This document shows positions 1 through 64,000 of a stretch of DNA of 64,000 nucleotides, one piece after another. The stretch covers positions 1-64,000 of the forward strand of contig NZ_JACJRJ010000014.1 in assembly GCF_014697195.1 (NCBI RefSeq), given 5' to 3'. Made by a program: the position numbers and the translations under genes. How positions within the stretch are numbered: position 1 is the stretch's first letter; the number at the start of each line of letters is the position of its first letter. Under the pieces are notes generated by a model. The model was not told the DNA's origin, searched no databases, and saw only the letters and a program-made list of their open reading frames with translations. This stretch comes from Cylindrospermum sp. FACHB-282. GTDB taxonomy: Bacteria > Cyanobacteriota > Cyanobacteriia > Cyanobacteriales > Nostocaceae.

Positions 1-2774
1 TCCAGGAGATTGCCAAATAAATCACTGGATGGTGTTTGCTCACTGACACTCACATCTAGTTCTGTGTCTCTACCAAATAAATTATCCGCATCAGTTTCTG
101 TAAAGTCTGGCTGTATATAGGTGGCGTCGAGAACATCTGCCTCCTCTAATCCCAGTGACAGACTTTCATCGCTGTTTTCTTCGACAGCACCAAACAAATC
201 AGTTTGGAGTCCGGCAAATGATTGGGAAGAATCAGCAGCAGTTGTCTCTGGAGCCTGGTTGGTAAATTCTGGCATGAAATCCAACGCTTCTGGTTCTTGC
301 GAAAAGCTGCGAATTTCCGGCAAAGACACTTCTCCATCACCAATAGCTGGGGAATTTGTGGAGTCGCTTGCTGCCAAATCGTCAAACAAGTTATCCCCAG
401 CATCGGAAGTAAAGATAAAATCTTGAGGTGGCTCTGGCTGTAGGAAACTGATCTCAAAATCTTCCAAATCTAAACTTGCTGTGGAGGAGGGTATGGATTG
501 CTGAGAGTCGGCGAAAATGTCATCAGACACCGCAGCTGCAAATAAACTTTCCTCTAAGTCCCTTGCTACATCCTCCTCGACTACAGAATCAAGTTCAGTA
601 GGTTGTGCTTCATTTGTCGGGTTCCAGAAGCTGCTCAGTTCATCTTCTGAGGTGGAAAGTTCTGCTGCTGTTGCTGTTGGTGAATCAAATAAATCACCAA
701 TTTCTAACTCATCTGTAGGCAGTGGTGTATTTTCTTCTAGTTCAGCAAACAGATTGTCTGAAGTTGAGCTTTCTGGCTGGGGTGAGGTAAGTCCTAATTC
801 TCTGGAGTTGCTAGGGATAAGCTCCTCTAGGGACTCTGCATTCGTAAGTTCTAAATTTAATAAATTATCAAAACTGCTTTCTGGTTCGCTGGAGAGTTCT
901 AGGCTGGCGATATTTTCAGTTTCTGGTGGAGTTACTTCACCTGTGGGTAATGATTCATTGTCATCTAGGGTCAACACCAATAAATCTTCTACCACATCAT
1001 TCTCGACAGGAGATGAGGGCGAGTCGCCAGAAATTACCGTAAATTCCTCTAAAATATCGACATTTAGCTCAGAACTGAAAATATTGCTAATCTCTACAGT
1101 TTCATCAGATGTTGGTTGATTTTGCGGTAGCGTCAGCACCGATAAATCTTCTACCACATCATTCTCGACAGGAGATAGCAGCGAGTCGCTAGAAATTACT
1201 GTAAATTCCTCTAAAATATCGACATTTAGCTCAGAACTGAAAATATTGCTAACCTCTACAGTCTCAGCAGATGTTGGTTGATTTTGCGGTTCTGAATTCT
1301 CCTTGTCTAGGAAGTTGTCGCCAAATAACAGTTTTAGCTCTTCTGTACTAGTTGTAGTGGTTTGGCGATGTTCATTACTTGTGTCTTCATCAAATGGCCG
1401 TAGTAAATCGGCTAAATCGTTATCATCATCTTCAGTGTTGCCATTGCCCATTCCCAATTGATTGGCAGCGATAATGTCTAATGTTTCTTCGTGTTGCCAG
1501 GTTTCATCTAGTTCGGGGGACTCGCCTTCAAACAAGTCGGCCAGGCTATTTAATTCGGCGATGCCTACTACTGGGCCATGGGTATCAATACTACTATTGC
1601 CCGGAAGTGTGACTTCTTCATGATTTAACAAGGGGCTAGCAGCAAAAGTAGTGGGAGTTAAGGCGCTTGCAGGTGTTTCTTCTGGCAACTTATCTGAGGA
1701 GCTATTGCCAGTATCTTCATCTAGGTGATTGATGCTGTTTTGTGGCTGCAATTCAGGTGTTGCTGGCTCAAAAGTACTGACGACTTCTGTAACAGCCTGT
1801 GGTTGTTCAGCAACTAAATCAGGAGTTATTTCTAACGACTCAATTTCGGAAATAGCTATAAGTGCGTTTAGTTGTGGACTAATGGCAATTTCTGTTTCCC
1901 TACCTTGGAGGACTAATTCTTGAGCCTTCTTGATTTCGGTAATGACGATTTTGGCTAAAGTTAGATAGGTATTGTCGGGATTGGCGTTTGCCTCTGGGGT
2001 GCTCGATGCGATCGCACTGGCTGCTGCTTGACACAAACCACTCCAATGGGGCAAATTGTGGGCTGTACCGAGTTGGACTAACTGCTGACAGCATTGCTGA
2101 AGATTTTGCCGAGTCGAGGGTGTTGTTGTTTGCTTAAACAGTTGCAACATTTCCCGCAGGGTTTGGAGTACCGTAGCTTGAAACTCTCCCCAATTCTCAT
2201 TTCCAGAAGTTTTTGGAGATGGGCGGCTGGTGTCTACTTCCCTGTTGGGACTATCTTGGCGCTGAAGCATCTGTGTTGGTGTAGTCCCACCGTTTACCGA
2301 TGCTAGTTGCCGTTCTGTTGTGGGTACAGCGATTACTACCCCACTATTCCCTTGTTCTACGAGTTCTTCAAGATGTTCATTCAGCCATCGAAAGACTGGC
2401 TCGGTTTCTGACATCAATGTGTTAGCTGCTTCTTCCGAGAGACCAAAGGGCCCGCTCAAATGCTCTAACAGCACTTTCAGGGTATCAGATACACCGAGAA
2501 ACAAAGACTCTAACTTTTCATCGACCTGAACGGGATTATCTTTGAGAACTTTGAAACAATCTTCCAATCGGTGAGCGGTGTGCTGGATGCTATTCAGCCC
2601 AAGCATTGCCGCTCCTCCTTTTATGGAATGAGCCGCCCGGAAGACTTCGTTGATCATTTCCGGGTCGTTCAGGGTACTTTGGAGATTCAGCAACCCCTGT
2701 TCAATGGTGTTCAGGTGGTCTCTGGCTTCTTCAAGAAAGTAACCCAAAATCCGCTGTTGTTGTTCCGGCAGCAT
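1..2774 (-). CDS. hmpE: HmpE, CheA-like hybrid histidine kinase of the hormogonium motility system (N-terminal part)
   Basis: The gene begins at ATG 2774 and runs off the left edge, so only about the first 924 codons are present. The N-terminus is an Hpt domain with the phosphorylatable histidine in FRAAHSIKGGAAML (about His49). CheA proteins relay phosphate from this kind of domain to CheY-type regulators. After about residue 130 the protein is a very long acidic, Ser/Glu/Asp-rich, apparently disordered region, including a 54-residue tandem duplication. The kinase, CheW-like and receiver domains expected of the family would lie outside the window. It follows hmpD with a 97-bp gap and is the last visible gene of the hmpABCDE order. 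Homology is to the Nostoc punctiforme hmp locus and Synechocystis PilL. The assignment rests on the Hpt motif plus gene order, because the catalytic half is not seen. Confidence 0.85.
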   Translation of the reverse strand, partial: MLPEQQQRILGYFLEEARDHLNTIEQGLLNLQSTLNDPEMINEVFRAAHSIKGGAAMLGLNSIQHTAHRLEDCFKVLKDNPVQVDEKLESLFLGVSDTLKVLLEHLSGPFGLSEEAANTLMSETEPVFRWLNEHLEELVEQGNSGVVIAVPTTERQLASVNGGTTPTQMLQRQDSPNREVDTSRPSPKTSGNENWGEFQATVLQTLREMLQLFKQTTTPSTRQNLQQCCQQLVQLGTAHNLPHWSGLCQAAASAIASSTPEANANPDNTYLTLAKIVITEIKKAQELVLQGRETEIAISPQLNALIAISEIESLEITPDLVAEQPQAVTEVVSTFEPATPELQPQNSINHLDEDTGNSSSDKLPEETPASALTPTTFAASPLLNHEEVTLPGNSSIDTHGPVVGIAELNSLADLFEGESPELDETWQHEETLDIIAANQLGMGNGNTEDDDNDLADLLRPFDEDTSNEHRQTTTTSTEELKLLFGDNFLDKENSEPQNQPTSAETVEVSNIFSSELNVDILEEFTVISSDSLLSPVENDVVEDLSVLTLPQNQPTSDETVEISNIFSSELNVDILEEFTVISGDSPSSPVENDVVEDLLVLTLDDNESLPTGEVTPPETENIASLELSSEPESSFDNLLNLELTNAESLEELIPSNSRELGLTSPQPESSTSDNLFAELEENTPLPTDELEIGDLFDSPTATAAELSTSEDELSSFWNPTNEAQPTELDSVVEEDVARDLEESLFAAAVSDDIFADSQQSIPSSTASLDLEDFEISFLQPEPPQDFIFTSDAGDNLFDDLAASDSTNSPAIGDGEVSLPEIRSFSQEPEALDFMPEFTNQAPETTAADSSQSFAGLQTDLFGAVEENSDESLSLGLEEADVLDATYIQPDFTETDADNLFGRDTELDVSVSEQTPSSDLFGNLL
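967..1290 (-). repeat. 162-bp tandem duplication inside hmpE (54 codons, in frame)
   Basis: Two near-identical 162-bp copies lie at about 967-1128 and 1129-1290. Both encode an acidic segment containing SSELNVDILEEFTVIS and SPVENDVVEDL. The copies differ at only a few positions and the period is a multiple of three, so the frame is kept. This looks like a recent internal duplication in the disordered linker. Confidence 0.9.
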
Positions 2775-2871
2775 AATTCAAAGTTCTGAGTTATAAGTTC
2801 TAAGTTCTAAGTCGTTCTTGGTCTTTTGTCTTTGGTCATTTAGGCAATGACTAATGACTCTTGACTATTAA

Positions 2872-5808
2872 CTATTGCCTTGATTCCATCGTTTCCACTC
2901 GGAAGCGTTCCACGGAGGAGATCAAGTCGCGGGACACACCTACTAAGTGTTGTAGGGCGCCGGAAACTCGCTGGGCTTCTTGGGAGTTTTCTTGAGCGGT
3001 GAGTTCCACTGATTGCATCACCTGAGCAACAGCGCGGGAGGTTTCTGTCTGTTCTACGGTATCACTAGTAATTGAGCGCACTAAAGTATCAATCCGATTG
3101 GCTACTTGAATGATGTTTTCTAGCGATCGCTTGGCTTCTTCTGCCAATTTTGTGCCTTTAATTACCTGTTGTGTACCTTCTTCCATCGCGGTCATTACGG
3201 AGCCTGTTTCGCTCTGAATTTGCATGACTATCTGTTCAATTTCCTTTAAGGATTTGGCAGATTTGTCTGCTAACTGGCGCACTTCATCCGCCACAATCGC
3301 AAATCCGCGTCCAGCTTCTCCTGCCCTAGCCGCTTCAATACTAGCATTGAGTGCTAACAAGTTGGTTCTGGAGGCGATTTGGGAAATCAAAGCCACAATT
3401 TTAGAAATTTCTTGGGAAGATTCCGCCAGTCGTTTGACTTTCCGGGTAGTTTCGGCTACAGTTTCCCGAATTTCCAAAATCCCCGCCACGGTATTTTCTA
3501 CTGCTTCCCCACCCTTAAGTGCGATCGCGCTGGCATCGCGAGCCACAATTTCTGCTTCCCGCGCTGCTTCTGCCACCCGTTGAATGGAGTCGGTCATCAC
3601 TTGCACAGAATTCAGTGTTACCGCCAGCTCTTCTGCTTGCCGCAAGGCATCGCTAGATAAGGCTCTAGCAAAAGTTTCGGAGTTGGTTGAACCTTTTGTC
3701 ACTTCCCGTGCTGCTACTTTCACCTGTTGGACAATATCCCGCAGGTTTTGAATTGTCAGGTTAAAGGCGTCAGCCACAGCTCCCAAAACGTCGGCTGTCA
3801 CCTCTGCTTGTACTGTTAAATCTCCTCTAGCGGCTCCTTCGACATCATCCAAGAGGCGGATTACTTGGCGTTGTAGGTTTTCTTTGGCTTCTTCTTGTTC
3901 TACAGCTTTCCGTTGGGCGTCATTGGTGGTCGTGAAAATTACACGAGCCATATCGTTAAAGCCAGTGGCTAAGTGTCCTAATTCATCTTCGGAATAGACT
4001 GTGGCTTGAACATTGAGATTTCCTTGGCTGACGGAATCAAATTGAGCTTGCAAATCCTTGGTTGTCCGTCGAATTTGCTTGAGGGAAATATTCCCCATAA
4101 AACCTGCGGTCACACCACCGGCGATTCCTGATGCCAGTGCCATGGCCCAGCCGGTGTTCCTGACTGACTCCCGTTGTTCAGGTGGTGTAAATGAGGTGGC
4201 AGTCGAGCTGACAATAGCTGCTACCACTGCTGAGACAGCCCCTACACCAATAGCGATAAATAATGGTTTCTGTTTTAAAGGCGCATTCTCTAAGAATGCC
4301 AACAAACCTTGCTCACCGTTGACGTTGGGTTCTGTCTTCGAGACATCAGATTGAGTAAAGCCTGGGACTACTTCTTGTGAACCAGTAATCGTGAAGGGGA
4401 ACAATTCCTCTTCGCGATCGCTACCACCATCACTTGGGAAAGCATCGCTAATTTTATTGGCAGCATTGCTCCTGTTGTCTAGTGATGCCACATCATCGAA
4501 GCTAGAATCTCCTCCTAGTTCAAACCCTGGAATATTCCCCAGATCGTCAAATTCATCAAAGTCATCTAAAAAGTCTATATTGCTCTTAGCATTTTCTCCA
4601 GCCAGGATATTGTTTCTGTCTTCACTGGTTAATTCTTCTGAACCAAAGGCAGATTCAAATGCGTCGATATCAAAACTATCATCATCAAAGTTATTTGGTT
4701 CTGCCATGGCAGCCAATTTCACCTGTTTTTCTTCTAGGGCAAAATTGCCATTAAAAGATGAGGCAGCCTCATTTAAGATTGACGTTGATTCTACCTCATC
4801 TGCAAATCTGCTCTGATCTAACCAATTTTGTGGTTGGCTGGCAGACAAATTATCTTGAATGCTATCTTCTAAATTATTTGTTTTAGTCAAATCATTGTTT
4901 AATTCCTGATCAACCAGCACGAAATTGCTATCTCCATAGCTATTGTTTATCAAGTCAGAATTACCAATACTTAAGTCTTGAGATTCCCTTTCTGTAAAGA
5001 ACTCACCTACCTCTTCCCAGTTATTGTTCGTTGATAAATCAACTTCTTCTAAAGGTGAATATTTACTATTATTGTCAATTGCTGAAGGCTCTTTAGCTGA
5101 ATTCCCGTCAATATCTGGAAAATAACTATTTGCTACTGGCTGTTCGATACTCTCTTCAGAAATATCTTCCTGCCAGAAAGCAGGTAACTCTAATTCAGCT
5201 GGCTCATGCCAACTATTGGTATTTGATTCTTGCTCATAGAGTTCTTGATTCAAGGCAAAAGGATCGTCACCAAAAGCGGCTGAGGTATCTGGTATTTGCT
5301 CCAATCCAATACCGCTGGGGATGTCAAAAGGACGGTTCAAGGATATTTCTTCGAGATCCTCTGGGGATAATTGATATGAACCAAAGGAGTTCAATTCAAA
5401 GCTATTGTTATCAAGCTCCTCACTCGCTGCCAAATCTGGAAATTCTACTGTATTAATCACATCCTGAGATGGTTTGGCGGAATTTATTTGCTCCTCATTC
5501 TCTAGTGCCAGAACATGATTACCTGATGTCTGTATATAGTGATTGATGTTCTCAAGACCGTGAACCGCAAAATCCAAGATTTCTTGATTTTCCGTCAAAC
5601 TCAATACTTGTTGATATTCTGCTGTTGCTATATCGTACTGCTGCAAAACATAGTAGATGTGACCCCGCAACAAATGGGAGTTGGGATCATCTGGTAAATT
5701 TTGCACCACTTGGTCAACTAAAGCAGCAGCAATTTCATAATCTCCCTGTGTATAGGCTGTGACTGCTTGCTTATATACTTCGCTGTAATCATTAATACTT
5801 ACTGCCAT
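2872..5808 (-). CDS. hmpD: HmpD, methyl-accepting chemotaxis protein (PilJ-like)
   Basis: Transducer of the hmp motility pathway, about 978 residues. ATG 5808 is preferred because a GGGAGGGAGG ribosome site precedes it; an upstream in-frame start at 5844 would overlap hmpC. The first ~70 residues look like TPR repeats ([19 protein letters not shown], then [15 protein letters not shown]). A ~400-residue acidic low-complexity region follows. Two closely spaced hydrophobic segments ([17 protein letters not shown] and [17 protein letters not shown]) come next, then HAMP-like helices and a C-terminal signalling domain with the conserved hairpin tip ([34 protein letters not shown]). There is almost no loop between the membrane segments, so no periplasmic sensor domain. 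It sits between hmpC and hmpE in one presumed operon. Confidence 0.93.
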
Positions 5809-5824
5809 GTCCTCCCTCCCAATT

Positions 5825-6355
5825 TCATCCTGCCCACCGCGCACTCCGCAAAATTGCCGTTTGGTCTAGTAGTCTTAGACACTGTTTGTTTCTAGCATCA
5901 AATAACCACTCTCCACGCAAAAAGGGAGCCATAGCATCCGGTACGTTAGTAGGTGGCATCAGATACTGTACATCAAGCCAGTCCATACCACCGATATCCT
6001 CGACCGCTAAACCCACGACTGTGTCTTGCTCTTCAATAGCAATCACCGCAATCTCGGCTCGATCTGTATTTAACGCAGTTGTACCTCCCAGGAATTGACC
6101 TAAATCAGCCACCCAAATGACTCGACCTCGTAAATTTAGAGTACCCAAAAGTAAAGGAGAAGCATTAGGAATTGGGGTGATTCTATCAGGACTTAGTTCA
6201 ATTACCTCCCGGATGCCAGTTGCTTGTAGTGCAAACTCCTGATGCAAGGGAATATAAAACCGCAAATGTAACTCACCTTCGGGACTTTCTACTTGTAATT
6301 CAGGGCGGAAGTGGTCTTGACCACTACCACTTAAAAAGTCTGGTTTGCTGACCAT
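5825..6355 (-). CDS. hmpC: HmpC, CheW-like adaptor
   Basis: A 176-residue CheW-domain protein that would couple the HmpD transducer to the HmpE kinase in the cytoplasm. The CheW fold shows in [20 protein letters not shown] near residue 31, [19 protein letters not shown] near residue 91 and [11 protein letters not shown] near residue 127. ATG 6355 is preceded by GGATGA. It lies 13 bp after hmpB and 16 bp before hmpD, consistent with one transcript. It is equivalent in position and type to PilI of the Synechocystis type IV pilus taxis cluster. Confidence 0.92.
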
Positions 6356-6368
6356 GTTGAATTCATCC

Positions 6369-6734
6369 TTATCCTCGCAGCAGTTGTTTGACTGTTCCTA
6401 CCAACTCGGTTGGCTGAAATGGTTTGGCTATGTAGGCATCTGCACCCTGCTTCATTCCCCAGTAGCGATCAAATTCTTCACCTTTGGAAGAACACATTAC
6501 CACGGGGACATTTTGGGTTTTCGGATCGGACTTTAAGCGCCGACAAAGTTCGTAGCCGTTCATCCGGGGCATAACAATATCCAATACTACTAAATCAGGA
6601 GCTGCGTTTTGAATTGCCTCCAAAGCTTCAACTCCATCACCGGCATGGATGACTGTTAAGCCACTGGCTTTCAGGAGGTCTGTAATCATCTCCCTTTGGG
6701 CGATACTGTCTTCCACAATCAAAACTGTACTCAT
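6369..6734 (-). CDS. hmpB: HmpB, CheY-like response regulator
   Basis: A stand-alone 121-residue receiver domain. Phospho-acceptor Asp52 is in VVLDIVMPRMNGYELC, the acidic pocket is VEDS near the N-terminus, and the conserved lysine is in AYIAKPF near residue 103. It has no output domain, as in CheY/PilH. It is the second gene of the hmp cluster, 172 bp downstream of hmpA and immediately before the CheW gene. It is expected to be a phosphate target of HmpE. The family is very broad, so the specific name comes from gene order. Confidence 0.9.
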   Translation of the reverse strand: MSTVLIVEDSIAQREMITDLLKASGLTVIHAGDGVEALEAIQNAAPDLVVLDIVMPRMNGYELCRRLKSDPKTQNVPVVMCSSKGEEFDRYWGMKQGADAYIAKPFQPTELVGTVKQLLRG

Positions 6735-6906
6735 AAATGCCTATCTACCTCCTGATGTAGGCGTTCCTATTTGGAACATTCCCTGATTCCTCGCAAATAT
6801 TAACTGTATAAATTAATTCTATTGTTTCACTAATTTACTAGATATTGACGTTTTACTAGGTTTAACTGATTCTGTGATAACATTTTTTACCCCATCTTTT
6901 AGTAAA

Positions 6907-8133
6907 TCAACAAGTCTTGTATCCCTTCTGTATGCCTACGCAAGAATCTATATTGATATATTTTTCTACAAGCATTTGTAGCTCAGTGTCTGCAAATGGT
7001 TTTGTCAAATAATCTGTTGCCCCGACCATCCTAGCTCTGACTCGATCAATAAATCCATCTTTACCAGTAAGCATGATAATTGGCACTAGGCGAAATGCTG
7101 TGGAATGTCTCAGCATGGCACAAATTTCGTATCCATCCAATTCCGGCATGGTAATGTCACACAAAATTAAATCTGGCTTGAGCTGAAAAACGAGACTGAG
7201 GGCTTCTAGGGGATTGGTAAGGGAGATCACTTCATATCCCTGTGGTTTTAAGATCGACTCTATCGTCTCACAGATGGCGATCGCATCTTCGATACATACT
7301 ATCCGCCCTTTTTGGTTGCCCACCAGATCAGAGTCTTCTGTCTGTGTATTAGGGTTAGATGTCATTCCATAAGCTAGTTGTAGCCAACCCTGTTGCACAT
7401 AAGGATATATCGCTTTGGCGACTGTCAAAATGTCGCGGTTGAGATAGCGAGCTAGTTGGCGCAGGGAAGTTTTACCATCGGCCCAATGTTGTAGCTTATT
7501 CACTGTTGCTTCTGGTAATGAGGAATGTAGCCGGGCTACATCAGCCAGCAGGGGTAATTGTTCGGGTGACTGAATTTGTGGATACAGTTGTTTCCACTCT
7601 TGCACCTGCTTTGTAATTTTGGTCACCAAGGGAGCAATCTCCAAGGTAGTTAATTGTGGCACAAGTGCCGTATCCAAATCGAAAATAAAACTACCTTGGT
7701 GTAAACTCAGCAAGTCAAAAAGCGTCTCATGCACTAAGCCGTGGATGATACTACGAGCTACCTTGGGGTTGATAATATTCCGCTCTAGGAGCTTCCAGAG
7801 ATAGGCATACTCTGGGGAATTGGTTGATGCTAGGCTGGCAAGTTGCATGTCATCGAGTTGTTTCTCAACTCGGTAATGACGCAAATAATCGCCGATGCGG
7901 GATAAACTACTGTCACCTGCTTGGCAATAGACAATTTGACCATTGAGAAAAAAGACAAACCAAGACTGTGGTTTACCCTCCCAACTAGGGCGATTTGTGT
8001 GAGCTTCGTCGCCCCCTGGCTTGTTGCTCTGGTAAGCAGCTCGGGCTTCTACCCACAACTGGCCAGTTCGCTGTCCTAACTCAATCAATTGCAGGATACT
8101 GCAAATATCAATTTCATTTAAATTTCCCTGCAT
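6907..8133 (-). CDS. hmpA: HmpA, PatA-like response regulator
   Basis: A 408-residue regulator with a PatA-type N-terminal domain (DUF4388-like, starting MQGNLNEIDICSILQLIEL and containing WFVFFLNGQIVYCQAGD). A helical middle region follows, then a C-terminal receiver domain with phospho-acceptor about Asp326 in LILCDITMPELDGYEIC and lysine in DYLTKPF. This architecture matches PilG/PatA proteins of cyanobacteria. It is the first gene of the hmp cluster and its ATG is at 8133. The promoter should lie in the repeat-rich spacer shared with divergent hmpF. The C-terminal ~10 residues (CVGIQKGYKTC) look like an unconserved tail. Confidence 0.9.
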   Translation of the reverse strand: MQGNLNEIDICSILQLIELGQRTGQLWVEARAAYQSNKPGGDEAHTNRPSWEGKPQSWFVFFLNGQIVYCQAGDSSLSRIGDYLRHYRVEKQLDDMQLASLASTNSPEYAYLWKLLERNIINPKVARSIIHGLVHETLFDLLSLHQGSFIFDLDTALVPQLTTLEIAPLVTKITKQVQEWKQLYPQIQSPEQLPLLADVARLHSSLPEATVNKLQHWADGKTSLRQLARYLNRDILTVAKAIYPYVQQGWLQLAYGMTSNPNTQTEDSDLVGNQKGRIVCIEDAIAICETIESILKPQGYEVISLTNPLEALSLVFQLKPDLILCDITMPELDGYEICAMLRHSTAFRLVPIIMLTGKDGFIDRVRARMVGATDYLTKPFADTELQMLVEKYINIDSCVGIQKGYKTC

Positions 8134-8223
8134 TTAGCTAAAATGTACTCCTTGTAATCCTATTCACATTCTTGATTAATTGTGAACTCTAGTTTCACCA
8201 TGTTTCCCACCAGCAGATGCCGA

Positions 8224-8425
8224 GGGTTTCATTAAAGTTATCCTTTGATTGGCGGTTCCTGATCCAAAATCTATTCCTTAGATGGGTAAACTCGGAGCTT
8301 TTTGGCGGCATCACCCAATATCTTGGGTTTCATTAAAGTTATCCTTTGATTGGCGGTTCCTGATCCAAAATCTATTCCTTAGATGGGTAAACTCGGAGCT
8401 TTTTGGCGGCATCACCCAAGATATT
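8224..8425. repeat. 101-bp tandem duplication, left half of interspersed repeat family A
   Basis: Two practically identical 101-bp copies start at the GGGTTTC of 8224 and 8325. Each contains GGCGGTTCCTGATCC and GGCGGCATCACCCAA. The same sequence occurs singly at 24117-24273 and 40908-41046 in the opposite orientation. The rest of the 776-bp hmpA-hmpF spacer (8134-8223 and 8571-8909) shows no convincing gene and should contain both promoters. Confidence 0.9.
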
Positions 8426-8430
8426 GTGTG

Positions 8431-8570
8431 AAAACAAGATTGTAAAAGCCGCCCTCTAGGGTTGGCTTACCAATTTTGTCCAGGTTTTTCTCAAGGGGTG
8501 AAAACGAGATGATCTAAGCCGCCCTCAAGTGTTGGCTTACTAATTTTGGACAGAGTTTTTCCCAAGGGTG
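8431..8570. repeat. 70-bp tandem duplication, right half of interspersed repeat family A
   Basis: Two diverged copies with a 70-bp period (8431-8500 and 8501-8570). Each runs from AAAACRAGAT through AAGCCGCCCTC and GTTGGCTTAC to CAAGGG. They directly follow the 101-bp duplication, so both halves of one repeat element have been duplicated separately. Confidence 0.85.
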
Positions 8571-8909
8571 ACTTTTGACCATTGGCAAGATTATTGCCCA
8601 TACAACTAGCCCAGGAACCGAAATATTACGCTATAAACCTTAAACTTTTGTCATATACTTTGACAAACTTAGTGATTATACGGAAGTCAGCGTCACTATC
8701 ATCAGTACAAAATATAAAGGCGCGACTGGGCCGCGCCTATAAATATCAAGATGTGATATTTCATGTCTAGAAGACGTGACATCTCATGTCTATAAATAGT
8801 TTTGTCTGTCTTGTACTGCTAAACTTAAGGTTAAACAAGGCAATTTAACAGAATTATCTAAGGTATATCTCAAAACTCGGACATCAAGTGCATCAAAAGG
8901 ACAAACGGT

Positions 8910-10649
8910 GTGCTGTATTTAGCAGAAGTACAAAAGCAGAGAGGCGGCTTACTCGGTGGCGGTTCTAAAACTGAACTTAAACTGCTAGCTTGTCAACGAA
9001 GCGACCAGAATTGGAGTACTGTGTCGGAAGAAGTAATTGCTGCTGAGGAAGCAGGCAAACTAAACGATGGCGCACTGGTACTGGTGGAACTGAGTCCGAA
9101 TCGTCAAGTGCAGCGGATTCAAGAGGCAGGGCGGCCGCTAGTGAATATTTTGCAGAATTTTTCCCGCCAATTGGAAAAATTTAAGCTCAAGGAAGATGAG
9201 ATTGACCAGTGGAAGCAGTCATTGACGTTTCAGGCGCAAGAATTAAATCGCCGGGAAATGGATATGGAAGCACGCCTAGAACAACTGCAAGAACTGGAGG
9301 AGGACTCTCAACGCCTGGAGGAGAAAAAACAGGAAGCTGAGACATCCCGCGCCGCAATTGAACGGTTGCAAACAGAAATTGAGCGCAACCGTCAAGAACT
9401 CGAAGGCGCTTGGGAGCATTTGCGGGGTGAGCAGCGTCGCCTCGAAGAGTTTAAAGCGGATTGCCAACAGGGAACTGTTTTGGATGAAGAGCAAAGTCGG
9501 GCAATCAGTGAGTTGCTCAATCGCTTGTCTAGCGGCGTTGCTCCCACCGAAACAGTGCGGGAAAACCTCCATTTCGCTTTTGAATTGGTGGAACGGCAAC
9601 AAGCTACTCTCAACCCACACTGGCAACAGCTGGAGGAGAAACGAAATTTAGCGGCTCAACAACAAGAGGAAGTTGAACGCCTGAGTCAAACCCTGCGCGA
9701 TCGCCAAAATTTATGTCAACAGGCACAAATTTTTCTAGAGCAACAATTAGCCCAGTTCCATCTGAATACAGCTACACTTGCCAGCAAGCAAGAGTATGCT
9801 CGCATTCTCAAAGATAAATTGCAAAATCAGGAAGCATTATACCAACAGATTCACTCCTTGGCTGCCACTTCTAGTGATGCGGTTTTTAGCCAGCAAGTGG
9901 ATGTAGAACCTTTGCAGAAAATGCCCCTAGAAGAACTACAAAAAATGGTTCAAGACTTGCAGAATAAGCTGTCTATAGACTCCAGCTTTGTTCACGATCA
10001 AGAACAAGAACTAAATTACAAACAAGAAATTATAGAAGAATTACAAAGAAAAGTTAAGCAGGCATCTGGCAAAGCCTTGCAAAATCTAGAAGGAGAACTA
10101 GCAGATGAACAAGACCTCTACCAGATGGTAAACCAATCTTTGGTAGGGCAACGCCGTAATTTGCTAGAGCGGGAGAAGATTCTCAAGCAACACCAAGCTG
10201 TATTGCGCCAGCGCCAAGGGCATTCTATTGACAATGAAGAAGGGGATACAAAACTTGATTTAGGGCCAATTCTTTTGCAAATTGAAGCCCAGCGACAACA
10301 ACAGTCCCAGGAACTGCAAAGGCTGGAATATGAGATTAATCAGATGCGTGGTGGTATTGAGCTAGACGAAGGGATGATTGGTAATCAAACCCATGATTTA
10401 GAAGAAAAGCGCCAAGAACTGAAAATGATGGAGGAAAACTTGCTCAACCTGCGAACAGCAACGGCTGAATGCTTTGGTCGGGTGAATCTCTATCAAGAGG
10501 CATTACAACCCATTCAGGACGGCTTGGATGCATTGCGGCTTAAGTTGCAGGCAGTTGCTGAATCTTTGGCTCAAGTCCAAGAATCTGGTGATTATCAACT
10601 GCAAACTATTACTCAAATGCGCCAGACTCTCCAGACGTTAATCAATTAG
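8910..10649 (+). CDS. hmpF: HmpF, pilus motility taxis coiled-coil protein
   Basis: A 579-residue cytoplasmic protein with a GTG start at 8910 and AAAGGA seven bases upstream. The N-terminus MLYLAEVQKQRGGLLGGGSK is the recognisable start of the cyanobacterial HmpF family. The N-terminal ~85 residues look globular (TELKLLACQRSDQNWSTVSE, DGALVLVELSPNRQVQRI). From about residue 95 to the end it is almost continuous coiled coil rich in Gln, Glu and Leu. In Nostoc punctiforme HmpF is needed for hormogonium gliding and works with the Hmp chemotaxis-like proteins and type IV pili. Its divergent position next to hmpA here agrees with that. No enzymatic motif is seen. Confidence 0.9.
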   Translation: MLYLAEVQKQRGGLLGGGSKTELKLLACQRSDQNWSTVSEEVIAAEEAGKLNDGALVLVELSPNRQVQRIQEAGRPLVNILQNFSRQLEKFKLKEDEIDQWKQSLTFQAQELNRREMDMEARLEQLQELEEDSQRLEEKKQEAETSRAAIERLQTEIERNRQELEGAWEHLRGEQRRLEEFKADCQQGTVLDEEQSRAISELLNRLSSGVAPTETVRENLHFAFELVERQQATLNPHWQQLEEKRNLAAQQQEEVERLSQTLRDRQNLCQQAQIFLEQQLAQFHLNTATLASKQEYARILKDKLQNQEALYQQIHSLAATSSDAVFSQQVDVEPLQKMPLEELQKMVQDLQNKLSIDSSFVHDQEQELNYKQEIIEELQRKVKQASGKALQNLEGELADEQDLYQMVNQSLVGQRRNLLEREKILKQHQAVLRQRQGHSIDNEEGDTKLDLGPILLQIEAQRQQQSQELQRLEYEINQMRGGIELDEGMIGNQTHDLEEKRQELKMMEENLLNLRTATAECFGRVNLYQEALQPIQDGLDALRLKLQAVAESLAQVQESGDYQLQTITQMRQTLQTLIN

Positions 10650-10723
10650 CCAGAATTGCTAGGGTCTTGAGGAGTGCTCAATGGTGAGTTAAAACTCTTT
10701 AATTGGGACTCAGAACTCATTAC

Positions 10724-11716
10724 TCAGCACTGTCTAAGGCAGATCCAGTCGTCTGCTACTTGGGCGATCGCACCACCAGGAAAAGGATCAGTTTGCGAAC
10801 GATTTGGCGCCGTAATTAAAGCCGTTAATTTTTCGATATGTTCAAAGCCGGGGGCATCAGGCAATATTTGTTGTAATACCTGACGCATGACACGCCGTTG
10901 TAATGCCAGCGGTGCTGTCTTTAATACCCGCCGATTTAACCGTAAGGCTATACCATCCTCTTTGCCTAATTCCATGGCATCTTCGCGCAACTTTGCGGCT
11001 ATTTGCTCTAAATATTCCACTTCCCCTTGCAGCAGTTCGGCTGTTTGCGCTAAAGCTGATTCAACTTGGGGGTTGAAATTTTCTTGCAAATATGGTATAA
11101 GCTCTTGGCGGATACGGTTACGGGCATATTTCCAATCTTGATTGGTGGCATCTTCCCAAATGGGCAAATTCAACTCTTGACAAAATTGCTCTGTTTGTGA
11201 ACGAGTAATTTCTAACAGGGGACGCACTAACATAATGTCAGTTGTTAGTGGGCGTTGCCAAGTGAGTGCTTGCAAACCATCAGCGCCGGTACCGCGAATT
11301 AAATTGTAAAGGAGGGTTTCGGCGCGATCGCTTGCGGTGTGTCCTGTGACAATATATTGATAACTATTACTTTGGGCAATTTTACTTAAAACTTGATATC
11401 GCCAATTTCGTGCCGCAGCTTCACTCTTTACAGGTTCCTTAGCTGTAGCTAAATAAAAAGGTGTTTCCCAAATTTTAGCTAAATTTTCTACATGACGAGC
11501 ATTAGCCAGGGAATCATCACGCCAGCAATGATCACAATGAGCAATACCTAAGCGCCATCCCCACTTTAGTTGTAAATCTAACAGTAATTTTATTAAGCAC
11601 AGAGAATCTTGTCCACCAGAAACAGCAACCAATAAGCTTTGATTAGGCTCAAATAAATGCCGTGCGCGGATAGTGCGGTGTATTTTGGCGTGTAGGGGAG
11701 TCCATAACATTTCCAT
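10724..11716 (-). CDS. tilS: tRNA(Ile)-lysidine synthase TilS
   Basis: TilS converts cytidine 34 of the CAU-anticodon tRNA-Ile to lysidine using ATP and lysine, which lets it read AUA. The PP-loop signature SGGQDS lies near residue 33 from the chosen start, followed by HCDHCWRDDS and the TGHTASDRAETLLYNLIRGTG segment typical of the family. ATG 11716 is chosen; an upstream GTG at 11740 in the same frame would add eight residues. About 330 residues is the expected length for the shorter cyanobacterial form. It is convergent with hmpF (74-bp gap) and is probably a single-gene unit. Confidence 0.95.
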   Translation of the reverse strand: MEMLWTPLHAKIHRTIRARHLFEPNQSLLVAVSGGQDSLCLIKLLLDLQLKWGWRLGIAHCDHCWRDDSLANARHVENLAKIWETPFYLATAKEPVKSEAAARNWRYQVLSKIAQSNSYQYIVTGHTASDRAETLLYNLIRGTGADGLQALTWQRPLTTDIMLVRPLLEITRSQTEQFCQELNLPIWEDATNQDWKYARNRIRQELIPYLQENFNPQVESALAQTAELLQGEVEYLEQIAAKLREDAMELGKEDGIALRLNRRVLKTAPLALQRRVMRQVLQQILPDAPGFEHIEKLTALITAPNRSQTDPFPGGAIAQVADDWICLRQC

Positions 11717-11759
11717 AGTTCTCAGATCAGCACCTACCACCCTTCTAGCCTAGGGCTGA

Positions 11760-11957
11760 AACCCTTTAAAATTCGTGAATAAAAGTGAATAAAAGCGGGG
11801 CGACTAGAAGTCGCGGCTACACGAGACTTTACCCACCTGCGTGGGTTGAATGGACGTTAGTCTACGGAGGTGGACTTTGCGTGTATATTAGCGTATCGAA
11901 GACAGCGAATCGTGCCGGAGGCTCTATTGTATTCGCCTAATACTTTCAAAACATCCT
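11760..11957. repeat. Interspersed repeat family B (copy 1)
   Basis: This non-coding stretch has GCGACTAGAAGTCGCGGCTACAC, then hairpin pieces such as CCCACCTGCGTGGG and GTCTACGGAGGTGGAC, and ends in TTCGCCTAATACTTTCAAAAC. Related sequence recurs at 50980-51180 and 59040-59190, including the same TTCGCCTAATACTTTT end at the 51 kb copy. It lies between tilS and a toxin-like gene. Confidence 0.8.
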
Positions 11958-12248
11958 CTAAGGGTGAGGTGTTATGGTGAGTATTGTTAGTTCATATTGA
12001 TCTGGGCCATAATACCAAAATATTCTATAAGCAGCCGGAGTATTATTTTCGACGTAGGCTTCAAAGACTTTTTCTTTATTTGGCCCTTGTAGAAAATCAT
12101 ACTCATGAGTTTTGAGACTAGGATGACGCAGGTTGTTTTCCATGAAGGCTAAAGTTTTCAATACTTTTTTATGTTTCTTCTCGTCATTTATTTTTAATGT
12201 TTCTAATACTTCTTTAGCTTCAGTTGTAAATTTTAGTTTGTACTGCAC
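11958..12248 (-). CDS. RelE/ParE-like toxin candidate
   Basis: A small basic protein of 96 residues with a GTG start at 12248. It has the RelE/ParE-type plan: an N-terminal strand (MQYKLKFTTEAKEVLETL), two helices, and a C-terminal sheet (AYRIFWYYG, YELTILTITPHP). RelE-type toxins cleave ribosome-bound mRNA, but the catalytic residues are not obvious here, so the activity is inferred. It lies 137 bp downstream of an AbrB-like antitoxin candidate on the same strand. That is a wide gap for a TA pair and no strong ribosome site is seen. Its 3' end abuts repeat family B. Confidence 0.6.
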   Translation of the reverse strand: MQYKLKFTTEAKEVLETLKINDEKKHKKVLKTLAFMENNLRHPSLKTHEYDFLQGPNKEKVFEAYVENNTPAAYRIFWYYGPDQYELTILTITPHP

Positions 12249-12385
12249 TGTGAATTTGCTACTAATTTATAAAAAAACTACTTTTAGTACATGAGCTATT
12301 ATAAAACTATAAGCCCCAAAACTACTTGCAAGCAAGCGGTCTAAGGGCTTTAGCTTAATTAATTGTAACAGATTAAGAATGATAC

Positions 12386-12691
12386 TTAGTCGTCAATTTC
12401 TAAATCTGCATACTCGGCAAAAGAACCTAAATCATGTAGTTCTCCAGCAGCAGCTTGTTGCATACCTTTTTCCAGAGAAGCGCGAGCTTGTGGGTTTTTG
12501 CATAGCCACAGTTCACGCTCTGGAATATTAACTACTGGATCAAGCAATATTTGACCAGATGAGTTGATAAATACGCGATATTTTTTTGATTTTGCCTCAG
12601 ATCCCAATGTCAAGCGTCCTCTGTTATCAATTGATGCAGATTCTTTGATTTGTTGGAAGTTTTCATCTGATATTATGGAGCTTTCGTACAC
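12386..12691 (-). CDS. Antitoxin-like small protein, AbrB/swapped-hairpin type
   Basis: 101 residues from GTG 12691, with AAAGGTG seven bases upstream. The middle section DNRGRLTLGSEAKSKKYRVF, followed by SGQILLDPVVNIPERELWL, resembles the beta-hairpin of AbrB/MazE-like DNA-binding antitoxins. The C-terminus is acidic (GSFAEYADLEIDD), as expected of a toxin-binding tail. It is upstream of the RelE-like gene on the same strand, so the two plausibly form a type II toxin-antitoxin pair. The antitoxin would bind its own promoter. The assignment is by layout and composition, not by a diagnostic motif. Confidence 0.55.
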   Translation of the reverse strand: MYESSIISDENFQQIKESASIDNRGRLTLGSEAKSKKYRVFINSSGQILLDPVVNIPERELWLCKNPQARASLEKGMQQAAAGELHDLGSFAEYADLEIDD

Positions 12692-13050
12692 TTTAATTCA
12701 CCTTTGATAACTGCCATGAAAATTATCAAACACATGAATAAATATATTGCCTCTCTTGTAATTTACTATTTTTAAACAAATACTTACAAAATAAAATTTA
12801 GAGAAAAATGTTTTTGCTAGAGAAGAATAATTTATTTATAGTGAGTGAGTGATTTATTGATCAATCTAATAATTTTAAGGACTGAAGTCCTTACTACAAG
12901 CTTTCTTTTAATTTAATTTTTAACCTAGCATATCTAGATAGTTTTATGATAACAATAAATTTCCAAATGGGCAAGTGGGTAAAGGGGCATAACTTAACAT
13001 AAAATTTTACAAAATGGGTTTTTTAGGCGTTAGTGGTACTTCTTGAGTAT
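12692..13050. other. Gene-free, AT-rich spacer
   Basis: About 360 bp without a supportable gene. It contains a small palindromic fragment AGGACTGAAGTCCT near 12888, a common dispersed motif in these genomes. It should hold the promoter of the antitoxin-like gene. Confidence 0.6.
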
Positions 13051-13404
13051 TTAGTTTTCAACTTCTTTGAGTTGCTCTCGCAGGTCATCGAGTGGTGAGC
13101 TTTCTTGACTAGTGTCTAATTGATTATTTTCTGGTTGTTCATCAATTTCAGGCTCATCAGGGCAAAATTCAAAAGACACTAGCATTTTAACTTTACCTGT
13201 TCGCCATTCTTTGCCAGGTCTTAAGAGATCACATTCAAAGCCATCTTCGAGCAGTTTCTTCATTGAAGCGTGATTCAAAGGTAAACTCTCAATTTCATTT
13301 AGAAATTGGAACAGTATCTGTGTGATGTGTAATTTTTCAAATCGCTCCTTATGGAAATACACAACATCATCTTCAGTATTTAATTGCTCCCATTGATTTC
13401 CCAT
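13051..13404 (-). CDS. KGK-domain-like small cyanobacterial protein
   Basis: A 117-residue soluble protein of unknown function. The segment LRPGKEWRTGKVKMLVSFEF followed by CPDEPE resembles the short conserved core that gave the cyanobacterial KGK domain its name, although the K-G-K triplet reads T-G-K here. The N-terminal ~60 residues look alpha-helical, and the last 35 residues are acidic and Gln/Asn-rich. It sits alone downstream of ccsA on the same strand. The family call is from memory of the motif and should be treated as tentative. Confidence 0.5.
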   Translation of the reverse strand: MGNQWEQLNTEDDVVYFHKERFEKLHITQILFQFLNEIESLPLNHASMKKLLEDGFECDLLRPGKEWRTGKVKMLVSFEFCPDEPEIDEQPENNQLDTSQESSPLDDLREQLKEVEN

Positions 13405-13470
13405 AACTATCTCCTGTACCTACGCTTATTTTTCCCAAGAGATAGCCATAAATATCACATTCAATATTTT

Positions 13471-13494
13471 CCCCTCTCTGCTGGCGGAGAGGGG
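13471..13494 (-). terminator. Hairpin after ccsA
   Basis: An 8-bp perfect GC-rich stem (CCCCTCTC 13471-13478 with GAGAGGGG 13487-13494) just past the ccsA stop. On the minus strand it is followed by AAAATATT rather than a clean T-tract. Confidence 0.5.
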
Positions 13495-13509
13495 TTAGGG
13501 GTGAGGTGC

Positions 13510-14562
13510 TTAGAAAAACCAACCGTAAGAATGTAAACCTTTACCCAAGAGATTTACACCGAGATAGCAAATCCAGACGACAACAAAGCCAGTGGCGGCT
13601 AAAATTGCGGGACTGCGTCCTTGCCAACCGCGAGTGATTCTAGTGTGGAGGTAGGCGGCGAAAACTAACCAAGTGATTAAAGCCCAAGTTTCTTTTGGGT
13701 CCCAACTCCAGTATGAACCCCAAGCTTCATTTGCCCAAACGGCACCGGCAATAATGCCAATAGTCAGCAGGGGAAATCCCAAGCCGATGATGCGATAGCT
13801 GATGTTATCCAGGGTTTCAGCAAGGCTGAGGCGTTGGGGTGAAAGTGGTTCGGCAGATGGGACGGTTTTAGATTCAGGGGCAGTTATTAAATTCAAAACA
13901 GCGGTACCGTTGCCGTTGTTATTGCTTTCATAACGTGCAAAACCATTATTTTCGATTGCGGGTGTTGGGAGTTGAGTAATTAACTCACCTGCTTTGCGTA
14001 ATTTGTAGCCGTTGCTGCGATAACCGCCAGTACCAACAGAACTGCCTTGTAGTTGGATGTTTTGCCCGCGAGTGACAATCAAAAATGCGATCGCCATCAG
14101 GGCACCTACCATCAAAGCCGAATAACTCAACATCATCACGCTGACATGCATCATCAGCCAATTCGACTTTAGCGCCGGCACTAAAGGCTCTGACACTTGC
14201 ATTTCTGATGGCAAAGTCAAGGTAGCAAAAGCAACAATCCCCATAGCCACGGGGGCGGTAACAACTCCCACCAAGCGGCTACGGCTGCTATTTTCGGCAA
14301 TTAAATGAACGGCTGTAATTCCCCAAGTTAAGAAAAATAGGGATTCATACAGATTACTCAAAGGAAAATAGCCAGCTTCGATCCATCGTGCCCCTAGTAG
14401 GGTGGCTATGGACAAATTAGCGATCGCCATAAATGCTGTCCCCAAAGGCGCAAATCCTGGCAGATTTGGAAAAGCCGCCCCAACCCAATACACCAGCATG
14501 GTGAGGAATAAAACAGCAAAAGAGGCATTGTCCAGCCAGTTCTGGAGTACAACCAGATTCAT
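13510..14562 (-). CDS. ccsA: Cytochrome c biogenesis protein CcsA/ResC type (named CcsB in some annotations)
   Basis: A 350-residue multi-pass membrane protein of the system II cytochrome c maturation pathway. It presents heme on the lumenal side for attachment to apocytochromes such as cytochrome f and c6. The diagnostic tryptophan-rich WWD segment [19 protein letters not shown] starts near residue 281 and is followed by AAYLHTR. About eight hydrophobic segments are seen. A non-conserved hydrophilic stretch of about 70 residues (about 165-235, with NNNGNGTAV) lies between membrane segments. Its partner ResB/Ccs1 is not in the window. It is a single gene with its own downstream hairpin. Confidence 0.92.
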
Positions 14563-14695
14563 AAAGTCTTCTCCCCAGTGGATTATTTTAAATCTCGATT
14601 CTGACTATTCTGATCCTATCTGCTTAGAGACTCATGGGCCATGGTTTTTAGCCGTCCTTAAGTATTACTCAAGCTGATGTCGCACCTGAAAAAGA

Positions 14696-16516
14696 TTAGG
14701 GAGATGCCGTTGGTGTTGGTGTTGGTACGGGTAATAGGGGAGTAGCAACAGCGCTGGGACTGGGGATAGGGGCTGGTTTACCAGCTTTTTTAAGTGCTAG
14801 AAAAATATCATAGCGAGTACTGCGGCTGTCGTTGACAGCAGTTGTCACCCCAATTGAACGGGTAGCTGCAAGCATTGTTTGTTGATTGGGGAATAGTGAA
14901 TTTAGCGTAAAACTTTTGACAGTCCGTTCCACATCCAGGAAAAATTGACCATTGCTGGGTGATGGTTCTTTGGGAACGGTTTGTTGAAAGGGGAGGCTAC
15001 TGGCTAGGGGGTTGTTTGGGTTGGTAAGAATTTTATCGGTGATGGGAGCGCCCACTACTAAAAAAGCCACATCTCCATCTAACCAACCATGGGTAGCGGT
15101 TAAAGTACCAAAAGGTGAGATCCAGTTAACAACAGGTTTACCTGAAACTTTCGCCGGTTGGATTTGGAACTGATATTGATTTTTCATCACATCATCCAGC
15201 TGTTGCAAAGATGTTTCAGCGGCATTGCGTAGACTTTTCCCCCCTTCAGCACCTCTTGCCTGTACCATAAACACCAAACCGGCTCGAAAATTCTCTGGAG
15301 AATCATCTTTTGGGGTAGAGGGAATCACCGAGAGCGAAAACTCGCCTTTCATCCAACGCAGCAAATCCCGATCTAAATCCATATTTGTCAGAGATTTCAC
15401 ACCACCTCGCAATTGTTCTGGTGTGAACGGCGCTTGAGGATTAGACTGAGCAGTTAAAACATAATCAGCCCACAACCGCTGTAAATTAGTACCAGACAGC
15501 ATCATCAAAGTTTCCCCAGGTAGGCGGCTGGGCATTTTTCCCTCTTTGTTTTCCACGGACAGCAGGCGCTGACTATTAGGGTTTAACCAAGAAATCCCCT
15601 TTAAGCGCATTCCTTCTGGCTCCAAACTCACTGTCCCAGCTATTCCTTGGTTATTCTGAAGTTGAGCCAAAACTTGAGCAGGTAAACGGTGTTTGGGAGC
15701 CGCCGCCGCAATTCTCGCCGCTATTGGCACATTCACATAAAACTGGGCAAAGGGTTGGTAAGTGGAGATTTTCGGGAAATTATCAGCAAATCCCCCAATT
15801 GTGGCTAGAGATATTTTACTTTTGTAGGCATCAATCGCTCGTTCTGTAGCTTTAGGATTATCCGTAATTACTAAAAAACGTCCATCTAATAATGCTGCTG
15901 AAAAGTTGGCGCCAATTGCTCCCTCGTTTTGTTTAATGGCGATTCCCTGATAACTGCGTTCAATCCATTTCCCTTGTTTGAGGGATTTGGGTTGTGCCAA
16001 AATGCTTTTAGCGATTTCTGGGTTTTTCACCGGCAGCACCATCACCAACGACTGCTGACTATTACTAGCCTCTCCATCGGTAGCTACGGGTTTGGGTGGA
16101 GGGTTATTGGCTTGGGGGGCTAAAATGGCGATCGTTACTTCATCGCCTACCCAAGGTTGAATATCTTTTTCAAAGTCGTAACCATTATTAGTAAGTAAGC
16201 GTTCGCCTGCGGCGTACCGGAGGTAATCGCGCAACTGCACGATATTTTTATCCACTTCCCCTTGGGTTTCTGGCGTCCCAAACTCCCTTAACTTCTGCCA
16301 TTGTCTGGGATCTGTCGTTAGAGATACCGCAAATAAGGCATCTTGAGGAATCATCTTTGTCCCTACTGGCAAATCTCTGGAAAGTGGTTGTCCCTGGGTT
16401 AACAACCAGTATGCTGCACTCCCTGCACCAATCAATAACCCAGCAGCCGAGAGCGTCAGCACCAGAGACGGTTTCTTCTTTCTCTTCTTTACAGCAGACA
16501 CAACACGCAGTGCCAT
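14696..16516 (-). CDS. DUF3352 membrane-anchored protein
   Basis: A 606-residue protein of unknown function recognised as DUF3352 type. The basic N-terminus (VKKRKKKPS) is followed by one membrane anchor (LVLTLSAAGLLIGAGSAAYW). A long extracytoplasmic region with repeated alpha/beta layout follows (SLTTDPRQWQKLREFGTPET, YLRYAAGERLL). The last ~25 residues are a Pro/Ser/Thr-rich tail. The predicted location is the periplasmic or lumenal face of a membrane. It shares direction with ccsA but is separated from it by 133 bp. No catalytic motif is evident. Confidence 0.8.
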   Translation of the reverse strand: MALRVVSAVKKRKKKPSLVLTLSAAGLLIGAGSAAYWLLTQGQPLSRDLPVGTKMIPQDALFAVSLTTDPRQWQKLREFGTPETQGEVDKNIVQLRDYLRYAAGERLLTNNGYDFEKDIQPWVGDEVTIAILAPQANNPPPKPVATDGEASNSQQSLVMVLPVKNPEIAKSILAQPKSLKQGKWIERSYQGIAIKQNEGAIGANFSAALLDGRFLVITDNPKATERAIDAYKSKISLATIGGFADNFPKISTYQPFAQFYVNVPIAARIAAAAPKHRLPAQVLAQLQNNQGIAGTVSLEPEGMRLKGISWLNPNSQRLLSVENKEGKMPSRLPGETLMMLSGTNLQRLWADYVLTAQSNPQAPFTPEQLRGGVKSLTNMDLDRDLLRWMKGEFSLSVIPSTPKDDSPENFRAGLVFMVQARGAEGGKSLRNAAETSLQQLDDVMKNQYQFQIQPAKVSGKPVVNWISPFGTLTATHGWLDGDVAFLVVGAPITDKILTNPNNPLASSLPFQQTVPKEPSPSNGQFFLDVERTVKSFTLNSLFPNQQTMLAATRSIGVTTAVNDSRSTRYDIFLALKKAGKPAPIPSPSAVATPLLPVPTPTPTASP

Positions 16517-16655
16517 TGAAACCTACACCTCATACTTCCGAACTCATTACTTGCTTCTTCAGCTAATACCAAGTTGCCAATGTCAGTTTTGTTTGATGTC
16601 AGAGCCATAGTGTAGCTATATCTGAAGCAAATAATACTATTTCTGGCAATTTGGT

Positions 16656-16856
16656 CTAATTAAATAGATAAATTTTTCCACCCTGGATATTGTTGATACT
16701 TCGGTAATCAACCTTTCCAGCACTTTTAAAAAAAGTGTTTTTGTGGTTAGTTACTTTTACCATGGTTTGTTGAATTTCGCTGATGATTTCCCAGAAAAGT
16801 TTCTCTCCATCTGCAAGCCCTTGGGAGATATCATCATCAACTTTCAGAAAAAGCAC
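16656..16856 (-). CDS. Possible small protein, uncertain
   Basis: A 66-codon open frame from GTG 16856, starting MLFLKVDDDISQGLADGEKL, in an otherwise empty 511-bp spacer between DUF3352 and the chorismate-lyase-type gene. The composition is protein-like, but there is no clear ribosome site and no recognised domain. It could equally be a chance frame or a decayed fragment. Confidence 0.25.
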   Translation of the reverse strand: MLFLKVDDDISQGLADGEKLFWEIISEIQQTMVKVTNHKNTFFKSAGKVDYRSINNIQGGKIYLFN

Positions 16857-17027
16857 CGTTCTTTTGAAGCAAATAAAAAATAACTAATCAGGGATAAATC
16901 AGCATCTTTGCCTAAAAATGCCTATATTATCCATATTTAGTCCCAATTTTCAGGTGTATAATAGCGCTTTAGCAGCTGAAATTAAATATTAATCAGCACA
17001 AAAAGTACTGACCACGAGCTTTTTTGA

Positions 17028-17645
17028 TCATCTAGCACTTAGTTGCATCGGCCCCAAATATTTAGTTAAATAAGGCGAAAAAACTTCATAAATCAAGGTT
17101 AGAGGCTGCCCATGATGCCAAAATAAGTAATGGCGACCCCAAAAAGGCCCAGTCTCATCAAAGCCTGACTGTAGCGCCTCAGAGTAACCGTAGTAGATTC
17201 CTTGAACATCTCGATACAATTCTGTGCGGACACGAGCTAAACTCGCCCAAATCGGTAACGAACGGTTTTGCAAATACTCATCTACATGACTCGCTTCCCA
17301 CCATGAAGAGGCGTAACCCAGTCGCTGACCAGAGGCAGTACGCAGCCACACCTGTCGCCGCAGTCGTGGCCCAGGTACAGCTTGGATCAGCTGAGGTGCA
17401 TTATCTGAGTCCATGCCAAGGAAAGACATATCAATAACATCCACTTCCGTAGGCTCACCCGTAAGCAATTGTAAATGCCTTGTTGGGGAGCCATCGCCTA
17501 AAAGCAGCATTTGCCAAGTTGGTGCCAGCTGAGTGTGAGGCAAACCTGATTGCCGGAGTTCCTCCCCACCTTCCCAAATCGGAGTCAAGCGATGCCAAGC
17601 AACTGGCAGTGTTAAATTGTTTGTTGGCTTAACAGTAGTAGTCAA
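17028..17645 (-). CDS. Chorismate lyase family protein
   Basis: A 205-residue cytoplasmic protein resembling the cyanobacterial chorismate pyruvate-lyase (DUF98/UbiC-like) family. That family makes 4-hydroxybenzoate, the head-group precursor of plastoquinone. Supporting segments are GDGSPTRHLQLLTGEP near residue 51, RLRRQVWLRTASGQRLGYA near residue 94 (the substrate-covering strand region with conserved Arg) and FWGRHYLFWHHGQPLTLIYE near residue 168. ATG 17645 gives a sensible length. It is transcribed alone, with tRNA-Leu upstream on the same strand. Confidence 0.8.
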   Translation of the reverse strand: MTTTVKPTNNLTLPVAWHRLTPIWEGGEELRQSGLPHTQLAPTWQMLLLGDGSPTRHLQLLTGEPTEVDVIDMSFLGMDSDNAPQLIQAVPGPRLRRQVWLRTASGQRLGYASSWWEASHVDEYLQNRSLPIWASLARVRTELYRDVQGIYYGYSEALQSGFDETGPFWGRHYLFWHHGQPLTLIYEVFSPYLTKYLGPMQLSAR

Positions 17646-17863
17646 TGTTTTTTACAAAACTTCACCTATCTCTATAAAAGCACAAAAAAACTGGCGTCCC
17701 AACAGCAAGCCAGAAGAAATTCGGTGAAGTAGTTGTGCAAAAGCTGGAAAATGGGGAGAAATCCTGATTCCGGGACTTCTCACTCATTTCTCCCAACTTA
17801 GCGCTCGGTAACGCCAGTGGCAACCCAAGTTACTGGCTTTTCAGTACTCAGCACTAAAAAAAA

Positions 17864-17944
17864 TGCGGATGGCGAGACTCGAACTCGCAAGGCAAAGCCA
17901 CACGCACCTCAAGCGTGCGCGTATACCAATTCCGCCACATCCGC
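17864..17944 (-). tRNA. tRNA-Leu (anticodon GAG)
   Basis: An 81-nt cloverleaf with a 7-bp acceptor stem (GCGGATG/CATCCGC) and discriminator A. The anticodon stem is CACGC/GCGTG with loop TTGAGGT, giving anticodon GAG. The long variable arm GGCTTTGCC is as expected for tRNA-Leu, and the T-arm is GCGAG-TTCGAGT-CTCGC. CCA is not encoded; the gene is followed by a T-run on the minus strand that could terminate transcription. Confidence 0.95.
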
Positions 17945-18294
17945 AGGGTTTCTCTAAATATAGAATATAGCATAAAAAGCAATTGAAGTGAAATATTTTC
18001 CAAATTTTCTCAATGCGGATATCAGACTGACAGAAATCTAGTAGCGACAGTGATATTAAAAAGAGTAGAGCGACTGTGAGCAACATTGTGCAAGATCACA
18101 GCAGCCGACGAGTTCGGGAATTTGGCAAGGACTTACAGCCACAATGTTGTTAGTCTAGTGAGAACTCGTGGAGGCAGCAAGCCCGATCCTATTGGGAAGC
18201 CGCCCTTGATGATAATTTGAAGTAATGCCACAGCGTTATTTCAACTGGATGGGAGAGAATGTCAATCGACTGGTAATGATATCGAAGCTAGAAA
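17945..18294. other. Spacer between tRNA-Leu and accC
   Basis: 350 bp with no supportable gene. It must hold the tRNA promoter (reading left) and the accC promoter (reading right). Confidence 0.6.
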
Positions 18295-19647
18295 ATGAAA
18301 TTTGACAAAATATTAATTGCTAATCGGGGAGAAATCGCCCTTCGCATTCTCCGAGCCTGTGAAGAAATGGGAATTGCGACTGTTGCGGTTCACTCCACTG
18401 TTGACCGTAACGCCCTCCACGTCCAACTTGCTGATGAAGCGGTTTGCATTGGCGAACCTGCCAGCAGTAAAAGTTATTTGAATATTCCCAATATTATTGC
18501 CGCAGCCTTGACGCGCAATGCCAGCGCCATTCATCCTGGTTATGGCTTTTTGGCAGAAAATGCCCGGTTTGCGGAAATATGTGCCGACCATCATATTGCT
18601 TTTATTGGCCCCACCCCCGAAGCCATGCGACGGATGGGCGATAAATCTACAGCTAAAGAAACCATGCAAAAGGCTGGGGTGCCAACGGTGCCTGGTAGTG
18701 AGGGGTTGGTAGAAACTGAGGAAGAAGGATTGCTACTGGCCAAGGATATCGGCTATCCCGTGATGATCAAAGCCACAGCCGGTGGCGGTGGAAGGGGTAT
18801 GCGGCTGGTGCGAGAGGAAAACGAATTCGTCAAACTTTTTCTAGCTGCTCAAGGGGAAGCCGGAGCAGCTTTTGGTAATTCCGGCGTTTATATAGAAAAA
18901 TTTATCGAACGTCCCCGCCACATTGAATTTCAAATTTTGGCGGATAACTACGGTAATGTCATCCACTTGGGTGAGAGAGATTGCTCAATTCAGCGCCGGA
19001 ATCAAAAGCTACTAGAAGAAGCCCCCAGCCCTGCTCTTGACTCAGAACTCCGGGAAAAAATGGGACAAGCTGCGGTGAAAGCTGCCCAGTTCATTAACTA
19101 CACCGGGGCAGGTACTATTGAATTTCTCCTTGATAAATCCGGTAAATTCTACTTTATGGAAATGAACACCCGGATTCAAGTTGAGCATCCCGTAACGGAG
19201 ATGATTACCGGGATAGATTTGGTTGTTGAACAAATCCGCATTGCCCAAGGGGAAAGACTGAAACTGACCCAAGAGCAAGTAGTTTTACAGGGTCATGCAA
19301 TTGAATGCCGCATCAATGCCGAAGATCCTGACCATGATTTTCGCCCCTCTCCTGGACGGATCAGTGGCTATCTCCCCCCTGGAGGGCCTGGTGTCCGCAT
19401 TGATTCCCATGTCTACACAGATTACCAAATTCCGCCCTACTATGATTCTCTGATTGGTAAGTTAATTGTTTGGGGGCCAGACCGACACACTGCCATTAAC
19501 CGCATGAAACGTGCTTTACGGGAATGTGCCATCACTGGACTGCCTACCACCATCGGGTTTCATCAGAGAATTATGGAAAACCCGCAATTTTTGCAGGGTA
19601 ATGTCTATACCAGTTTTGTGCAGGAGATGAACAACTCAGGGCAATAG
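18295..19647 (+). CDS. accC: Acetyl-CoA carboxylase biotin carboxylase subunit
   Basis: AccC carboxylates the biotin on the carrier subunit AccB using ATP and bicarbonate, the first step of fatty-acid synthesis. The 450-residue length matches the family. It starts [18 protein letters not shown], followed by the ATP-grasp fold with [14 protein letters not shown] near residue 160, the signature [15 protein letters not shown] and the active-site segment [18 protein letters not shown]. The ATG at 18295 fits that conserved N-terminus. It is monocistronic here; accB is not adjacent. Confidence 0.97.
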
Positions 19648-19835
19648 TCAGGGATTGGGGGTTGGGGAAAAAATCCTCTCCTTTTCACCCTAACTCTTGT
19701 CCCTGTGCCGCTTGAGCCAATTACCCATTACCAATCAGGATTTAAGGATTTTTGGATGAGCACTCCTTAATCTTGATCATCCTCAAATCAATCATGTTAA
19801 TCCTTTAATCTGAGAATCTTGATCCCAATTACCCA

Positions 19836-20123
19836 TTACCGAGACAGCATGGTTAGTAATCCTTGCTGACCTAGCAAAATTTCTCGTACTAGACTGAAGA
19901 TTGCCACCCCAATGATGGGGGTAATATCCACGCCGCCTATGGGTGGTACTAGCTTTCGCAACAGCAATAAAAAGGGTTCTGTGGGCCAAGCTATGAGGTT
20001 AAAGGGTAACCGATTCAGATTCACTTGCGGATACCAAGTGAGAATGATGCGGAAAATAAACAAAAATATCATCAGTCCCAACACAAGGCCGAGAATCAAA
20101 GCAGTCACGTTAACACCAGTCAT
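19836..20123 (-). CDS. YggT/Ycf19 family membrane protein
   Basis: A 95-residue protein with two membrane helices (ALILGLVLGLMIFLFIFRII near the start, a second near the C-terminus) joined by the conserved loop LTWYPQVNLNRLPFNLIAWP-TEPFL. PPIGGVDITPIIG precedes the second helix. YggT/Ycf19 (YlmG) proteins of cyanobacteria and plastids are linked to thylakoid or nucleoid organisation and cytochrome b6 maturation. The exact role is not certain. It is convergent with accC and a single gene. Confidence 0.9.
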   Translation of the reverse strand: MTGVNVTALILGLVLGLMIFLFIFRIILTWYPQVNLNRLPFNLIAWPTEPFLLLLRKLVPPIGGVDITPIIGVAIFSLVREILLGQQGLLTMLSR

Positions 20124-20398
20124 CGGTTTGAGCTACTATCTGTGAAGGAAGAAAAAATTCGTGAGCCTAGAAATTTTAAGCTTTGTAAAGCATTCTCTCT
20201 CTAATTTTAACCAAATCCTGTCACTTCCTCCGGGAATAGAGAAGCAAAGTTGCTGATGTGGTTAACGGCAGTGTTGCGATTAGTGCTAGGAATTTATGAA
20301 AAGTTGTCCTAAGTTTGGTTGCTCACAGATAAAGGCTTCTCAAGAAAGTGATACACCATTAAAATTAAGATGAACTGTGTAAAAAAAGGTTGAGAACT

Positions 20399-20518
20399 AT
20401 GACCCCTTCTTTAGCAAATTTTCTTTGGAGTCTTCTTTGGGGTACTGCAATTGTGGTGATCCCTGCGACAGTTGGTCTGATTTTCATTAGCCAGAAAGAT
20501 AAAATCCAGCGTTCTTAA
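20399..20518 (+). CDS. psbX: Photosystem II protein PsbX
   Basis: A 39-residue single-span thylakoid protein. It begins MTPSLANFLWSLLWG, continues through the hydrophobic helix (TAIVVIPATVGLIFI) and ends with the stromal tail SQKDKIQRS. This is the recognisable PsbX sequence, a low-molecular-weight subunit near cytochrome b559 that affects quinone exchange. An AAAAAAAGG run lies upstream of ATG 20399. It lies 212 bp upstream of ycf66 on the same strand, a neighbourhood common in cyanobacteria. Confidence 0.95.
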   Translation: MTPSLANFLWSLLWGTAIVVIPATVGLIFISQKDKIQRS

Positions 20519-20730
20519 TGCTTGGGGGAGTCGGTTTGACTCTGGTTACTGGGTTCTAGAGACTGGGTACTGAGTAATCGGTCTAATCTCTAAGCCCTAA
20601 TCCTCAATGGCGGTAAACGGCTTCAGAGCTTCTTTGCCAGATGCTTTGAAGCTTCAATATATTGCTTCTAATTAGAGTAGTGATTTTAATTGTGACTCGC
20701 TAACATAGATTTGATGTTGGGAAAACAGTA

Positions 20731-21642
20731 ATGATAAATTTTGGGCTGAACTCAGCCAGTATTCTGGGTCAGGTAAATGTAGGGGCAACTCCAGCCACTT
20801 TTCTGGGAATTTTCCTGGCTGTGGCTGGGGCAGCTCTGTATTTTCTCCGCACTATACGTCCTGAGTTGTCACGAGATCAAGATATCTTTTTCGCGGCTGT
20901 GGGGTTACTCTGCGGCTTTATTCTCATCTTCCAAGGATGGCGGTTAGACCCGATTCTCCAATTTGGTCAGCTGCTTTTGGTTGGCACAACTGTGTTTTTT
21001 GCGGTTGAAAGTATTCGCCTGCGAAGTATAGCTACTCAACAAGCCAAGCGCAATACTCCGATTGTGGACGAAGACCGACCGGTGAGCGATCGCTATCAAT
21101 ACAGCGAGCGGCGAAATTATGAGGCTGAGATGGATGCAGACTTAGACCCACTGCCTTATGAAGAGGAGGAGCGCCCCCCACGTCGGCGGATTCCAGGTAG
21201 CAGGGATGAGCGTTCAACTCGTGATGACTACTACGAAGATCAAACTCCCCGTCGTTCAGAACGCCGCAACAGTAGGGAAAGGCCAGAAGTAGCAGACAAA
21301 AGGCGTCGTCCTAGTTCTGGGCGTCCTGTCAACCGTCCAACTGAGAGTAATCAAGAAGAAAATTGGGGTTCTACGAATTCTAGGGAAGTAGATGATTGGG
21401 ATAGTTCGGGTACAGAAACCAAAAGGAATGCCCGTGGTGGTAATAACAGACCCCAGCGTCCAGAAAATCGCGAAGATAATGTCACTCCTAGACCGAGAAG
21501 GCGTCGTCCACCTGCTGACTCGGCTCCTCGGAGAGAACGGGAGGATGATGAGGCGATACCAACTGAATACGTACCATACAACCCGATTGAAAAGCTAAAT
21601 GACGAGCCTGATAATTCGACCGATTTTAACGACGACATTTAA
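20731..21642 (+). CDS. ycf66: Ycf66 family protein
   Basis: A 303-residue protein. The N-terminal ~100 residues carry three hydrophobic segments (FLGIFLAVAGAALYFLRTI; IFFAAVGLLCGFILIFQGW; FGQLLLVGTTVFFAVESI), with RLDPILQ between the last two as in Ycf66. The remaining ~200 residues are a hydrophilic, Arg/Glu/Pro-rich, probably disordered tail (RRRIPGSRDER, RPRRRRPPAD). The function is unknown, although the gene is retained in some plastids. It follows psbX, and the two TolB-like lipoprotein genes follow it with short gaps. Confidence 0.88.
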   Translation: MINFGLNSASILGQVNVGATPATFLGIFLAVAGAALYFLRTIRPELSRDQDIFFAAVGLLCGFILIFQGWRLDPILQFGQLLLVGTTVFFAVESIRLRSIATQQAKRNTPIVDEDRPVSDRYQYSERRNYEAEMDADLDPLPYEEEERPPRRRIPGSRDERSTRDDYYEDQTPRRSERRNSRERPEVADKRRRPSSGRPVNRPTESNQEENWGSTNSREVDDWDSSGTETKRNARGGNNRPQRPENREDNVTPRPRRRRPPADSAPRREREDDEAIPTEYVPYNPIEKLNDEPDNSTDFNDDI

Positions 21643-21689
21643 ATCATTTGGTGTAGAGTCAGGCTTAGAGGCGACGGAAAACAGTTGAG

Positions 21690-22247
21690 GTGAATAAAAA
21701 TACGTCTATATTTTGGCTCCAAAGACCACTTCATTGGAGCCTGGTTTTTGGTTTAACAAGTTTGCTTGTATCTTGTGGTACTAATGAGATTCCTTTAGGG
21801 TCTACTTCCCTCAACAGTCGCTACACTGAGGAGCAACCTGCTTTGAGTGGAAATGGCCGTTTTTTAGCGTTTGTATCTCATCGCAATGGTAATCAGCAGT
21901 TGCTGGTGTACGACTTAGAACAGCAAAGCTTTATTCCCATACCAAGGTTAAATCGACCAGAGACAATTGCTGAAAGCCCTAGCCTGAGTTATACCGGGCG
22001 TTACATTGCTTACCTGACCAGCGACCAAGGTAGACCAGTGGTGGCACTTTACGATCGCGCTACCCAACAGTCGCAAATCCTCACGCCGATCTATCGCGGC
22101 TGGGTCAGAAATCCCAATATCAGCCCTGATGGACGTTATGTTGTCTTTGAAACCGCCAGCCGTGGTCAGTGGGATATTGAAGTACTAGACCGAGGCCCCA
22201 ATATTGAGTTAGATATTCCTAATGGTGCAACTGTAGCCCCACCATAG
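21690..22247 (+). CDS. TolB-like beta-propeller lipoprotein (paralogue 1)
   Basis: A 185-residue predicted lipoprotein. The GTG start at 21690 is followed by a signal peptide ending in the lipobox LLVSC-G near residue 29. The mature part has WD40-like (PD40) repeats: YTEEQPALSGNGRFLAFVSH, SLSYTGRYIAYLTSDQGRP and NISPDGRYVVFETASRGQWD. Such blades occur in TolB and related periplasmic scaffolds. With only three blades it is too short for a full propeller, so it may dimerise. A paralogue follows 17 bp downstream on the same strand, suggesting tandem duplication and one operon. Confidence 0.8.
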   Translation: MNKNTSIFWLQRPLHWSLVFGLTSLLVSCGTNEIPLGSTSLNSRYTEEQPALSGNGRFLAFVSHRNGNQQLLVYDLEQQSFIPIPRLNRPETIAESPSLSYTGRYIAYLTSDQGRPVVALYDRATQQSQILTPIYRGWVRNPNISPDGRYVVFETASRGQWDIEVLDRGPNIELDIPNGATVAPP

Positions 22248-22264
22248 TCAAGGAAATCGGGAAG

Positions 22265-22981
22265 ATGAGGAGAATTAACTTTTACCAATTACCCCTCCGG
22301 GGTTCGTCAGTCGCTCATGGGGGAAACCCCCAAGACCGCGCTGACTCACCAATTACCAATTACCCCTCCGGGGTTCGTCAGTCGCTCATGGGGAGCCACT
22401 GCGTTGGACGGGTTCCCCGGCTTAAAGCACGTGGCGTGGAAACCCCCAAGACCGCGCTGACTCACCAATTACCAATTGCTTTATTTTTATGTTCTAGTTT
22501 GTTAACTGGGTGTTTTGGCTACCCGCGTCTGTTGAGTTATCCGTTTGATCCCGGTGGTCGGGGTCTGAATAGTTTGGCTTCAGAATTAAATCCCCAAATT
22601 TCTGGGAGATATATTGTGTTTATTAGTGACCGCCGGGGTAGCCAAGATGTTTATCTGTTTGATACACTGACTCGGAATTTGGTGGATTTACCAGGAATAA
22701 ATTCTTTAGATGCGATCGCCACTCATCCTAGTGTGTCTGAGGATGGACGTTATGTTGTTTTTGCTTCTAGTCGTCAGGGTCGCAAGTCTATTTTCCTCTA
22801 CGACAGGGAAACACGCCAATCGCGGAATTTGACTGCTAATTTGCCAGCAGAAGTTGGCAACCCTACAATTAGCGCTGATGGTAGTAGGATTGCCTTTGAG
22901 TCTAGTGACAATGGACAGTGGGATGTTTTAGTCTATGACCGTTTTGGAAGACCGTTGAATATACCTCAAGATCCGAGGTGA
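22265..22981 (+). CDS. TolB-like beta-propeller lipoprotein (paralogue 2) with repeat insertion in its signal-peptide region
   Basis: 238 codons from ATG 22265. The mature part resembles the upstream gene: QISGRYIVFISDRRGSQDVY, HPSVSEDGRYVVFASSRQGR and TISADGSRIAFESSDNGQWD. The lipobox LLTGC lies near residue 82, unusually far from the start. The reason is visible in the DNA: a 180-bp repeat insertion splits the signal peptide. MRRINFYQL is followed by 60 foreign codons and then PIALFLCSSLLTGC. Removing the insertion restores a normal ~22-residue signal peptide. Because 180 bp is a multiple of three, the frame is intact. Export could still work from the hydrophobic segment, or an internal start may be used. 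Confidence 0.75.
   Translation: MRRINFYQLPLRGSSVAHGGNPQDRADSPITNYPSGVRQSLMGSHCVGRVPRLKARGVETPKTALTHQLPIALFLCSSLLTGCFGYPRLLSYPFDPGGRGLNSLASELNPQISGRYIVFISDRRGSQDVYLFDTLTRNLVDLPGINSLDAIATHPSVSEDGRYVVFASSRQGRKSIFLYDRETRQSRNLTANLPAEVGNPTISADGSRIAFESSDNGQWDVLVYDRFGRPLNIPQDPR
22291..22471. repeat. Double copy of a short interspersed repeat inserted in a gene
   Basis: Two copies of a unit beginning CCCTCCGGGGTTCGTCAG and ending AGACCGCGCTGACTCACC lie between ACCAATTA at 22284-22291 and ACCAATTA at 22464-22471. The first unit is 71 bp. The second is longer because it carries an internal block AGCCACTGCGTTGGACGG...GTGGCGTGG. Total separation of the flanking octamers is 180 bp. Confidence 0.88.
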
Positions 22982-23073
22982 GCACTGTTGCAAGAGGCAG
23001 TTCTTGCTTTCTGGCAGTTCTTGCAGGGGGTAAGGGGGGAGAAGTTCTAACTTCTTGCTCACTTAGGAAGGAC

Positions 23074-24072
23074 TCAAGACTCGGTTTTTTGCACAGATTC
23101 AATGAGCGATCGCACTTGTTCAGTTCCCTCAGAAGGTTCAAATGAAAGGGGGAATTTACCCCGAACAATCATCCGCAAGCCTAGAGGTGCAAGACTCAGC
23201 AATCCTTTGAGATCGCGAAAGTAGTTACCGACAACTTGCACACCAAATTGACGTTCATCAATCCAGCCACCATCTTTAACCAACTCGATTAATACTTTGC
23301 GGTGACGAATTGAGCGGCTGTCACTGGCTTGTTTACGGTCAAGAATTTCCTGTTTAATTTTAGTGATTTGCTCTAATGGCGCCACTTCCATTGGACAAAC
23401 TGAGTCACAATACAAACAACGGGTGCAACCCCAAACGCCTTTAGTACCTTCGTTATAGTTTTCTAAACGCTTTTCTGTGTCGCTATCGCGGGAATCTGCC
23501 ACCATCCGATAAGCTTTAGCCAGAGCATGGGGGCCAACAAAATCTGAATCAACTTCCCTAGCATTGCACTCAGAGTAGCAAGCACCGCACATAATACAGT
23601 TACCAGTTTGATCTAGAAGCGATCGCTCTAGTGGTGTTTGCAAAAACTCTCTTTCTGGTACTTGTCGCGCTGCTGTACTCACATAAGGAGCAACTGCTTC
23701 GAGATTATTCCAAAAACTGCTCATATCCACGACCAAATCCTTAATTACAGGCATATTCCCTAGAGGAGCCACCGTAATTTCTGGAATAGCTTTGTCCTGA
23801 GATTTCGGCGATGGGATTTGTTGTAATCTAGCAAGTTCACTGCCAACATTTTCCTTACAAGCTAAAGCCGAACGCCCATTGATTCGCATAGTACAGCTGC
23901 CACAAATGGTATTGCGACAATTTTTGCGAAATGCCAAAGTCCCATCTTGCTCCCACTTAATCCGATTGAGACAATCCAGGATTGTATTGCCTGGTTCCGC
24001 CTCCAAAAGGTAAGTTTGCACAATAGGGGAAGAATTTTGTTGCTGCCGAATAACTTTAAAAAGAACTTCCAT
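23074..24072 (-). CDS. sdhB: Succinate dehydrogenase/fumarate reductase iron-sulfur subunit
   Basis: About 332 residues. The N-terminal plant-type 2Fe-2S ferredoxin domain has NCRNTICGSCTMRINGRSAL near residue 53. The C-terminal bacterial ferredoxin-like domain has CIMCGACYSEC near residue 157 and CTRCLYCDSVCPMEVAP near residue 215, providing 4Fe-4S and 3Fe-4S ligands. It passes electrons from the flavin subunit to quinone in the thylakoid or cytoplasmic membrane. ATG 24072 (MEVLFKVIRQQQ) is chosen; an in-frame TTG at 24081 would add three residues. The flavoprotein subunit is not adjacent, which is usual in cyanobacteria. Confidence 0.93.
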   Translation of the reverse strand: MEVLFKVIRQQQNSSPIVQTYLLEAEPGNTILDCLNRIKWEQDGTLAFRKNCRNTICGSCTMRINGRSALACKENVGSELARLQQIPSPKSQDKAIPEITVAPLGNMPVIKDLVVDMSSFWNNLEAVAPYVSTAARQVPEREFLQTPLERSLLDQTGNCIMCGACYSECNAREVDSDFVGPHALAKAYRMVADSRDSDTEKRLENYNEGTKGVWGCTRCLYCDSVCPMEVAPLEQITKIKQEILDRKQASDSRSIRHRKVLIELVKDGGWIDERQFGVQVVGNYFRDLKGLLSLAPLGLRMIVRGKFPLSFEPSEGTEQVRSLIESVQKTES

Positions 24073-24116
24073 AGCCACCAACCAAAATCTTGAAATTGCC
24101 CTTGGAAAAAACCTGT

Positions 24117-24256
24117 CCTTTCATTGGCGGTTCCAACGCACCGAAGGCGGCTTATATAATCTCGTTTTCACACAAAATCTTGGGTGAAGCCGCCAAAAAG
24201 CACCGAGTTGAGGCATCTAACGAGTAGATTTTGGATCAGGAACCGCCAATGAAAGG
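24117..24256. repeat. Interspersed repeat family A, copy with 18-bp perfect inverted ends
   Basis: A 140-bp element flanked by CCTTTCATTGGCGGTTCC (24117-24134) and its exact reverse complement (24239-24256). The interior contains AATCTCGTTTTCACACAAAA and TGGGTGAAGCCGCC, shared with the copies at 8224-8570 and 40908-41046. Similarity extends slightly outside the arms (24099-24273). It has no coding capacity and looks like a MITE or a large REP-type palindrome. Confidence 0.88.
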
Positions 24257-24273
24257 ATAACTTTAATCAAACC

Positions 24274-25709
24274 CCACCTGCCTCAGAAATCAAGAGTACA
24301 GACAGACGGTTGCTAAAAATGAGCCATACTCTTGTTGCTCTTTATTCAACGTCAGCTGTTGATAGGCTGATGAGCAAAGAGCTACTGAATTCTAGTTTAA
24401 GGATAACCATTAAAATTTTAGTTGTAGAAGCGCAGTCGGCCACATTTATCTCCAAGTCTATGCCCAACAGCAACAAAGTAATCAACTCCTTGCCTTTAAT
24501 GGGAGCTGTTTAGCAGTGTAAGCAAGAGGGGTTTCCACCAGAGAGAGACTTGCCTTCATTACCTGCATAGCGAAAATATGCAAATAAAATACACATTAAG
24601 TTATCAATACATCTTGATGTCAGCTTGAGTCAAGTCATGGCTAGAAAATGCCTCAAGGGATAGCAAAGAGGAAAAATTTTGGTTATATATTCCTGTTAAA
24701 GCCGATGATTTTCATCTGGTGACGGCAATCAAGTACCAGGCAAATGTGGTAAATTTATTCTTCCCCTAGACAGACGTGCAGAATACTTTGAGAGCTTGTT
24801 GCCTGATTGTAATAAACAGTGAGCAAAATCCTCACTGCTGTCTTGAAAAGTTTTCACGCCGTGAAACCTCGACGTGGGAGACTTTTGGCTTTTTGTCTGC
24901 TCTCAATCAAGAAAATCTGGAATTTAACTCACAGGTCAAAACTGCGCGTCGAAATTAGATGAATTTTGATAAAATCTGTACTGCAATACTCTCTAGGCAA
25001 TAGAGCATGAGAAAAATCCACATCGCTTTTTCCCCACCCAAGTCCAGGAATTTAGATAAAAGTTTACCAAAGACTTTAATTCAAATTAAAACAATTATTT
25101 TGCTATTATTAGTCCATGCTAGTATTTAATATAAAATTACTAAGAAACAAAACCAGTATCAATAGCCGTATAAGCGCGGCTGCTACCGCTTTGTTTCTTC
25201 GTAATGTAGAGATCAGAAAATTCACGTCTCTACAGGCAGGACAAAAGGGTGTATGTCCGTAAGTCCAGATTCAAATACTATGCTGTCCTCAGCTTGAGAG
25301 GATGAGTAGGGACAACCCTACAACTCAAGGGCAATGAAGGTCAGCACTGAAAGTGAAAAACCTGCTATTTATCGGCTGCTACGACTTATTTGTAGTAGAA
25401 CCAACCCAATTTGTAAAGGTGGCTTAAAGTTACACCGCTACAGTAGCGCCAAAAGAGAAAAAAATTTCATTTTCGATGGCGAATAATGGTTAAAAGTGCC
25501 GTAAAATCACCAAAATTAATGTCTGTGGCCACCATGACATCTAACCTGTTGTGGAAAACCATAATAGAGGCACTTGGGCTGCCTATCAGCAGGAATTCAC
25601 CCCTCACCCTAGGGTTCTCAGTCGCTCTGTGCAGATGCTAAAAAGCCAAATACTGGCATGAGACGACATAGTTTATCAGTTTGGAGAGATTAAGGAAATT
25701 TTGAGCGTA
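24274..25709. other. 1.4-kb gene-free region upstream of the cyAbrB gene
   Basis: Short frames exist (for example 24310-24513 and 24776-24958), but none has a ribosome site, codon bias or recognisable sequence. It contains a strong hairpin at 25142-25199. The long stretch next to a global regulator gene may hold an extended promoter or a non-coding RNA. Confidence 0.5.
25142..25199. other. 58-nt hairpin with 10-bp perfect stem
   Basis: AAGAAACAAA (25142-25151) pairs with TTTGTTTCTT (25190-25199). The enclosed sequence has a smaller AGCG...CGCT pairing. It lies in the gene-free region 0.5 kb upstream of the cyAbrB gene. It could be a terminator of an unseen transcript, part of a small RNA, or a repeat. 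Confidence 0.45.
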
Positions 25710-26150
25710 ATGACAGAAACTGCAACCGCGCCGTTAACCGGAAAAGCACTGCTTGCTAAAGTAAAAGAACTTTCCACTTTACCACGACGAGAAAGAGCCA
25801 AACAGTGCGGCTATTACACCGTTACTAAAAATAACCAAGTTCGCGTCAATCTCACCGATTTTTATGATGCGTTGCTATCGGCTAGAGGCATTCCTCTCAG
25901 TCCGGAAGCACCCAAAGATGGCCGTGGTCGCGAACCAACATATCGGGTTAGTGTTCACCAAAATGGTCAGATTGTGATTGGTGCTACCTACACCAAAGCA
26001 ATGGGCTTAAAGCCTGGTGATGAGTTTGAAATTAGGTTGGGTTACAAGCATATTCACCTGATTCAACTTGGTGAAAGCGATAAAAAATTAACCGCGCCAG
26101 ATATAGACTCCGACGAGGTTGACGAAGAAGAATTAGAAGATGAAGAGTAA
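25710..26150 (+). CDS. cyAbrB-type transcriptional regulator
   Basis: A 146-residue cyanobacterial AbrB-like DNA-binding protein. ATG 25710 (MTETATAPLTGKALLAKVKE) is preferred over the in-frame TTG at 25701 because the family starts this way. The N-terminal part has LPRRERAKQCGYYTVTKNNQ. The C-terminal AbrB fold is seen in YRVSVHQNGQIVIGATYTKA and MGLKPGDEFEIRLGYKHIHL. The tail is acidic (DSDEVDEEELEDEE). These regulators act on carbon/nitrogen, hydrogenase and redox genes in cyanobacteria. The exact clade (cyAbrB1/CalA or cyAbrB2) was not decided. It has an unusually long upstream non-coding region. Confidence 0.9.
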   Translation: MTETATAPLTGKALLAKVKELSTLPRRERAKQCGYYTVTKNNQVRVNLTDFYDALLSARGIPLSPEAPKDGRGREPTYRVSVHQNGQIVIGATYTKAMGLKPGDEFEIRLGYKHIHLIQLGESDKKLTAPDIDSDEVDEEELEDEE

Positions 26151-26768
26151 AATCTTCTAGTGATAGGGGTAAGTTTCAGGTGAATGCTTGATAACTTGTC
26201 CCTATATCCACAGCCAACTAACAACTGTAATTTAAAATTTGGGTCACGGCAAAAAATACGATTAGACCTGCTGTGAAAGTCCTAATTGCTTCCTTTATGA
26301 GTACAAGCAAAAAGACTTTCATTATTTGTTGTGAGCGTCGCTTGCACAAGTCACCAATTCTAGTAGAGTCTTGATTAATAAGCAAGAAATTTATTTCTGC
26401 GAAAATTATTTCGGATTTTTTTGTCGGTTTTGGTAACATTTTTAGAGCCATCAGCCAATACCTTACTAGCATTTCTGGAATATGAAATGCTAGAGGTCTT
26501 AGTGATGGCTCTTTTCACTGCTTGGGTAGGATGCTAGTTACCATTAGTAGCTATATTAGCGATTACCGATCACACAACCGTGTACTAATCGCCTCAGAAA
26601 GGGACGCTCTGCAATTTTTACCATAGACACAGGTTTTTTTATAGGTATAGATCAGAGTCAAAAATCTCACCCATTCACTAGGGCTAAAAAAACTGTGTGA
26701 TAAATCTTGCTTTGACCTATGTAAAAATGAAAATGTTCAAAAAATTAACACTCTCGTTAATCGTCTAA
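26151..26768. other. Gene-free spacer
   Basis: 618 bp. One reverse frame at 26218-26472 ends in a hydrophobic stretch but has no ribosome site and is not supported. The right part should contain the promoter of the CHAT-domain gene. Confidence 0.5.
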
Positions 26769-27626
26769 ATGAACAGTAATGGTCAAATCAAGATTCTCTT
26801 TCTGGCAGCTGATCCCAGTGATGCTGCGCGATTACGCTTAGGGCAAGAGTTGCGCGATATTCGGGAGCGACTACAACTAGCTAAAGAGCGAGATAGATTT
26901 GTGATCGAGTCCCGTGAGTCTGTACGTCCGGGAGATATCAGCCAAGCCATATTTGATGTTGAGCCGCAGATTGTACATTTCTCTGGACATGGAACAAGTG
27001 CCGGGGAGCTTTGCTTTGAAGACTTACTAGGAAATTACCAACAGGTACAACCCGAAGCCCTAGGGGCACTATTTGAACTGGTAGCTAATCAAATCAACGG
27101 TGTAGTGTTGAATGCTTGCCATTCAGAAGCCCAAGCAAAAGCCATTGCAGAACATATTCCCTTTGTCATTGGGATGAATCAAGCAATTGAAGATACAGCG
27201 GCGATCGCATTTGCAGTTGGTTTTTACAAAGCGTTGGGTGCAGGACAGACCATAGATAAGGCTTTCAAGTTCGGTTGTGTAGAAATCAGACTGCAAGGCA
27301 TTCCAGCCCATTTGACTCCAGTTCTGTATATCAAACCAGAGATACAGCAGATAGCTGCCAATGCTACCGGTGAAACAACAATTTCTCCGCCAAATTCCCC
27401 TACAACTAATCTGACTGCTGGAAAACGACGGCGAATTTCACAGGAACTCGAAAGACTCCAGCAACAATATGAGATGTTAACAGACAAGCTGAGTTACCTG
27501 CAACGGGAATTAGTCACACAAGCAGGTGCTGCTATTAAGTTTCAACTCCAAAAAGAGATTGAAGAAGTTGAAGCAGAAACAGAGAAAGTAACTCAAGGAA
27601 TCGAGCAGTTAGAAAAAAGTCTGTAA
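26769..27626 (+). CDS. CHAT-domain protein (caspase-like peptidase fold) with C-terminal coiled coil
   Basis: 285 residues. Positions 8-190 form a CHAT domain: KILFLAADPSDAARLRLGQE, then the histidine motif VHFSGHGTSAGEL (His74) and the cysteine motif GVVLNACHSEAQA (Cys117), which together give the Cys-His dyad. AFAVGFYKALGAGQTIDKAF is also typical of the fold. After a Pro/Thr linker (about 200-220) comes a ~65-residue coiled coil (RISQELERLQQQYEMLTDKL through EEVEAETEKV). Short C-terminal modules of this kind resemble the effector-associated domains of cyanobacterial caspase, TIR and NACHT proteins, which is an inference. It stands alone, so its trigger and target are unknown. Confidence 0.82.
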   Translation: MNSNGQIKILFLAADPSDAARLRLGQELRDIRERLQLAKERDRFVIESRESVRPGDISQAIFDVEPQIVHFSGHGTSAGELCFEDLLGNYQQVQPEALGALFELVANQINGVVLNACHSEAQAKAIAEHIPFVIGMNQAIEDTAAIAFAVGFYKALGAGQTIDKAFKFGCVEIRLQGIPAHLTPVLYIKPEIQQIAANATGETTISPPNSPTTNLTAGKRRRISQELERLQQQYEMLTDKLSYLQRELVTQAGAAIKFQLQKEIEEVEAETEKVTQGIEQLEKSL

Positions 27627-27733
27627 TAAAAAATTACAATTTCTCGTTGACTTTGTCAGTATTACATTTAGTTATGCCGCTATTTTACGCGGACGGGGAA
27701 ACATTGCACAATTAAAATAGAGGTAGAGCCAAC

Positions 27734-28003
27734 TTAGTTTAAAGCAAAGAGAAATAAATATATGCTAATTCGGTAGAAGTGAGGATTTCTCCGAACTAAA
27801 AAATCATCAACCGAACCAAATTTAACCTTACCTTCAGCATAATCTTGACGGACTTCAGCACTTCTCCTGCTAATTGAGAGCGTCGTGAGGCGTACAGGCG
27901 CTTTTGAAGAATGTCTAGGAGAGCTTCTCGATTCCTCTAAAGCCATTACTTCCACAGCCTCAATCACTTGCTGAAATGATGATGTTTGAGAGAAATCGCT
28001 CAT
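27734..28003 (-). pseudogene. Broken antitoxin-like gene (two compensating frameshifts, altered 3' end)
   Basis: The open frame starts MSDFSQTSSFQQVIEAVEVM and later reads EVRQDYAEGKVKFGSVDDFL. Both look like parts of a small cyanobacterial antitoxin family. The sequence between them is nonsense in this frame, but in the neighbouring frame it reads EALLDILQKRLYASRRSQLA, the expected helical middle. One extra base near 27925 and a compensating change about 70 bp further along explain this. After DDFL the normal acidic end is replaced by RRNPHFYRISIYLF. No partner toxin gene is adjacent. It is therefore called a relic; a sequencing error is possible but two errors would be needed. Confidence 0.65.
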
Positions 28004-28040
28004 CTTTTAACTGTTGTTGACTTTAGCTTGATGATCACAA

Positions 28041-28071
28041 GATTCCCGAATTCTCAGAAAATTCGGGAATC
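28041..28071 (-). terminator. Hairpin terminator after the geranylgeranyl-reductase-family gene
   Basis: A 12-bp perfect stem (GATTCCCGAATT 28041-28052 with AATTCGGGAATC 28060-28071) and a 7-nt loop, located 33 bp past the stop codon. On the minus strand TTGTG follows. Confidence 0.6.
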
Positions 28072-28103
28072 TAAGCTATGCCATTAACCCCCAAAACCGG
28101 GGA

Positions 28104-29222
28104 TTAACCAAAACCTGGAATTAAACGCTTCAAGGCGCGGCCAGCAACATCGCCATAACGCAATTCGCCACACAAAATCTTACCCATGATTTGGGCACCA
28201 GAGGGACGCTTGACACCGACTTTGTAACCAATACCGGGGAAGCGATAAAATGCTCCGGCTAATTTTTGCGCCCAAGCCATATCAGAACCCCATTGTTCAT
28301 TAACGGCGTCGCTGTATTTTTCCAAAGCTTGGATATCACCAGAAAGAGCTTCATTAATAGCTCCTGCTGCTAGCAAACCGCTAAAAATAGAGGGGCGAAT
28401 GCCTTCTGCTGTAAAGGGGTCAACTACACAAGCTGCTTCTCCAGCCAATACCGCATTTTGGGTATGTAGCTTTTGATTTCCATCCCACAAGCACAGGGGA
28501 TGACCATACTGTTTGCTAGTTTTAACATCGACATTAAATGATTGGGCGTATTCATCCAAAATCTTTTTAAAGTCTTGGGGTTCACCGCCAATAAAGGTAC
28601 CAACGCCGATAGAATAACCATCAGCTTTGGGAAAGTTCCAAATATAGCCATTTTTGAGCAGTCCAAACTCGAAGTGAGCCATGTTTGTATTTACGACATT
28701 AGCCTCTACTTCTGCTTCCAAAGCGCCTGCTAGGCGGCGTTTACGGTCTTTGAAGCCTAGCCATTTTGCCATTGAACCTTTGGCACCGTCAGCGGCGATT
28801 AAGTAACGTCCTGTAACTGGGCCATTGGCTGTGTTGACTTGCCAATAGTCGCCTTTAAATTCAATACCTGTGACTGCTGTATTGTCTTGCACTTGTGCCC
28901 CTTGCTTTTGGGCTTGCTCCACAAGGAAATGGTCAAAAACATCTCGCCGTACCATCCAGACCGGTTCTTTAATGTCGATTTTCGCTTCTACAGGGTCTCC
29001 TAATTTCCAGGTGAAGCGCAGTTCGTCTACTTTCACAGAAATCGCGGGGCTAAAGTCAAAGTCAAACCATTGGGCGATTACTGGTGATACACCACCGCCA
29101 CAAGGCTTATATCTTGGCAGTGATTCTTTTTCTAACACTAATACTGAGCGGCCCTGCTTGGCTAAATGATATGCTGCTGTGCCACCAGCTGGGCCAGCAC
29201 CGACGATGATGCAGTCGTACAT
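28104..29222 (-). CDS. Geranylgeranyl reductase family FAD-dependent oxidoreductase
   Basis: A 372-residue flavoprotein. The N-terminal dinucleotide-binding motif is CIIVGAGPAGGTAAYHLAKQ, followed by LEKESLPRYKPCGGGVSP, the family-typical segment around the conserved PCGGG. YLIAADGAKGSMAKWLG and NAVLAGEAACVVDPFTAEGI complete the FAD-binding layout. Relatives saturate isoprenoid chains (geranylgeranyl groups of chlorophyll, tocopherol or lipids). The sequence does not match my recollection of canonical ChlP, so it is better called a paralogue of unknown substrate. It is a single gene with its own terminator. Confidence 0.85.
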   Translation of the reverse strand: MYDCIIVGAGPAGGTAAYHLAKQGRSVLVLEKESLPRYKPCGGGVSPVIAQWFDFDFSPAISVKVDELRFTWKLGDPVEAKIDIKEPVWMVRRDVFDHFLVEQAQKQGAQVQDNTAVTGIEFKGDYWQVNTANGPVTGRYLIAADGAKGSMAKWLGFKDRKRRLAGALEAEVEANVVNTNMAHFEFGLLKNGYIWNFPKADGYSIGVGTFIGGEPQDFKKILDEYAQSFNVDVKTSKQYGHPLCLWDGNQKLHTQNAVLAGEAACVVDPFTAEGIRPSIFSGLLAAGAINEALSGDIQALEKYSDAVNEQWGSDMAWAQKLAGAFYRFPGIGYKVGVKRPSGAQIMGKILCGELRYGDVAGRALKRLIPGFG

Positions 29223-29618
29223 ATGGCTAAATTTTTGCTCCTGGATTAGTTGATTTTTCTGAATATCTCTGTATTCTACGGAGAGCCTATCTGACCGGAA
29301 TTTAACGGAATTTTAAGATGGTATGCCGAAAATTATTTAGCATTCAGTTTTACTTAGTTCAATATTTCTTTTTTAGTAAATATTTGTTTATAAAACTGCT
29401 GCTTTGATTAATTCATGTTTAATAATACTCTATGAGTAGGATATTTTGTTGTAAGTTTGCTGATAATTTTTGCTAATTACAATGTCTTGTTAGATTTCAG
29501 TTCCATTATCTATTTTGCCTCACCGCGACTACCAGATAATTTAGTAGTTCTATCGGTAAAAAAATTCAGTAATTGTTTACAAATTTTTATAACTTTACAG
29601 TGAACATCCTTAGAAAGA
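29223..29618. other. Gene-free AT-rich spacer
   Basis: About 400 bp with no supportable gene. It contains the upstream region of the reductase-family gene at its left end and the frr terminator just beyond its right end. Confidence 0.6.
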
Positions 29619-29659
29619 ATGAAGGCTGAAGAATCATGTCTAAATTCTTCAGCCTTCAT
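29619..29659 (-). terminator. Strong hairpin terminator after frr
   Basis: A perfect 16-bp stem (29619-29634 with 29644-29659; core GAAGGCTGAAGAAT) and 9-nt loop, followed on the minus strand by TCTTTCT. It lies 18 bp downstream of the frr stop. Confidence 0.75.
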
Positions 29660-29676
29660 GTTTCATAGGTAACAGG

Positions 29677-30225
29677 TTAGACAGTTGAGATGTCTTTCTC
29701 TTTTTCTGCCAACAATTCGTCAATTCTGACGGTGTATTTGTTGGTCAGTTTTTGTAGTTTGTCTTGCTGATCACGTGCTTCATCTTCGGAGATTTCGGCG
29801 GTTTTTTCTTGTTTACGAATGGAGTCTATAGCATCGCGGCGAATATTGCGAATGCTGACCCGACCTTCTTCAGCGTATTTGGAAGCTATTTTGACTAATT
29901 CTTTCCGGCGATCGCTTGTTAAAGGCGGAATGTTCAGCCGAATTACAGAACCGTCGTTGCTGGGGGTTAAACCCACATCTGATAAAGAAATCGCCTTTTC
30001 AACTATATTCAAACTGCTGCGATCGTAGGGCTGAATTAGGATCGTCGAAGCATCCGGTGTGCTAATGTTGGCTAGTGATTTCAAGGATGTGGGTGAACCA
30101 TAGTAGTCTACCAATACCTTATCTAGTAAACTCGCATTGGCGCGACCAGTGCGAATCGTGTTAAAAGCTCGTTGAGTAGCCTCAACGGTTTTTTGCATCG
30201 TACTCTCAGCTTCAGCTAATTTCAC
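29677..30225 (-). CDS. frr: Ribosome recycling factor
   Basis: 182 residues from GTG 30225, which has GGGAGG five bases upstream. This start overlaps the end of pyrH by 14 bp. RRF splits post-termination ribosomes together with EF-G. Family segments are [17 protein letters not shown] near residue 21, [16 protein letters not shown] near residue 68, [18 protein letters not shown] near residue 101 and the C-terminal helix [15 protein letters not shown] longer frame starting at 30240 has no better signal. pyrH-frr order is the widespread bacterial arrangement. Confidence 0.97.
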
Positions 30226-30940
30226 AAGAACCTCCCACAAGGGTGCCGATAGATTCTCCCATGACTGCTCGGTGGATGTTACCTCGCACCGTTAAGTCAA
30301 ATACAAGAATGGGGATATCATTTTCTTTACACAAGGCGATTGCCGTACTATCCATTACCCGCAAGTCTTTAGCTAAAACGTGGGCGTAGGTGAGGCTAGT
30401 GAACCGTTTGGCGTCAGGATAAACATGAGGGTCAGCATCGTAGATTCCGTCTACCTTGGTGGCTTTAAAAATCACTTCGGCATCAATTTCTGCGGCCCTC
30501 AAGGCAGCAGTGGTGTCAGTAGTAAAGAACGGATTTCCTGAGCCAGCACCAAAAATTACCACCCGTCCTTTTTCAAGATGACGGATGGCGCGACGACGAA
30601 TATACGGTTCAGCTAATTCTTGCATAGCGATCGCAGTTTGTACCCGCGTCTGTACCCCTGTGCGTTCGAGCGAATCTTGCAGCGTCATGGCATTCATTAC
30701 CGTGGCAATCATCCCTATGTAGTCAGCGGTTGCCCTGTCCATCCCCGCTGACGCCGCTTTGACGCCACGAAAAATATTCCCGCCGCCAACGACGATGGCA
30801 AGCTGAACGCCAGTGGCTACCACCTCTCCTACTTCTTGGGCTATTCCTTTGACCACTTCTGGATCAATGCCATAGCCCATATTGCCCATTAAAGCTTCAC
30901 CGCTCAGTTTAAGTAAAACCCGTCGGTAATTCGTTCCCAT
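30212..30940 (-). CDS. pyrH: Uridylate kinase (UMP kinase)
   Basis: 242 residues from ATG 30940 ([19 protein letters not shown]), the normal PyrH N-terminus. The upstream in-frame extension to 30979 is not expected. It phosphorylates UMP to UDP with ATP in pyrimidine nucleotide synthesis. The amino-acid-kinase fold is seen in [14 protein letters not shown] near residue 47 and [17 protein letters not shown] near residue 68. [20 protein letters not shown] lies near residue 127 and VDGIYDADP near residue 163. It is first gene of the pyrH-frr operon and its stop overlaps the frr start. Confidence 0.97.
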
Positions 30941-31010
30941 GAAGTTTCGCTTTATCAAAAAAGTTGCAATTGCCTCCAATTTAAGATAGCAGTACAGTGA
31001 CCATCTGTGT

Positions 31011-31565
31011 CTACTTGCGCCACACTAATGTAGTCCCGACTTGTTCCGTTTCCGGCAACTGTATTGCTTGAAGAGTAAACAAACAAGCGATCGCATCTCT
31101 CAAATAATCCGCTCCCGTCGCCGATTGCTCTTGGGGATGATCGTCGATCTGTCCTTTATAGCGCAAAACACCATCACTATCTATTAAAAAAGCTGTTGGT
31201 GTTGTAATCGCCCCAAAGCTTTGGGTTACGTCTTGGGTTGAATCCCACAGATAGGGGAAGTTCAACTCATAACGCTGGGCAAAAGCTTTCATATTGTCAA
31301 AATTTGACCCAGACTCATGATTAGCATCACTGCCATTTAACCCAATTAGTGTAAAGCCACCAGGGGCAAATTCAGCTTGAATGTTTTTTAGCCTGTCTAG
31401 ATAAAGCTCTACATAAGGACAGTGGTTGCACATAGAAATGACGCAGACTGAGCGGAACTTCTCTAGATAACGGCTGAGATGGTGTACTTGATTGTCAGTT
31501 CCTGGCAATTCAAAATCTGGTGCATAACTCCCAACAGGAGCATCAATTGTTTCTAGTAGAGTCAT
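31011..31565 (-). CDS. Thioredoxin-fold redoxin (AhpC/TSA-like)
   Basis: A 184-residue soluble protein. The N-terminal region [20 protein letters not shown] is typical of the AhpC/redoxin fold. The active-site CxxC is in [14 protein letters not shown] near residue 46, the cis-proline segment is [20 protein letters not shown], and DDHPQE follows. It probably reduces disulfides or peroxides in the cytoplasm, and no signal peptide is seen. It lies 70 bp upstream of pyrH on the same strand and could be co-transcribed, although the functions are unrelated. Confidence 0.85.
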
Positions 31566-31989
31566 CTTCTTTCGCCCGAAAGAACTAGGAACAAAAAAAA
31601 TTTGTCAAAATCAGCGTCAGTTTCCAGTTGCAAACTACCCCTTAGCCGATGCTTGATATCCAACTTATTTTATAGCCCAATTTTACCACCGTAAATTGTG
31701 AAACTACTTAATATAATACTGGTGCTAATTTCAGCATGGCACACTTAATGCCATTTTGCTCAAAAAGGGGATTGGGGATTTTGATGAATTGTAGATAAGC
31801 TGTTCCACATTTAACTTGTATATTCTGGGCAGGCCTTAGGGTAGCGGCAGGTAGTGCGACGCTGCCATATCTAAATTTTTATTTTAAATTGCTAAAGATT
31901 TTCATCACAATAAAAATAGCGATGATCATCATCTGTCGCTCAAGTCTTTCCAGCCTTGTATTCAAAGCTTTGTTTTCTGAAAACGAATT
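31566..31989. other. Divergent promoter region
   Basis: 424 bp between the redoxin gene (leftward) and a hydrolase gene (rightward), with no supportable gene. An imperfect palindrome-rich piece lies near 31830-31865 (GGTAGCGGCAGGTAGTGCGACGC). Confidence 0.5.
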
Positions 31990-32892
31990 ATGACAACATC
32001 TACGAACAAAACCACAGTTACTTCCACCAAAACCTGGAATTGGCAAGGTTTCCCCATTTGCTATCAAACCCAAGGAACTGCTGGCCCAGCTGTCGTTCTG
32101 GTACATGGCTTTGGTGCATCATGGTGGCATTGGCGGAAAAATTTACCAATATTAGCAGAAAACTGCCGTGTTTATGCCATTGATTTGATTGGCTTTGGCG
32201 CTTCAGCTAAACCTAAACCAGGTGAAGAAATTGCCTACACACTGGAAAACTGGGGACAGCAACTAGCAGATTTTTGTCGGGAAGTTGTCGGTGAACCAGC
32301 TTTTTTAGTGGGAAATTCTATTGGCTGTATTGTGGTGATGCAAGCAGCGGTGAGCAACCCAGATACTGCCTTAGGAGTTGCCTTGCTTAATTGTTCCCTC
32401 AGGCTGTTGCACGATCGCAAACGGGTAACTCTACCTTGGTCTCGTCGTTTTGGTGCGCCCTTGCTCCAACGCCTATTATCTATTAAACCGATTGGCGAGT
32501 TCTTTTTCAATCAAGTCGCTAAACCGAAAACAGTACGGAAGATTCTGCTGCAAGCTTATGCGAATGCGGAAACAGTGACAGATGAGTTGGTAGATATTCT
32601 GACGTCACCAGCAAGTGATCCTGGGGCTGCGGCTGTATTTCTGGCGTTTACCTCTTATTCTAGCGGGCCCTTACCAGAAGACCTTTTACCACTGTTACCC
32701 TGTCCAGCGATTATCTTATGGGGAACAGCTGACCCTTGGGAACCAATTGAGTTGGGTAGAGAGTTAGCAAATTATCCCCAGGTGCAAAAGTTTATTCCTT
32801 TAGAAGGGGTGGGGCATTGTCCCCAAGATGAAGCGCCTGAGTTAGTTAATCCCATTTTACAAGATTGGATTTGGGAGCGATCGCCAGTGTGA
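31990..32892 (+). CDS. Alpha/beta-hydrolase
   Basis: A 300-residue protein of the alpha/beta-hydrolase fold. The oxyanion region VVLVHGFGASWWHWRKNL lies near residue 37. The nucleophile elbow FLVGNSIGCIVV has the catalytic Ser, and the acid WGTADPWEP and histidine EGVGHCPQDEAPELV are near the end. The overall look is of the epoxide-hydrolase/haloperoxidase-like group common in cyanobacteria and plastids. The substrate cannot be read from sequence. It is a single gene followed by a repeat-rich spacer before the secreted-peptide locus. Confidence 0.88.
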   Translation: MTTSTNKTTVTSTKTWNWQGFPICYQTQGTAGPAVVLVHGFGASWWHWRKNLPILAENCRVYAIDLIGFGASAKPKPGEEIAYTLENWGQQLADFCREVVGEPAFLVGNSIGCIVVMQAAVSNPDTALGVALLNCSLRLLHDRKRVTLPWSRRFGAPLLQRLLSIKPIGEFFFNQVAKPKTVRKILLQAYANAETVTDELVDILTSPASDPGAAAVFLAFTSYSSGPLPEDLLPLLPCPAIILWGTADPWEPIELGRELANYPQVQKFIPLEGVGHCPQDEAPELVNPILQDWIWERSPV

Positions 32893-33051
32893 GATTCAGG
32901 TGACCGAATTTTAGATTTTAAATTTTGGATAATGGAATTGAATCAAAATCTCAAATCCAAAATCTAAAATAAAATGTCAGTCCTCTAACTTGATTGCTGG
33001 GGTCAATCTAAAATCTAAAATCTAAAATCCAAAATTGTTTGACAAGATATA

Positions 33052-33090
33052 AACTTTCCCGACTTAGGCGTTGCTGTAACCGGGAAAGTT
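33052..33090. terminator. Hairpin between convergent genes
   Basis: A 10-bp stem AACTTTCCCG (33052-33061) with CGGGAAAGTT (33081-33090), between the hydrolase gene and the first peptide gene. It could serve either direction. Just before it are repeats of AAATCTAAA (32935-33035). The rest of 32893-33198 holds no gene. Confidence 0.45.
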
Positions 33091-33198
33091 AATACTAAAT
33101 TGAGCTTAATCACCTGCCTTTTATCAAAGTCCCCATAGACAGACTTTGTTTATTTGCCAGCAAACTCCGCAACTTGGAGTAACCAGTGTTAAAAGGGA

Positions 33199-33399
33199 CT
33201 ATGTAAAGATGACATTTCCGTGGACAGGTCCGCTGATAATATTGTTGCCAATATTAGCAGCGCTAGCAATATTGTTGCCAACAGGTTTGACGTAGCGATA
33301 TTTAGGCTTACGGTAGCTGCCACATCCCCCAGCTAAAAGCTGCTGTTGTTCCGTGGTTAAGTCCACAAGCAAATTAGGGTTAATGTTTTGATTTGACAA
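33199..33399 (-). CDS. Double-glycine leader peptide precursor, Cys-first Tyr/Lys core
   Basis: 66 residues. The leader MSNQNINPNLLVDLTTEQQQ-LLAGG (25 residues) matches the leaders of the other small genes here and ends in the GG that C39 peptidases cut. The predicted core begins with Cys: CGSYRKPKYRYVKPVG, followed by NNIASAANIGNNIISG and PVHGNVIFT. It is basic and aromatic at the start and Asn/Ile/Gly-rich after. A single Cys means no internal disulfide. It is the gene farthest from the transporter on this side, on the same strand. Confidence 0.75.
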   Translation of the reverse strand: MSNQNINPNLLVDLTTEQQQLLAGGCGSYRKPKYRYVKPVGNNIASAANIGNNIISGPVHGNVIFT

Positions 33400-33681
33400 A
33401 ATTATTCACCTCTATTAATACATAAATTTCTCAGGACTGCACTTTTATTTATAAATCTATTTTCTCTAAATTAAATGTTGCTTTGGTTATATATCTTTGT
33501 GGTTTTTGGGATTTTAATTTTATCTTTGAACAGAATATATGAGAATCCTAAAACTAGTTCAAAACCAGATTAAGTTTGAGCTAGGGATACAGATTTTGTC
33601 TCACCATATCCCTATTAATTGCCCAATTTAAACTCTGTCGATTTAAGACAAAAGCCCGTTAAAACTGGCCTTGTCATCTTT

Positions 33682-33807
33682 TTACCACCAACCACCACCA
33701 TGACCACCGCCAGGCCAACCGTTACGTCCTCCAGTTAAAAGCTCCTGTTGCTCTGTGGAAAGCTCCACAAGCAAATCAGAGGTGATCGTTTGATTTGAAA
33801 TCATCAT
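33682..33807 (-). CDS. Double-glycine leader peptide precursor, short Gly/Trp core
   Basis: A 41-residue gene (ATG at 33807 or 33804). The leader MMISNQTITSDLLVELSTEQ-QELLTGG is nearly identical in plan to its neighbours. Cleavage after GG would release RNGWPGGGHGGGWW, only 14 residues and composed of Gly, Trp, His, Arg, Asn and Pro. An AGG-type ribosome site (AGTGAGGTAC) precedes the start. A Gly/His/Trp composition of this kind suggests metal binding or a modified mini-peptide, which is speculation. Confidence 0.75.
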   Translation of the reverse strand: MMISNQTITSDLLVELSTEQQELLTGGRNGWPGGGHGGGWW

Positions 33808-33985
33808 GTACCTCACTTGCTTATATAACCTGAAGAGAATCTAGCAAAATACACGCTTAAACTAGCTCAAGATTAATCAAGTTTTGAGCTAGTTATAGGA
33901 GTATTTTCTTGCTAATTGCAAAGTTGAAACCCTGACAATACTCACTTCCTAATCTTTGTCAACTTGCCCTTAATCATTAGGAGAA

Positions 33986-34153
33986 TTAGTGGCACATTTT
34001 GGAGCAGCATTTACTTTTCTTTTTTTTCATACAGCTATCGTAACAGTCATCACCACTTCCTCCACTTTGGCCACCAGATATAAATTGCTGTTGATCTGTG
34101 GATAGCTCCACGAACAAATCAGGCTGGAGAGTTTGAAAAGATTTAACAGACAT
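33986..34153 (-). CDS. Double-glycine leader peptide precursor, Cys-rich Lys core
   Basis: 55 residues from ATG 34153, with TTGAGGTAA upstream. The leader MSVKSFQTLQPDLFVELSTD-QQQFISGG fits the family. The 27-residue core QSGGSGDDCYDSCMKKKK-SKCCSKMCH has five cysteines in a CxxxC...CCxxxC pattern around a Lys cluster. This suggests disulfides or metal coordination and a cationic bacteriocin. It is the most bacteriocin-like core of the locus. It lies 505 bp downstream of the precursor gene at 34659. Confidence 0.75.
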   Translation of the reverse strand: MSVKSFQTLQPDLFVELSTDQQQFISGGQSGGSGDDCYDSCMKKKKSKCCSKMCH

Positions 34154-34658
34154 ATAGAATTACCTCAATTCGTGATAGATCGAGGTGATACAAATAAATG
34201 TTGGTTGAAATAACATGAATATGATGTACCACCTGTTATTTATTATTAATAACCAAATGTTCAATAAATGAACTATTCTAAGGTGATAAATAAATCGGCT
34301 AAATATCTAACTTTTGGTTCATGGCTAATACTATCCAAAGTTGAATGAAAATTTTAAAAGCAAGGTTTGATATTGCTTTTATTGTTTACGATGGGCAGAA
34401 GTAAGTAAGTAAGTAAGCGAAAAGAAATCAAACCATGTTAAGTAAAGTAAAAAATATTGAAATTACCTCGTAACAAGCGGCTCTGTGCCCTACTTTGTTC
34501 GCGTAGCATTTCGTATCGCCAACGCCTAGCTAGGGTCGACCACAGGAGATAGAGAGGGCTAAGAGCCGCTCACTACCAACCTTGAATTATTTACACCAAC
34601 CTACTTAGAATTAATTACGCTTTTATCATCATTTATACTTTTTTTTACAAGGTACAAA
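34154..34658. other. Spacer with a palindromic repeat and a GTAA microsatellite
   Basis: 505 bp without a gene. Inverted arms AGCGGCTCT (34476-34484) and AGAGCCGCT (34562-34570) enclose an interspersed-repeat-like interior (TTCGCGTAGCATTTCGTATC). A short GTAA tandem run (AAGTAAGTAAGTAAGTAAGC) lies near 34400. Confidence 0.7.
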
Positions 34659-34955
34659 CTATGAAAATAAACTTATGAGGAAATTGCCCAGAACATTCTT
34701 CCGTCTATTAGCGCTGGGACTGGAAGTAGGTAAATTCAACTTTATGGAATAACTGATGGTAGTTTGTGACAAATTATAGGTACTTTTTTGTGAAGAGACA
34801 TCACCACCTCCCAGATTTAATGTATTTTCTGCCGTAGTTTGAATATTAGTTTGCTGATAGAAAAGGCTAGCCTCACCTGCAACTAGGATTTCTTGTTCTT
34901 CCTCAGACAAATCCCTGAATAATTCAGGATTGTTGGATGTGGGATTTTCAGCCAT
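34659..34955 (-). CDS. Leader peptide precursor with altered cleavage site (AGE)
   Basis: 98 residues. The leader-like N-terminus MAENPTSNNPELFRDLSEEE-QEILVAGE aligns with the locus leaders, but the second glycine of the GG site is replaced: V-A-G-E. The remainder is Ser/Thr/Asn-rich (EASLFYQQTNIQTTAENTL, LNLGGGDVSSQKSTYNLS) and has a hydrophobic end, GNFLISLFS. It lies just 29 bp downstream of the C39 transporter gene on the same strand. It may be a substrate cleaved elsewhere, a non-cleaved partner, or an inactive copy. Confidence 0.65.
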   Translation of the reverse strand: MAENPTSNNPELFRDLSEEEQEILVAGEASLFYQQTNIQTTAENTLNLGGGDVSSQKSTYNLSQTTISYSIKLNLPTSSPSANRRKNVLGNFLISLFS

Positions 34956-34984
34956 AGAATTACGTTCTGAGATGAGAAAAATTA

Positions 34985-37153
34985 TTACAATGCCAAAAAC
35001 TTTAAGTGTTCTCCTGGTTGAGAGAGAAAAGTCTCCATAGTGCCTTGTAGTTTAATCTGACCTTTATCTATGAGTACGATCCAATCAGCGCGATTGACTA
35101 CGCTGGGACGATGAGTGATCAAAATTGTAGTTTTGCCTTTTCGTTCTTCCAAGAGGCGATCTAGTACTTGAGCTTCACTGACTGGATCGAGTCCAGCGGT
35201 GGCTTCGTCTAAAATTAGTACAGGTGGGTCGGTGAGGATGCCTCTGGCGATCGCTAATCGTTGTCTTTGTCCCCCAGAGAGATTTGCCCCAAATTCCCCT
35301 AAAACAGTTTGATACTTACTAGGCAATTGACTGATAAATTCATCCGCATCAGCGATTTCGCAAGCTTTGACAACTTGCTCAAAAGAGATATAAGGCGTTC
35401 CTAAGCGGAAGTTTTCCAAAATCGAACGACTCCAGAAATGAGGTTCTTGGGGTACATAAACCACCTGTTGTCGGAGACAATCGAGAGAAAGGTCTTGGAT
35501 GTTATAAAAGCCAATGCGGATATTGCCAGAGTTTGGCGGATATAAGCCGGCTATTACTTTGGCCAAAGTACTTTTACCACAGCCTGATTTACCAATGAAA
35601 GCAATAACTTTCCCACCGGGGAGCTTGAGGGAAAAATCCTCTAATAAATCAACTCTACCAGGGTGGTGAAATTGGAGATGGGAACAACGAATATCTGCAT
35701 CTCCAGAGATTTGTGCCGCTGGCCTTTGACTTCCTCCCACCACTTCTGGTGTAGCATCAATAACTTCTAGTAGGCGAGAAATTGCCGTTTGCGAGCGAAA
35801 GTATTCATCGACGAAGCCAACTAACAAGTTAATTAAAGCCAGAACATTTACCTGTAGGGCATTAAAAGCCAGCATTTGACCGATGCTTAATTGCCCCCGA
35901 ATCACCAGCATACTCCCTAGCCCAAGTAAAATGACACTACCAACGGTAGAGAAGAGTCTAGAAACAGTACCATTAATAATGCCGATTTGGATGGTGCTAA
36001 AAGCTAGATTGGCAACGCGTCCAAAGCGACTTTGGAATTCTTCCCAGAATTGGGGAGCGGCATTTGTGGTTTTGATTACCTGTGCACCTTTAAAAGTTTC
36101 CACCAACACACCTTGATTTTCTGCTCCCAACACCAAAAGTTGGCGGGTTTTTTGTTGGAGAATGGGCAAGAAAGGCAAGGTGGATAAAGTCATTAAGGCA
36201 GCGACGAAGAGGACTGCTAGCGTTAGTTGCCAGCTGTAAAATAGCATCAGCCCGAAAGAAATCATCGCAATAAAAAACTGGCTGGGTAACAGAATTACAA
36301 TCTGTGATACCAATTGGTTGATTTCATTGATATCTCGCAGTCGGCTAGTAATTTCACCACTGCGACGAGCTTCGTAGTAAGCCAAGGGTAACTGGAGAAG
36401 TTTGCGTCCAAAGTCTAAGACTAACCCTAATTGCAGTCGCTGACCAAAGTGAGCAATCATCGTTGCTTGTACTGCTTGCAGGCTACTACTAAATAAGCTC
36501 ATCACCACAACCGCTGTCACCACAACGGTGAGTAGCTGGGTATCTCCCCGTACTAGGACATCATCTGTAAGCAGTTGAATGAGGATGGGGGTACCGAGAC
36601 CGAGTAGACCCAGGACAGTATTGATCATCAAAACCTGAGTGAGTAGCCCACGGTAAGGCAAGATGCGCTTCAAAAAGCGTCCTAAGCCACCTTTTGATTC
36701 TTCTTGGGGCTGTTCAAAAAAGCGGGTAGGATCTGGCTCTAGTAAGAGCATTACCCCATTCCAAGCTGCTGTTAATTCGTCTCGGCTAACATAGCGGATG
36801 CCTACAGCAGGGTCGGCAATGACGTACTTTTTGCCTCGTTGGTCGTAGAGTACGACCCAATGGTAGCCATGCCAATGAATAATTGCTGGTAACTGGATTT
36901 CTCTGATGCGGTCTGCGATCGCTGGTGAAGCTTTAACTGCCCTGGCATTAAACCCTAGAGTTTCAGAGCCACGTTTTAAACCCAGCAAAGTTGTTCCTAG
37001 CTGTCCAGTACCTACAGCATCGCGGCTTTTAGTCATGCTTAAGAAGCGTCCGTAATGCTTGCAAATGGAGACTAGACAAGCTGCTCCACAGTCTTCCTCA
37101 CTTAACTGTAAAACACACTGATAATTTTTATTGGGTTTGAGTAGATTAAACAT
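34985..37153 (-). CDS. Peptidase C39-containing ABC transporter (leader-cleaving exporter)
   Basis: About 722 residues. ATG 37153 is chosen because AAGGG lies five bases upstream; a GTG at 37159 is the alternative. The N-terminal C39 cysteine protease has catalytic Cys in LSEEDCGAACLVSICKHYG (about 22) and His in IIHWHGYHWVVLYD (about 98). Six membrane helices span about 165-440. The ATPase domain has Walker A GKSGCGKSTL near 517, signature LSGGQRQRLAIARG near 625 and Walker B PVLILDEATAG. Such proteins cut after the GG of leader peptides and export the core. It is central to the locus: the HlyD-type adaptor is upstream and precursor genes lie on both sides. Confidence 0.95.
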   Translation of the reverse strand: MFNLLKPNKNYQCVLQLSEEDCGAACLVSICKHYGRFLSMTKSRDAVGTGQLGTTLLGLKRGSETLGFNARAVKASPAIADRIREIQLPAIIHWHGYHWVVLYDQRGKKYVIADPAVGIRYVSRDELTAAWNGVMLLLEPDPTRFFEQPQEESKGGLGRFLKRILPYRGLLTQVLMINTVLGLLGLGTPILIQLLTDDVLVRGDTQLLTVVVTAVVVMSLFSSSLQAVQATMIAHFGQRLQLGLVLDFGRKLLQLPLAYYEARRSGEITSRLRDINEINQLVSQIVILLPSQFFIAMISFGLMLFYSWQLTLAVLFVAALMTLSTLPFLPILQQKTRQLLVLGAENQGVLVETFKGAQVIKTTNAAPQFWEEFQSRFGRVANLAFSTIQIGIINGTVSRLFSTVGSVILLGLGSMLVIRGQLSIGQMLAFNALQVNVLALINLLVGFVDEYFRSQTAISRLLEVIDATPEVVGGSQRPAAQISGDADIRCSHLQFHHPGRVDLLEDFSLKLPGGKVIAFIGKSGCGKSTLAKVIAGLYPPNSGNIRIGFYNIQDLSLDCLRQQVVYVPQEPHFWSRSILENFRLGTPYISFEQVVKACEIADADEFISQLPSKYQTVLGEFGANLSGGQRQRLAIARGILTDPPVLILDEATAGLDPVSEAQVLDRLLEERKGKTTILITHRPSVVNRADWIVLIDKGQIKLQGTMETFLSQPGEHLKFLAL

Positions 37154-37278
37154 AGTCACCCTTCTGGATCAAAACTTGGTAAACAAGATCAGGGAATTTA
37201 GAATTTTAGATTTAGTGATTCTGCTTAACCCAAAATCCTCAAAGAGCAATTGATGATTGTTAAAACCCAATTGTGGGA

Positions 37279-38769
37279 TTACACATCTGTGATGAGTCTT
37301 CCTTTTCTGAGAATGAACTGAAGCACGGTTTCCCGACGGGAAATAATATCAGCGCGACCTTCCATTCCCGATTTGAGATCACACAAGTGCTCCCCTCTAC
37401 CCACATATAGAGTTTCTGGCTCAATTATTACTTCATAGGCAGTAGTTGGACTGTTTTTGTTCACTACTAGGGCATCTGGTGCCACAGTTTTCACAATTGC
37501 TTTGAGAGTTCCGTAGTCTGGGTAAGGACAGGCAGAAACCTGCATCTGGACTTTTTGACCCGGTTTCACCTTGTCAATATCTTTAGCCTGGACATAAGCC
37601 TTAATCTGTAAAGGAGCATCGAGGGGGGCAATTTGGGCGATCGCTTCACTTGGTTGCACCACCTGTCCTGGGTTGCGGAGATTGAGTTGCAGTAGTACAC
37701 CTGTAATCGGCGCTCGAATCACACTTTTACTTAAGTCAGTTCCTACTTGTTGTAGTTCTTGACGAGTGCGAACGAGTTGTTTTTGTAGTTCTAAACGCTG
37801 CTGGAGTAGAGACTCTCGTTCTCTTTTTAAACTGGCTAAAGTACCTTCACCCCTTGCTTGTTCTTGCCTAATCCGTTCAGATGCCATAGTGACGGCAGCA
37901 TTATTAGGATTGATCGCCGTTTTAGCCTTTTCTAGATTCATTTGGGCTATTTGAAGGGCTTGTTCTTTATCCTCCAAGAGGTTTTTAGCCGTAGCTTTGG
38001 CTTGTTCTAGCCTAGCTTGAGCAGACTTAAAGGCTTGGTCTTTTTCCTCAAATAGATTGAGAGGAACTGCTCCCGATTCGACTATCGGCTGCAATCGCTC
38101 TCGTTGCACTTGGGCTAACTTCAAGGCGGCTTCTGCTTCTTCTACAGTTGCTGTTAATACTTTTTCCCGCCGCAATCGCTCCAGTTGCACTTTGGCTAAT
38201 GCCAAGGCAGCTTCTGCTTGTGTCATTTCCGCAGTAGCTTTAATTTGCTGATCGCCATAGTTGCGTTCAGTACCACCTAGCTCCGCTTGTGCCGCCGAGA
38301 TTGTGCGGTTAATTAACTCAGTCTGGGACACAATCTGAGTATTGATTTGAACCAGTTGAGTACCGATTTGACCCAGTTGTAATTGACCCTGCTGAATAGT
38401 GTTTTGTAGTTGGCTCTTTTGAGTTTGCAGGCGGGAATCATCAACATAAGCGATCGCATCCCCCTGATTCACCACCTGATTTTCTCGGACATCAATCCTT
38501 TCAACAGTTCCAGCCGTGGCGGACTGAATAACCCGCAGTTCTCCCACAGGTCGGATAGTGGCAGGGACTTTGACTGTGACATTGTAATGGAGAACAGATG
38601 TGAGACTCATCCCTGCCACAAAGATAGTCAGCAACACTCCCCCTCCGATGCTAGTCCATTTATTGATATGAGGGAGAAACTCGTTAACTTCAATTAAATG
38701 GAGTTGCTCAGGAATCGGTTCATTCAATTGATCCCTAACATAGTTTTCCTCATGGCGTAAGGAGTTCAC
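37279..38769 (-). CDS. HlyD-family membrane fusion/adaptor protein
   Basis: 496 residues. One N-terminal membrane anchor (ISIGGGVLL-type segment near residue 40: GGGVLLTIFVAGMSLTSVLH). A lipoyl-like beta half follows (SATAGTVERIDVRENQVVNQ, GDAIAYVDDSRL). The coiled-coil hairpin of about 200 residues has heptad-like repeats (AEAALALAKVQLERLRREK, AEAALKLAQVQRERLQPI), then VIRAPITGVLLQLNLRNPGQ completes the split lipoyl domain. It bridges an inner-membrane exporter to an outer-membrane channel. It is immediately upstream of the C39 ABC transporter (125-bp gap), forming a type I-like secretion pair. No TolC-like gene is in the window. Confidence 0.93.
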   Translation of the reverse strand: MNSLRHEENYVRDQLNEPIPEQLHLIEVNEFLPHINKWTSIGGGVLLTIFVAGMSLTSVLHYNVTVKVPATIRPVGELRVIQSATAGTVERIDVRENQVVNQGDAIAYVDDSRLQTQKSQLQNTIQQGQLQLGQIGTQLVQINTQIVSQTELINRTISAAQAELGGTERNYGDQQIKATAEMTQAEAALALAKVQLERLRREKVLTATVEEAEAALKLAQVQRERLQPIVESGAVPLNLFEEKDQAFKSAQARLEQAKATAKNLLEDKEQALQIAQMNLEKAKTAINPNNAAVTMASERIRQEQARGEGTLASLKRERESLLQQRLELQKQLVRTRQELQQVGTDLSKSVIRAPITGVLLQLNLRNPGQVVQPSEAIAQIAPLDAPLQIKAYVQAKDIDKVKPGQKVQMQVSACPYPDYGTLKAIVKTVAPDALVVNKNSPTTAYEVIIEPETLYVGRGEHLCDLKSGMEGRADIISRRETVLQFILRKGRLITDV

Positions 38770-39453
38770 CGTATTGCACCTTTTATTTTTAATTGAGACA
38801 TCAACGGAAATTAGAGTTATTTAAATGTCGCATTTACGAAGATGGATGGCTTCAGATAAGTCTCCATAACTTGATTGGAAATCGCCTGCTACCGAAAAAC
38901 AACCCTCTAAGGTTATAACTTTAATTAAATCCCTAACGCCATTGTCAAAAGCAACACGAGAGTCAATATCAGGGTTTTTCCGCAATCAAATAGGAATCCT
39001 ATAGTTGGTCATGGTATATGATTAATAAAGGGGGAGAGAAAGTAAAACGCTAGGCGCGATAATAACCTTTCTCAAGTCTCGAACGTGGCTAAAACGTAGA
39101 GAAACAAAATAGAGGAGATAGCTCAAACTCTCTCAAAGTCCTCACTTACGTTGAGCGAGTCATTAAAATCTCCTCTCCCCCCTTCTTACTTGGTAAAGTT
39201 TCATATTCCCGAAATTTCTTAGCGGCAGTAGTTTTATTTGGTGCATTTAGTCCAAATATCGCGTTTAAAAACGGCATAGCCACTAACTTGGATATCTTGG
39301 CTAGGGTCAGAAGGAAGAAAGAACAAGTATCATGCAAAAATCTATTCATTATTTACTTTTGACTATTTAAAAGCCCCCACGGAATAGTCCGTACCTATCT
39401 AGGAAGCACTAGCGGTATTGCAGCTAATTTTTCCGGCTCATCTAGGGGACTAG
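38770..39453. other. Spacer with a copy of the precursor 3'-flank repeat
   Basis: 684 bp. The reverse frame at 39146-39349 is not supported. The part near 39300-39400 (GGTCAGAAGGAAGAAAGAA, then ATTCATTATT) resembles the flank found downstream of the tandem precursor genes (for example 41960-42010). It is probably leftover from duplication. Confidence 0.6.
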
Positions 39454-39732
39454 TTAAAGAATAGGTGGGGGAGGTAAGGCTGTAATGTTCCCAGGAATAG
39501 TTCCACCCAGTCCCAAAAGATATTGTGCCGCAGTATTCCTGGACCTATCCCAGCCAACAGAGAAGGTAGTGCTGCCTAAGGGAGTGGAGGCGGTTGACTC
39601 CAGGGAAAATACAACTCTTTCAGCAAAATTAGTGTTACTCAGACCAAAGTCAGCACCACCAGAAACAAGCTCCTGTTCCTGAACAGATAACTTGACGAGC
39701 AACTCGGATGCAATGATTTGATCTGACATCAT
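39454..39732 (-). CDS. Secreted-peptide precursor, Ala/Gly/Pro family (member 1)
   Basis: 92 residues (start 39732 or 39729). The leader MMSDQIIASELLVKLSVQEQ-ELVSGG is followed by a diverged family core: ADFGLSNTNFAERVVF, a unique middle (LESTASTPLGSTTFSVGWD), then NTAAQYLLGLGGTIPGNI and the end ALPPPPIL. It belongs to the seven-member family filling 39.4-44.1 kb. The core lacks Cys. The family resembles proteins annotated elsewhere as cyanobacterial 'CTB family bacteriocin', from memory. Confidence 0.75.
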   Translation of the reverse strand: MMSDQIIASELLVKLSVQEQELVSGGADFGLSNTNFAERVVFSLESTASTPLGSTTFSVGWDRSRNTAAQYLLGLGGTIPGNITALPPPPIL

Positions 39733-39840
39733 GATAAGCCTCTCTAAACCTACATCTTTTATGTAGGGGAAGGATCTAGAAAAAAAGAATAAGTCTGATG
39801 AAAAAATTTATTCATTCTGGACTTTTTGATCACACCACTC

Positions 39841-39935
39841 ACAAGTTGCTGCTTAGATAGGCAAGGCACTTTGGTTTGAAATCTGAATAACCTGACAAAC
39901 AACTTGAATGCAATGATTTGATTTGAGATGATGAG
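39841..39935 (-). pseudogene. Relic of a precursor gene (leader fragment without start codon)
   Basis: The minus strand reads SNQIIAFKLFVRLF, matching the family leader SNQIIxSxLFVxLS. Preceding bases are ATCATC where the working copies have ATG or ATGATG. The match stops after the leader. Immediately downstream is sequence like the 3' flank of intact members (TTTTTGATCACACCACTCAC, GCAAGGCACTTTGG), so the body of the gene was lost by an internal deletion. Confidence 0.65.
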
Positions 39936-39984
39936 TAACCTTACTTAACCTAACCTATAGGTTTTAGCTGGGGAAAAAGAAAAT

Positions 39985-40278
39985 TTATTTTAGTGTTCCA
40001 ATACTTAAGAAAGCTGGTGGAGTGATCACGGAAGTGTTTGCAGCGGTCTTAGTGCCTTTTCGTCCGCCTAGAGCATCGCTGATACTACCAGCAGGTCCAG
40101 AAAAGATTTGTCCCTGTGTATTCGTAGCCTTCCCCATATCAGTTGTTCCCGTGAGGGTACCGCCCTGTATAGGTAATGGGCCACTACCAAGTACAAGATC
40201 CTGACCGCCATTGATAAACTGTTGTTGCTCATCAGATAACGTGATAAACAACTGGGATGCAATGATTTGATTTGACAT
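39985..40278 (-). CDS. Secreted-peptide precursor (member 2, divergent core)
   Basis: 97 residues from ATG 40278. The leader MSNQIIASQLFITLSDEQQQ-FINGG has a perfect GG site. The core QDLVLGSGPLPIQGGTLTGT continues TTDMGKATNTQGQIFSGPAG and ends VITPPAFLSIGTLK. It keeps the SGPAGS-like stretch of its paralogues but lacks the TAAQDFLGLGG block, so it is the most divergent member. An upstream in-frame ATG at 40287 would add MLN. It contains no Cys and is on the same strand as the transporter. Confidence 0.7.
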   Translation of the reverse strand: MSNQIIASQLFITLSDEQQQFINGGQDLVLGSGPLPIQGGTLTGTTDMGKATNTQGQIFSGPAGSISDALGGRKGTKTAANTSVITPPAFLSIGTLK

Positions 40279-40503
40279 ATTCAACAAAAGTGTTCTGAAA
40301 TTGGAGAAGACAACTACCGCCTAATCGGCAGAAACCTTTAGTACCCACATTGCTCATTTCACTCTTGACCTTTTTTTGAATTGAATTGACGCTCTCAGAA
40401 CCACCACTTTCCTATCTTTGCTTGCAGATGGGAAGCGTTCTCATATAACAGCTGATTTTTGTCTGATCACCTGAAGTAATGTTTAAGAAACAGTGGTGGT
40501 TAT

Positions 40504-40815
40504 TTACCCTGGGTTTGCGGCCACTGGGGCCACATCTGCGCCAAGCATGGGTGCAGGAGCCAAAGCTCCAATGTCTGTAGGAATAGCTGCACCCGATCCT
40601 AACAAAGCTTGTGCAGAGTTACTGATGTAATTCTTCTGGAGTCTGGTGTTGGAAGTATTACCCAAAGGGCCAGAAGTCGTTGTCCCCTGTTGATTGACAA
40701 CGTCTTGAGTAAAGTTACTGTTACTCTGCTCAGAGCTGGCGCTACCAACTAGAAGCTCCTGTTGTTCCTCACATAAGTCTACAAACAACTCAACAGCCAT
40801 GATTAGATGTGACAT
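40504..40815 (-). CDS. Secreted-peptide precursor-like gene with lost GG site (member 3)
   Basis: 103 residues from ATG 40815. The leader-like start MSHLIMAVELFVDLCEEQQE-LLVGS aligns with the family but the cleavage site reads G-S instead of G-G, and a Cys replaces the usual Ser/Asp (LCEEQQ). The rest keeps family blocks: ASSEQSNSNFTQDV, QQGTTTSGPLGN, SAQALLGSGAAIPTDIGAL and an Ala/Pro end. It may be poorly processed or decaying. Confidence 0.65.
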   Translation of the reverse strand: MSHLIMAVELFVDLCEEQQELLVGSASSEQSNSNFTQDVVNQQGTTTSGPLGNTSNTRLQKNYISNSAQALLGSGAAIPTDIGALAPAPMLGADVAPVAANPG

Positions 40816-40907
40816 AGTTCTTAGCCCTACTAATGCAATCTTGAACAATAAGGATTCCAGACACTAAGAAAGCAGATGAACTTTTCCCTAACCCATTCAC
40901 CCTTGGG

Positions 40908-41046
40908 AAAACCTGTCCAAAATTGGTGGTTCCAACGCTAGTTGGAGGCTTGGAGAATCTCGTTTTCACGCAAAATATTGGGTGATGCCGCCCTGCGCAC
41001 CGAGTTTACCCATCTAACGAATAGATTTTGGCTCAGGAACCGCAGG
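40908..41046. repeat. Interspersed repeat family A (copy 3)
   Basis: CTTGGGAAAACCTGTCCAAA, ATTGGTGGTTCCAACG, AATCTCGTTTTCACGCAAAA and TTGGGTGATGCCGCC match the copies at 8.2-8.6 kb (reverse) and 24.1-24.3 kb. The inverted ends have decayed here. The copy lies between two precursor genes. Confidence 0.85.
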
Positions 41047-41159
41047 AGAAGAAACCTTGAGCGCCCATTGTGTCATGGGCGACAACGACAACAAAGTTAA
41101 CCTGGCAATTCCTGAACTAAACCTGTCCAGCAGTTGGGTGTGATATCTGATTTTTTTAG

Positions 41160-41438
41160 TTACCCAAGGACGGGTGTGGGGGGTAAAGCTCCTATGCCTT
41201 CAGGAATTTCTCCACCCAAGCCTAAGAAATCTTGGGCTGCGGTATTGGTAAGATTACTAGTTCCTGCGGAGTTAGCGAAGCTGCCACCAGGGCCGGAAGA
41301 AGTTGTCCCCCGTAAGGCACTAATTCTGTTGGCGAAATTGCTGTTACTCAGTTCAAAGTCAGCGCCACCAGCTAGAAACTGCTGTTGTTCATCAGATAAA
41401 GGGACAAACAACTTAGATGTAATGATTTGATTTGACAT
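41160..41438 (-). CDS. Secreted-peptide precursor, Ala/Gly/Pro family (member 4)
   Basis: 92 residues from ATG 41438. The leader MSNQIITSKLFVPLSDEQQQ-FLAGG has a canonical GG. The core ADFELSNSNFANRISALRGT continues through TSSGPGGSFANSAG, NLTNTAAQDFLGLGGEIPEG and the end IGALPPTPVLG. This is close to a family consensus and lacks the long Ala/Pro tail of members 5-7. A GTGAGCCTC-type flank precedes it. The core is hydrophobic, Gly/Ala/Asn-rich, without Cys, consistent with a class II-like secreted peptide. Confidence 0.78.
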   Translation of the reverse strand: MSNQIITSKLFVPLSDEQQQFLAGGADFELSNSNFANRISALRGTTSSGPGGSFANSAGTSNLTNTAAQDFLGLGGEIPEGIGALPPTPVLG

Positions 41439-42091
41439 GATTGTGAGCCTCACTTAGATATTTCTCAAACAAAGGATTTAGGACTTCACAGATAGAAAAC
41501 AGCAAAGATGGGGTATGTTTTGTGTGATTAAAAGTGCGAAGAAAGTGCGTTAGGGAATGCACACTACGGGTAGGATGGCAGACTCATCAAACAACCATCT
41601 CTTCTCTTCGAGACGCTAGACCTTGGGGCAGCATAGCCTCTGGCGATAGGAGACAGCCTCAAGCTAGGAACGAGGGTAAATTTGTACCGTATGTAAGTCC
41701 TAGGATTCCAGAAACTGGCTTGCGGATAATTTTCTCTGAGGCATTTACCCAGATGATTGGGTTGTGCCAAAGGGTAGATAACAAGAAGCCTCTGGAATCC
41801 ACAGCTATTACTACCATCTCAAGAGAATAAATTTTGATCATCCTTCTTGTTTAGTGCCATAACAACAAGGGAGTAAACCCTGTGCTGTCTTGATAAAATC
41901 AGCAGGATGACTTCTGCAATGGTTGATTCTTCAGGATAGAAATGGCAGATTTTGCCTAAGGGCAGAAGGAAGAAAGTATTGATTCATTCTTCATTCTTGA
42001 TTGTTTGATCACCCCAGTCACTATTGCTTACCGTCAGGTACAAAGCACTCTGGAGTGACATCTGCCGAATTTTTGTTACTGATGGGAATGC
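41439..42091. other. Spacer; right part is the first copy of the repeated precursor flank
   Basis: 653 bp without a supportable gene. The part from about 41850 onward (TAGTGCCATAACAACAAGGG through GTCAGGTACAAAGCACTCTG) is repeated with a 788-bp period at 42.64 kb and again near 43.43 kb. Confidence 0.65.
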
Positions 42092-42451
42092 TTAGACTGT
42101 GGGGACGGCGGCGATCGCACCGGGGACTACGGCGATCGCACCAGGGATGGGGGCTGGAGCTGGGGCGACATTTCCATTCAGAACAGGTGCAGCACCCAAG
42201 GCGCCGACGTCCGCAGGAATGGTTCCACCCAAGCCCAAGAAATCTTGCGCTGCGGTATTGGTCGCATTATTAATTGCGCTAGAGTTGCCTGTGCTGCCAC
42301 CGGGGCCGGAAGCAGTTGTTCCCTGTAATGTTGCCAGTCTGTTGGCGAAATTGCTGTTACTTAATTCAAAGTCGGCGCCACCAGCTAAAACCTGTTGTTG
42401 TTCATCAGATAAGGTGACAAACAACTCAGATTGGATAATTTGATTTGACAT
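42092..42451 (-). CDS. Secreted-peptide precursor, Ala/Gly/Pro family (member 5)
   Basis: 119 residues. Leader MSNQIIQSELFVTLSDEQQQ-VLAGG, then the core ADFELSNSNFANRLATLQGT, TASGPGGSTGNSSAINNATN and TAAQDFLGLGGTIPADVGAL. The extended Ala/Pro/Val tail includes NVAPAPAPIPGAIAVVPG. It is almost identical to member 6 except for a few substitutions in the leader, core and tail. Ribosome site GAAGC lies upstream. There is no Cys. It lies in the tandem array and each member probably has its own promoter because the 5' flank is conserved. Confidence 0.8.
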   Translation of the reverse strand: MSNQIIQSELFVTLSDEQQQVLAGGADFELSNSNFANRLATLQGTTASGPGGSTGNSSAINNATNTAAQDFLGLGGTIPADVGALGAAPVLNGNVAPAPAPIPGAIAVVPGAIAAVPTV

Positions 42452-42879
42452 GATTCTTTGCTTCAGTTAGGTATTTGTAAAAAAATGGATTCTAGAGACT
42501 GACTTGCTGCCTCCAGTTTGCCCTAACCCCTAAAGCTAGAGGATGGGGTGGTGAGAAAAAGTCCAAGACAGGTCATCTCTAGAATCCATAGATGCCGCTA
42601 TCTCAGGAGAAGAAACTTTGAGTGCCCTTCTTATTTGGTGCCACAACAATAAGGGAGTAAACCCCCTGCTGTCTTGGAAAACTAAACAGGGTGACCTCTG
42701 CAATGGTTAGCTATTCGGGATAAAAATTGCAGATTTGGTTTGGGGGAAGAAAGAAGGAATAACGTATTGATTCATTCTTCATGCTTAATTGTTTGATCCC
42801 CCCACTCACTATTGCTTACCGTCAGGTGCAAAGCACTCTGGAGTGACATCTGCCAAATTTTTGTTACTGATGGGAATGG

Positions 42880-43239
42880 TTAGACTGTGGGGATGGCGGC
42901 GAGGGCACCGGGGACGGCGGCGATCGCACCAGGGATGGGGGCTGGAGCTGGGGCGACATTTCCATTCAGAACAGGTGCAGCACCCAAGGCGCCGACGTCC
43001 GCAGGAATGGTTCCACCCAAGCCCAAGAAATCTTGCGCTGCGGTATTGGTCGCATTATTAATTGCGCTAGAGTTGCCTGTGCTGCCACCGGGGCCGGAAG
43101 CAGTTGATCCCTGCAATGTTACCTGTCTGTTGGCGAAATTACTGTTACTTAGTTCAAAGTCGGCGCCACCAGCTAAAACCTGTTGTTGTTCATTAGATAA
43201 GGTGACAAACAACTCAGATTGGATAATTTGATTTGACAT
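42880..43239 (-). CDS. Secreted-peptide precursor, Ala/Gly/Pro family (member 6)
   Basis: 119 residues, a recent duplicate of member 5. The leader is MSNQIIQSELFVTLSNEQQQ-VLAGG. The core differs at RQVTLQGSTASGPGG (versus RLATLQGTTASGPGG), and the tail ends PGALAAIPTV. A TGAGGCAAAG ribosome site lies five to ten bases upstream of ATG 43239. Differences are concentrated at a few codons, suggesting early divergence after duplication. Confidence 0.8.
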   Translation of the reverse strand: MSNQIIQSELFVTLSNEQQQVLAGGADFELSNSNFANRQVTLQGSTASGPGGSTGNSSAINNATNTAAQDFLGLGGTIPADVGALGAAPVLNGNVAPAPAPIPGAIAAVPGALAAIPTV

Positions 43240-43697
43240 GATTCTTTGCCTCAGTTAGGTATTTCTAAAAGAATGCATTCTAGAGACTGACTTGCTGCCT
43301 CCAGTTTGCCCTAACCCCTAAAGCTAGAGGATGGGGTGGTGAGAAAAAGTCCAAGACAGGTCATCTCTAGAATCCATAGATGCCGCTACCTCAGGAGCAG
43401 AAACTTTGAGTGTCCTTCTTGTTTAGTGCCACAACAACAAGGGAGTAAACCCCCTGCTGTCTTGGAAAACTAAGCAGGGTGACCTCTGCAATGGTTAGCT
43501 ATTCGGGATAAAAATTGCAGATTTGGTTTGGGGGAAGAAAGAAAGAAGAACTTACCAGTACAATGCCATATTGATTTATTCTTCATTCTTGAATGTTTAA
43601 TAACCCCCACTCACTATTCCCTACCGTCAGGTGCGAAGCTCTCTGATGTGACTGCTGATTTTTGGACTTACCGATGGGAATGCTGAGAGAATAGCGA

Positions 43698-44066
43698 CTA
43701 CGGCGCCACGCCAGGGGTGACAACAATGCCTGCATCGGGGCCAGCGGCACCAGCAGCTTCTGGGGCTGGTGCGACTTCTGGGGCTGCTCCATTCAGGACA
43801 GGTGCAGCACCCAGTCCACCAATGCCTAGAGGAATGGTTCCACCTAAGCCTAAGAAATCTTGCGCTGCGGTATTGGTCGCATTATTAATTGCGCTAGAGT
43901 TGCCTGTGCTGCCACCGGGGCCGGAAGCAGTTGTTCCCTGTAATGTTGCCAGTCTGTTGGCGAAATTGCTGTTACTTAATTCAAAGTCGGCGCCACCAGT
44001 TAGAAGCTCTTGTTGTTCATCAGATAATACAACAAACAACTTGGATACAATCATTTGATTTGACAT
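43698..44066 (-). CDS. Secreted-peptide precursor, Ala/Gly/Pro family (member 7)
   Basis: 122 residues from ATG 44066 (an in-frame start at 44081 is less likely because the family begins MSNQ). Leader MSNQMIVSKLFVVLSDEQQE-LLTGG. The middle of the core is identical to member 5 (LATLQGTTASGPGGSTGN). The end differs: GTIPLGIGGLGAAPVLNG, then APEVAPAPEAAGAAG and DAGIVVTPGVAP. It is the last (5'-most) gene of the array. The mosaic pattern suggests exchange between copies. Confidence 0.8.
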   Translation of the reverse strand: MSNQMIVSKLFVVLSDEQQELLTGGADFELSNSNFANRLATLQGTTASGPGGSTGNSSAINNATNTAAQDFLGLGGTIPLGIGGLGAAPVLNGAAPEVAPAPEAAGAAGPDAGIVVTPGVAP

Positions 44067-44246
44067 GATTCTTTGCCTCACTTACTTTCATTAGGTGTGT
44101 GACCACCTAAGAACTTAACTATATGCACTGCTTCCCAGAAATTCATAAATCTAGGGGTAGAAATCAAACTTATAAGTTTACTTCTAAAAGTAGATATAAG
44201 AAAAACTTTTATGTGTTTTAGCTATAGTAATCTCTATGAGATGTAA

Positions 44247-44369
44247 TTGGACATATTCAATGTTTTTTCAGCTTTTTGGCAATTTATTGAAAATAACCAG
44301 GGTTATTGTATAGCTGCAATCGGTAGTTTGCTAGCAATAGTATGTCTGGCTAATTACTTCCGTTTCTAG
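44247..44369 (+). CDS. Possible single-span small membrane protein
   Basis: A 40-codon frame from TTG 44247: (M)DIFNVFSAFWQFIENNQG, then YCIAAIGSLLAIVCLANY and FRF. It would give one membrane helix with a short basic tail. It lies on the opposite strand in the otherwise empty 44067-44534 spacer next to the precursor array. There is no clear ribosome site, so it may be chance; the helix is the only support. Confidence 0.25.
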   Translation: MDIFNVFSAFWQFIENNQGYCIAAIGSLLAIVCLANYFRF

Positions 44370-44534
44370 GTAATAGGCAATTGCTCATTGGCAGCTAACT
44401 AATTACCTATTAATATAGATACAGATATACAGCCATACAGATAACATAAATATTCAAGTTGTCAACCCTCGCTATCGCCTATACTCTTCCCAAAATATAA
44501 GGATGAAAAAATTTGTGCCGCCTCTGTTTTTTTA

Positions 44535-45143
44535 TCAGCAATCCCACTGGAATTCAGCTAAAATTAATAAGCAGAGAACCATCAGACCACCAGTGCTAAG
44601 AAACTGCCAAGGGCCAATATAAGGCAAGATAAAAATTCCTATTAGGTGAACTATGCCTGTGAAGATAAAGGCACGCGATCGCACTGCTAAACCTGTACAC
44701 AAGTAGCCTAGTGTACTCAACCCTAACCACAATGGACAGAGGTGTATTAATATTTCCCCCCAGCCGATAAAAATACTCAAATCCGTTAATATCACCCCAA
44801 ATAGCATTAGCAGTACCCAGCAATAGAGTAACCAGCTAACTCGTTTGGCTTTTACCCAATGACTAGTCCAAATTACCATGAGGGTGATACCAATAAAACT
44901 GAGAATTGACCATAAAGTAGCTTGTAAATTCCAGCCAATAGGGAGAAATTGGGCAGTCATAAACATCGGTATAATTAGTAAACTCCAAAATATACAAGCT
45001 TGGTCAATACGAGTATAAAATGTTGAATAAAGCCGAATTTTCCCAATTTGCCAGTTAACATACCATAATCCTTCCAATTTTTCAATTTCTATGGTTAACT
45101 GCTTACGACGCAAGGGCGGTATTGAATAATTAAAAAAGCTCAT
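44535..45143 (-). CDS. Integral membrane protein of unknown function
   Basis: 202 residues. A ~45-residue N-terminal cytoplasmic part (SIPPLRRKQLTIEIEKLEGL) precedes about six hydrophobic segments, such as ACIFWSLLIIPMFMTAQFL, WSILSFIGITLMVIWTSHW, WLLYCWVLLMLFGVILTDL and FIFTGIVHLIGIFILPYIG. No catalytic or transport motif was recognised. It is on the same strand as the neighbouring kinase-type gene but separated from it by a terminator hairpin, so it is probably transcribed alone. It does not resemble known bacteriocin immunity proteins clearly, though its position beside the peptide array leaves that open. Confidence 0.65.
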   Translation of the reverse strand: MSFFNYSIPPLRRKQLTIEIEKLEGLWYVNWQIGKIRLYSTFYTRIDQACIFWSLLIIPMFMTAQFLPIGWNLQATLWSILSFIGITLMVIWTSHWVKAKRVSWLLYCWVLLMLFGVILTDLSIFIGWGEILIHLCPLWLGLSTLGYLCTGLAVRSRAFIFTGIVHLIGIFILPYIGPWQFLSTGGLMVLCLLILAEFQWDC

Positions 45144-45295
45144 TTTTTTCGGAAAAGTAATTTTTTAAAGTCAGTAAATTACTGTACTTATTTCCTATAT
45201 AAATTGAGCAAGGAGTTAATTAAACTCTCTCTTCGGTAATAAATAGATCAGTCCTCTAGGATTCCTGTTTGATGAAAGAATAGCCATAACAATCA

Positions 45296-45324
45296 ACCCC
45301 CTAGAGAAAGCGTCTCTAGGGGGT
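45296..45324 (-). terminator. Strong hairpin after the phytol/dolichol-kinase-type gene
   Basis: A 12-bp perfect stem ACCCCCTAGAGA (45296-45307) with TCTCTAGGGGGT (45313-45324) and a 5-nt loop, located 54 bp past the stop of the kinase-type gene. Confidence 0.65.
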
Positions 45325-45377
45325 AATTTGGGAATTTAAATAGCAAATAAATCTCTTCTAAATGGCTGATATCTCAA

Positions 45378-46085
45378 TCAGTTGCTTACCAGTAGCTGAG
45401 TTAACATAAAAGCTAATGCTGCACTACCCAAAGGAACTGTTAAATTGTCAATACCCAGAAACGAAAATGCTTCTAAAGCAGTAGCAAAAACTGCTACCAA
45501 CAGTGATATTACCCAAGTTTGCCAAAGGTTTCCTTGTGTTTCCAGTAAAATCAAACTACTGACGAGATAGCTAACGAGGGTCATTGTGAGAGAACCTTCC
45601 CAACTTTTTTGTGACCCCAAAATTTTATACTTATGCTTGCCAAAGCGCTGCCCAATCAAGGCTGCTAGTCCGTCTCCCCAGGCCATAATCATAATGCCTA
45701 GGGCGGCGTACTGGGGTTGTTTTAAGTGCCAGAAGCAAGCAACTAAAATACCAATACTAACAGCGTAAAAAAATGTCCCTAAACTTTGGCGTCCGACGCT
45801 ATTAATACCGGGGAGAATAGGCAAGAGGTAGGACAATAAGGTGATGGCACTCGCTACAATCGAAGCTGTAATCCCTATGCTGGCGGGGATATCTAGCCAC
45901 CAAGCGATGAGAATTACATGACCGGTGCCAATATGAACTATTTTGCGGATGATTTCGGGTTCGCTATTGGTAAAGTGACTTACCGCCCAGGCGAGGAGGA
46001 TAATGAACAAAACCCAAATTGCAGCAGGCGCAATTTGCAGCCATAAAGGGGGGATAGACTCTAAACCGGAAAATGTATTCAACAA
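45378..46085 (-). CDS. Phytol/dolichol kinase family protein (VTE5/SEC59-like)
   Basis: A 235-residue membrane protein with about seven hydrophobic segments. Family motifs are RKIVHIGTGHVILIAWW near residue 45, MAWGDGLAALIGQRFGKHKY near residue 133 and ILGSQKSWEGSLTMTLVSYL near residue 155. These form the CTP-binding part of the phytol kinase/dolichol kinase/CDP-diglyceride-synthase-like superfamily. In cyanobacteria it would phosphorylate phytol released from chlorophyll, feeding tocopherol synthesis. The geranylgeranyl-reductase-family gene lies far away. It is divergent from yidD. Confidence 0.87.
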   Translation of the reverse strand: MLNTFSGLESIPPLWLQIAPAAIWVLFIILLAWAVSHFTNSEPEIIRKIVHIGTGHVILIAWWLDIPASIGITASIVASAITLLSYLLPILPGINSVGRQSLGTFFYAVSIGILVACFWHLKQPQYAALGIMIMAWGDGLAALIGQRFGKHKYKILGSQKSWEGSLTMTLVSYLVSSLILLETQGNLWQTWVISLLVAVFATALEAFSFLGIDNLTVPLGSAALAFMLTQLLVSN

Positions 46086-46140
46086 AGATGTTTCAGAGAA
46101 ATTTTGACCTTTGTTACCACTTTATTAGATTTGGGCGGTT

Positions 46141-46386
46141 ATGAAAATATTATTGATTTGGCTGATTCAAGGCTACCGAATATTTATTTCGCCGCTGTTT
46201 CCCCCGACTTGTCGCTTTCAACCAACTTGTTCGATGTATGCTATACAAGCAATTGAACGCTTTGGGGTCTGGCGTGGTGGCTGGATGGCTACGCGGCGGA
46301 TTTTGCGCTGTCATCCGTTTCATCCGGGGGGTTATGATCCGGTGCCGGAGAAGGCGGTAAAATCATCTTGTTGTGAAGATGAATAA
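46141..46386 (+). CDS. yidD: Membrane protein insertion efficiency factor YidD
   Basis: 81 residues. The sequence is a textbook YidD: an amphipathic N-terminal helix ([20 protein letters not shown]) and the Cys-containing core [20 protein letters not shown], followed by [19 protein letters not shown]. It is a peripheral inner-membrane protein assisting YidC-mediated membrane insertion. The usual neighbours rnpA and yidC are not here. The ATG at 46141 leaves 55 bp to the divergent kinase-type gene, so their promoters overlap. Confidence 0.95.
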
Positions 46387-46395
46387 TTTTTGTTT

Positions 46396-46423
46396 CGCGC
46401 AAAGGCGCAAAGGCGCAAAGAAG
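46396..46423. repeat. Short GCGCAAAG tandem run
   Basis: Three near-perfect copies of GCGCAAAG just after yidD, a common dispersed mini-repeat in Nostocales genomes. Confidence 0.7.
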
Positions 46424-46506
46424 AGTGGAAGGGTGGGGTTTAAAGGCATGATAACTGCTTTAACACTGGTGGGTTAGACTAATTATCTATTGTAATTTTC
46501 AAGAAA

Positions 46507-47202
46507 ATGAGACCTTATCATCAAGTCCCGATTATTGAATGTGGTACACCATTGGTAGAGATTCCTTTAGAATTGTTTGCGGTGGAATCTCCTCATCCTT
46601 ATGAAAAATTAGGTGCTAATTACGGGGAACATTCGCCTTATTATCTGCGCGAAAGTGTGGTTGAACGTTTGCTGGAAGCGCAAAATTATTTACAATTACT
46701 GCGTTCTGACTGGCGGATTCAAATCTTTGATGCTTATCGTCCGGTAGCTGTGCAGCAGTTTATGGTTGATTATAGTTTTGGGTTGGCGTTGCAGGAAAGA
46801 GGATTGATTGAGGCGGATTTGACAAACCAGCAACGTGAGGAGATTTGGCGGGTGGTTTATGAAATTTGGGCTGTACCGAGTTTGGATGCAAAAACTCCGC
46901 CTCCTCACAGTACGGGGGGGGCGGTGGATATAAATCTGGTAGATGATGGGGGGAATGTTGTAAATATGGGTTCGCCGATTGATGAAATGTCGGTGCGATC
47001 GCATCCCGATTATTATGCCAATAGTGATCAGCAGTATCATGCTAACCGTCAATTATTGCTGGATGTGATGTTAAAAGCTGGATTTGAACGCAATCCGAGA
47101 GAATGGTGGCATTTTTCCTTTGGTGATCAAATGTGGGCTTGGTTACATAATCAATCACATCCAGCTAATCCTGTGACAGCGAGTTATGGACGTCTGGCAT
47201 AG
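46507..47202 (+). CDS. D-alanyl-D-alanine dipeptidase (VanX/DdpX family)
   Basis: 231 residues. It is a zinc metallopeptidase of family M15D. The conserved Arg is in IQIFDAYRPVAVQQFMVDYS near residue 77. Zinc ligands are in PPHSTGGAVDINLVDDG (His and Asp, near residues 137-145). The catalytic Glu and third ligand His are in PREWWHFSFGDQMW near residue 200. It hydrolyses D-Ala-D-Ala, for peptidoglycan recycling or peptide scavenging rather than vancomycin resistance, since no van genes are nearby. No signal peptide is visible. It is convergent with the TspO gene (8-bp gap). Confidence 0.9.
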   Translation: MRPYHQVPIIECGTPLVEIPLELFAVESPHPYEKLGANYGEHSPYYLRESVVERLLEAQNYLQLLRSDWRIQIFDAYRPVAVQQFMVDYSFGLALQERGLIEADLTNQQREEIWRVVYEIWAVPSLDAKTPPPHSTGGAVDINLVDDGGNVVNMGSPIDEMSVRSHPDYYANSDQQYHANRQLLLDVMLKAGFERNPREWWHFSFGDQMWAWLHNQSHPANPVTASYGRLA

Positions 47203-47210
47203 GTGCGGTT

Positions 47211-47684
47211 CTAAGCCTCTTCAGGATTAAGTTTAATCATTACCCAAGTGGTATAAGTGCCAATGGGACTCCAAAGTAAATAAGGAACTAGTAATAATAC
47301 TGCCCAAGGTGAAATAGATAAGACTGCAAGTGTAACTAAAACACAGATTAGGAAACCTGTACCACCCAGAATTGTCCCCACTTTCAGACTGCGCAGCCTG
47401 GACATTACAGGGGTGTAGGCAATGGTAAAAATTTCTAGAAGCAGGTATAAACCCATCATTAACCAGGTGGCGCTGTTTCCTGGGTTATGTTCCCAGACAA
47501 TATAAGCTGACCAAGCACCGCAGATAAAGATGACAATCCAGATCAGTGGAATTGCTGCTTCAAAAGTTAGCCATCTGGGTCTTTGTAGGCGTTTAAACCA
47601 TTGGCGATCGCTTGGCGTAGTCAAGTTAGCTGCTGAGGCCACTAAAAAAGCCACTGCTCCAATTACCATCCAAGATTTAATCAT
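47211..47684 (-). CDS. TspO/MBR (tryptophan-rich sensory) family protein
   Basis: A 157-residue five-helix membrane protein. Family features are WFKRLQRPRWLTFEAAIPLI near residue 29 (the usual PxWxP becomes PRWLTFE), WIVIFICGAWSAYIVWEH, and the helix end LLVPYLLWSPIGTYTTWVMI corresponding to the WxxxATYLN segment. TspO proteins bind tetrapyrroles and modulate stress or pigment responses. The match is to a divergent cyanobacterial subgroup, so a role in porphyrin binding is inferred. It lies 19 bp downstream of era on the same strand and may be co-transcribed with it. Confidence 0.78.
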   Translation of the reverse strand: MIKSWMVIGAVAFLVASAANLTTPSDRQWFKRLQRPRWLTFEAAIPLIWIVIFICGAWSAYIVWEHNPGNSATWLMMGLYLLLEIFTIAYTPVMSRLRSLKVGTILGGTGFLICVLVTLAVLSISPWAVLLLVPYLLWSPIGTYTTWVMIKLNPEEA

Positions 47685-47703
47685 TAGGCCGACCTATACT
47701 AGT

Positions 47704-48660
47704 TTATTCTTCCACGCGATATCCCAATTCTGCTAAACTCATCCGTGATTGACGCCATTTTGGTTGAACTTTGACAAATAGTTCTAGGTAGACTTTACCA
47801 GCGATCAGCTTTTGAATTTGTTCGCGAGCTTCACTCCCAATTGCTTTGAGCATTGCTCCACCTTTACCAATGAGAATGCCTTTTTGGGAATCACGCTCGA
47901 CGTTGATGGTAGCAAGTACACGGGTAATGCTGGGGGTTTCTTCTACTTTGTCTATGGCGATCGCCACTGAATGGGGTACTTCTTCTCGCGTCAACAGCAA
48001 AATTTGCTCGCGAATCAACTCGCCCATAATAAACCGTTCTGGCTGATCAGTTACCAAGTCTGGGGGGTAGTATAGGGGCCCGTGTTCTAAATGCTCAATT
48101 AATAACTCTTCCAGTTGGGGTAATTCTGCCCCAGTCTTAGCAGAAAATTTCACAGTTTGCCATTGATGAGCATCGGCTAACTGAGTGTAACTATCATCTA
48201 TAAACTGGGAACCCGTAGGTTGAGAGTCAATTTTGTTGACACCCAAAATCACCGGCGTTGTGCTGTGATCGAGCAAATCAGCAACATAGCGATCGCCTGC
48301 ACCACAAGCCACCGTTCCATCGACAACAAACAGCAAAACATCTACCGAGTCAATAGCAATCTTGGCATTTTTTACCAGCACTTCCCCTAATTGATGGTGG
48401 GGCTTATGAATTCCTGGGGTATCTACAAAAATTAGCTGTGCCGATGGTGTGGTTAAAATACCCCGTAACCGATTACGTGTGGTTTGAGCTACTGGTGATG
48501 TGATGGCAATTTTTTGCCCGACTAGTTGATTCATCAAAGTAGATTTACCGACATTGGGGCGACCAATAATGCCGATAAAACCAGATTTAAATTCAGGAGG
48601 AGCCTGGGGAATTGCGACTTCTCCTGAAAAAGAGAAGGTGTAATTATCAATACTAGTCAC
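47704..48660 (-). CDS. era: GTPase Era
   Basis: 318 residues. The GTPase domain shows G1 GRPNVGKSTLMN near residue 33, G2 region TTRNRLRGI, G3 DTPGIHKP and G4 NKID. The C-terminal KH domain has INVERDSQKGILIGKGGAML (the GxxG RNA-binding loop), then LELFVKVQPKWR. Era binds 16S rRNA and helps 30S assembly. The first ~25 residues (SIDNYTFSFSGEVAIPQAPP) are a short extension seen in cyanobacterial Era. The TspO-family gene follows. Confidence 0.97.
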   Translation of the reverse strand: MTSIDNYTFSFSGEVAIPQAPPEFKSGFIGIIGRPNVGKSTLMNQLVGQKIAITSPVAQTTRNRLRGILTTPSAQLIFVDTPGIHKPHHQLGEVLVKNAKIAIDSVDVLLFVVDGTVACGAGDRYVADLLDHSTTPVILGVNKIDSQPTGSQFIDDSYTQLADAHQWQTVKFSAKTGAELPQLEELLIEHLEHGPLYYPPDLVTDQPERFIMGELIREQILLLTREEVPHSVAIAIDKVEETPSITRVLATINVERDSQKGILIGKGGAMLKAIGSEAREQIQKLIAGKVYLELFVKVQPKWRQSRMSLAELGYRVEE

Positions 48661-48914
48661 CTTGGCTCCACCCTTTTATGTTACAGCTTGGATAAATCAA
48701 TTTTTTTCTTAGACACAAAACAGACATAAAATTCCTGTTATGAAGTCTATAACCAAGTATAGCGCTGTTAATGCCAATGGTACTTTGAATCTCACTCTTC
48801 CTGGACTCGGTATTCATTTGTGAGACTGAGACACTCTCTCAACAAATCCCCACCGATTACGCAGATAATTCGCCCAAATATTGGGGTTTTATTTGTGGTA
48901 AAATTAAGGCAACA

Positions 48915-50042
48915 CTACTGAAACAGCCCGATGACAAACTCGCCTTGATTGACAGCCTGATTGGTGGAGACATCATAGACTAATCCATCTTGTTGAGCGC
49001 AGACATCAATCACAGTAGGTAATTGGCTTTCTTTATTAAAACTGAGAATTTGATACAGTCTTTCTCCTGTTTTTACGGTACTACCCAAGTCGATTCTAGA
49101 TTGAATTAGACCACCTGCGATCGCATAATATTTTGTTCTTTGGCTGCTGGCTGCAAAAGACATTTTCTGATCGGTTGGCTCTACAGGAAAGCCAGAGATT
49201 TGCCACACACCTTTTTGCGCTAAATAGTTTTTTATCCCCCGCACACCTTTAGCGACTGAATTAGGGTTCATCTGCATTCCTGCACCCAGTTCCAGAGTCC
49301 AAGCTTCTAGATCAAATCTGATGTTTCTTCCCAGCTGTTGAAACCCAGATTCCAGCGCTAACCAAGGTTTCATAAAAGCTTCATCAAAAGCGTCCCCATC
49401 ATATTTATCAAGTAATATTCCCAAATCCAGCAGGAAATATTTAGCACTATCTTCTCGATTTTGGAAGTAATAAAGGTAGTCTAATCCTTGATTTGTAGAA
49501 CTGTGTAAGTCAATCAGGTAGTCGGCATCTAAACTGAGAGCTTGTAGTTGGTTGCTAAACTGGTCAGTGTATGGTATGCCAATGGGTAAATTAATTTTTT
49601 CTAAAATTTTGGCAAATTTCTCTTTAATCGTAGTTAGATAATTTTGTCGGACGACCCCTAGATCAAAATGAAGTTGAGATTTAGTAAAGGCTACTAAATC
49701 ATCAGCTTCTTTTTCGTAGTCCCAAAAAATCCGATTCCAGTCTCTGGCTTCATAAACACAGTATCTACCAGGAGAAAAATGCTGAGAACGGGCATTTACA
49801 CCCATAGGATTACAAACAGGAACTAACCAAATTTCTCCCTTTAAATCTGTATCATTTAGTGTCAATAAAAAATCGATCAGCTGGTGAATAACGGCATTTC
49901 CAGAAATTTCTGCGCCGTGTAAGTTAGATTGAATGTAAACTTTTTTACCAGGATTTGCCCCAATGAATTTATAAATTTGCAGGAAAAGGCGATCGCCTGA
50001 GGCCATTTGACGTAAAAAAATTGTTTCAATATGGGGAATCAT
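48915..50042 (-). CDS. Succinylglutamate desuccinylase/aspartoacylase family zinc hydrolase
   Basis: 375 residues of the AstE/AspA branch of M14 carboxypeptidases. Zinc ligands are in KKVYIQSNLHGAEISGNAVI (HxxE, near residue 43) and DYLIDLHSSTNQGLDY (His near residue 180). The mechanistic Glu is likely in LEAWTLELGAGMQMN near residue 247. A C-terminal beta domain has STVKTGERLYQILSFNKE and ends with QGEFVIGLFQ. Substrate specificity (N-acyl amino acid or peptide) is not readable. It is a single gene with 254 bp of non-coding sequence to era. Confidence 0.87.
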   Translation of the reverse strand: MIPHIETIFLRQMASGDRLFLQIYKFIGANPGKKVYIQSNLHGAEISGNAVIHQLIDFLLTLNDTDLKGEIWLVPVCNPMGVNARSQHFSPGRYCVYEARDWNRIFWDYEKEADDLVAFTKSQLHFDLGVVRQNYLTTIKEKFAKILEKINLPIGIPYTDQFSNQLQALSLDADYLIDLHSSTNQGLDYLYYFQNREDSAKYFLLDLGILLDKYDGDAFDEAFMKPWLALESGFQQLGRNIRFDLEAWTLELGAGMQMNPNSVAKGVRGIKNYLAQKGVWQISGFPVEPTDQKMSFAASSQRTKYYAIAGGLIQSRIDLGSTVKTGERLYQILSFNKESQLPTVIDVCAQQDGLVYDVSTNQAVNQGEFVIGLFQ

Positions 50043-50157
50043 AAAAAAGTGTGGAGTAAAAACGAACTCTTGTTTTAATAAGCTTCAATTTTATCCTGAT
50101 TTTATTTCTGGGAAATCCCCTTCATAAAGGGAGCGGGGAAGGGTAAGAAAACATTCC

Positions 50158-50796
50158 TTAAGTCCCCGGTAAATTCCGCAAGCGCTGATCTAAATGAGTC
50201 CGATCTGCTAAAGCCTGCAACAGTGGCCCATGTGAGGTAAATTCTACAATACTTAACGAACCAACCGGACATCCCCAACGATAACGGAAACGTCCCACAT
50301 CAATGCCTAATAAACTACAGAGAATAATTCTGATCGTTGCCTTATGGGCGACAATTAAAACATTACCACTGGTGTAAAGTTGCCTGATTTCTTCAATTAC
50401 CTGCATGGAGCGAGAAGCAATTGTCACTGCCATTTCCCCACCAGTTGGCGCATTCCAAGCGGGATCGGCTGACCAACGAATATAATCATCGTGATATTCA
50501 CGGTTGATCTCTTCTGGGCTTTTTCCCTCCCACTGGCCATAGTTAATTTCTTTTAAACCATCTCGCAGTTCTGGTGGCATCCCAATGGCTGCACACAGGG
50601 GTTTAGCTGTGGCTAAAGTCCGCTTCATGGGAGAGCAAAAAACCGCGTTCCAAGGGGTAGAACTGTATGCAACGGCAAAAGCCTTGGCCATCTCTAAGCC
50701 TTCGGGGGTAAGTTCTGAGTCTATCGCACCACAGTAGGCATTCTTGCGACTGAATTCTGTTTGTCCGTGACGGAGGAAATAAAGAGTTAGGCTCAC
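50158..50796 (-). CDS. Histidine phosphatase family protein (phosphoglycerate-mutase-like)
   Basis: 212 residues. The phospho-histidine motif LYFLRHGQTEFSRKNAYCG lies near residue 5. FCSPMKRTLATAKPL contains the second Arg, and the catalytic Glu is in LKEINYGQWEGKSPEE. The second His is in GNVLIVAHKATIRIILCSLL near residue 143. This branch contains broad-specificity phosphatases (for example glucosyl-3-phosphoglycerate or cobalamin-type) as well as cofactor-dependent mutases; the short length favours phosphatase. A weak GC-rich hairpin lies downstream near 50112-50143. Confidence 0.88.
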   Translation of the reverse strand: MSLTLYFLRHGQTEFSRKNAYCGAIDSELTPEGLEMAKAFAVAYSSTPWNAVFCSPMKRTLATAKPLCAAIGMPPELRDGLKEINYGQWEGKSPEEINREYHDDYIRWSADPAWNAPTGGEMAVTIASRSMQVIEEIRQLYTSGNVLIVAHKATIRIILCSLLGIDVGRFRYRWGCPVGSLSIVEFTSHGPLLQALADRTHLDQRLRNLPGT

Positions 50797-50984
50797 AGTA
50801 AATTTTCACCAGTTTTCAAGGATATTCTCACTCAGCCAATGCTTGAGGGCGATCGCTAATACTGCCACTTCCACTGCTGGCAAGTTGTATTGCACAAAAA
50901 TGGCATCTCTACTCAAAACTATCACAATGGCGATCGCTAGAACGAAACTGCTCTAAGAGGATGTTTGAAAAGTCTAATTTATTA

Positions 50985-51180
50985 CTAGCCCTGGCGACTA
51001 TAAGTCGCGCGCCACATGCTTCAAGTCGGCGGAGCCGCCCAACGCAGTGGCTTGGCTACACAGACAAAACCCACCTCCGTGGGTTAGAAAACCCTTGATT
51101 TTGCGTTAGTCCACGGAGGTGGACAATGCTAGTGTAGTAGCGAATTATATTCGCCTAATACTTTTCAAACAACCTCTAAA
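50985..51180. repeat. Interspersed repeat family B (copy 2)
   Basis: Begins GGCGACTATAAGTCGCGCGC, contains CACATGCTTCAAGTCGGCGG, hairpin pieces CCCACCTCCGTGGGTT and GTCCACGGAGGTGGAC, and ends TTCGCCTAATACTTTTCAAAC. It shares blocks with 11760-11957 and 59040-59190. Confidence 0.85.
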
Positions 51181-51811
51181 GACTAATCAGTGCTATGAGC
51201 CTGAGAATGAATTCTCAGGCAGTTGTTGGGATTGGTGCAAGATATCAGTTAAGTTTCATCCCATCCTTCAAAAAAAATCGCCTTTCCTTTTGCTTTTGTC
51301 GAATATTATCATAAGTATTACTTTGTAATGCAATTGTAGCGATGGTATATTACACAAGAAAAATTCAACTTGTAAAAATAGGCTATTTAGCAAAAAGATA
51401 CATATCAATAACACGAGTTACAGGCATCTAATATATTAAATTTGTAACTAAAACCCAGTTTGAGCAACCTTCTCAGATTTTTAAACCTAAATTAAATAAA
51501 TTCTGATTAACAGAAAATCTGGTAATTTTACTTATATTTTTCTTTTACTAACTAACTTTTATTTTTCTCCCATCACAAATAAAAAAATGACTTATCTAAA
51601 TATAAGTGTACTTACGCAAAGGTACATAATTTTACTTAAAAAATTATAATTATTACGTATTTTTAATCAAAAAAAACAGTATTTTCATTAATTGAATACC
51701 CTGAGCAAGGCAAGTAACATTTTGAATTAACAGATGATTAAGATTCTTTAAACACAAGAAAATAATCAAGCTCAATATTTCCTCAAGGCGTTTCTTTATC
51801 CGATTAACCAA
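51181..51811. other. AT-rich gene-free region upstream of the PEP-CTERM gene
   Basis: 631 bp, strikingly A/T-rich with many stops in all frames and no supportable gene. It is probably promoter and long 5' leader for the secreted protein gene at 51812. Confidence 0.6.
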
Positions 51812-52612
51812 ATGCAACTGCAATCTTCTTCAAATACCCTGGCTATTTTACTCAGCTTAATTGGAGTATTTTTTGCCATTACACCTGCCTCGGCTAATAT
51901 AATACCGACAACAGGAACCCAAACTAACACAGGAATTCCTGGAACTGTAGGAACCATAGCTAATACGACTAATGCTGGTATAGTTACAAACGGCCTTACT
52001 TCCAATCTCCAAGGCACAACTAACACCACTATTGGCACATTAACAGGAAATGCAACTGCTCAACAAACAACAGCATCTAACCCAATTTCGTCCCAGCTAC
52101 CAACCCTGAATAACGCTCTAAATTCTATCGAAAACACTGCTCAAGCTACAACCGAAACTGTAGTTACAAATGGCGTTACTTCTAGTCTCCAAGAGACAAC
52201 TCAAACCAACATAGGCACCTTAGCAGGAGCTTCAACAGATTCTCAGACAACAGCGACAGTAGTCAACCCAACTGAAGCACAGCTACCATCCCTGAATAAC
52301 CCTACAGAAATCATCCAAACAACTGGTCAAGGGATACTACTGGGAGTAGAAGCTAATCAGCAAGGCCTTCAGGCTAATGTAGGAGCTGACCTCACCGTGG
52401 GAGTCGGTAACTTAGCCAATATTAAAATCTGCTTAGATGGTAGCGCGTCCATAGGTAGCCCTGATGCAGGTAGTCTTGCCAATTGTTCGACATCAACTGA
52501 ACCTCGAAAAGTTCCTGAACCAGGCATTATCGGCAGTCTAGCCTTACTGGGAGTTTACTTTATTTCCCGCAAAAGCCAACTCTCTTCCTTTAAAAATCAT
52601 CAGACTATTTAG
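51812..52612 (+). CDS. PEP-CTERM-anchored secreted protein with Asn/Thr-rich repeats
   Basis: 266 residues. The N-terminal signal peptide (TLAILLSLIGVFFAITPASA) cuts near residue 29. The mature protein is Thr/Asn/Gln-rich with two imperfect ~60-residue repeats: IVTNGLTSNLQGTTNTTIGT at about 52 and VVTNGVTSSLQETTQTNIGT at about 117, each followed by SQLPTLNN or AQLPSLNN. The C-terminus has the exosortase signal VPEPGIIGSLALLGVYFISR plus basic tail. It is a likely cell-surface or extracellular-matrix protein. The recognition enzyme is encoded elsewhere. Confidence 0.82.
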   Translation: MQLQSSSNTLAILLSLIGVFFAITPASANIIPTTGTQTNTGIPGTVGTIANTTNAGIVTNGLTSNLQGTTNTTIGTLTGNATAQQTTASNPISSQLPTLNNALNSIENTAQATTETVVTNGVTSSLQETTQTNIGTLAGASTDSQTTATVVNPTEAQLPSLNNPTEIIQTTGQGILLGVEANQQGLQANVGADLTVGVGNLANIKICLDGSASIGSPDAGSLANCSTSTEPRKVPEPGIIGSLALLGVYFISRKSQLSSFKNHQTI

Positions 52613-52672
52613 GGAATGTAAGATTTTAGATTGAGAAGAAATCTAAAATTGATTGACCTCTTTCTTACAAAT

Positions 52673-52700
52673 ATAGAGACGTTTCCTACAACGTCTCTAT
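52673..52700. terminator. Hairpin between convergent genes (dispersed GAGACGTT repeat)
   Basis: An 11-bp stem ATAGAGACGTT (52673-52683) with AACGTCTCTAT (52690-52700). It overlaps the stop codon of the leftward hydrolase gene, whose last codons are repeat-derived. Similar GTAGAGA...GCAACCTCT sequence occurs near 57335-57365. Confidence 0.65.
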
Positions 52701-53507
52701 TATCTTCACAAACTCCTGCAAAATTTTCCCATATCTTTCTCCCGCTACCCAGATAAAATCATTATGTGTCGCTCCCTCCACCCACAAAGAAAGTTTTGGC
52801 GACTGTGCAGCAGCAAATAATTTTTCTCCGTGAGCAAAAGGGATAATTTCATCCGCCTTACCATGCATCACTAATACTGGACATTTCACTCTTTTGATTT
52901 TCTCCAGATTGCTAAACTTATCAAAAGGCAAAATCGGCAAAGGTACAATTACTCGAAATGCAGAAACAAAGGCACTTTCAATAATTAAACCTGCAACTGG
53001 TTTCCGTGCTGCCAAATCTACTGCCGAACCACCCCCAACAGAACGACCAAATACAATAATCTGCTGCGGTGGAATCTTTAAATTTTGGGTTAAATAATTG
53101 TAAGCAGAATCAATATCTTGATAAGCATGATTTTCTGTAGGCGTTCCCTCACTCGTACCATAGCCCCGATAATCATAGGCAAAGACACTAAAACCCAAAT
53201 CGCGTATTTTTTGCAGAATTTCTTGGATATCTCCCAAATCTTCTGCATTGCCATGAGCATAAAGAATAGTGTATTTAGCTTCAGGATTTAACAAATGCAC
53301 TGCGGAAATCGTTGTTTTTTCTGCACTTGTTAACTTGAGTATTTTCTTAGTATCTTCATAGCTAGAAGGTTGAGGCAGAAAAATCATACTATCTGCCCGA
53401 AAATAGACATAGGCAGCAAAAAATATATAGATAAAAGCTAGAGATGTTATCAATCGTTTCCAAGTAAAATCACCAATTAGCAGTTTTTTCAAACGCCGTT
53501 TATCCAT
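52686..53507 (-). CDS. Membrane-anchored alpha/beta-hydrolase (ABHD13/Bem46-like)
   Basis: 273 residues. A single N-terminal anchor (LITSLAFIYIFFAAYVYFRA) is followed by MIFLPQPSSYEDT. The hydrolase fold shows YTILYAHGNAEDLGDIQEIL near residue 73 and VFAYDYRGYGTSEGTPTE. The nucleophile is in IIVFGRSVGGGSAVDLAAR (GRSVGG), the acid in LVMHGKADEIIPF and the His in VEGATHNDFIWV. This matches the Bem46/ABHD13 or FrsA-like serine hydrolases. The substrate is unknown. The final residues and stop codon lie within a dispersed hairpin repeat. Confidence 0.87.
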   Translation of the reverse strand: MDKRRLKKLLIGDFTWKRLITSLAFIYIFFAAYVYFRADSMIFLPQPSSYEDTKKILKLTSAEKTTISAVHLLNPEAKYTILYAHGNAEDLGDIQEILQKIRDLGFSVFAYDYRGYGTSEGTPTENHAYQDIDSAYNYLTQNLKIPPQQIIVFGRSVGGGSAVDLAARKPVAGLIIESAFVSAFRVIVPLPILPFDKFSNLEKIKRVKCPVLVMHGKADEIIPFAHGEKLFAAAQSPKLSLWVEGATHNDFIWVAGERYGKILQEFVKIIETL

Positions 53508-53653
53508 AATAACCCGTTTCTATAAAAAGTCATATTTTAAGCTTGCCCAACTATTGCTAATAACTAACGCTAACTTATAGCTATGTAGTGCAGCGTAAAT
53601 AATTAAAAGTTTGTAGTGAGGACTTTAGTCCTCAACATGAAGCTGGTTTAGAC

Positions 53654-53694
53654 AAAAAAAGTTATTCCCCCTCCACGAAACAGCGGGGAGGGAG
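53654..53694 (-). terminator. Rho-independent terminator after metH
   Basis: On the minus strand a GC-rich stem (CTCCCTCC paired with GGAGGGGG, one wobble) is followed by AATAAC and seven T residues. It lies 15-55 bp after the metH stop. Confidence 0.7.
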
Positions 53695-53708
53695 TCATGA
53701 GGGAAATT

Positions 53709-56700
53709 CTACGCGCTGAAGTACTTCGCTACTGGGTGATAAGCAATAATTGCCGTTGTAGACTGTTCTGGATAAAGTTGCTCACTTTCATCCATATATA
53801 GATTAATCCTGTCAGTCCCCAACAACTCTAATTGCTTGTATTGGTCTTGAATATTCGGACAAGCCGGATAGCCGAAACTATACCGTGAGCCAGAATAACG
53901 CTGTGCCAAAATATCCCGAATATTATCCGGTTCATCAGCACCAAAACCCAACTCCCGGCGGATTCTGGCGTGTGTCCACTCTGCCAAAGCCTCCGCCACC
54001 TGCACCGCCAAACCGTGAAAATACAGGTAATCAGTGTATTGATTGTTTGCAAACAGCTTTTGAGCAAATTCCGTGGCGATATCCCCCACAGTCACCGCTT
54101 GCATGGGGAAAACATCAATTACACCCGACTCCTTAGTTGCAAAGAAATCTGCAATGCACAACCGCCTTAAAGACCTCTGTCTCGGAAACTCAAACCTAGC
54201 TATTTCCTTGGCGTTCTTGGCGTCTTGGCGGTTCGTTTCATAAATCAACAAACTATTCCCCTCAGACTGACAAGGAAAATACCCATAAACCACCTGAGGA
54301 TGTAACAGATTCTCCTCAATAATTCGCTGCTTCCAACTCTCCAAAACCGGATACACCTTTTCAGCCAAAAACTCCTGATATTCTTCCTTGGATTGCTCCT
54401 TTGGTTTGCGGAATTGCCACTGTCCAGCAATCAAAGCTTGCAAATCCAAATACCAGAATAATTCCTCAAGAGAGAAATCACTAGGCTGTAATAACTGCGT
54501 TCCCCAAAAAGGCGGAGTGGGACGGGCAATTTCTATCGCTACAGCTTCCGAACGACGGGTATCAACCTCTTTTATAACATCAAGATTTTCCCCTGTGGGG
54601 TGGGTATCTTGCCCGCCATTTTCGCCAAAACTCTGATGTCCATTTTCCGGCACTTCATCTAAAAATCCTAGCAAATCATCCCAATTACCACCAACCTTTG
54701 CGGGCATTAATTTATCCATGAAATGCAAATCAGAAAAAGCATCTTTGCCATAAACCACCTTACCTTTATAGGCATTTTGGCAATCTTGATGCACAAATTT
54801 AGGAGTCAGAGCCGCACCACCTAAAATTACGGGAACAGTAATTCCCTTTTCGTTAAATGCCTCCAAATTTTCTTTCATAAAAGCGGTGGATTTCACCAGT
54901 AAACCACTCATAGCAATACAATCAGCCTTGTGCTGTTCGTAAGCTTGAATGATGTTTTCCACCGATTGCTTAATTCCCAGGTTAATCACCTTGTAACCGT
55001 TGTTAGATAAGATGATATCAACCAAGTTTTTACCAATGTCGTGAACATCACCTTTAACGGTGGCGATGATAAAGGTTCCTTTGGCATTGTTGCCAGATTC
55101 TGACTTTTCCATGAAAGGTTCTAAATAAGCAACTGCTGCTTTCATGGTTTCCGCAGATTGTAAAACGAAAGGTAGTTGCATTTGTCCAGAACCGAACAAC
55201 TCACCAACAACTTTCATCCCATCCAGCAAAAAGGTATTGATAATCTCTAAGGGGGGATATTGTTCTAAGGCTTTTGTCAGTTGTGCTTCTAAACCGATGC
55301 GTTCACCATCGATAATATGACGCTTCAGGCGTTCTTCGACGGGTAAACTGGCATCAAGGGAGCGATCGCGTTTTGTCGTCACCCCAGCAAAAACCGTGGT
55401 AAGCTCTCCTAAGGGGTCGTATACGCAGACATCACCCTCAAACTGACGCTGATCATAAATCAACTGCCGACAAATCTCTTGATGGCGATCGCTAATCTTA
55501 GACAGTGGTAAAATCTTGCTAGCGCTAACAATTGCCGCATCCATTCCCGCTGTCATCGCTTCGTGCAAAAATACAGAATTAAGGACGATGCGCGAAGCTG
55601 GGTTTAAACCAAAGGATATATTAGACACACCCAAAATCACATGACATCCCGGCAACTCTTGGCGAATGCGGCGGATAGCTGTAATTGTAGCTTTAGCGTT
55701 TTCCCGGTCTTCTTCAATCCCCGTAGAAATAGGTAAAGCTAGAGTATCAAAGAATATTTCTGTGGGCGCAATCCCATATTCGACAACTTGACGATAGGCG
55801 CGTTGGGCAATTTGAAATTTCTTCTCTGCCGTCCGCGCCATGCCATCTTCATCAATTGTACCAATAACCACACCCGCACCGTAGGTTTTCGCCAACTCCA
55901 ACACCTTTAGAAAACGCGGTTCCCCGTCTTCATAATTGGTAGAATTCAGCAAACACTTACCACCAGCGACCTTTAAACCCGCCTCCATCTTTTCCCATTC
56001 TGTGGAATCCAGCATCAGAGGCAGAGTCACATTATTGACAATGCGGGAAACCAACTCGTGCATATCACGCACACCATCACGTCCCACATAATCGACGTTA
56101 ACATCGAGGATGTGTGCGCCTTCCTTCACTTGTTCCCGCGCCATCGACACCAGTCCATTCCAATCTTCCCCATTCAGCAAATCGCGGCATTTTTTAGAAC
56201 CACTGGCGTTAAGACGTTCGCCCACAATCAAAAAGGAGTTATCTTGGTCATAGGGTTGAGTAGAATAAATTGACGCTGCTGCCGGTTCTAAACTCGGCTG
56301 TCTCACCTTTGGCTTTAGGTTTTTAGCAATTTCCGCCAATTGTTGAATGTGTTCTGGACGCGTCCCACAGCAACCCCCAATCACTTGGACACCCAAATCT
56401 TCAACAAAATGCATCAACGACATCCGTAACTCCATCGGTGTTAGGCGGTAGTGTGCTTGACCACCGACGTTTTCCGGTAAACCCGCATTGGGAACACAGG
56501 AAACCGTAAAAGGCGAATGTTCTGACAGATATTTGATATGTGGTTTCATCAAATCTGGGCCAGTGGCACAATTCAGACCGAGGATATCAATGGGGAAAGG
56601 TGCCAAAATTGTCAGGACAGCGCTGATTTCTGTTCCTACCAGCATTGTCCCCATACTTTCCATTGTCACAGAAACCATTAACGGACGTCTTTCTCCCTTC

Positions 56701-57251
56701 CGAGCAAAAACTTCCTCAATTCCATTTAGCGCCGCTTTGATTTGCAGCACATCTTGGCAAGTTTCCACCAAAAATATATCGACACCGCCATCCCACAGCG
56801 CTTCTGCTTGTTCGGCAAAAGATGCTTTTAGAGTGTCAAAGTCAATATGTCCCAAGGTAGGGAGTTTAGTTGTTGGGCCAATGGAACCCGCCACAAACCG
56901 GGGTTTTTCGGGAGTGGAAAATTCAGCGGCGACACTCTTAGCCAGTTCTACAGCTTTCTTATTTAGATAATAAACCTGATCTGCCAAGTCATATTCTGCC
57001 AAGACAATGGACGTAGCGCCAAAGGTATCCGTTTCAATCACATCAGCACCGGCGGCGAGAAAGTCACGGTGAACCTTGGCGACAGCTTCCGGCTTGGTGT
57101 GGATTAGGTATTCGTTACAACCTTCATACTGCGGGCCTCCGAAGTCGTCAGCAGTCAGATTTTGGGTTTGCAGGTTGGTTCCCATTGCACCGTCAAAGAC
57201 GATAACAGGACGTTCTGGACTATTTAGGCGTTCAAGAAAAGGATGAGTCAT
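53709..57251 (-). CDS. metH: Cobalamin-dependent methionine synthase
   Basis: 1180 residues, transferring methyl from methyltetrahydrofolate to homocysteine through B12. The homocysteine domain (1-325) has [19 protein letters not shown] and the zinc Cys pair in [14 protein letters not shown] near 294. The pterin domain begins at [20 protein letters not shown] near 345. The B12 domain has cobalt-ligand motif [11 protein letters not shown] near 734 and SGLLVKST. The C-terminal AdoMet activation domain has [18 protein letters not shown] and [13 protein letters not shown]...[11 protein letters not shown]. Two stretches, about 878-888 (GGQDTHPTG) and about 1003-1015 ([10 protein letters not shown]), look like in-frame translations of short dispersed repeats. 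No cobalamin riboswitch is evident upstream. Confidence 0.97.
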
Positions 57252-57518
57252 ATTTTCTGCAAGAAAATTGAATTAGTCTTGTTATATACTGCTTCTCATT
57301 TGGATGAAATACACTCAGACCTCTGTCCTGTTTATGTAGAGATGTTGCATGCAACCTCTGTACATTCATTTTTCCTCTAACCCTCTTCGGTTCGGGGGTT
57401 TGGTCACGCAGTGTACTTGATTCCATCGAGAACCGCTATATTCGACTTAATTCATTATTTTCCAAAATATCGATATTTTGGACAGAATTTTCAGAAATTG
57501 GGTATGTGGGAAGATGAT

Positions 57519-57983
57519 ATGAATGAAAATGAAGGGTTTATCCGCTTAATGAATGAGGAAGTAAGGGGTAACTTGCTGGAAATCCTCAGTGGTGTGATGT
57601 TGGAGGGAAAGCGCTTTGTCTTGGTCAAAGGTGAGGAAGAAGTTGCAGCTATCATCCCCATCAGGGAGTTTGAACGACTAGAGTACTTGAAGGAAGAAAT
57701 CAAACCTTCACCATTTTTACCCAGTGAATATGAATATTATGAGGATGAGAAGGGAATTCATTGCATTCGCCTCAATGAATTTAAAGCTGAGTTTGAGGAA
57801 ATACTTTTAGAGGTAATGCTTAATGGTGAAGTCTTTGGTTTAATTCCCCCCAAGGATTTAGCCAAGGGAGAATTTGATACTTTTTCACCTGCGGCTATTG
57901 TAATGAGTATCAATAATTTTTGGTTACCAGATTACTGGATTAGTGAAAAAAATAGATTGTCATTTTCGTTACACTCCCAATGA
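57519..57983 (+). CDS. Protein with two Phd/YefM-like half-domains
   Basis: About 154 residues from ATG 57519, chosen because GGGAAG lies five bases upstream; in-frame starts at 57504 and 57411 are possible. Two similar segments are seen: VRGNLLEILSGVMLEGKRFV followed by LVKGEEEVAAIIPIREFERL, and FKAEFEEILLEVMLNGEVFG followed by LIPPKDLAKG. The first resembles the antitoxin fold of Phd/YefM proteins (short strand, 'AAIIPIREFERLE'). The second is a degenerate copy. No toxin gene is adjacent. It is divergent from metH and its function is not known. Confidence 0.6.
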   Translation: MNENEGFIRLMNEEVRGNLLEILSGVMLEGKRFVLVKGEEEVAAIIPIREFERLEYLKEEIKPSPFLPSEYEYYEDEKGIHCIRLNEFKAEFEEILLEVMLNGEVFGLIPPKDLAKGEFDTFSPAAIVMSINNFWLPDYWISEKNRLSFSLHSQ

Positions 57984-58161
57984 TATCTTCATATTTAATC
58001 TGCCTATCTCGTTAACAATGGTCTTGATAGTATTAAAATAAGTCTATGGATAGAGGAAGAGGTTGAAAGAATCATCTAGCATTTTTCAGTATCCTAGGAT
58101 ACTAGCTTTTAATATAGTCAACATATTAATATTAGTTTCAGCAATTTTATAAGTATAAAAA

Positions 58162-59043
58162 ATGAGATTTAAAGATTGGGCAAGCAGAGTAATGCTAATT
58201 TTTCTAATGTTTGCTGCTTTGATTTTGGCGCTGTTTATCGGAAAAGGTACACAACTAAAAAATCAGACAGCAACATTAAACCCAGATGATACAGTCTGGA
58301 ATCAATATCCTACTGTACAATTTCAATCGGCGACAGCTTCAGGAGATAAGTCTCAAAGTTTGCCTAAATCCCCAGTGAAAACCAATAAGATTGTTACCAG
58401 ATATACAACTACTCAAGCTTTTGCTAGATACAGACCTAGTGTTACAGCTGCTGCGGTTGATCCTAGCAATTATGGTGAACGCTATGCTCAAGATGTTAAT
58501 GGCTTATCGGTGAATAATCAAGCGATTATCGTCATTCATGAAACTAGTAATTCTGTTTCTAGTGCGATTAATTTTTTTCAAACTCCCCATAGTGATGAAA
58601 ATGTCCAAGCCAGTTATCATGCTATGATTAAGCAAGATGGCACGGTGATTTATTTAGTCCCGCCTTCTAAGCGGGCTTTTGGTGCAGCTAATTCCATCTT
58701 TTACGGGGTTAATGGTGCAGAAACTGTGCAAACTAATCCTAATTTGCCACCATCTGTAAATAATTTTGCTTATCATGTTTCTTTGGAAACTCCACCCGAT
58801 GCTTGGGGAAATAGCAAAATCTCAACCCATAGCGGTTATAGTGAAGCTCAATATAATTCTTTAGCTTGGTTAATTGCTCAAAGTCAAGTTCCCGATGAGC
58901 GCATTACTACGCACCGACTTGTAGACCGTTCAGGAAGGAAAGTTGACCCGGTAAGTTTTGATTTTAACAGGTTCTTTAATTCACTTCGTGCTTTTCGGCA
59001 GCTAAAACCAATTAATACGGCTAATAGGGTAAAAAAGCCCTAA
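58162..59043 (+). CDS. N-acetylmuramoyl-L-alanine amidase, PGRP/AmpD-like
   Basis: 293 residues. An N-terminal membrane anchor or uncleaved signal (MLIFLMFAALILALFIG) precedes a ~90-residue linker. The amidase-2 domain follows: QAIIVIHETSNSVSSAINFF (first zinc His near residue 126), ASYHAMIKQDGTVIYLVPPS, NFAYHVSLETPP and ISTHSGYSEAQYNSLAWLIA. The last ligand region is ERITTHRLVDRSGRKVDP. It would cleave the MurNAc-L-Ala bond of peptidoglycan in the periplasm. The usual C-terminal Lys/Asp pair reads KVDPVSFD here. It is a single gene ending right at repeat family B. Confidence 0.88.
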   Translation: MRFKDWASRVMLIFLMFAALILALFIGKGTQLKNQTATLNPDDTVWNQYPTVQFQSATASGDKSQSLPKSPVKTNKIVTRYTTTQAFARYRPSVTAAAVDPSNYGERYAQDVNGLSVNNQAIIVIHETSNSVSSAINFFQTPHSDENVQASYHAMIKQDGTVIYLVPPSKRAFGAANSIFYGVNGAETVQTNPNLPPSVNNFAYHVSLETPPDAWGNSKISTHSGYSEAQYNSLAWLIAQSQVPDERITTHRLVDRSGRKVDPVSFDFNRFFNSLRAFRQLKPINTANRVKKP

Positions 59044-59190
59044 CGACTAGAAGTCGGGCGCCACATGCTTCAAGTCGGCGGAGCCGCCCAACGCAGTGGC
59101 TTGGCTACACGAACGAAGTCCGCCTTCGCGGACTAAATACATAAACATAATTAGCTACACGAACCAAGTCTGCGCAAGCGGACTAAATAC
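59040..59190. repeat. Interspersed repeat family B (copy 3)
   Basis: Begins at the stop of the amidase gene: AACGACTAGAAGTCGGGCGC, CACATGCTTCAAGTCGGCGG and CCCAACGCAGTGGCTTGG. It has two hairpin modules, AGTCCGCCTTCGCGGACTAA and AGTCTGCGCAAGCGGACTAA, each followed by ATACATA. Confidence 0.85.
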
Positions 59191-59241
59191 ATAGAAATAA
59201 TTGTAGGTTTTAAAGCAGTGAAATAGCCTTAACATCGATAC

Positions 59242-59907
59242 TCATTCAAAGTTTTTTTGTTTTTGTAGTTCTTTAACTAAAAGATGTACTTTTGTTGATG
59301 GGTTTGTACATCCATCTTCATTGGGATGCTTTTTTGCTAATCGTAAAGCATTAATCAGCGCTTCCTCTAGTTTTGGTTTAAGTTTCGCGTAGAGTTCTAC
59401 GTCACTTTTGTCATAGCTTTCTCCTGTTTTTAGAATACCTGCCTTTCTCAGTTCCGTTTCTAGCTTTGGGGATAATTCTTTGTAATGAGTAAATGGACTA
59501 GTAGTGTAACAATAATGAAGTAAAAACCAAAATTCAAAACATGGTATAGATGTTATGGATTTAAAATTATATTCGGTTGCTGTGTTAAGTGCTTCTTTGT
59601 ATTTTTCTGGTTTATTATCATCATCAAATATACAAAATACTTCATCATATTGTGGTTCACCTCCTCTTTTACTTTCCTGTAGTTTTGCTTGGAATAATTT
59701 ATAAGCTGTATTTACAATAACCAGAGGATCACCACCAGCAGCGGAAACTACTTTTATTTTAATTGTTGTCAGTTTAAGTTCGCGTATTAGAGAATTAAAA
59801 TAGTTGTATTCTGTTTCTTGTCCTTCAACTACAATTAAAAGGTAACTTCTTGATTCTTGATTTCCTGAATGTCGTCTTAAATTATTGGTAGATTTTCCCC
59901 GTGGCAT
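59242..59907 (-). CDS. RloB-like Toprim-type protein (candidate defence effector)
   Basis: 221 residues. RloB features are YLLIVVEGQETEYNYFNSL (EGxxTE, Glu28-Glu33), EVFCIFDDDNKPEKY (acidic cluster, about Asp95-97) and SIPCFEFWFLLHYCY near residue 120. The first two look like the Glu and DxD of a Toprim metal site. The basic N-terminus RGKSTNNLRR and the family end with NPSTKVHLLVKELQKQ also fit. It starts 4 bp after the AAA ATPase gene, so the two are co-translated. RloA/RloB pairs occur in restriction and defence islands and are compared with other ATPase-Toprim antiphage systems such as PARIS. Antiphage activity is an inference. Confidence 0.85.
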   Translation of the reverse strand: MPRGKSTNNLRRHSGNQESRSYLLIVVEGQETEYNYFNSLIRELKLTTIKIKVVSAAGGDPLVIVNTAYKLFQAKLQESKRGGEPQYDEVFCIFDDDNKPEKYKEALNTATEYNFKSITSIPCFEFWFLLHYCYTTSPFTHYKELSPKLETELRKAGILKTGESYDKSDVELYAKLKPKLEEALINALRLAKKHPNEDGCTNPSTKVHLLVKELQKQKNFE

Positions 59908-59911
59908 ATTT

Positions 59912-61228
59912 TTAGATACTTAACCCATTAATAAAAGGTATAGCACCATATCGACCGAGTAAATATCCTTTTTGTAATGATTCATCTTCGCGGGGTCGAA
60001 AACCAAGTAAAGAATATAGTTTAGTCATACTTTTATCTTTTTCAGTAAACCACACTTGATCTTTCCGAAATATTTCCTCATCTAAAAGCGTTGTATCATG
60101 TGTTGTAAATATTAATTGAGCATTATTTTTATTAATTTCTGGATCATTAAACATTTTCACTAATTCTATGGAAAGCACCGGATGTAGACTCGTATCTATT
60201 TCATCCACTAGTATTACTTCTCCATTCTGCAATGCATATAACCAATATGCTGCAATTTCAAATAAGCGTTTTGTACCAGTAGATTCATCGGCTATATCAA
60301 ATTCTATTTCTTCTTCGGAATCATTCATTTTATGAATAGTTATAATGTCAAATTCTTCAAGAGTATCAATGGTTTCTTCAGCCATATATTGGAAGTCAGC
60401 TTTCTGGCTAATAAATTGGAGTGAAAAAGTATCCATTTTACTTAATTCTTCAGATGTCAATCCAGGGTCAATCTGAATCTTTATATCTGAAATGCCAATA
60501 TCTGCTTCAGCAATTAACTTAGCAACTTTCTCTTTAAAAGAACTATTTTTATTCAAAAGGCTAAGGGGAAAACCTATGTCGGTATACCTATGTCCAAGAA
60601 TATTCATTTTATCTCTAAAATATTCAAATATTTCTCGTAGTTGAGGATGGTTATTCTGTGCAGCATGAGACAAAAATAAAGAATTAGAACGCACAAATTT
60701 TCTAATAATTTTTTTCTCTCCCTTCAGCCCTCTGCCAAAAGTCCATTCATAACCTTCATCTGCTTGTAGTTCTGGATTGTCTGGAAGATATTTACGAGAA
60801 AGCCAGTTTTGTTGGCGTTCATTTGGATAGGCAATTAACCATTCTTCATAAATTCTTTCTTGATTTAAAGAAATTCCATACTCATAGCGCATACCTTTGT
60901 GAATAAAAATTACTTCAAATATACTAGGTTGTTTAGCAGATTCACTGTTTAGTATAAATGGTTCAATAGGTAATGGATGACCAAGTTGCATTCTAGTAGC
61001 TGAGTTGATTACAAGATATCTTAGGGTATCTATAGCCCGGAGTAAATTGCTTTTACCGGAAGCGTTAGGACCATAAATTACAGCACTTTTAACTAAGCGC
61101 AAATCATCATTATTCGGCGTAGGAAAAGTGTTACTATCTAGTATGGTTTCATCATCAGATGCCACCATACTCAATGTTTGCTTTTCTTGTATTGAACGAT
61201 AATTTTCTACGCTGAATTCGATAAGCAT
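59912..61228 (-). CDS. RloA-like AAA15-family ATPase
   Basis: 438 residues. The N-terminus MLIEFSVENYRSIQEKQTLS is typical of AAA15/SMC-like ATPases that accompany effector proteins. Walker A is GPNASGKSN at 53-61, signature-like STGTKRLFEIAAYW lies near 320 and Walker B EVILVDEIDTSLHPVLS near 345. The switch region is LIFTTHDTTLLDEE, followed by RKDQVWFTEKDKSMT and LLGFRPREDESLQKGYLLGR at the C-terminus. It is the first gene of a two-gene operon with the RloB-like gene. It probably senses a trigger and controls the Toprim protein, by analogy with related systems. Confidence 0.87.
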   Translation of the reverse strand: MLIEFSVENYRSIQEKQTLSMVASDDETILDSNTFPTPNNDDLRLVKSAVIYGPNASGKSNLLRAIDTLRYLVINSATRMQLGHPLPIEPFILNSESAKQPSIFEVIFIHKGMRYEYGISLNQERIYEEWLIAYPNERQQNWLSRKYLPDNPELQADEGYEWTFGRGLKGEKKIIRKFVRSNSLFLSHAAQNNHPQLREIFEYFRDKMNILGHRYTDIGFPLSLLNKNSSFKEKVAKLIAEADIGISDIKIQIDPGLTSEELSKMDTFSLQFISQKADFQYMAEETIDTLEEFDIITIHKMNDSEEEIEFDIADESTGTKRLFEIAAYWLYALQNGEVILVDEIDTSLHPVLSIELVKMFNDPEINKNNAQLIFTTHDTTLLDEEIFRKDQVWFTEKDKSMTKLYSLLGFRPREDESLQKGYLLGRYGAIPFINGLSI

Positions 61229-61699
61229 GACTTTAATTTTAATTATTTATTTGCATATAACCCATGAATTGTTATAATAATAAAAATTATACAACTTGAT
61301 GGGTTAAGTAGCTAGTTTAGCAAGTTAGCCTAATACTTAAACTGTACTTATGGGCTGATTTAAGCATACAGGTATGATCAATAAATAGCTCTAAAAACTA
61401 TAGCAGTTCTTGTTTAGATGCAATACGGGTTAGGGGCACAGCATTGCTCATGTGTGTCAACTTAAGCTCAAATCCTTACAATAACTCGTTCCCATACTCT
61501 GTATGGGAATGCTATCACAGAGGCTCTGCCTCTGCTGTCATTGAAGGCAGAGCCTTCTAAAATTCATTCCCATACTCTGTATGGGAACGAGAAGGAGAAG
61601 GGTGAAACCTACTTTTTACAAGGCTTTTACGTTAAGTTGACACCAATGAGCATTGCTGTGCCCCTAGGAATAGATGGAAATTCAGGAAATGCTTTTTGG
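61229..61699. other. Spacer with paired palindromic repeats
   Basis: 471 bp. TTCCCATACTCTGTATGGGAA occurs twice in opposite contexts (61491-61511 and 61567-61587), each itself palindromic. They flank a GAGGCTCTGCCTC / GGCAGAGCC hairpin (61519-61556). The open frame through it is not supported. Confidence 0.75.
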
Positions 61700-63373
61700 C
61701 TATTGGCTAAAGCTGTAAATTTGCTGTGTCTCTAGGCGATCGCATATTGAAGAAGGTACAGTCTTAGGGGCGAATATCTCTCGGTCTAGCTGCACTTGCA
61801 AGTTACTCAGGGGATCGCTACCGGGAGAGATGAGAAACTCTACCTTCTGGATGTATGGCAACGTTACCAGATCATCTAGAATTTGGAATATTGCTTGCAG
61901 GTAAGGGTGTCCAGTCTGCTGAAACCAATCAGAGTCAGCAACTTTGGCTTGGTCAAAACCTAGATGCACAGTTAATGATGGTTTGTCAAAAAGTGCGATC
62001 GCTAATGGACGCGCTTCTTCCTGTAACAATAAATCATTAACTTTCGCTAAATGCCGCAGCTTCTCTAAACGTTCATAGCGTTGTGTCACTAATTGCGGGT
62101 CATCTTGCCAATGAATCGCCACTGTCACCAGATAAGTTTGTAACAGCATGTGGCCGAGCTTTTGAGCTTTCGTCGCTAGGTAATAGGAATTGTAGTCAGT
62201 GGCCTCAATCAACAGCGGCACACGATCAACCACTTCCAACCCATAGCCCTTAACACCGGCAATTTTTCGGGGGTTATTCGTAATTAGGCGGATTTTTTTA
62301 ATCCCCAAATCCATCAGCATTTGCGCCCCCATCCCATAGTCTCGCAGGTCAGCGGGAAAACCTAAACGCTCATTCGCCTCTACTGTATCTAGCCCCATAT
62401 CCTGTAATGAGTAGGCTTTTAGCTTATTAATCAAGCCAATTCCTCGCCCTTCTTGCCGCAGATAAACCACGACACCTTGACCAGCAGATTCAATCATTTT
62501 CAATGCTGCTTGTAGCTGCATCCGACAGTCACAGCGCAAAGAACCCAAAGCATCACCAGTTAAGCATTCTGAGTGCATCCGCACCATTACCGCCTCATCT
62601 TGGAAGGTTGCAGGGTCGCCCTTAACAACGGCTACGTGTTCGTGATTATCCAAGGTGTGGCGATAACCGTAAATGCGGAAATGACCAAATTGGGTGGGTA
62701 GTTCGGTAACAGTTTCGCGAATCACTAGGCGATCATGTTGTAGACGGTAACTAATTAAATCCGCAATGCTAATAATTTTCAGTTTATGAGTTTTGGCATA
62801 TTCGATTAACTGGTTTAACCGCGCCATTGAACCATCGGCGTTTTGAATTTCACAAATTACCCCAGCTGGGTATAGCCCAGCGAGTCGGGATAAGTCAACA
62901 GCCGCTTCCGTATGCCCTGCCCGTTTAAGTACACCACCCTCTTTCGCTCGAATGGGAAAAATGTGACCAGGACGACGTAAATCTTCAGGTTTTGCCCCTG
63001 GGTTGAGAGCTATTTGGATAGTGCGGGCGCGGTCTTCTGCGGAAATGCCAGTACTTACACCCAAATGCGGACCAGCGTCAATACTGACAGTAAAAGCTGT
63101 TTGATTAGTATCAGTTATATTACTCACCATCAATGGTAAGTTCAAGTCATCCAGGCGATCGCCAGTCATCGCCAGACAAATTAGTCCTCTAGCTTCCACC
63201 GCCATGAAATTGATCATGTCAGGGGTAGCAAATTGGGCGGCGCAAATCAAGTCGCCTTCATTTTCTCTATTTTCGTCATCTACCACTACGATGACGCGAC
63301 CAGATTTCAGATCTGCCAAGGCGGCATCAATCGAATCAAATTTAAAGTTTAGGGTAGTCTTAGGCTCTGACAC
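61700..63373 (-). CDS. ribBA: RibBA bifunctional riboflavin biosynthesis enzyme with C-terminal extension
   Basis: 557 residues. The first ~200 are 3,4-dihydroxy-2-butanone-4-phosphate synthase: [57 protein letters not shown] and [14 protein letters not shown]. Residues ~205-400 are GTP cyclohydrolase [22 protein letters not shown] with zinc Cys ligands, [16 protein letters not shown] and [19 protein letters not shown] further ~150 residues ([40 protein letters not shown]) form an extension beyond the usual ~400. It supplies both starting branches of riboflavin synthesis. No FMN riboswitch was seen upstream. It is divergent from argC. Confidence 0.95.
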
Positions 63374-63684
63374 AGACGATTTCCAGCTACCTAGGTAAAT
63401 TTTTTTAACAAATTCTTATTCTAAATTGTAGCTCGTTTATTCAGCAGAGAAGTAGATTCCTTAACATGGATGCAAAGTGACTGAGGATTTAGGATTGACA
63501 ATTGAGGAATGGATGATTTTTTGGCTCATCTAAAAACCCCAATCTAAAATTAGACTGGGGAGGAGCTTTCCCCATACTCAATACCCAGTACCCAATCCCC
63601 TTTTATGTGCGCTTGGCGTCTAGTCGCTGATATGTTGATATCTGAGAACCAAATTAACCATTTATCGGATAAGGATTTCATATT

Positions 63685-64000
63685 ATGGGCAATTTTAGAC
63701 GTATACCCGTTGGAATTGTCGGCGCGTCAGGCTATGGCGGAGTGCAACTAGTCCGACTCCTAATGGATCATCCAGAACTTGAACTGGTTTATTTAGGTGG
63801 TGAGAGTAGTGCGGGAAAGTCCTTTGGGGATCTTTACCCCCATTTGGGGCATATAGTTAACCTACCAATTGAGGCAGTAGAACCAGAAATAATTGCTCAT
63901 CGGTGTGAAGTAGTGTTTCTCTCTCTACCAAATGGTTTGGCTTGCCAAATCGCCCCCCAACTGCTGGAAAAAGGATGTCTAGTACTGGATCTGAGTGCTG
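63685..64000 (+). CDS. argC: N-acetyl-gamma-glutamyl-phosphate reductase, N-terminal part
   Basis: The gene runs off the right edge; about 105 codons are present. It starts at ATG 63685, with AAGGA upstream. The N-terminal NADP-binding motif [18 protein letters not shown] is followed by [20 protein letters not shown] and [20 protein letters not shown], where ArgC proteins have the 'FLALPHG' region (LPNG here). ArgC reduces N-acetylglutamyl phosphate in arginine synthesis. The catalytic Cys would lie beyond the window. Confidence 0.93.

What the first reader, a model, noticed from the sequence alone, without database searches (positions are those of the whole stretch)
33199..44066. Large secreted-peptide locus: one C39 exporter serving many precursors with four unrelated core types
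Eleven small genes share the leader plan (S)NQxIxxxLFVxLSxEQQxLxxGG (nine with intact GG) around one C39-ABC transporter and one HlyD adaptor. Predicted cores include a 14-residue Gly/Trp peptide, a 27-residue five-Cys Lys peptide, a Cys-first Tyr/Lys peptide and a seven-member Ala/Gly/Pro family. No modification enzyme (LanM, YcaO, radical SAM) lies in the window. This suggests a combinatorial export system with a common leader and swapped cores.
Basis: partly seen in the sequence, partly recalled or inferred. Interest (0 to 1): 0.85.

Follow-up and report, generated by a model that had tools for sequence, protein, structure and literature searches.

The report
Cyanobacterial peptide-export island with repeated hairpin
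A filamentous cyanobacterium carries a known type of island in which one protein exporter serves eleven small secreted peptides; its layout is fixed rather than randomly mixed, and an undescribed folded nucleic-acid element repeatedly follows the peptide genes.

Summary
Eleven small genes at 33199-44066 share one double-glycine leader (nine GG, one AG, one GS) around one C39-ABC exporter and one HlyD; there is also a twelfth, decayed copy. It belongs to a known kind: the short-C39 cyanobacterial 'bacteriocin' clusters of Wang et al. 2011, with seven precursors above the cut-off of NCBIfam's 'CTB family bacteriocin'. The genus is most likely Cylindrospermum. 'Swapped cores' is not supported. 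In 57 related loci core type follows position: CTB cores only upstream of hlyD (84 of 86; 0 of 171 downstream), a second conserved, unnamed family directly after the exporter, and fast-changing short peptides beyond it. The leader alone predicts the slot in 96%. The best function guess is extracellular matrix or surface peptides, as for the PteB/EbfG system (exporter 55% identical, cores unrelated), but a bacteriocin role is not excluded. New: a ~155-nt structured element (strong covariation, no Rfam match), intact at 39027-39184. Elsewhere it sits within 80 nt after precursor stop codons (39 of 41 copies), including precursors far from any exporter. It was found only in Nostocaceae with this exporter. 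Which strand it acts on, and whether as RNA or DNA, is unresolved.

The parts
43698..44066 (-). CTB-type precursor, GG leader
   Evidence: NF038167 81.6 bits, cut-off 32
42880..43239 (-). CTB-type precursor, GG leader; tandem duplicate of 42092 (788-nt repeat)
   Evidence: ORF; repeat; NF038167 83.7 bits
42092..42451 (-). CTB-type precursor, GG leader; first 52 core codons 154/156 nt identical to 43698
   Evidence: NF038167 84.2 bits; segment identities
41160..41438 (-). CTB-type precursor, GG leader
   Evidence: NF038167 82.7 bits
40504..40815 (-). CTB-type precursor, leader ends GS
   Evidence: NF038167 57.5 bits
39985..40278 (-). CTB-type precursor, diverged core, GG leader
   Evidence: NF038167 34.6 bits
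39759..39930 (-). decayed twelfth precursor: no start codon, no GG site
   Evidence: translation; leader HMM 18.2 bits
39454..39729 (-). CTB-type precursor, GG leader
   Evidence: NF038167 60.5 bits
39027..39184 (-). structured element (intact copy), ~155 nt, 5 helices, 258 nt upstream of hlyD
   Evidence: covariation; model hits 156.9/151.0 bits; no Rfam match
37279..38769 (-). HlyD membrane-fusion protein
   Evidence: PF13437 6.5e-22
34985..37159 (-). short-type C39 peptidase-ABC exporter, 724 aa
   Evidence: PF03412, PF00664, PF00005; 55% identical to PteB
34659..34955 (-). 'Q' precursor, 29 nt after the exporter, leader ends AG; unnamed conserved core family
   Evidence: A3 alignment; no Pfam/NCBIfam family; core-only search
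33986..34153 (-). tail precursor, 27-aa core with 5 Cys, Lys-rich
   Evidence: ORF and leader
33773..33917 (-). degenerate copy of the structured element, 69 nt after the 33986 stop
   Evidence: 33.1 bits, E 0.006 genome-wide; an overlapping + strand reading (33833-34030) scores 35.7
33682..33807 (-). tail precursor, 14-aa Gly/Trp core
   Evidence: ORF and leader
33505..33614 (-). possible degenerate copy of the structured element, 68 nt after the 33682 stop
   Evidence: 25 bits, E 0.34 genome-wide: weak, noted for its position
33199..33399 (-). tail precursor, 41-aa Cys-first Tyr/Lys core
   Evidence: ORF and leader; positional counterpart in L138

Best explanation
This is a conserved Nostocaceae island for making and exporting small double-glycine proteins. 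The C39 domain of the exporter cuts each precursor after GG (or AG/GS), and the ABC transporter with HlyD, and presumably a TolC-like channel encoded elsewhere, releases the cores. It has three position-fixed modules: an amplified CTB array upstream; an hlyD-C39-Q gene set whose last gene encodes a second conserved core; and a tail of fast-evolving short peptides. Precursor genes duplicate locally, and in the tail often together with a ~155-nt structured 3' element. The most likely role of the conserved cores is extracellular: surface or matrix peptides assembling through long beta-hairpins, rather than classical bacteriocins. Shown here: anatomy, conservation, position rule, covariation, position of the element. 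Inferred: cleavage, export, function, and the element's role (most likely forming or protecting the 3' end of precursor mRNAs).
For: Exporter and HlyD domains. Same leader beside orthologous exporters in 73 of 80 related loci. Position rule 84/86 vs 0/171, Fisher 2e-66; leader-only slot prediction 96%. Q cores found by a core-only model in 28 of 390 genomes; 10 of the 11 hits in genomes that also appear in the exporter list lie next to a C39 exporter. CTB cores under purifying selection between sister species (dN/dS about 0.22-0.48 in five of six pairs). No recognisable immunity gene. Hairpin predictions: Q pLDDT 82 with the hairpin largely above 90, CTB 68. Precedent: the S. elongatus C39 exporter PteB secretes EbfG1-4, needed for biofilm; EbfG1-3 form amyloid (PMC4997328, PMC9981879); PteB is 55% identical to this exporter. 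Element: 17 pairs with two-sided changes, 69 such cells vs 23.8 shuffled, 0/500; 39 of 41 non-hlyD copies within 80 nt after a precursor stop.
Against: EbfG cores show no similarity to CTB or Q, so the matrix role rests on the exporter and on analogy. Predicted hairpins match nothing significantly; the best shapes are pore-toxin stems, which would fit an antagonistic role. The tail peptides evolve fast, as bacteriocins may. The element shows no G-U over A-C excess, so an RNA-level role is not established.
Confidence: 0.55

Rival explanations
1. A true bacteriocin (allelopathic peptide) cluster: the exported cores inhibit related cyanobacteria, and the diverse tail gives target range.
For: The family is named bacteriocin; fast-evolving Cys-rich, basic and Gly/Trp-rich cores; beta-pore-like shapes at non-significant scores; CTB genes induced by phosphate starvation in Nodularia, read there as allelopathy (PMC9846622).
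Against: No immunity gene seen; CTB and Q cores are conserved across genera with purifying selection; no activity has been reported for the family in the papers read.
Confidence: 0.28
2. Developmental or signalling peptides of filamentous cyanobacteria (for example hormogonium, akinete or heterocyst communication).
For: C39 exporters can drive development: HetC peptidase and ATPase activities are needed for heterocysts (PMC10986499). The intact cluster is found in heterocyst-forming Nostocaceae.
Against: HetC is the long type and has no known substrate. No receptor or regulator is conserved in the island.
Confidence: 0.15
3. The structured element is only a transcription terminator or chance palindrome carried along by tandem duplication.
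For: Position just after stop codons; duplicates with tail genes; no G-U excess.
Against: Compensatory changes far above shuffled and slid controls; branched shape with invariant internal positions; no clear U-tract; 46 loci keep a full copy before hlyD, usually hundreds of nt from any precursor.
Confidence: 0.4
4. Integron-like cassettes, the element acting as an attC-type recombination site.
For: Array of small genes, each trailed by a structured palindrome; pairing constraint looks strand-symmetric.
Against: attC core sites RYYYAAC/GTTRRRY in 1 of 25 copies each; integron integrase over cut-off in 2 of 22 carrier genomes and no hit in this one.
Confidence: 0.03

Closest known systems
Cyanobacterial bacteriocin gene clusters, group III (Wang, Fewer and Sivonen 2011, PMC3140520)
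   Same: Short C39-ABC exporter, HlyD, no lanthionine synthetase, no second ABC transporter, many double-glycine precursors with diverse cores.
   Different: The text read of that survey does not describe a position rule, the Q family as a constant partner, or a structured element.
NCBIfam NF038167 'CTB family bacteriocin'
   Same: Seven of eleven precursors score above its cut-off.
   Different: The Q and tail precursors match only weakly, mostly through the leader.
PteB / EbfG1-4 biofilm system of Synechococcus elongatus (PMC4997328, PMC9981879)
   Same: Homologous exporter (55% identity); GG/GA leaders; several small secreted proteins.
   Different: Different leader and unrelated cores; no element copy found at that locus with R2 (L121).
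Nodularia spumigena CTB genes (PMC9846622)
   Same: CTB genes in Nostocaceae, transcribed and induced by phosphate starvation.
   Different: Expression data only; function not tested.

Membership tests
Wang group III cyanobacterial bacteriocin cluster | short-type C39-ABC exporter without N-terminal CAP_ED domain | tested here: met
   C39 at residues 13-144 of 724 aa, then ABC membrane and ATPase domains
Wang group III cyanobacterial bacteriocin cluster | HlyD present; no LanM, SurA or peptidase-less ABC transporter in the cluster | tested here: met
Wang group III cyanobacterial bacteriocin cluster | multiple double-glycine precursors | tested here: met
   eleven
Wang group III cyanobacterial bacteriocin cluster | exporter falls in clade III of the C39 tree | tested here: inconclusive
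   no tree built; 55% identical to PteB, the short-type exporter of S. elongatus, which has one group III cluster in Wang Table 1
CTB family bacteriocin (NF038167) | score of at least 32 bits | tested here: met
   six precursors 34.6-84.2 bits and 42880 at 83.7 bits
CTB family bacteriocin (NF038167) | score of at least 32 bits, for 33199, 33682, 33986 and 34659 | tested here: not met
   21.6-25.3 bits
bacteriocin in the functional sense | antagonistic activity | not testable with these tools
   needs purified peptide and target strains
bacteriocin in the functional sense | cognate immunity gene | tested here: not met
   none recognised by Pfam nearby; unknown families not excluded
PteB/EbfG biofilm system | EbfG-type core | tested here: not met
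   no significant match
lanthipeptide cluster | LanM/LanC at the locus | tested here: not met
   LanC-like genes only on other contigs
known RNA family for the element | Rfam 15 match at gathering score | tested here: not met
integron attC | RYYYAAC/GTTRRRY core sites and an integron integrase | tested here: not met

The most novel reading that the evidence does not exclude
The ~155-nt element is a functional structured 3' module of double-glycine precursor genes in Nostocaceae: a new RNA family that stabilises, terminates or regulates these mRNAs, or a DNA hairpin that helps precursor cassettes duplicate and diversify. It would make precursor plus structured tail an evolving cassette feeding one exporter.
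Probability: 0.5. Interest if true: 0.7.

Novelty: new variant of a known kind. Interest (0 to 1): 0.55.

Why it matters
Genome annotation calls these islands bacteriocin clusters, yet the core classes are conserved and position-fixed, and the nearest tested relative builds biofilm. The island offers two fixed secreted-protein families plus a fast-evolving tail behind one exporter, so substrate range and function can be tested in tractable Nostocaceae. The structured element is a concrete new object: it can be given a covariance model, knocked out and mapped, and it marks precursor genes even far from any exporter.

Tried and rejected
(1) Homology between CTB and Q cores: hhalign probability 1%. 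(2) EbfG homology, suggested by ANIG-like motifs in the 33199 core: not supported. (3) Fold matches: none significant for either model; hydrophobic alternation of the strands not above shuffles. (4) The 41-43 kb intergenic repeats as a regulatory element: clearly conserved only in the sister species, so a duplication trace. (5) Small ORFs at 38821 and 39146: not conserved as proteins; the conserved DNA between p39454 and hlyD turned out to be the structured element. (6) Dispersed repeat (MITE/REP): rejected for this genome, where all copies lie in this island. (7) Integron: rejected. (8) Deciding strand by G-U versus A-C counts: inconclusive.

Full report
WHAT IS THERE. On the minus strand of 33199-44066 lie eleven short ORFs with one leader plan, MSNQIIxSxLFVxLSxEQQQxLxGG, a 724-aa C39-ABC exporter (34985-37159) and an HlyD protein (37279-38769). 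Nine leaders end GG, 34659 ends AG and 40504 ends GS. A leader model trained only on relatives scores all eleven at 34-50 bits; the next unrelated ORF of the 64-kb window scores 3.6. Shuffled windows reach at most 11.8 bits with a window-trained model. A decayed twelfth copy lies at 39759-39930. Two further leader-bearing genes sit far away on contigs C81 and C25, so leader-bearing precursors also exist away from the exporter.

WHOSE GENOME. The locus is 96% identical (exporter) to that of G001. The other same-genus genome, G002, has the contig length of Cylindrospermum sp. NIES-4074 (L043), so the genus is most likely Cylindrospermum, Nostocaceae.

WHAT KIND. Seven precursors pass the NCBIfam 'CTB family bacteriocin' cut-off. 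The layout matches group III of Wang et al. 2011: short C39-ABC, HlyD, no LanM, SurA or second ABC, several double-glycine precursors; up to sixteen precursor copies per cluster and very variable cores were already reported there (PMC3140520). So the headline of the finding is known.

FIXED LAYOUT, NOT FREE SWAPPING. Eighty related loci were fetched from public genomes; 73 carry the leader. In the 57 Nostocaceae loci, 84 of 86 precursors upstream of hlyD have CTB cores and none of 171 downstream do (Fisher 2e-66). Directly after the exporter comes one conserved gene, 34659 in the window, with the core pattern FFxQTxIxTxAxNxLxLxxGDxSSQxTKYxLSQxT. Searched without its leader, this 'Q' family appears in 28 of 390 class genomes; of the 11 hits in genomes that also appear in the exporter list, 10 lie next to a C39 exporter. 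Pfam and NCBIfam have no name for it. Beyond Q lies a tail of short, fast-changing peptides: acidic with basic C-termini, PDIxVxG, Cys-rich, and Gly/aromatic-rich, the last often at the end. The leader alone predicts the slot in 96% of cases with the locus left out. Core and leader therefore travel together.

CORES UNDER DIFFERENT REGIMES. Between this genome and G001 the exporter has dN/dS near 0.06, five of six CTB core pairs 0.22-0.48, Q 0.26, while the 33199 core keeps only 10 of 35 aligned residues. Between paralogues 42092 and 43698 the first 52 core codons are 154/156 nt identical while leader (61/75), upstream (27/60) and tail (31/42) differ: the core has been homogenised. That is the reverse of a common leader with swapped cores.

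STRUCTURE AND FUNCTION. AlphaFold2 gives both CTB (pLDDT 68) and Q (82; most hairpin residues above 90) as two strands of about 20 residues. They share no sequence profile and have no significant PDB match; pore-toxin stems and other beta-rich shapes lead the lists at non-significant scores. The nearest tested system is PteB/EbfG of S. elongatus: the exporter is 55% identical, EbfG1-4 are exported by the C39 protein and needed for biofilm, and EbfG1-3 form amyloid (PMC4997328, PMC9981879); but EbfG cores are unrelated. I therefore favour surface or matrix peptides over bacteriocins, with moderate confidence; a related genus induces CTB genes under phosphate starvation (PMC9846622).

A STRUCTURED ELEMENT. 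DNA between the last CTB gene and hlyD was conserved at 72-89% in many loci although no ORF there is. In a MAFFT alignment of 38 copies a five-helix structure is paired in 89% of cells; 17 pairs show changes on both sides, in 69 cells versus 23.8 after shuffling (0/500), and sliding the partners destroys it. Single-strand folding has z = -3.8. Rfam has no match. A covariance model finds one intact copy in this genome. Among 80 relatives it occurs in 22 genomes, all within the 26 whose exporter is at least 80% identical; in 390 class genomes it is seen only in Nostocaceae. A second model finds 46 copies before hlyD and 41 more reliable copies. Of those 41, 39 start within 80 nt after a precursor stop codon; random placement of the 38 tail copies gives 4.8 on average and 19 at most, 37 observed. 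Two cases separate precursor from exporter: in G002 a copy follows an orphan precursor 1.36 Mb from the exporter, and in G036 copies follow precursors of a tail array about 0.6 Mb from it. So outside the hlyD position the element goes with the precursor gene. About a quarter of tail precursors have a detectable copy. In the window two degenerate copies sit 69 and 68 nt after the 33986 and 33682 stops; alone they would not be significant.

LIMITS. G-U and A-C combinations are about equally frequent at paired positions, so I cannot say which strand is used or whether the constraint is on RNA or DNA. Duplication with the precursor explains part of the positional rule. The second model's alignment was fitted to the structure; the first was not. 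Core classes were defined partly by hand, and the CTB and Q models were seeded from their own positions, although neither hits cores of the other side. Export, cleavage and function were not tested. Thirty of the larger window ORFs were scanned with Pfam, not all.

Noticed in passing
window 39027-39184 (-); also 33773-33917 and 33505-33614: Undescribed structured element with strong covariation, trailing double-glycine precursor genes across Nostocaceae; no Rfam family.
   Followed up: yes
window 34659-34955 (-); L040-L114 downstream of the exporter: Unnamed conserved core family ('Q') immediately after the C39 exporter from Nostoc to Acaryochloris, predicted as a long beta-hairpin.
   Followed up: yes
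G000:C81:62247-62321, G000:C25:29786-29860 (L139, L140): Leader-bearing precursor genes far from any exporter; the C81 core resembles one in Anabaena sp. FACHB-1237 (L085).
   Followed up: partly
G036:C1 near 5,318,500-5,322,100 (L150): A six-gene tail array separated by about 0.6 Mb from its exporter, beside the frr, pyrH and alpha/beta-hydrolase genes that flank the island here.
   Followed up: partly
window 41800-43600: 788-nt tandem duplication units carrying CTB genes with long similar intergenic stretches, clearly conserved only in the sister species.
   Followed up: partly
G000:C40:31000-57500: A second region with three LanC-like (LanM-sized) proteins and another C39 exporter, with weak double-glycine-like precursors.
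   Followed up: no
window 44535-45143 (-): 202-aa hydrophobic protein without a Pfam family flanking the CTB array; found in the flanks of 9 of 82 related loci.
   Followed up: no

Follow-up and report, generated by a model that had tools for sequence, protein, structure and literature searches.

Two very small double-glycine precursors of Cylindrospermum belong to a Nostocaceae mini-peptide set with a common upstream module and one transporter lineage

Two short neighbouring genes, B1 and B2, in the 64,000-nt stretch of the Cylindrospermum sp. FACHB-282 genome analysed here (the window) encode double-glycine precursors, and computation places them in a conserved Nostocaceae locus within a set of mini-precursors, many of which are preceded by an upstream module of ~100 nt that is linked to a single lineage of the transporter PCAT. 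B1 and B2 are very probably the precursors of secreted, co-regulated peptides.

33682..33807, minus strand: B1 precursor, 41 aa, ATG at 33807 and stop ending at 33682, with a core of the Gly/aromatic class
33986..34153, minus strand: B2 precursor, 55 aa, with a core carrying a twin CX3C around KKKK and five Cys

B1 is made up of the leader MMISNQTITSDLLVELSTEQQELLTGG and the 14-residue core RNGWPGGGHGGGWW, and B2 of the leader MSVKSFQTLQPDLFVELSTDQQQFISGG and the 27-residue core QSGGSGDDCYDSCMKKKKSKCCSKMCH. The ribosome sites claimed in the initial annotation were recovered, a Shine-Dalgarno-like GAGG being found upstream of both B1 (GTGAGGTAC-ATG) and B2 (TTGAGGTAATTCTAT-ATG). Using a leader profile trained on precursors from other genomes, after removal of all leaders of the window, the B1 leader scored 54.6 bits, the top ORF of the window, and the B2 leader 40.1 bits, compared with a maximum of 9.0 bits for shuffled ORFs (19,761 scored) and of 5.9 bits for those window ORFs that are neither intact nor decayed precursors. 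Scores this far above background exclude a chance origin of the two leaders; both of the translatable GG-leader ORFs proposed earlier are present on the minus strand, and their status as precursors is close to certain. The two were said to share the same leader, and the leaders are indeed related but not identical, while the cores behind them are as different as had been described, Gly/aromatic in B1 and twin-CX3C in B2. Against the CTB family model NF038167 B1 scored 24.3 bits and B2 22.8 bits, both missing the curated cut-off of 32 and matching with the leader part only, and a Pfam and PHROGs search of the mini-precursors matched no family. Homologues of both precursors were found in other Nostocales.

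The initial annotation treated B1 and B2 as a pair of genes. The pair is real, but it belongs to a larger set comprising a third small precursor, D98 and seven CTB-type precursors, arranged around a transporter as follows.

33199..33399, minus strand: third small precursor, TTG start, core CGSYRKPKYRYVKPVGNNIASAANIGNNIISGPVHGNVIFT, leader 40.8 bits; its orthologue in G040, the nearest relative found, has its own module
34659..34955, minus strand: D98, a divergent leader-bearing gene directly after PCAT, leader 26.3 bits, with counterparts in most PCAT loci
34985..37159, minus strand: PCAT, 724 aa, C39 peptidase, ABC transmembrane and ATPase domains (PF03412, PF00664, PF00005)
37279..38769, minus strand: HlyD-family membrane fusion protein (PF13437 and TIGR01843 match)
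39454..44081, minus strand: seven CTB-type precursors 5' of HlyD, without module, recognised by ORF and leader scores; three representatives were scored against NF038167 and exceed its cut-off
39759..39944, minus strand: decayed CTB-type precursor, leader start SNQIIAFKLFVRLF recognisable (12.4 bits), frame and GG lost

Residues C24, H100, D116 and Q18 of PCAT are invariant among 12 orthologues, and by comparison with ComA we take them to be the catalytic residues. Residues 10-717 match the full-length PCAT structure 4ry2, and the C39 domain begins at residue 13 with no other N-terminal domain, which makes this PCAT a short type without CAP_ED. It has the C39 catalytic residues, the domain order and the double-glycine substrate in common with PCAT1, ComA and LahT. 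In comparison with the ComA consensus (PMC6363468), the mini leader keeps L-12, S-11 and L/I at -4, whereas Gln at -8 and -7 replaces Glu-Leu. The D98 core is conserved across genera, unlike the other cores, and the module precedes D98 in 0 of 36 cases; D98 could be an accessory or immunity factor. Two of the CTB precursors (window 42092-43239, minus strand) are recent duplicates, with one stretch of 297 nt 97% and another of 300 nt 95% identical, and a third copy at 43698-44081 is 90% identical to them.

The nine genes flanking the cluster on both sides were assigned by Pfam to an oxidoreductase, RRF, a kinase, a redoxin, a hydrolase, a peptidase M15 and TspO, with two lacking a match; no RiPP-modifying enzyme, LanM, SurA or second ABC transporter was recognised among the nine. 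Since none of the nine was recognised as a peptide-modifying enzyme, the only modification to be expected in the cores is probably the formation of disulfides. An Rfam scan of 32-45.5 kb returned no family.

Judged by gene content (short-type PCAT, adjoining HlyD, no LanM, SurA or second ABC transporter among the nine flanking genes), the locus is of group III in the scheme of Wang, Fewer and Sivonen (2011, PMC3140520). As far as the parts of that article used here go, group III clusters likewise combine a short-type PCAT and HlyD with several small GG precursors nearby, whose cores are diverse and Gly- and Cys-rich and many of which were missed by annotation; the same parts sort clusters by their enzymes and describe no ordered core classes, upstream module or link to a PCAT lineage. 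With the CTB family (NF038167) the minis share leaders that match the N-terminal part of the model, and true CTB members lie upstream in the same locus, but the mini cores are unrelated, their scores fall below the cut-off, and the CTB-side precursors carry no module. A literature search for the locus tags alr5147 to asr5150 found only a LexA survey and the 2011 article. Cyanobacterial double-glycine "bacteriocin" clusters were already known, and the ~100-nt upstream module appears to be new; fixed-order core classes and an upstream module were both absent from the literature searched, which is weak evidence of novelty.

A search of 217 family genomes was run with each mini-precursor, yielding 80 regions and, with the window locus, 81 for analysis. 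A recognisable gene order was present in 63 of the 81, running from CTB precursors through HlyD, PCAT and often D98 to small precursors of several classes, with acid-rich, Cys-rich and Gly/aromatic cores found side by side. A Gly/aromatic/Arg-His core is the last precursor in 41 of 45 loci, where 13.9 would be expected by chance, a figure that is descriptive because the class was defined with the sequences already in view and leader hits decided which regions were included. Choosing regions by leader should favour no particular position, and loci picked by PCAT similarity instead gave the same pattern in several genomes. In the window locus the Gly/aromatic core, that of B1, is the last but one.

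Upstream of the small precursors an iterated nhmmer search seeded with window 34204-34388 recovered an element of ~100 nt in 160 copies across the loci, and the following parts were located in the window.

34227..34332, minus strand: ~100-nt module, 5' of B2 and, beyond B2, of B1, with an inverted repeat and a promoter-like core; E 1.6e-13 in its own genome, a value that is partly circular because the sequence-only model contains this copy
33441..33495, minus strand: partial module copy 5' of the third precursor, E 5.1e-4 in its own genome
34183..34234, minus strand: predicted 5'UTR hairpin from a computed fold, arms 34225-34234 (AGGTGGTACA) and 34183-34192 (TGTATCACCT)

The module consensus contains an inverted repeat, CNAAAG-TATAAAT and ATTTMTAACTTTAG, which was the best-scoring register of about 2000 arm pairs, followed on its 3' side by GGATAATTTAAT, TTTATAAATAAAA, AGGT and then a hairpin just 5' of the ribosome site. 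The arms of this hairpin are variable, as is its loop length, and across 66 sequences the native arms pair better than swapped ones (z 5.8, with 0 of 2000 permutations reaching the observed value), indicating covariation. Two ranges of distance between module and start codon stand out, 30-49 and 60-79 nt. The module is probably an operator and promoter joined to a 5'UTR hairpin, the first two parts being read from sequence features.

Over all loci the module was found before 135 of 242 mini-precursors, with none detectable at the other 107; none of the 180 CTB-side precursors has it. Of the 119 strong matches (E<=1e-5), 116 are followed within 160 nt by a GG-leader precursor. Scanning the 6.1-Mb genome of the organism itself with the sequence-only model gave three significant matches, each 5' of a precursor. 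The third of these (contig 25, E 3.2e-10) precedes an orphan precursor with leader MSVQLLQSELLEDLAIEQQELIAGG and a core beginning KCYKGDDEDDDK; this copy and the partial copy upstream of 33199-33399 were outside the training set of the model. The orphan (L289:5790-5975) has the module and no PCAT within the surrounding 12 kb, and its counterpart exists in G040 (L103, YCSKRDDDD...). A weak match (E 0.09) on contig 23 (L278) lies next to an ORF of Gly-Cys-Arg repeats, GGCRGGGGCRGG..., that lacks a convincing leader.

Among 60 sampled genomes the module occurs in 17, all within the family. A PCAT orthologue of 80% identity or more is present in 18, namely the 17 module carriers and G177, while the remaining 42 have neither, many of them possessing PCAT paralogues at 61-73%. 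Because the PCAT locus holds the majority of module copies, linkage accounts for part of this association, though not for the orphan copies. The mini-precursor set in Nostocaceae would be served by one orthologous PCAT.

In the mechanism that we propose, the neighbouring PCAT would recognise the leader common to B1 and B2 and its C39 domain would cut after Gly-Gly, upon which the cores of 14 or 27 residues would leave via PCAT, HlyD and an outer-membrane channel encoded elsewhere, most likely unmodified. Both the cut after GG and the subsequent export are strongly implied. The mini-peptide set, distinct from the CTB precursors, would stand under the common ~100-nt module. A wider reading, which we regard as plausible yet not quite probable, is a dedicated regulon present in a large part of Nostocaceae, in which a regulator would bind the inverted repeat of the module and switch on mini-peptides of fixed chemical classes (Cys hairpin, acidic-basic, beta type and Gly/aromatic) that leave via one PCAT; the covarying 5' hairpin would add post-transcriptional control, and cores would be swapped as gene units behind the module. 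The expression data found were confined to Nodularia, whose CTB genes are up under phosphate starvation (PMC9846622).

The likeliest role of the exported peptides would be that of a small cocktail of bacteriocin-like peptides, one Gly/aromatic and membrane- or surface-active, the other disulfide-linked. Antibacterial action is the conventional reading and rests on family names; we consider it speculative and hold it only tentatively, as it is weakened by the fact that no immunity gene was identified in the cluster. This same finding would suit peptides that are not antibacterial at all but parts of the cell surface or extracellular matrix, with low-complexity Gly/aromatic/Arg cores adhering to one another or to polysaccharide, and cross-links formed by Cys cores. 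Such a role, which we judge rather unlikely, agrees with a class composition that is kept while the sequence drifts (61 cores, 53 of them without acidic residues), with the single Gly/aromatic gene that ends most loci and with the different core classes lying side by side, but the 14 residues of the B1 core are short for a structural part, cores diverge fast between species, and the literature searched gave no experimental hint.

An improbable alternative is that the peptides are signals between cells of a filament or colony, as has been proposed for the cargo of the HetC exporter. HetC of Nostoc PCC 7120 is likewise a PCAT from a heterocyst former; it is required for heterocysts to form, and its presumed cargo is a regulatory peptide (PMC10986499). 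The conserved module speaks for dedicated regulation. HetC, however, is a long-type PCAT that carries a nucleotide-binding domain and has no known GG precursor nearby, whereas the PCAT here is of the short type with precursors alongside; moreover, the cores are highly diverse across species and come in sets, unlike most signals.

The core of B2 shows the Cys pattern that had been claimed, CxxxC...CCxxxC around KKKK, with five Cys arranged as C-YDS-C ... C-C-SKM-C, and is on this pattern a member of a twin-CX3C class. Its best homologue is in Dolichospermum sp. ST_sed8 (G056; KKGKEDDDDCCYDKCMKKKKSKTCKSLCDDE, E 6e-13, 63% identity); CX3C pairs also occur in L104, L116, L150 and L119, and looser versions in L161, L123, L124, L134 and L163. 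The recurrence of the twin CX3C among homologues fits disulfides in B2. In a twin-CX3C disulfide hairpin peptide the two motifs would be expected to sit in a helical hairpin, and for B2 AlphaFold2 with 14 sequences returned a low-confidence model (mean pLDDT 62.6). The proposal of a disulfide-rich cationic bacteriocin therefore stands as plausible but unproven, its disulfide part fitting the recurring motif, whereas the net charge is not kept (from -3 to +4 across ten class members), the fifth Cys shifts position and no immunity gene was identified.

The B1 core looks like a contracted member of the Gly/aromatic/Arg class that has kept its WW end. The counterparts of its leader in Desmonostoc geniculatum (L149) and Nostoc calcicola (L154) are followed by GW repeat-rich cores of 30 and 39 residues with WW at the end, and the C-terminal WW that B1 has in common with such longer Nostoc-type cores suggests that internal repeats were lost from B1; truncation of the gene was rejected for the same shared end. 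From these counterparts the B1 leader differs by 5 synonymous and 3 nonsynonymous codons, with codon position 2 unchanged throughout, a count that represents one comparison since the L149 and L154 leaders are identical to each other. The class (61 cores) preserves composition and not sequence: median Gly is 0.42 and median aromatic 0.25, 58 cores are net positive, 53 are free of acidic residues and 51 have an aromatic end. Metal binding appears very improbable, both for the His/Gly/Trp core of B1 and, through thiols, for B2: B1 has one His and B2 five Cys, but His occurs in only 29 of the 61 class members, position 3 of the B1 core is not His, which leaves no N-terminal ATCUN site, and Cys number and spacing vary among B2 homologues. 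The metal-binding role suggested earlier for the Gly/His/Trp core is therefore unsupported as a conserved trait, and a His-based role was rejected for the class.

The arrangement of the two genes was traced through their flanks. The 208-nt region 5' of B2 (window 34388-34179) is 79-82% identical to the region 5' of the B1 counterparts in three Nostoc-type genomes, and in L129 it leads straight into the B1 counterpart, so that B2 looks inserted in the window as a unit of ~338 bp. The sequence 3' of the B2 stop matches that of G056 and G007, indicating that the gene and its 3' flank travel together. Similar inverted repeats follow both genes.

33860..33894, minus strand: inverted repeat ~90 nt 3' of the B2 stop, AACTAGCTCAA / TTGAGCTAGTT, possible 3' end
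33554..33584, minus strand: similar inverted repeat ~100 nt 3' of the B1 stop, possible 3' end, the only exact match of the pattern in the genome

The two repeats (31-39 nt) lie at matching distances and are 85% identical over 39 nt. Related sequences come after precursors in other genomes. The CTAGYTCAAA inverted repeat was rejected as a genome-wide mobile element, having one exact match in the genome. Sitting between the module and B1, B2 is probably co-transcribed with B1, and the hairpin between B2 and B1 could stop transcription short of B1.

The nearest relatives of the genome, G039 (Cylindrospermum sp. NIES-4074, AP018269) and G040, are of the same genus. Both genes are absent, not disrupted, in the locus of G040, whose PCAT is 96% identical, and leader homologues elsewhere are intact, so that the disrupted frames in close relatives that would have counted against the initial annotation were not seen. 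We give least credence to B1 and B2 being decaying, functionless precursor remnants: the B1 core is the shortest of its class (14 residues against a median of 40), G040 lacks both genes and a decayed CTB precursor lies nearby, but the frames are intact with ribosome sites present, the B1 leader changes fall mostly at third codon positions, the WW end is conserved and the module copy is strong.

Predicted double-glycine precursors number in the hundreds in cyanobacterial genomes. The module provides a search key that is independent of protein similarity and reaches orphans far from any transporter, and by linking a single precursor set with a single lineage of PCAT it opens cargo assignment, expression conditions and the regulator to testing. 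Precursors as small as B1, at 41 codons, are thereby shown to be genuine parts of a conserved system.
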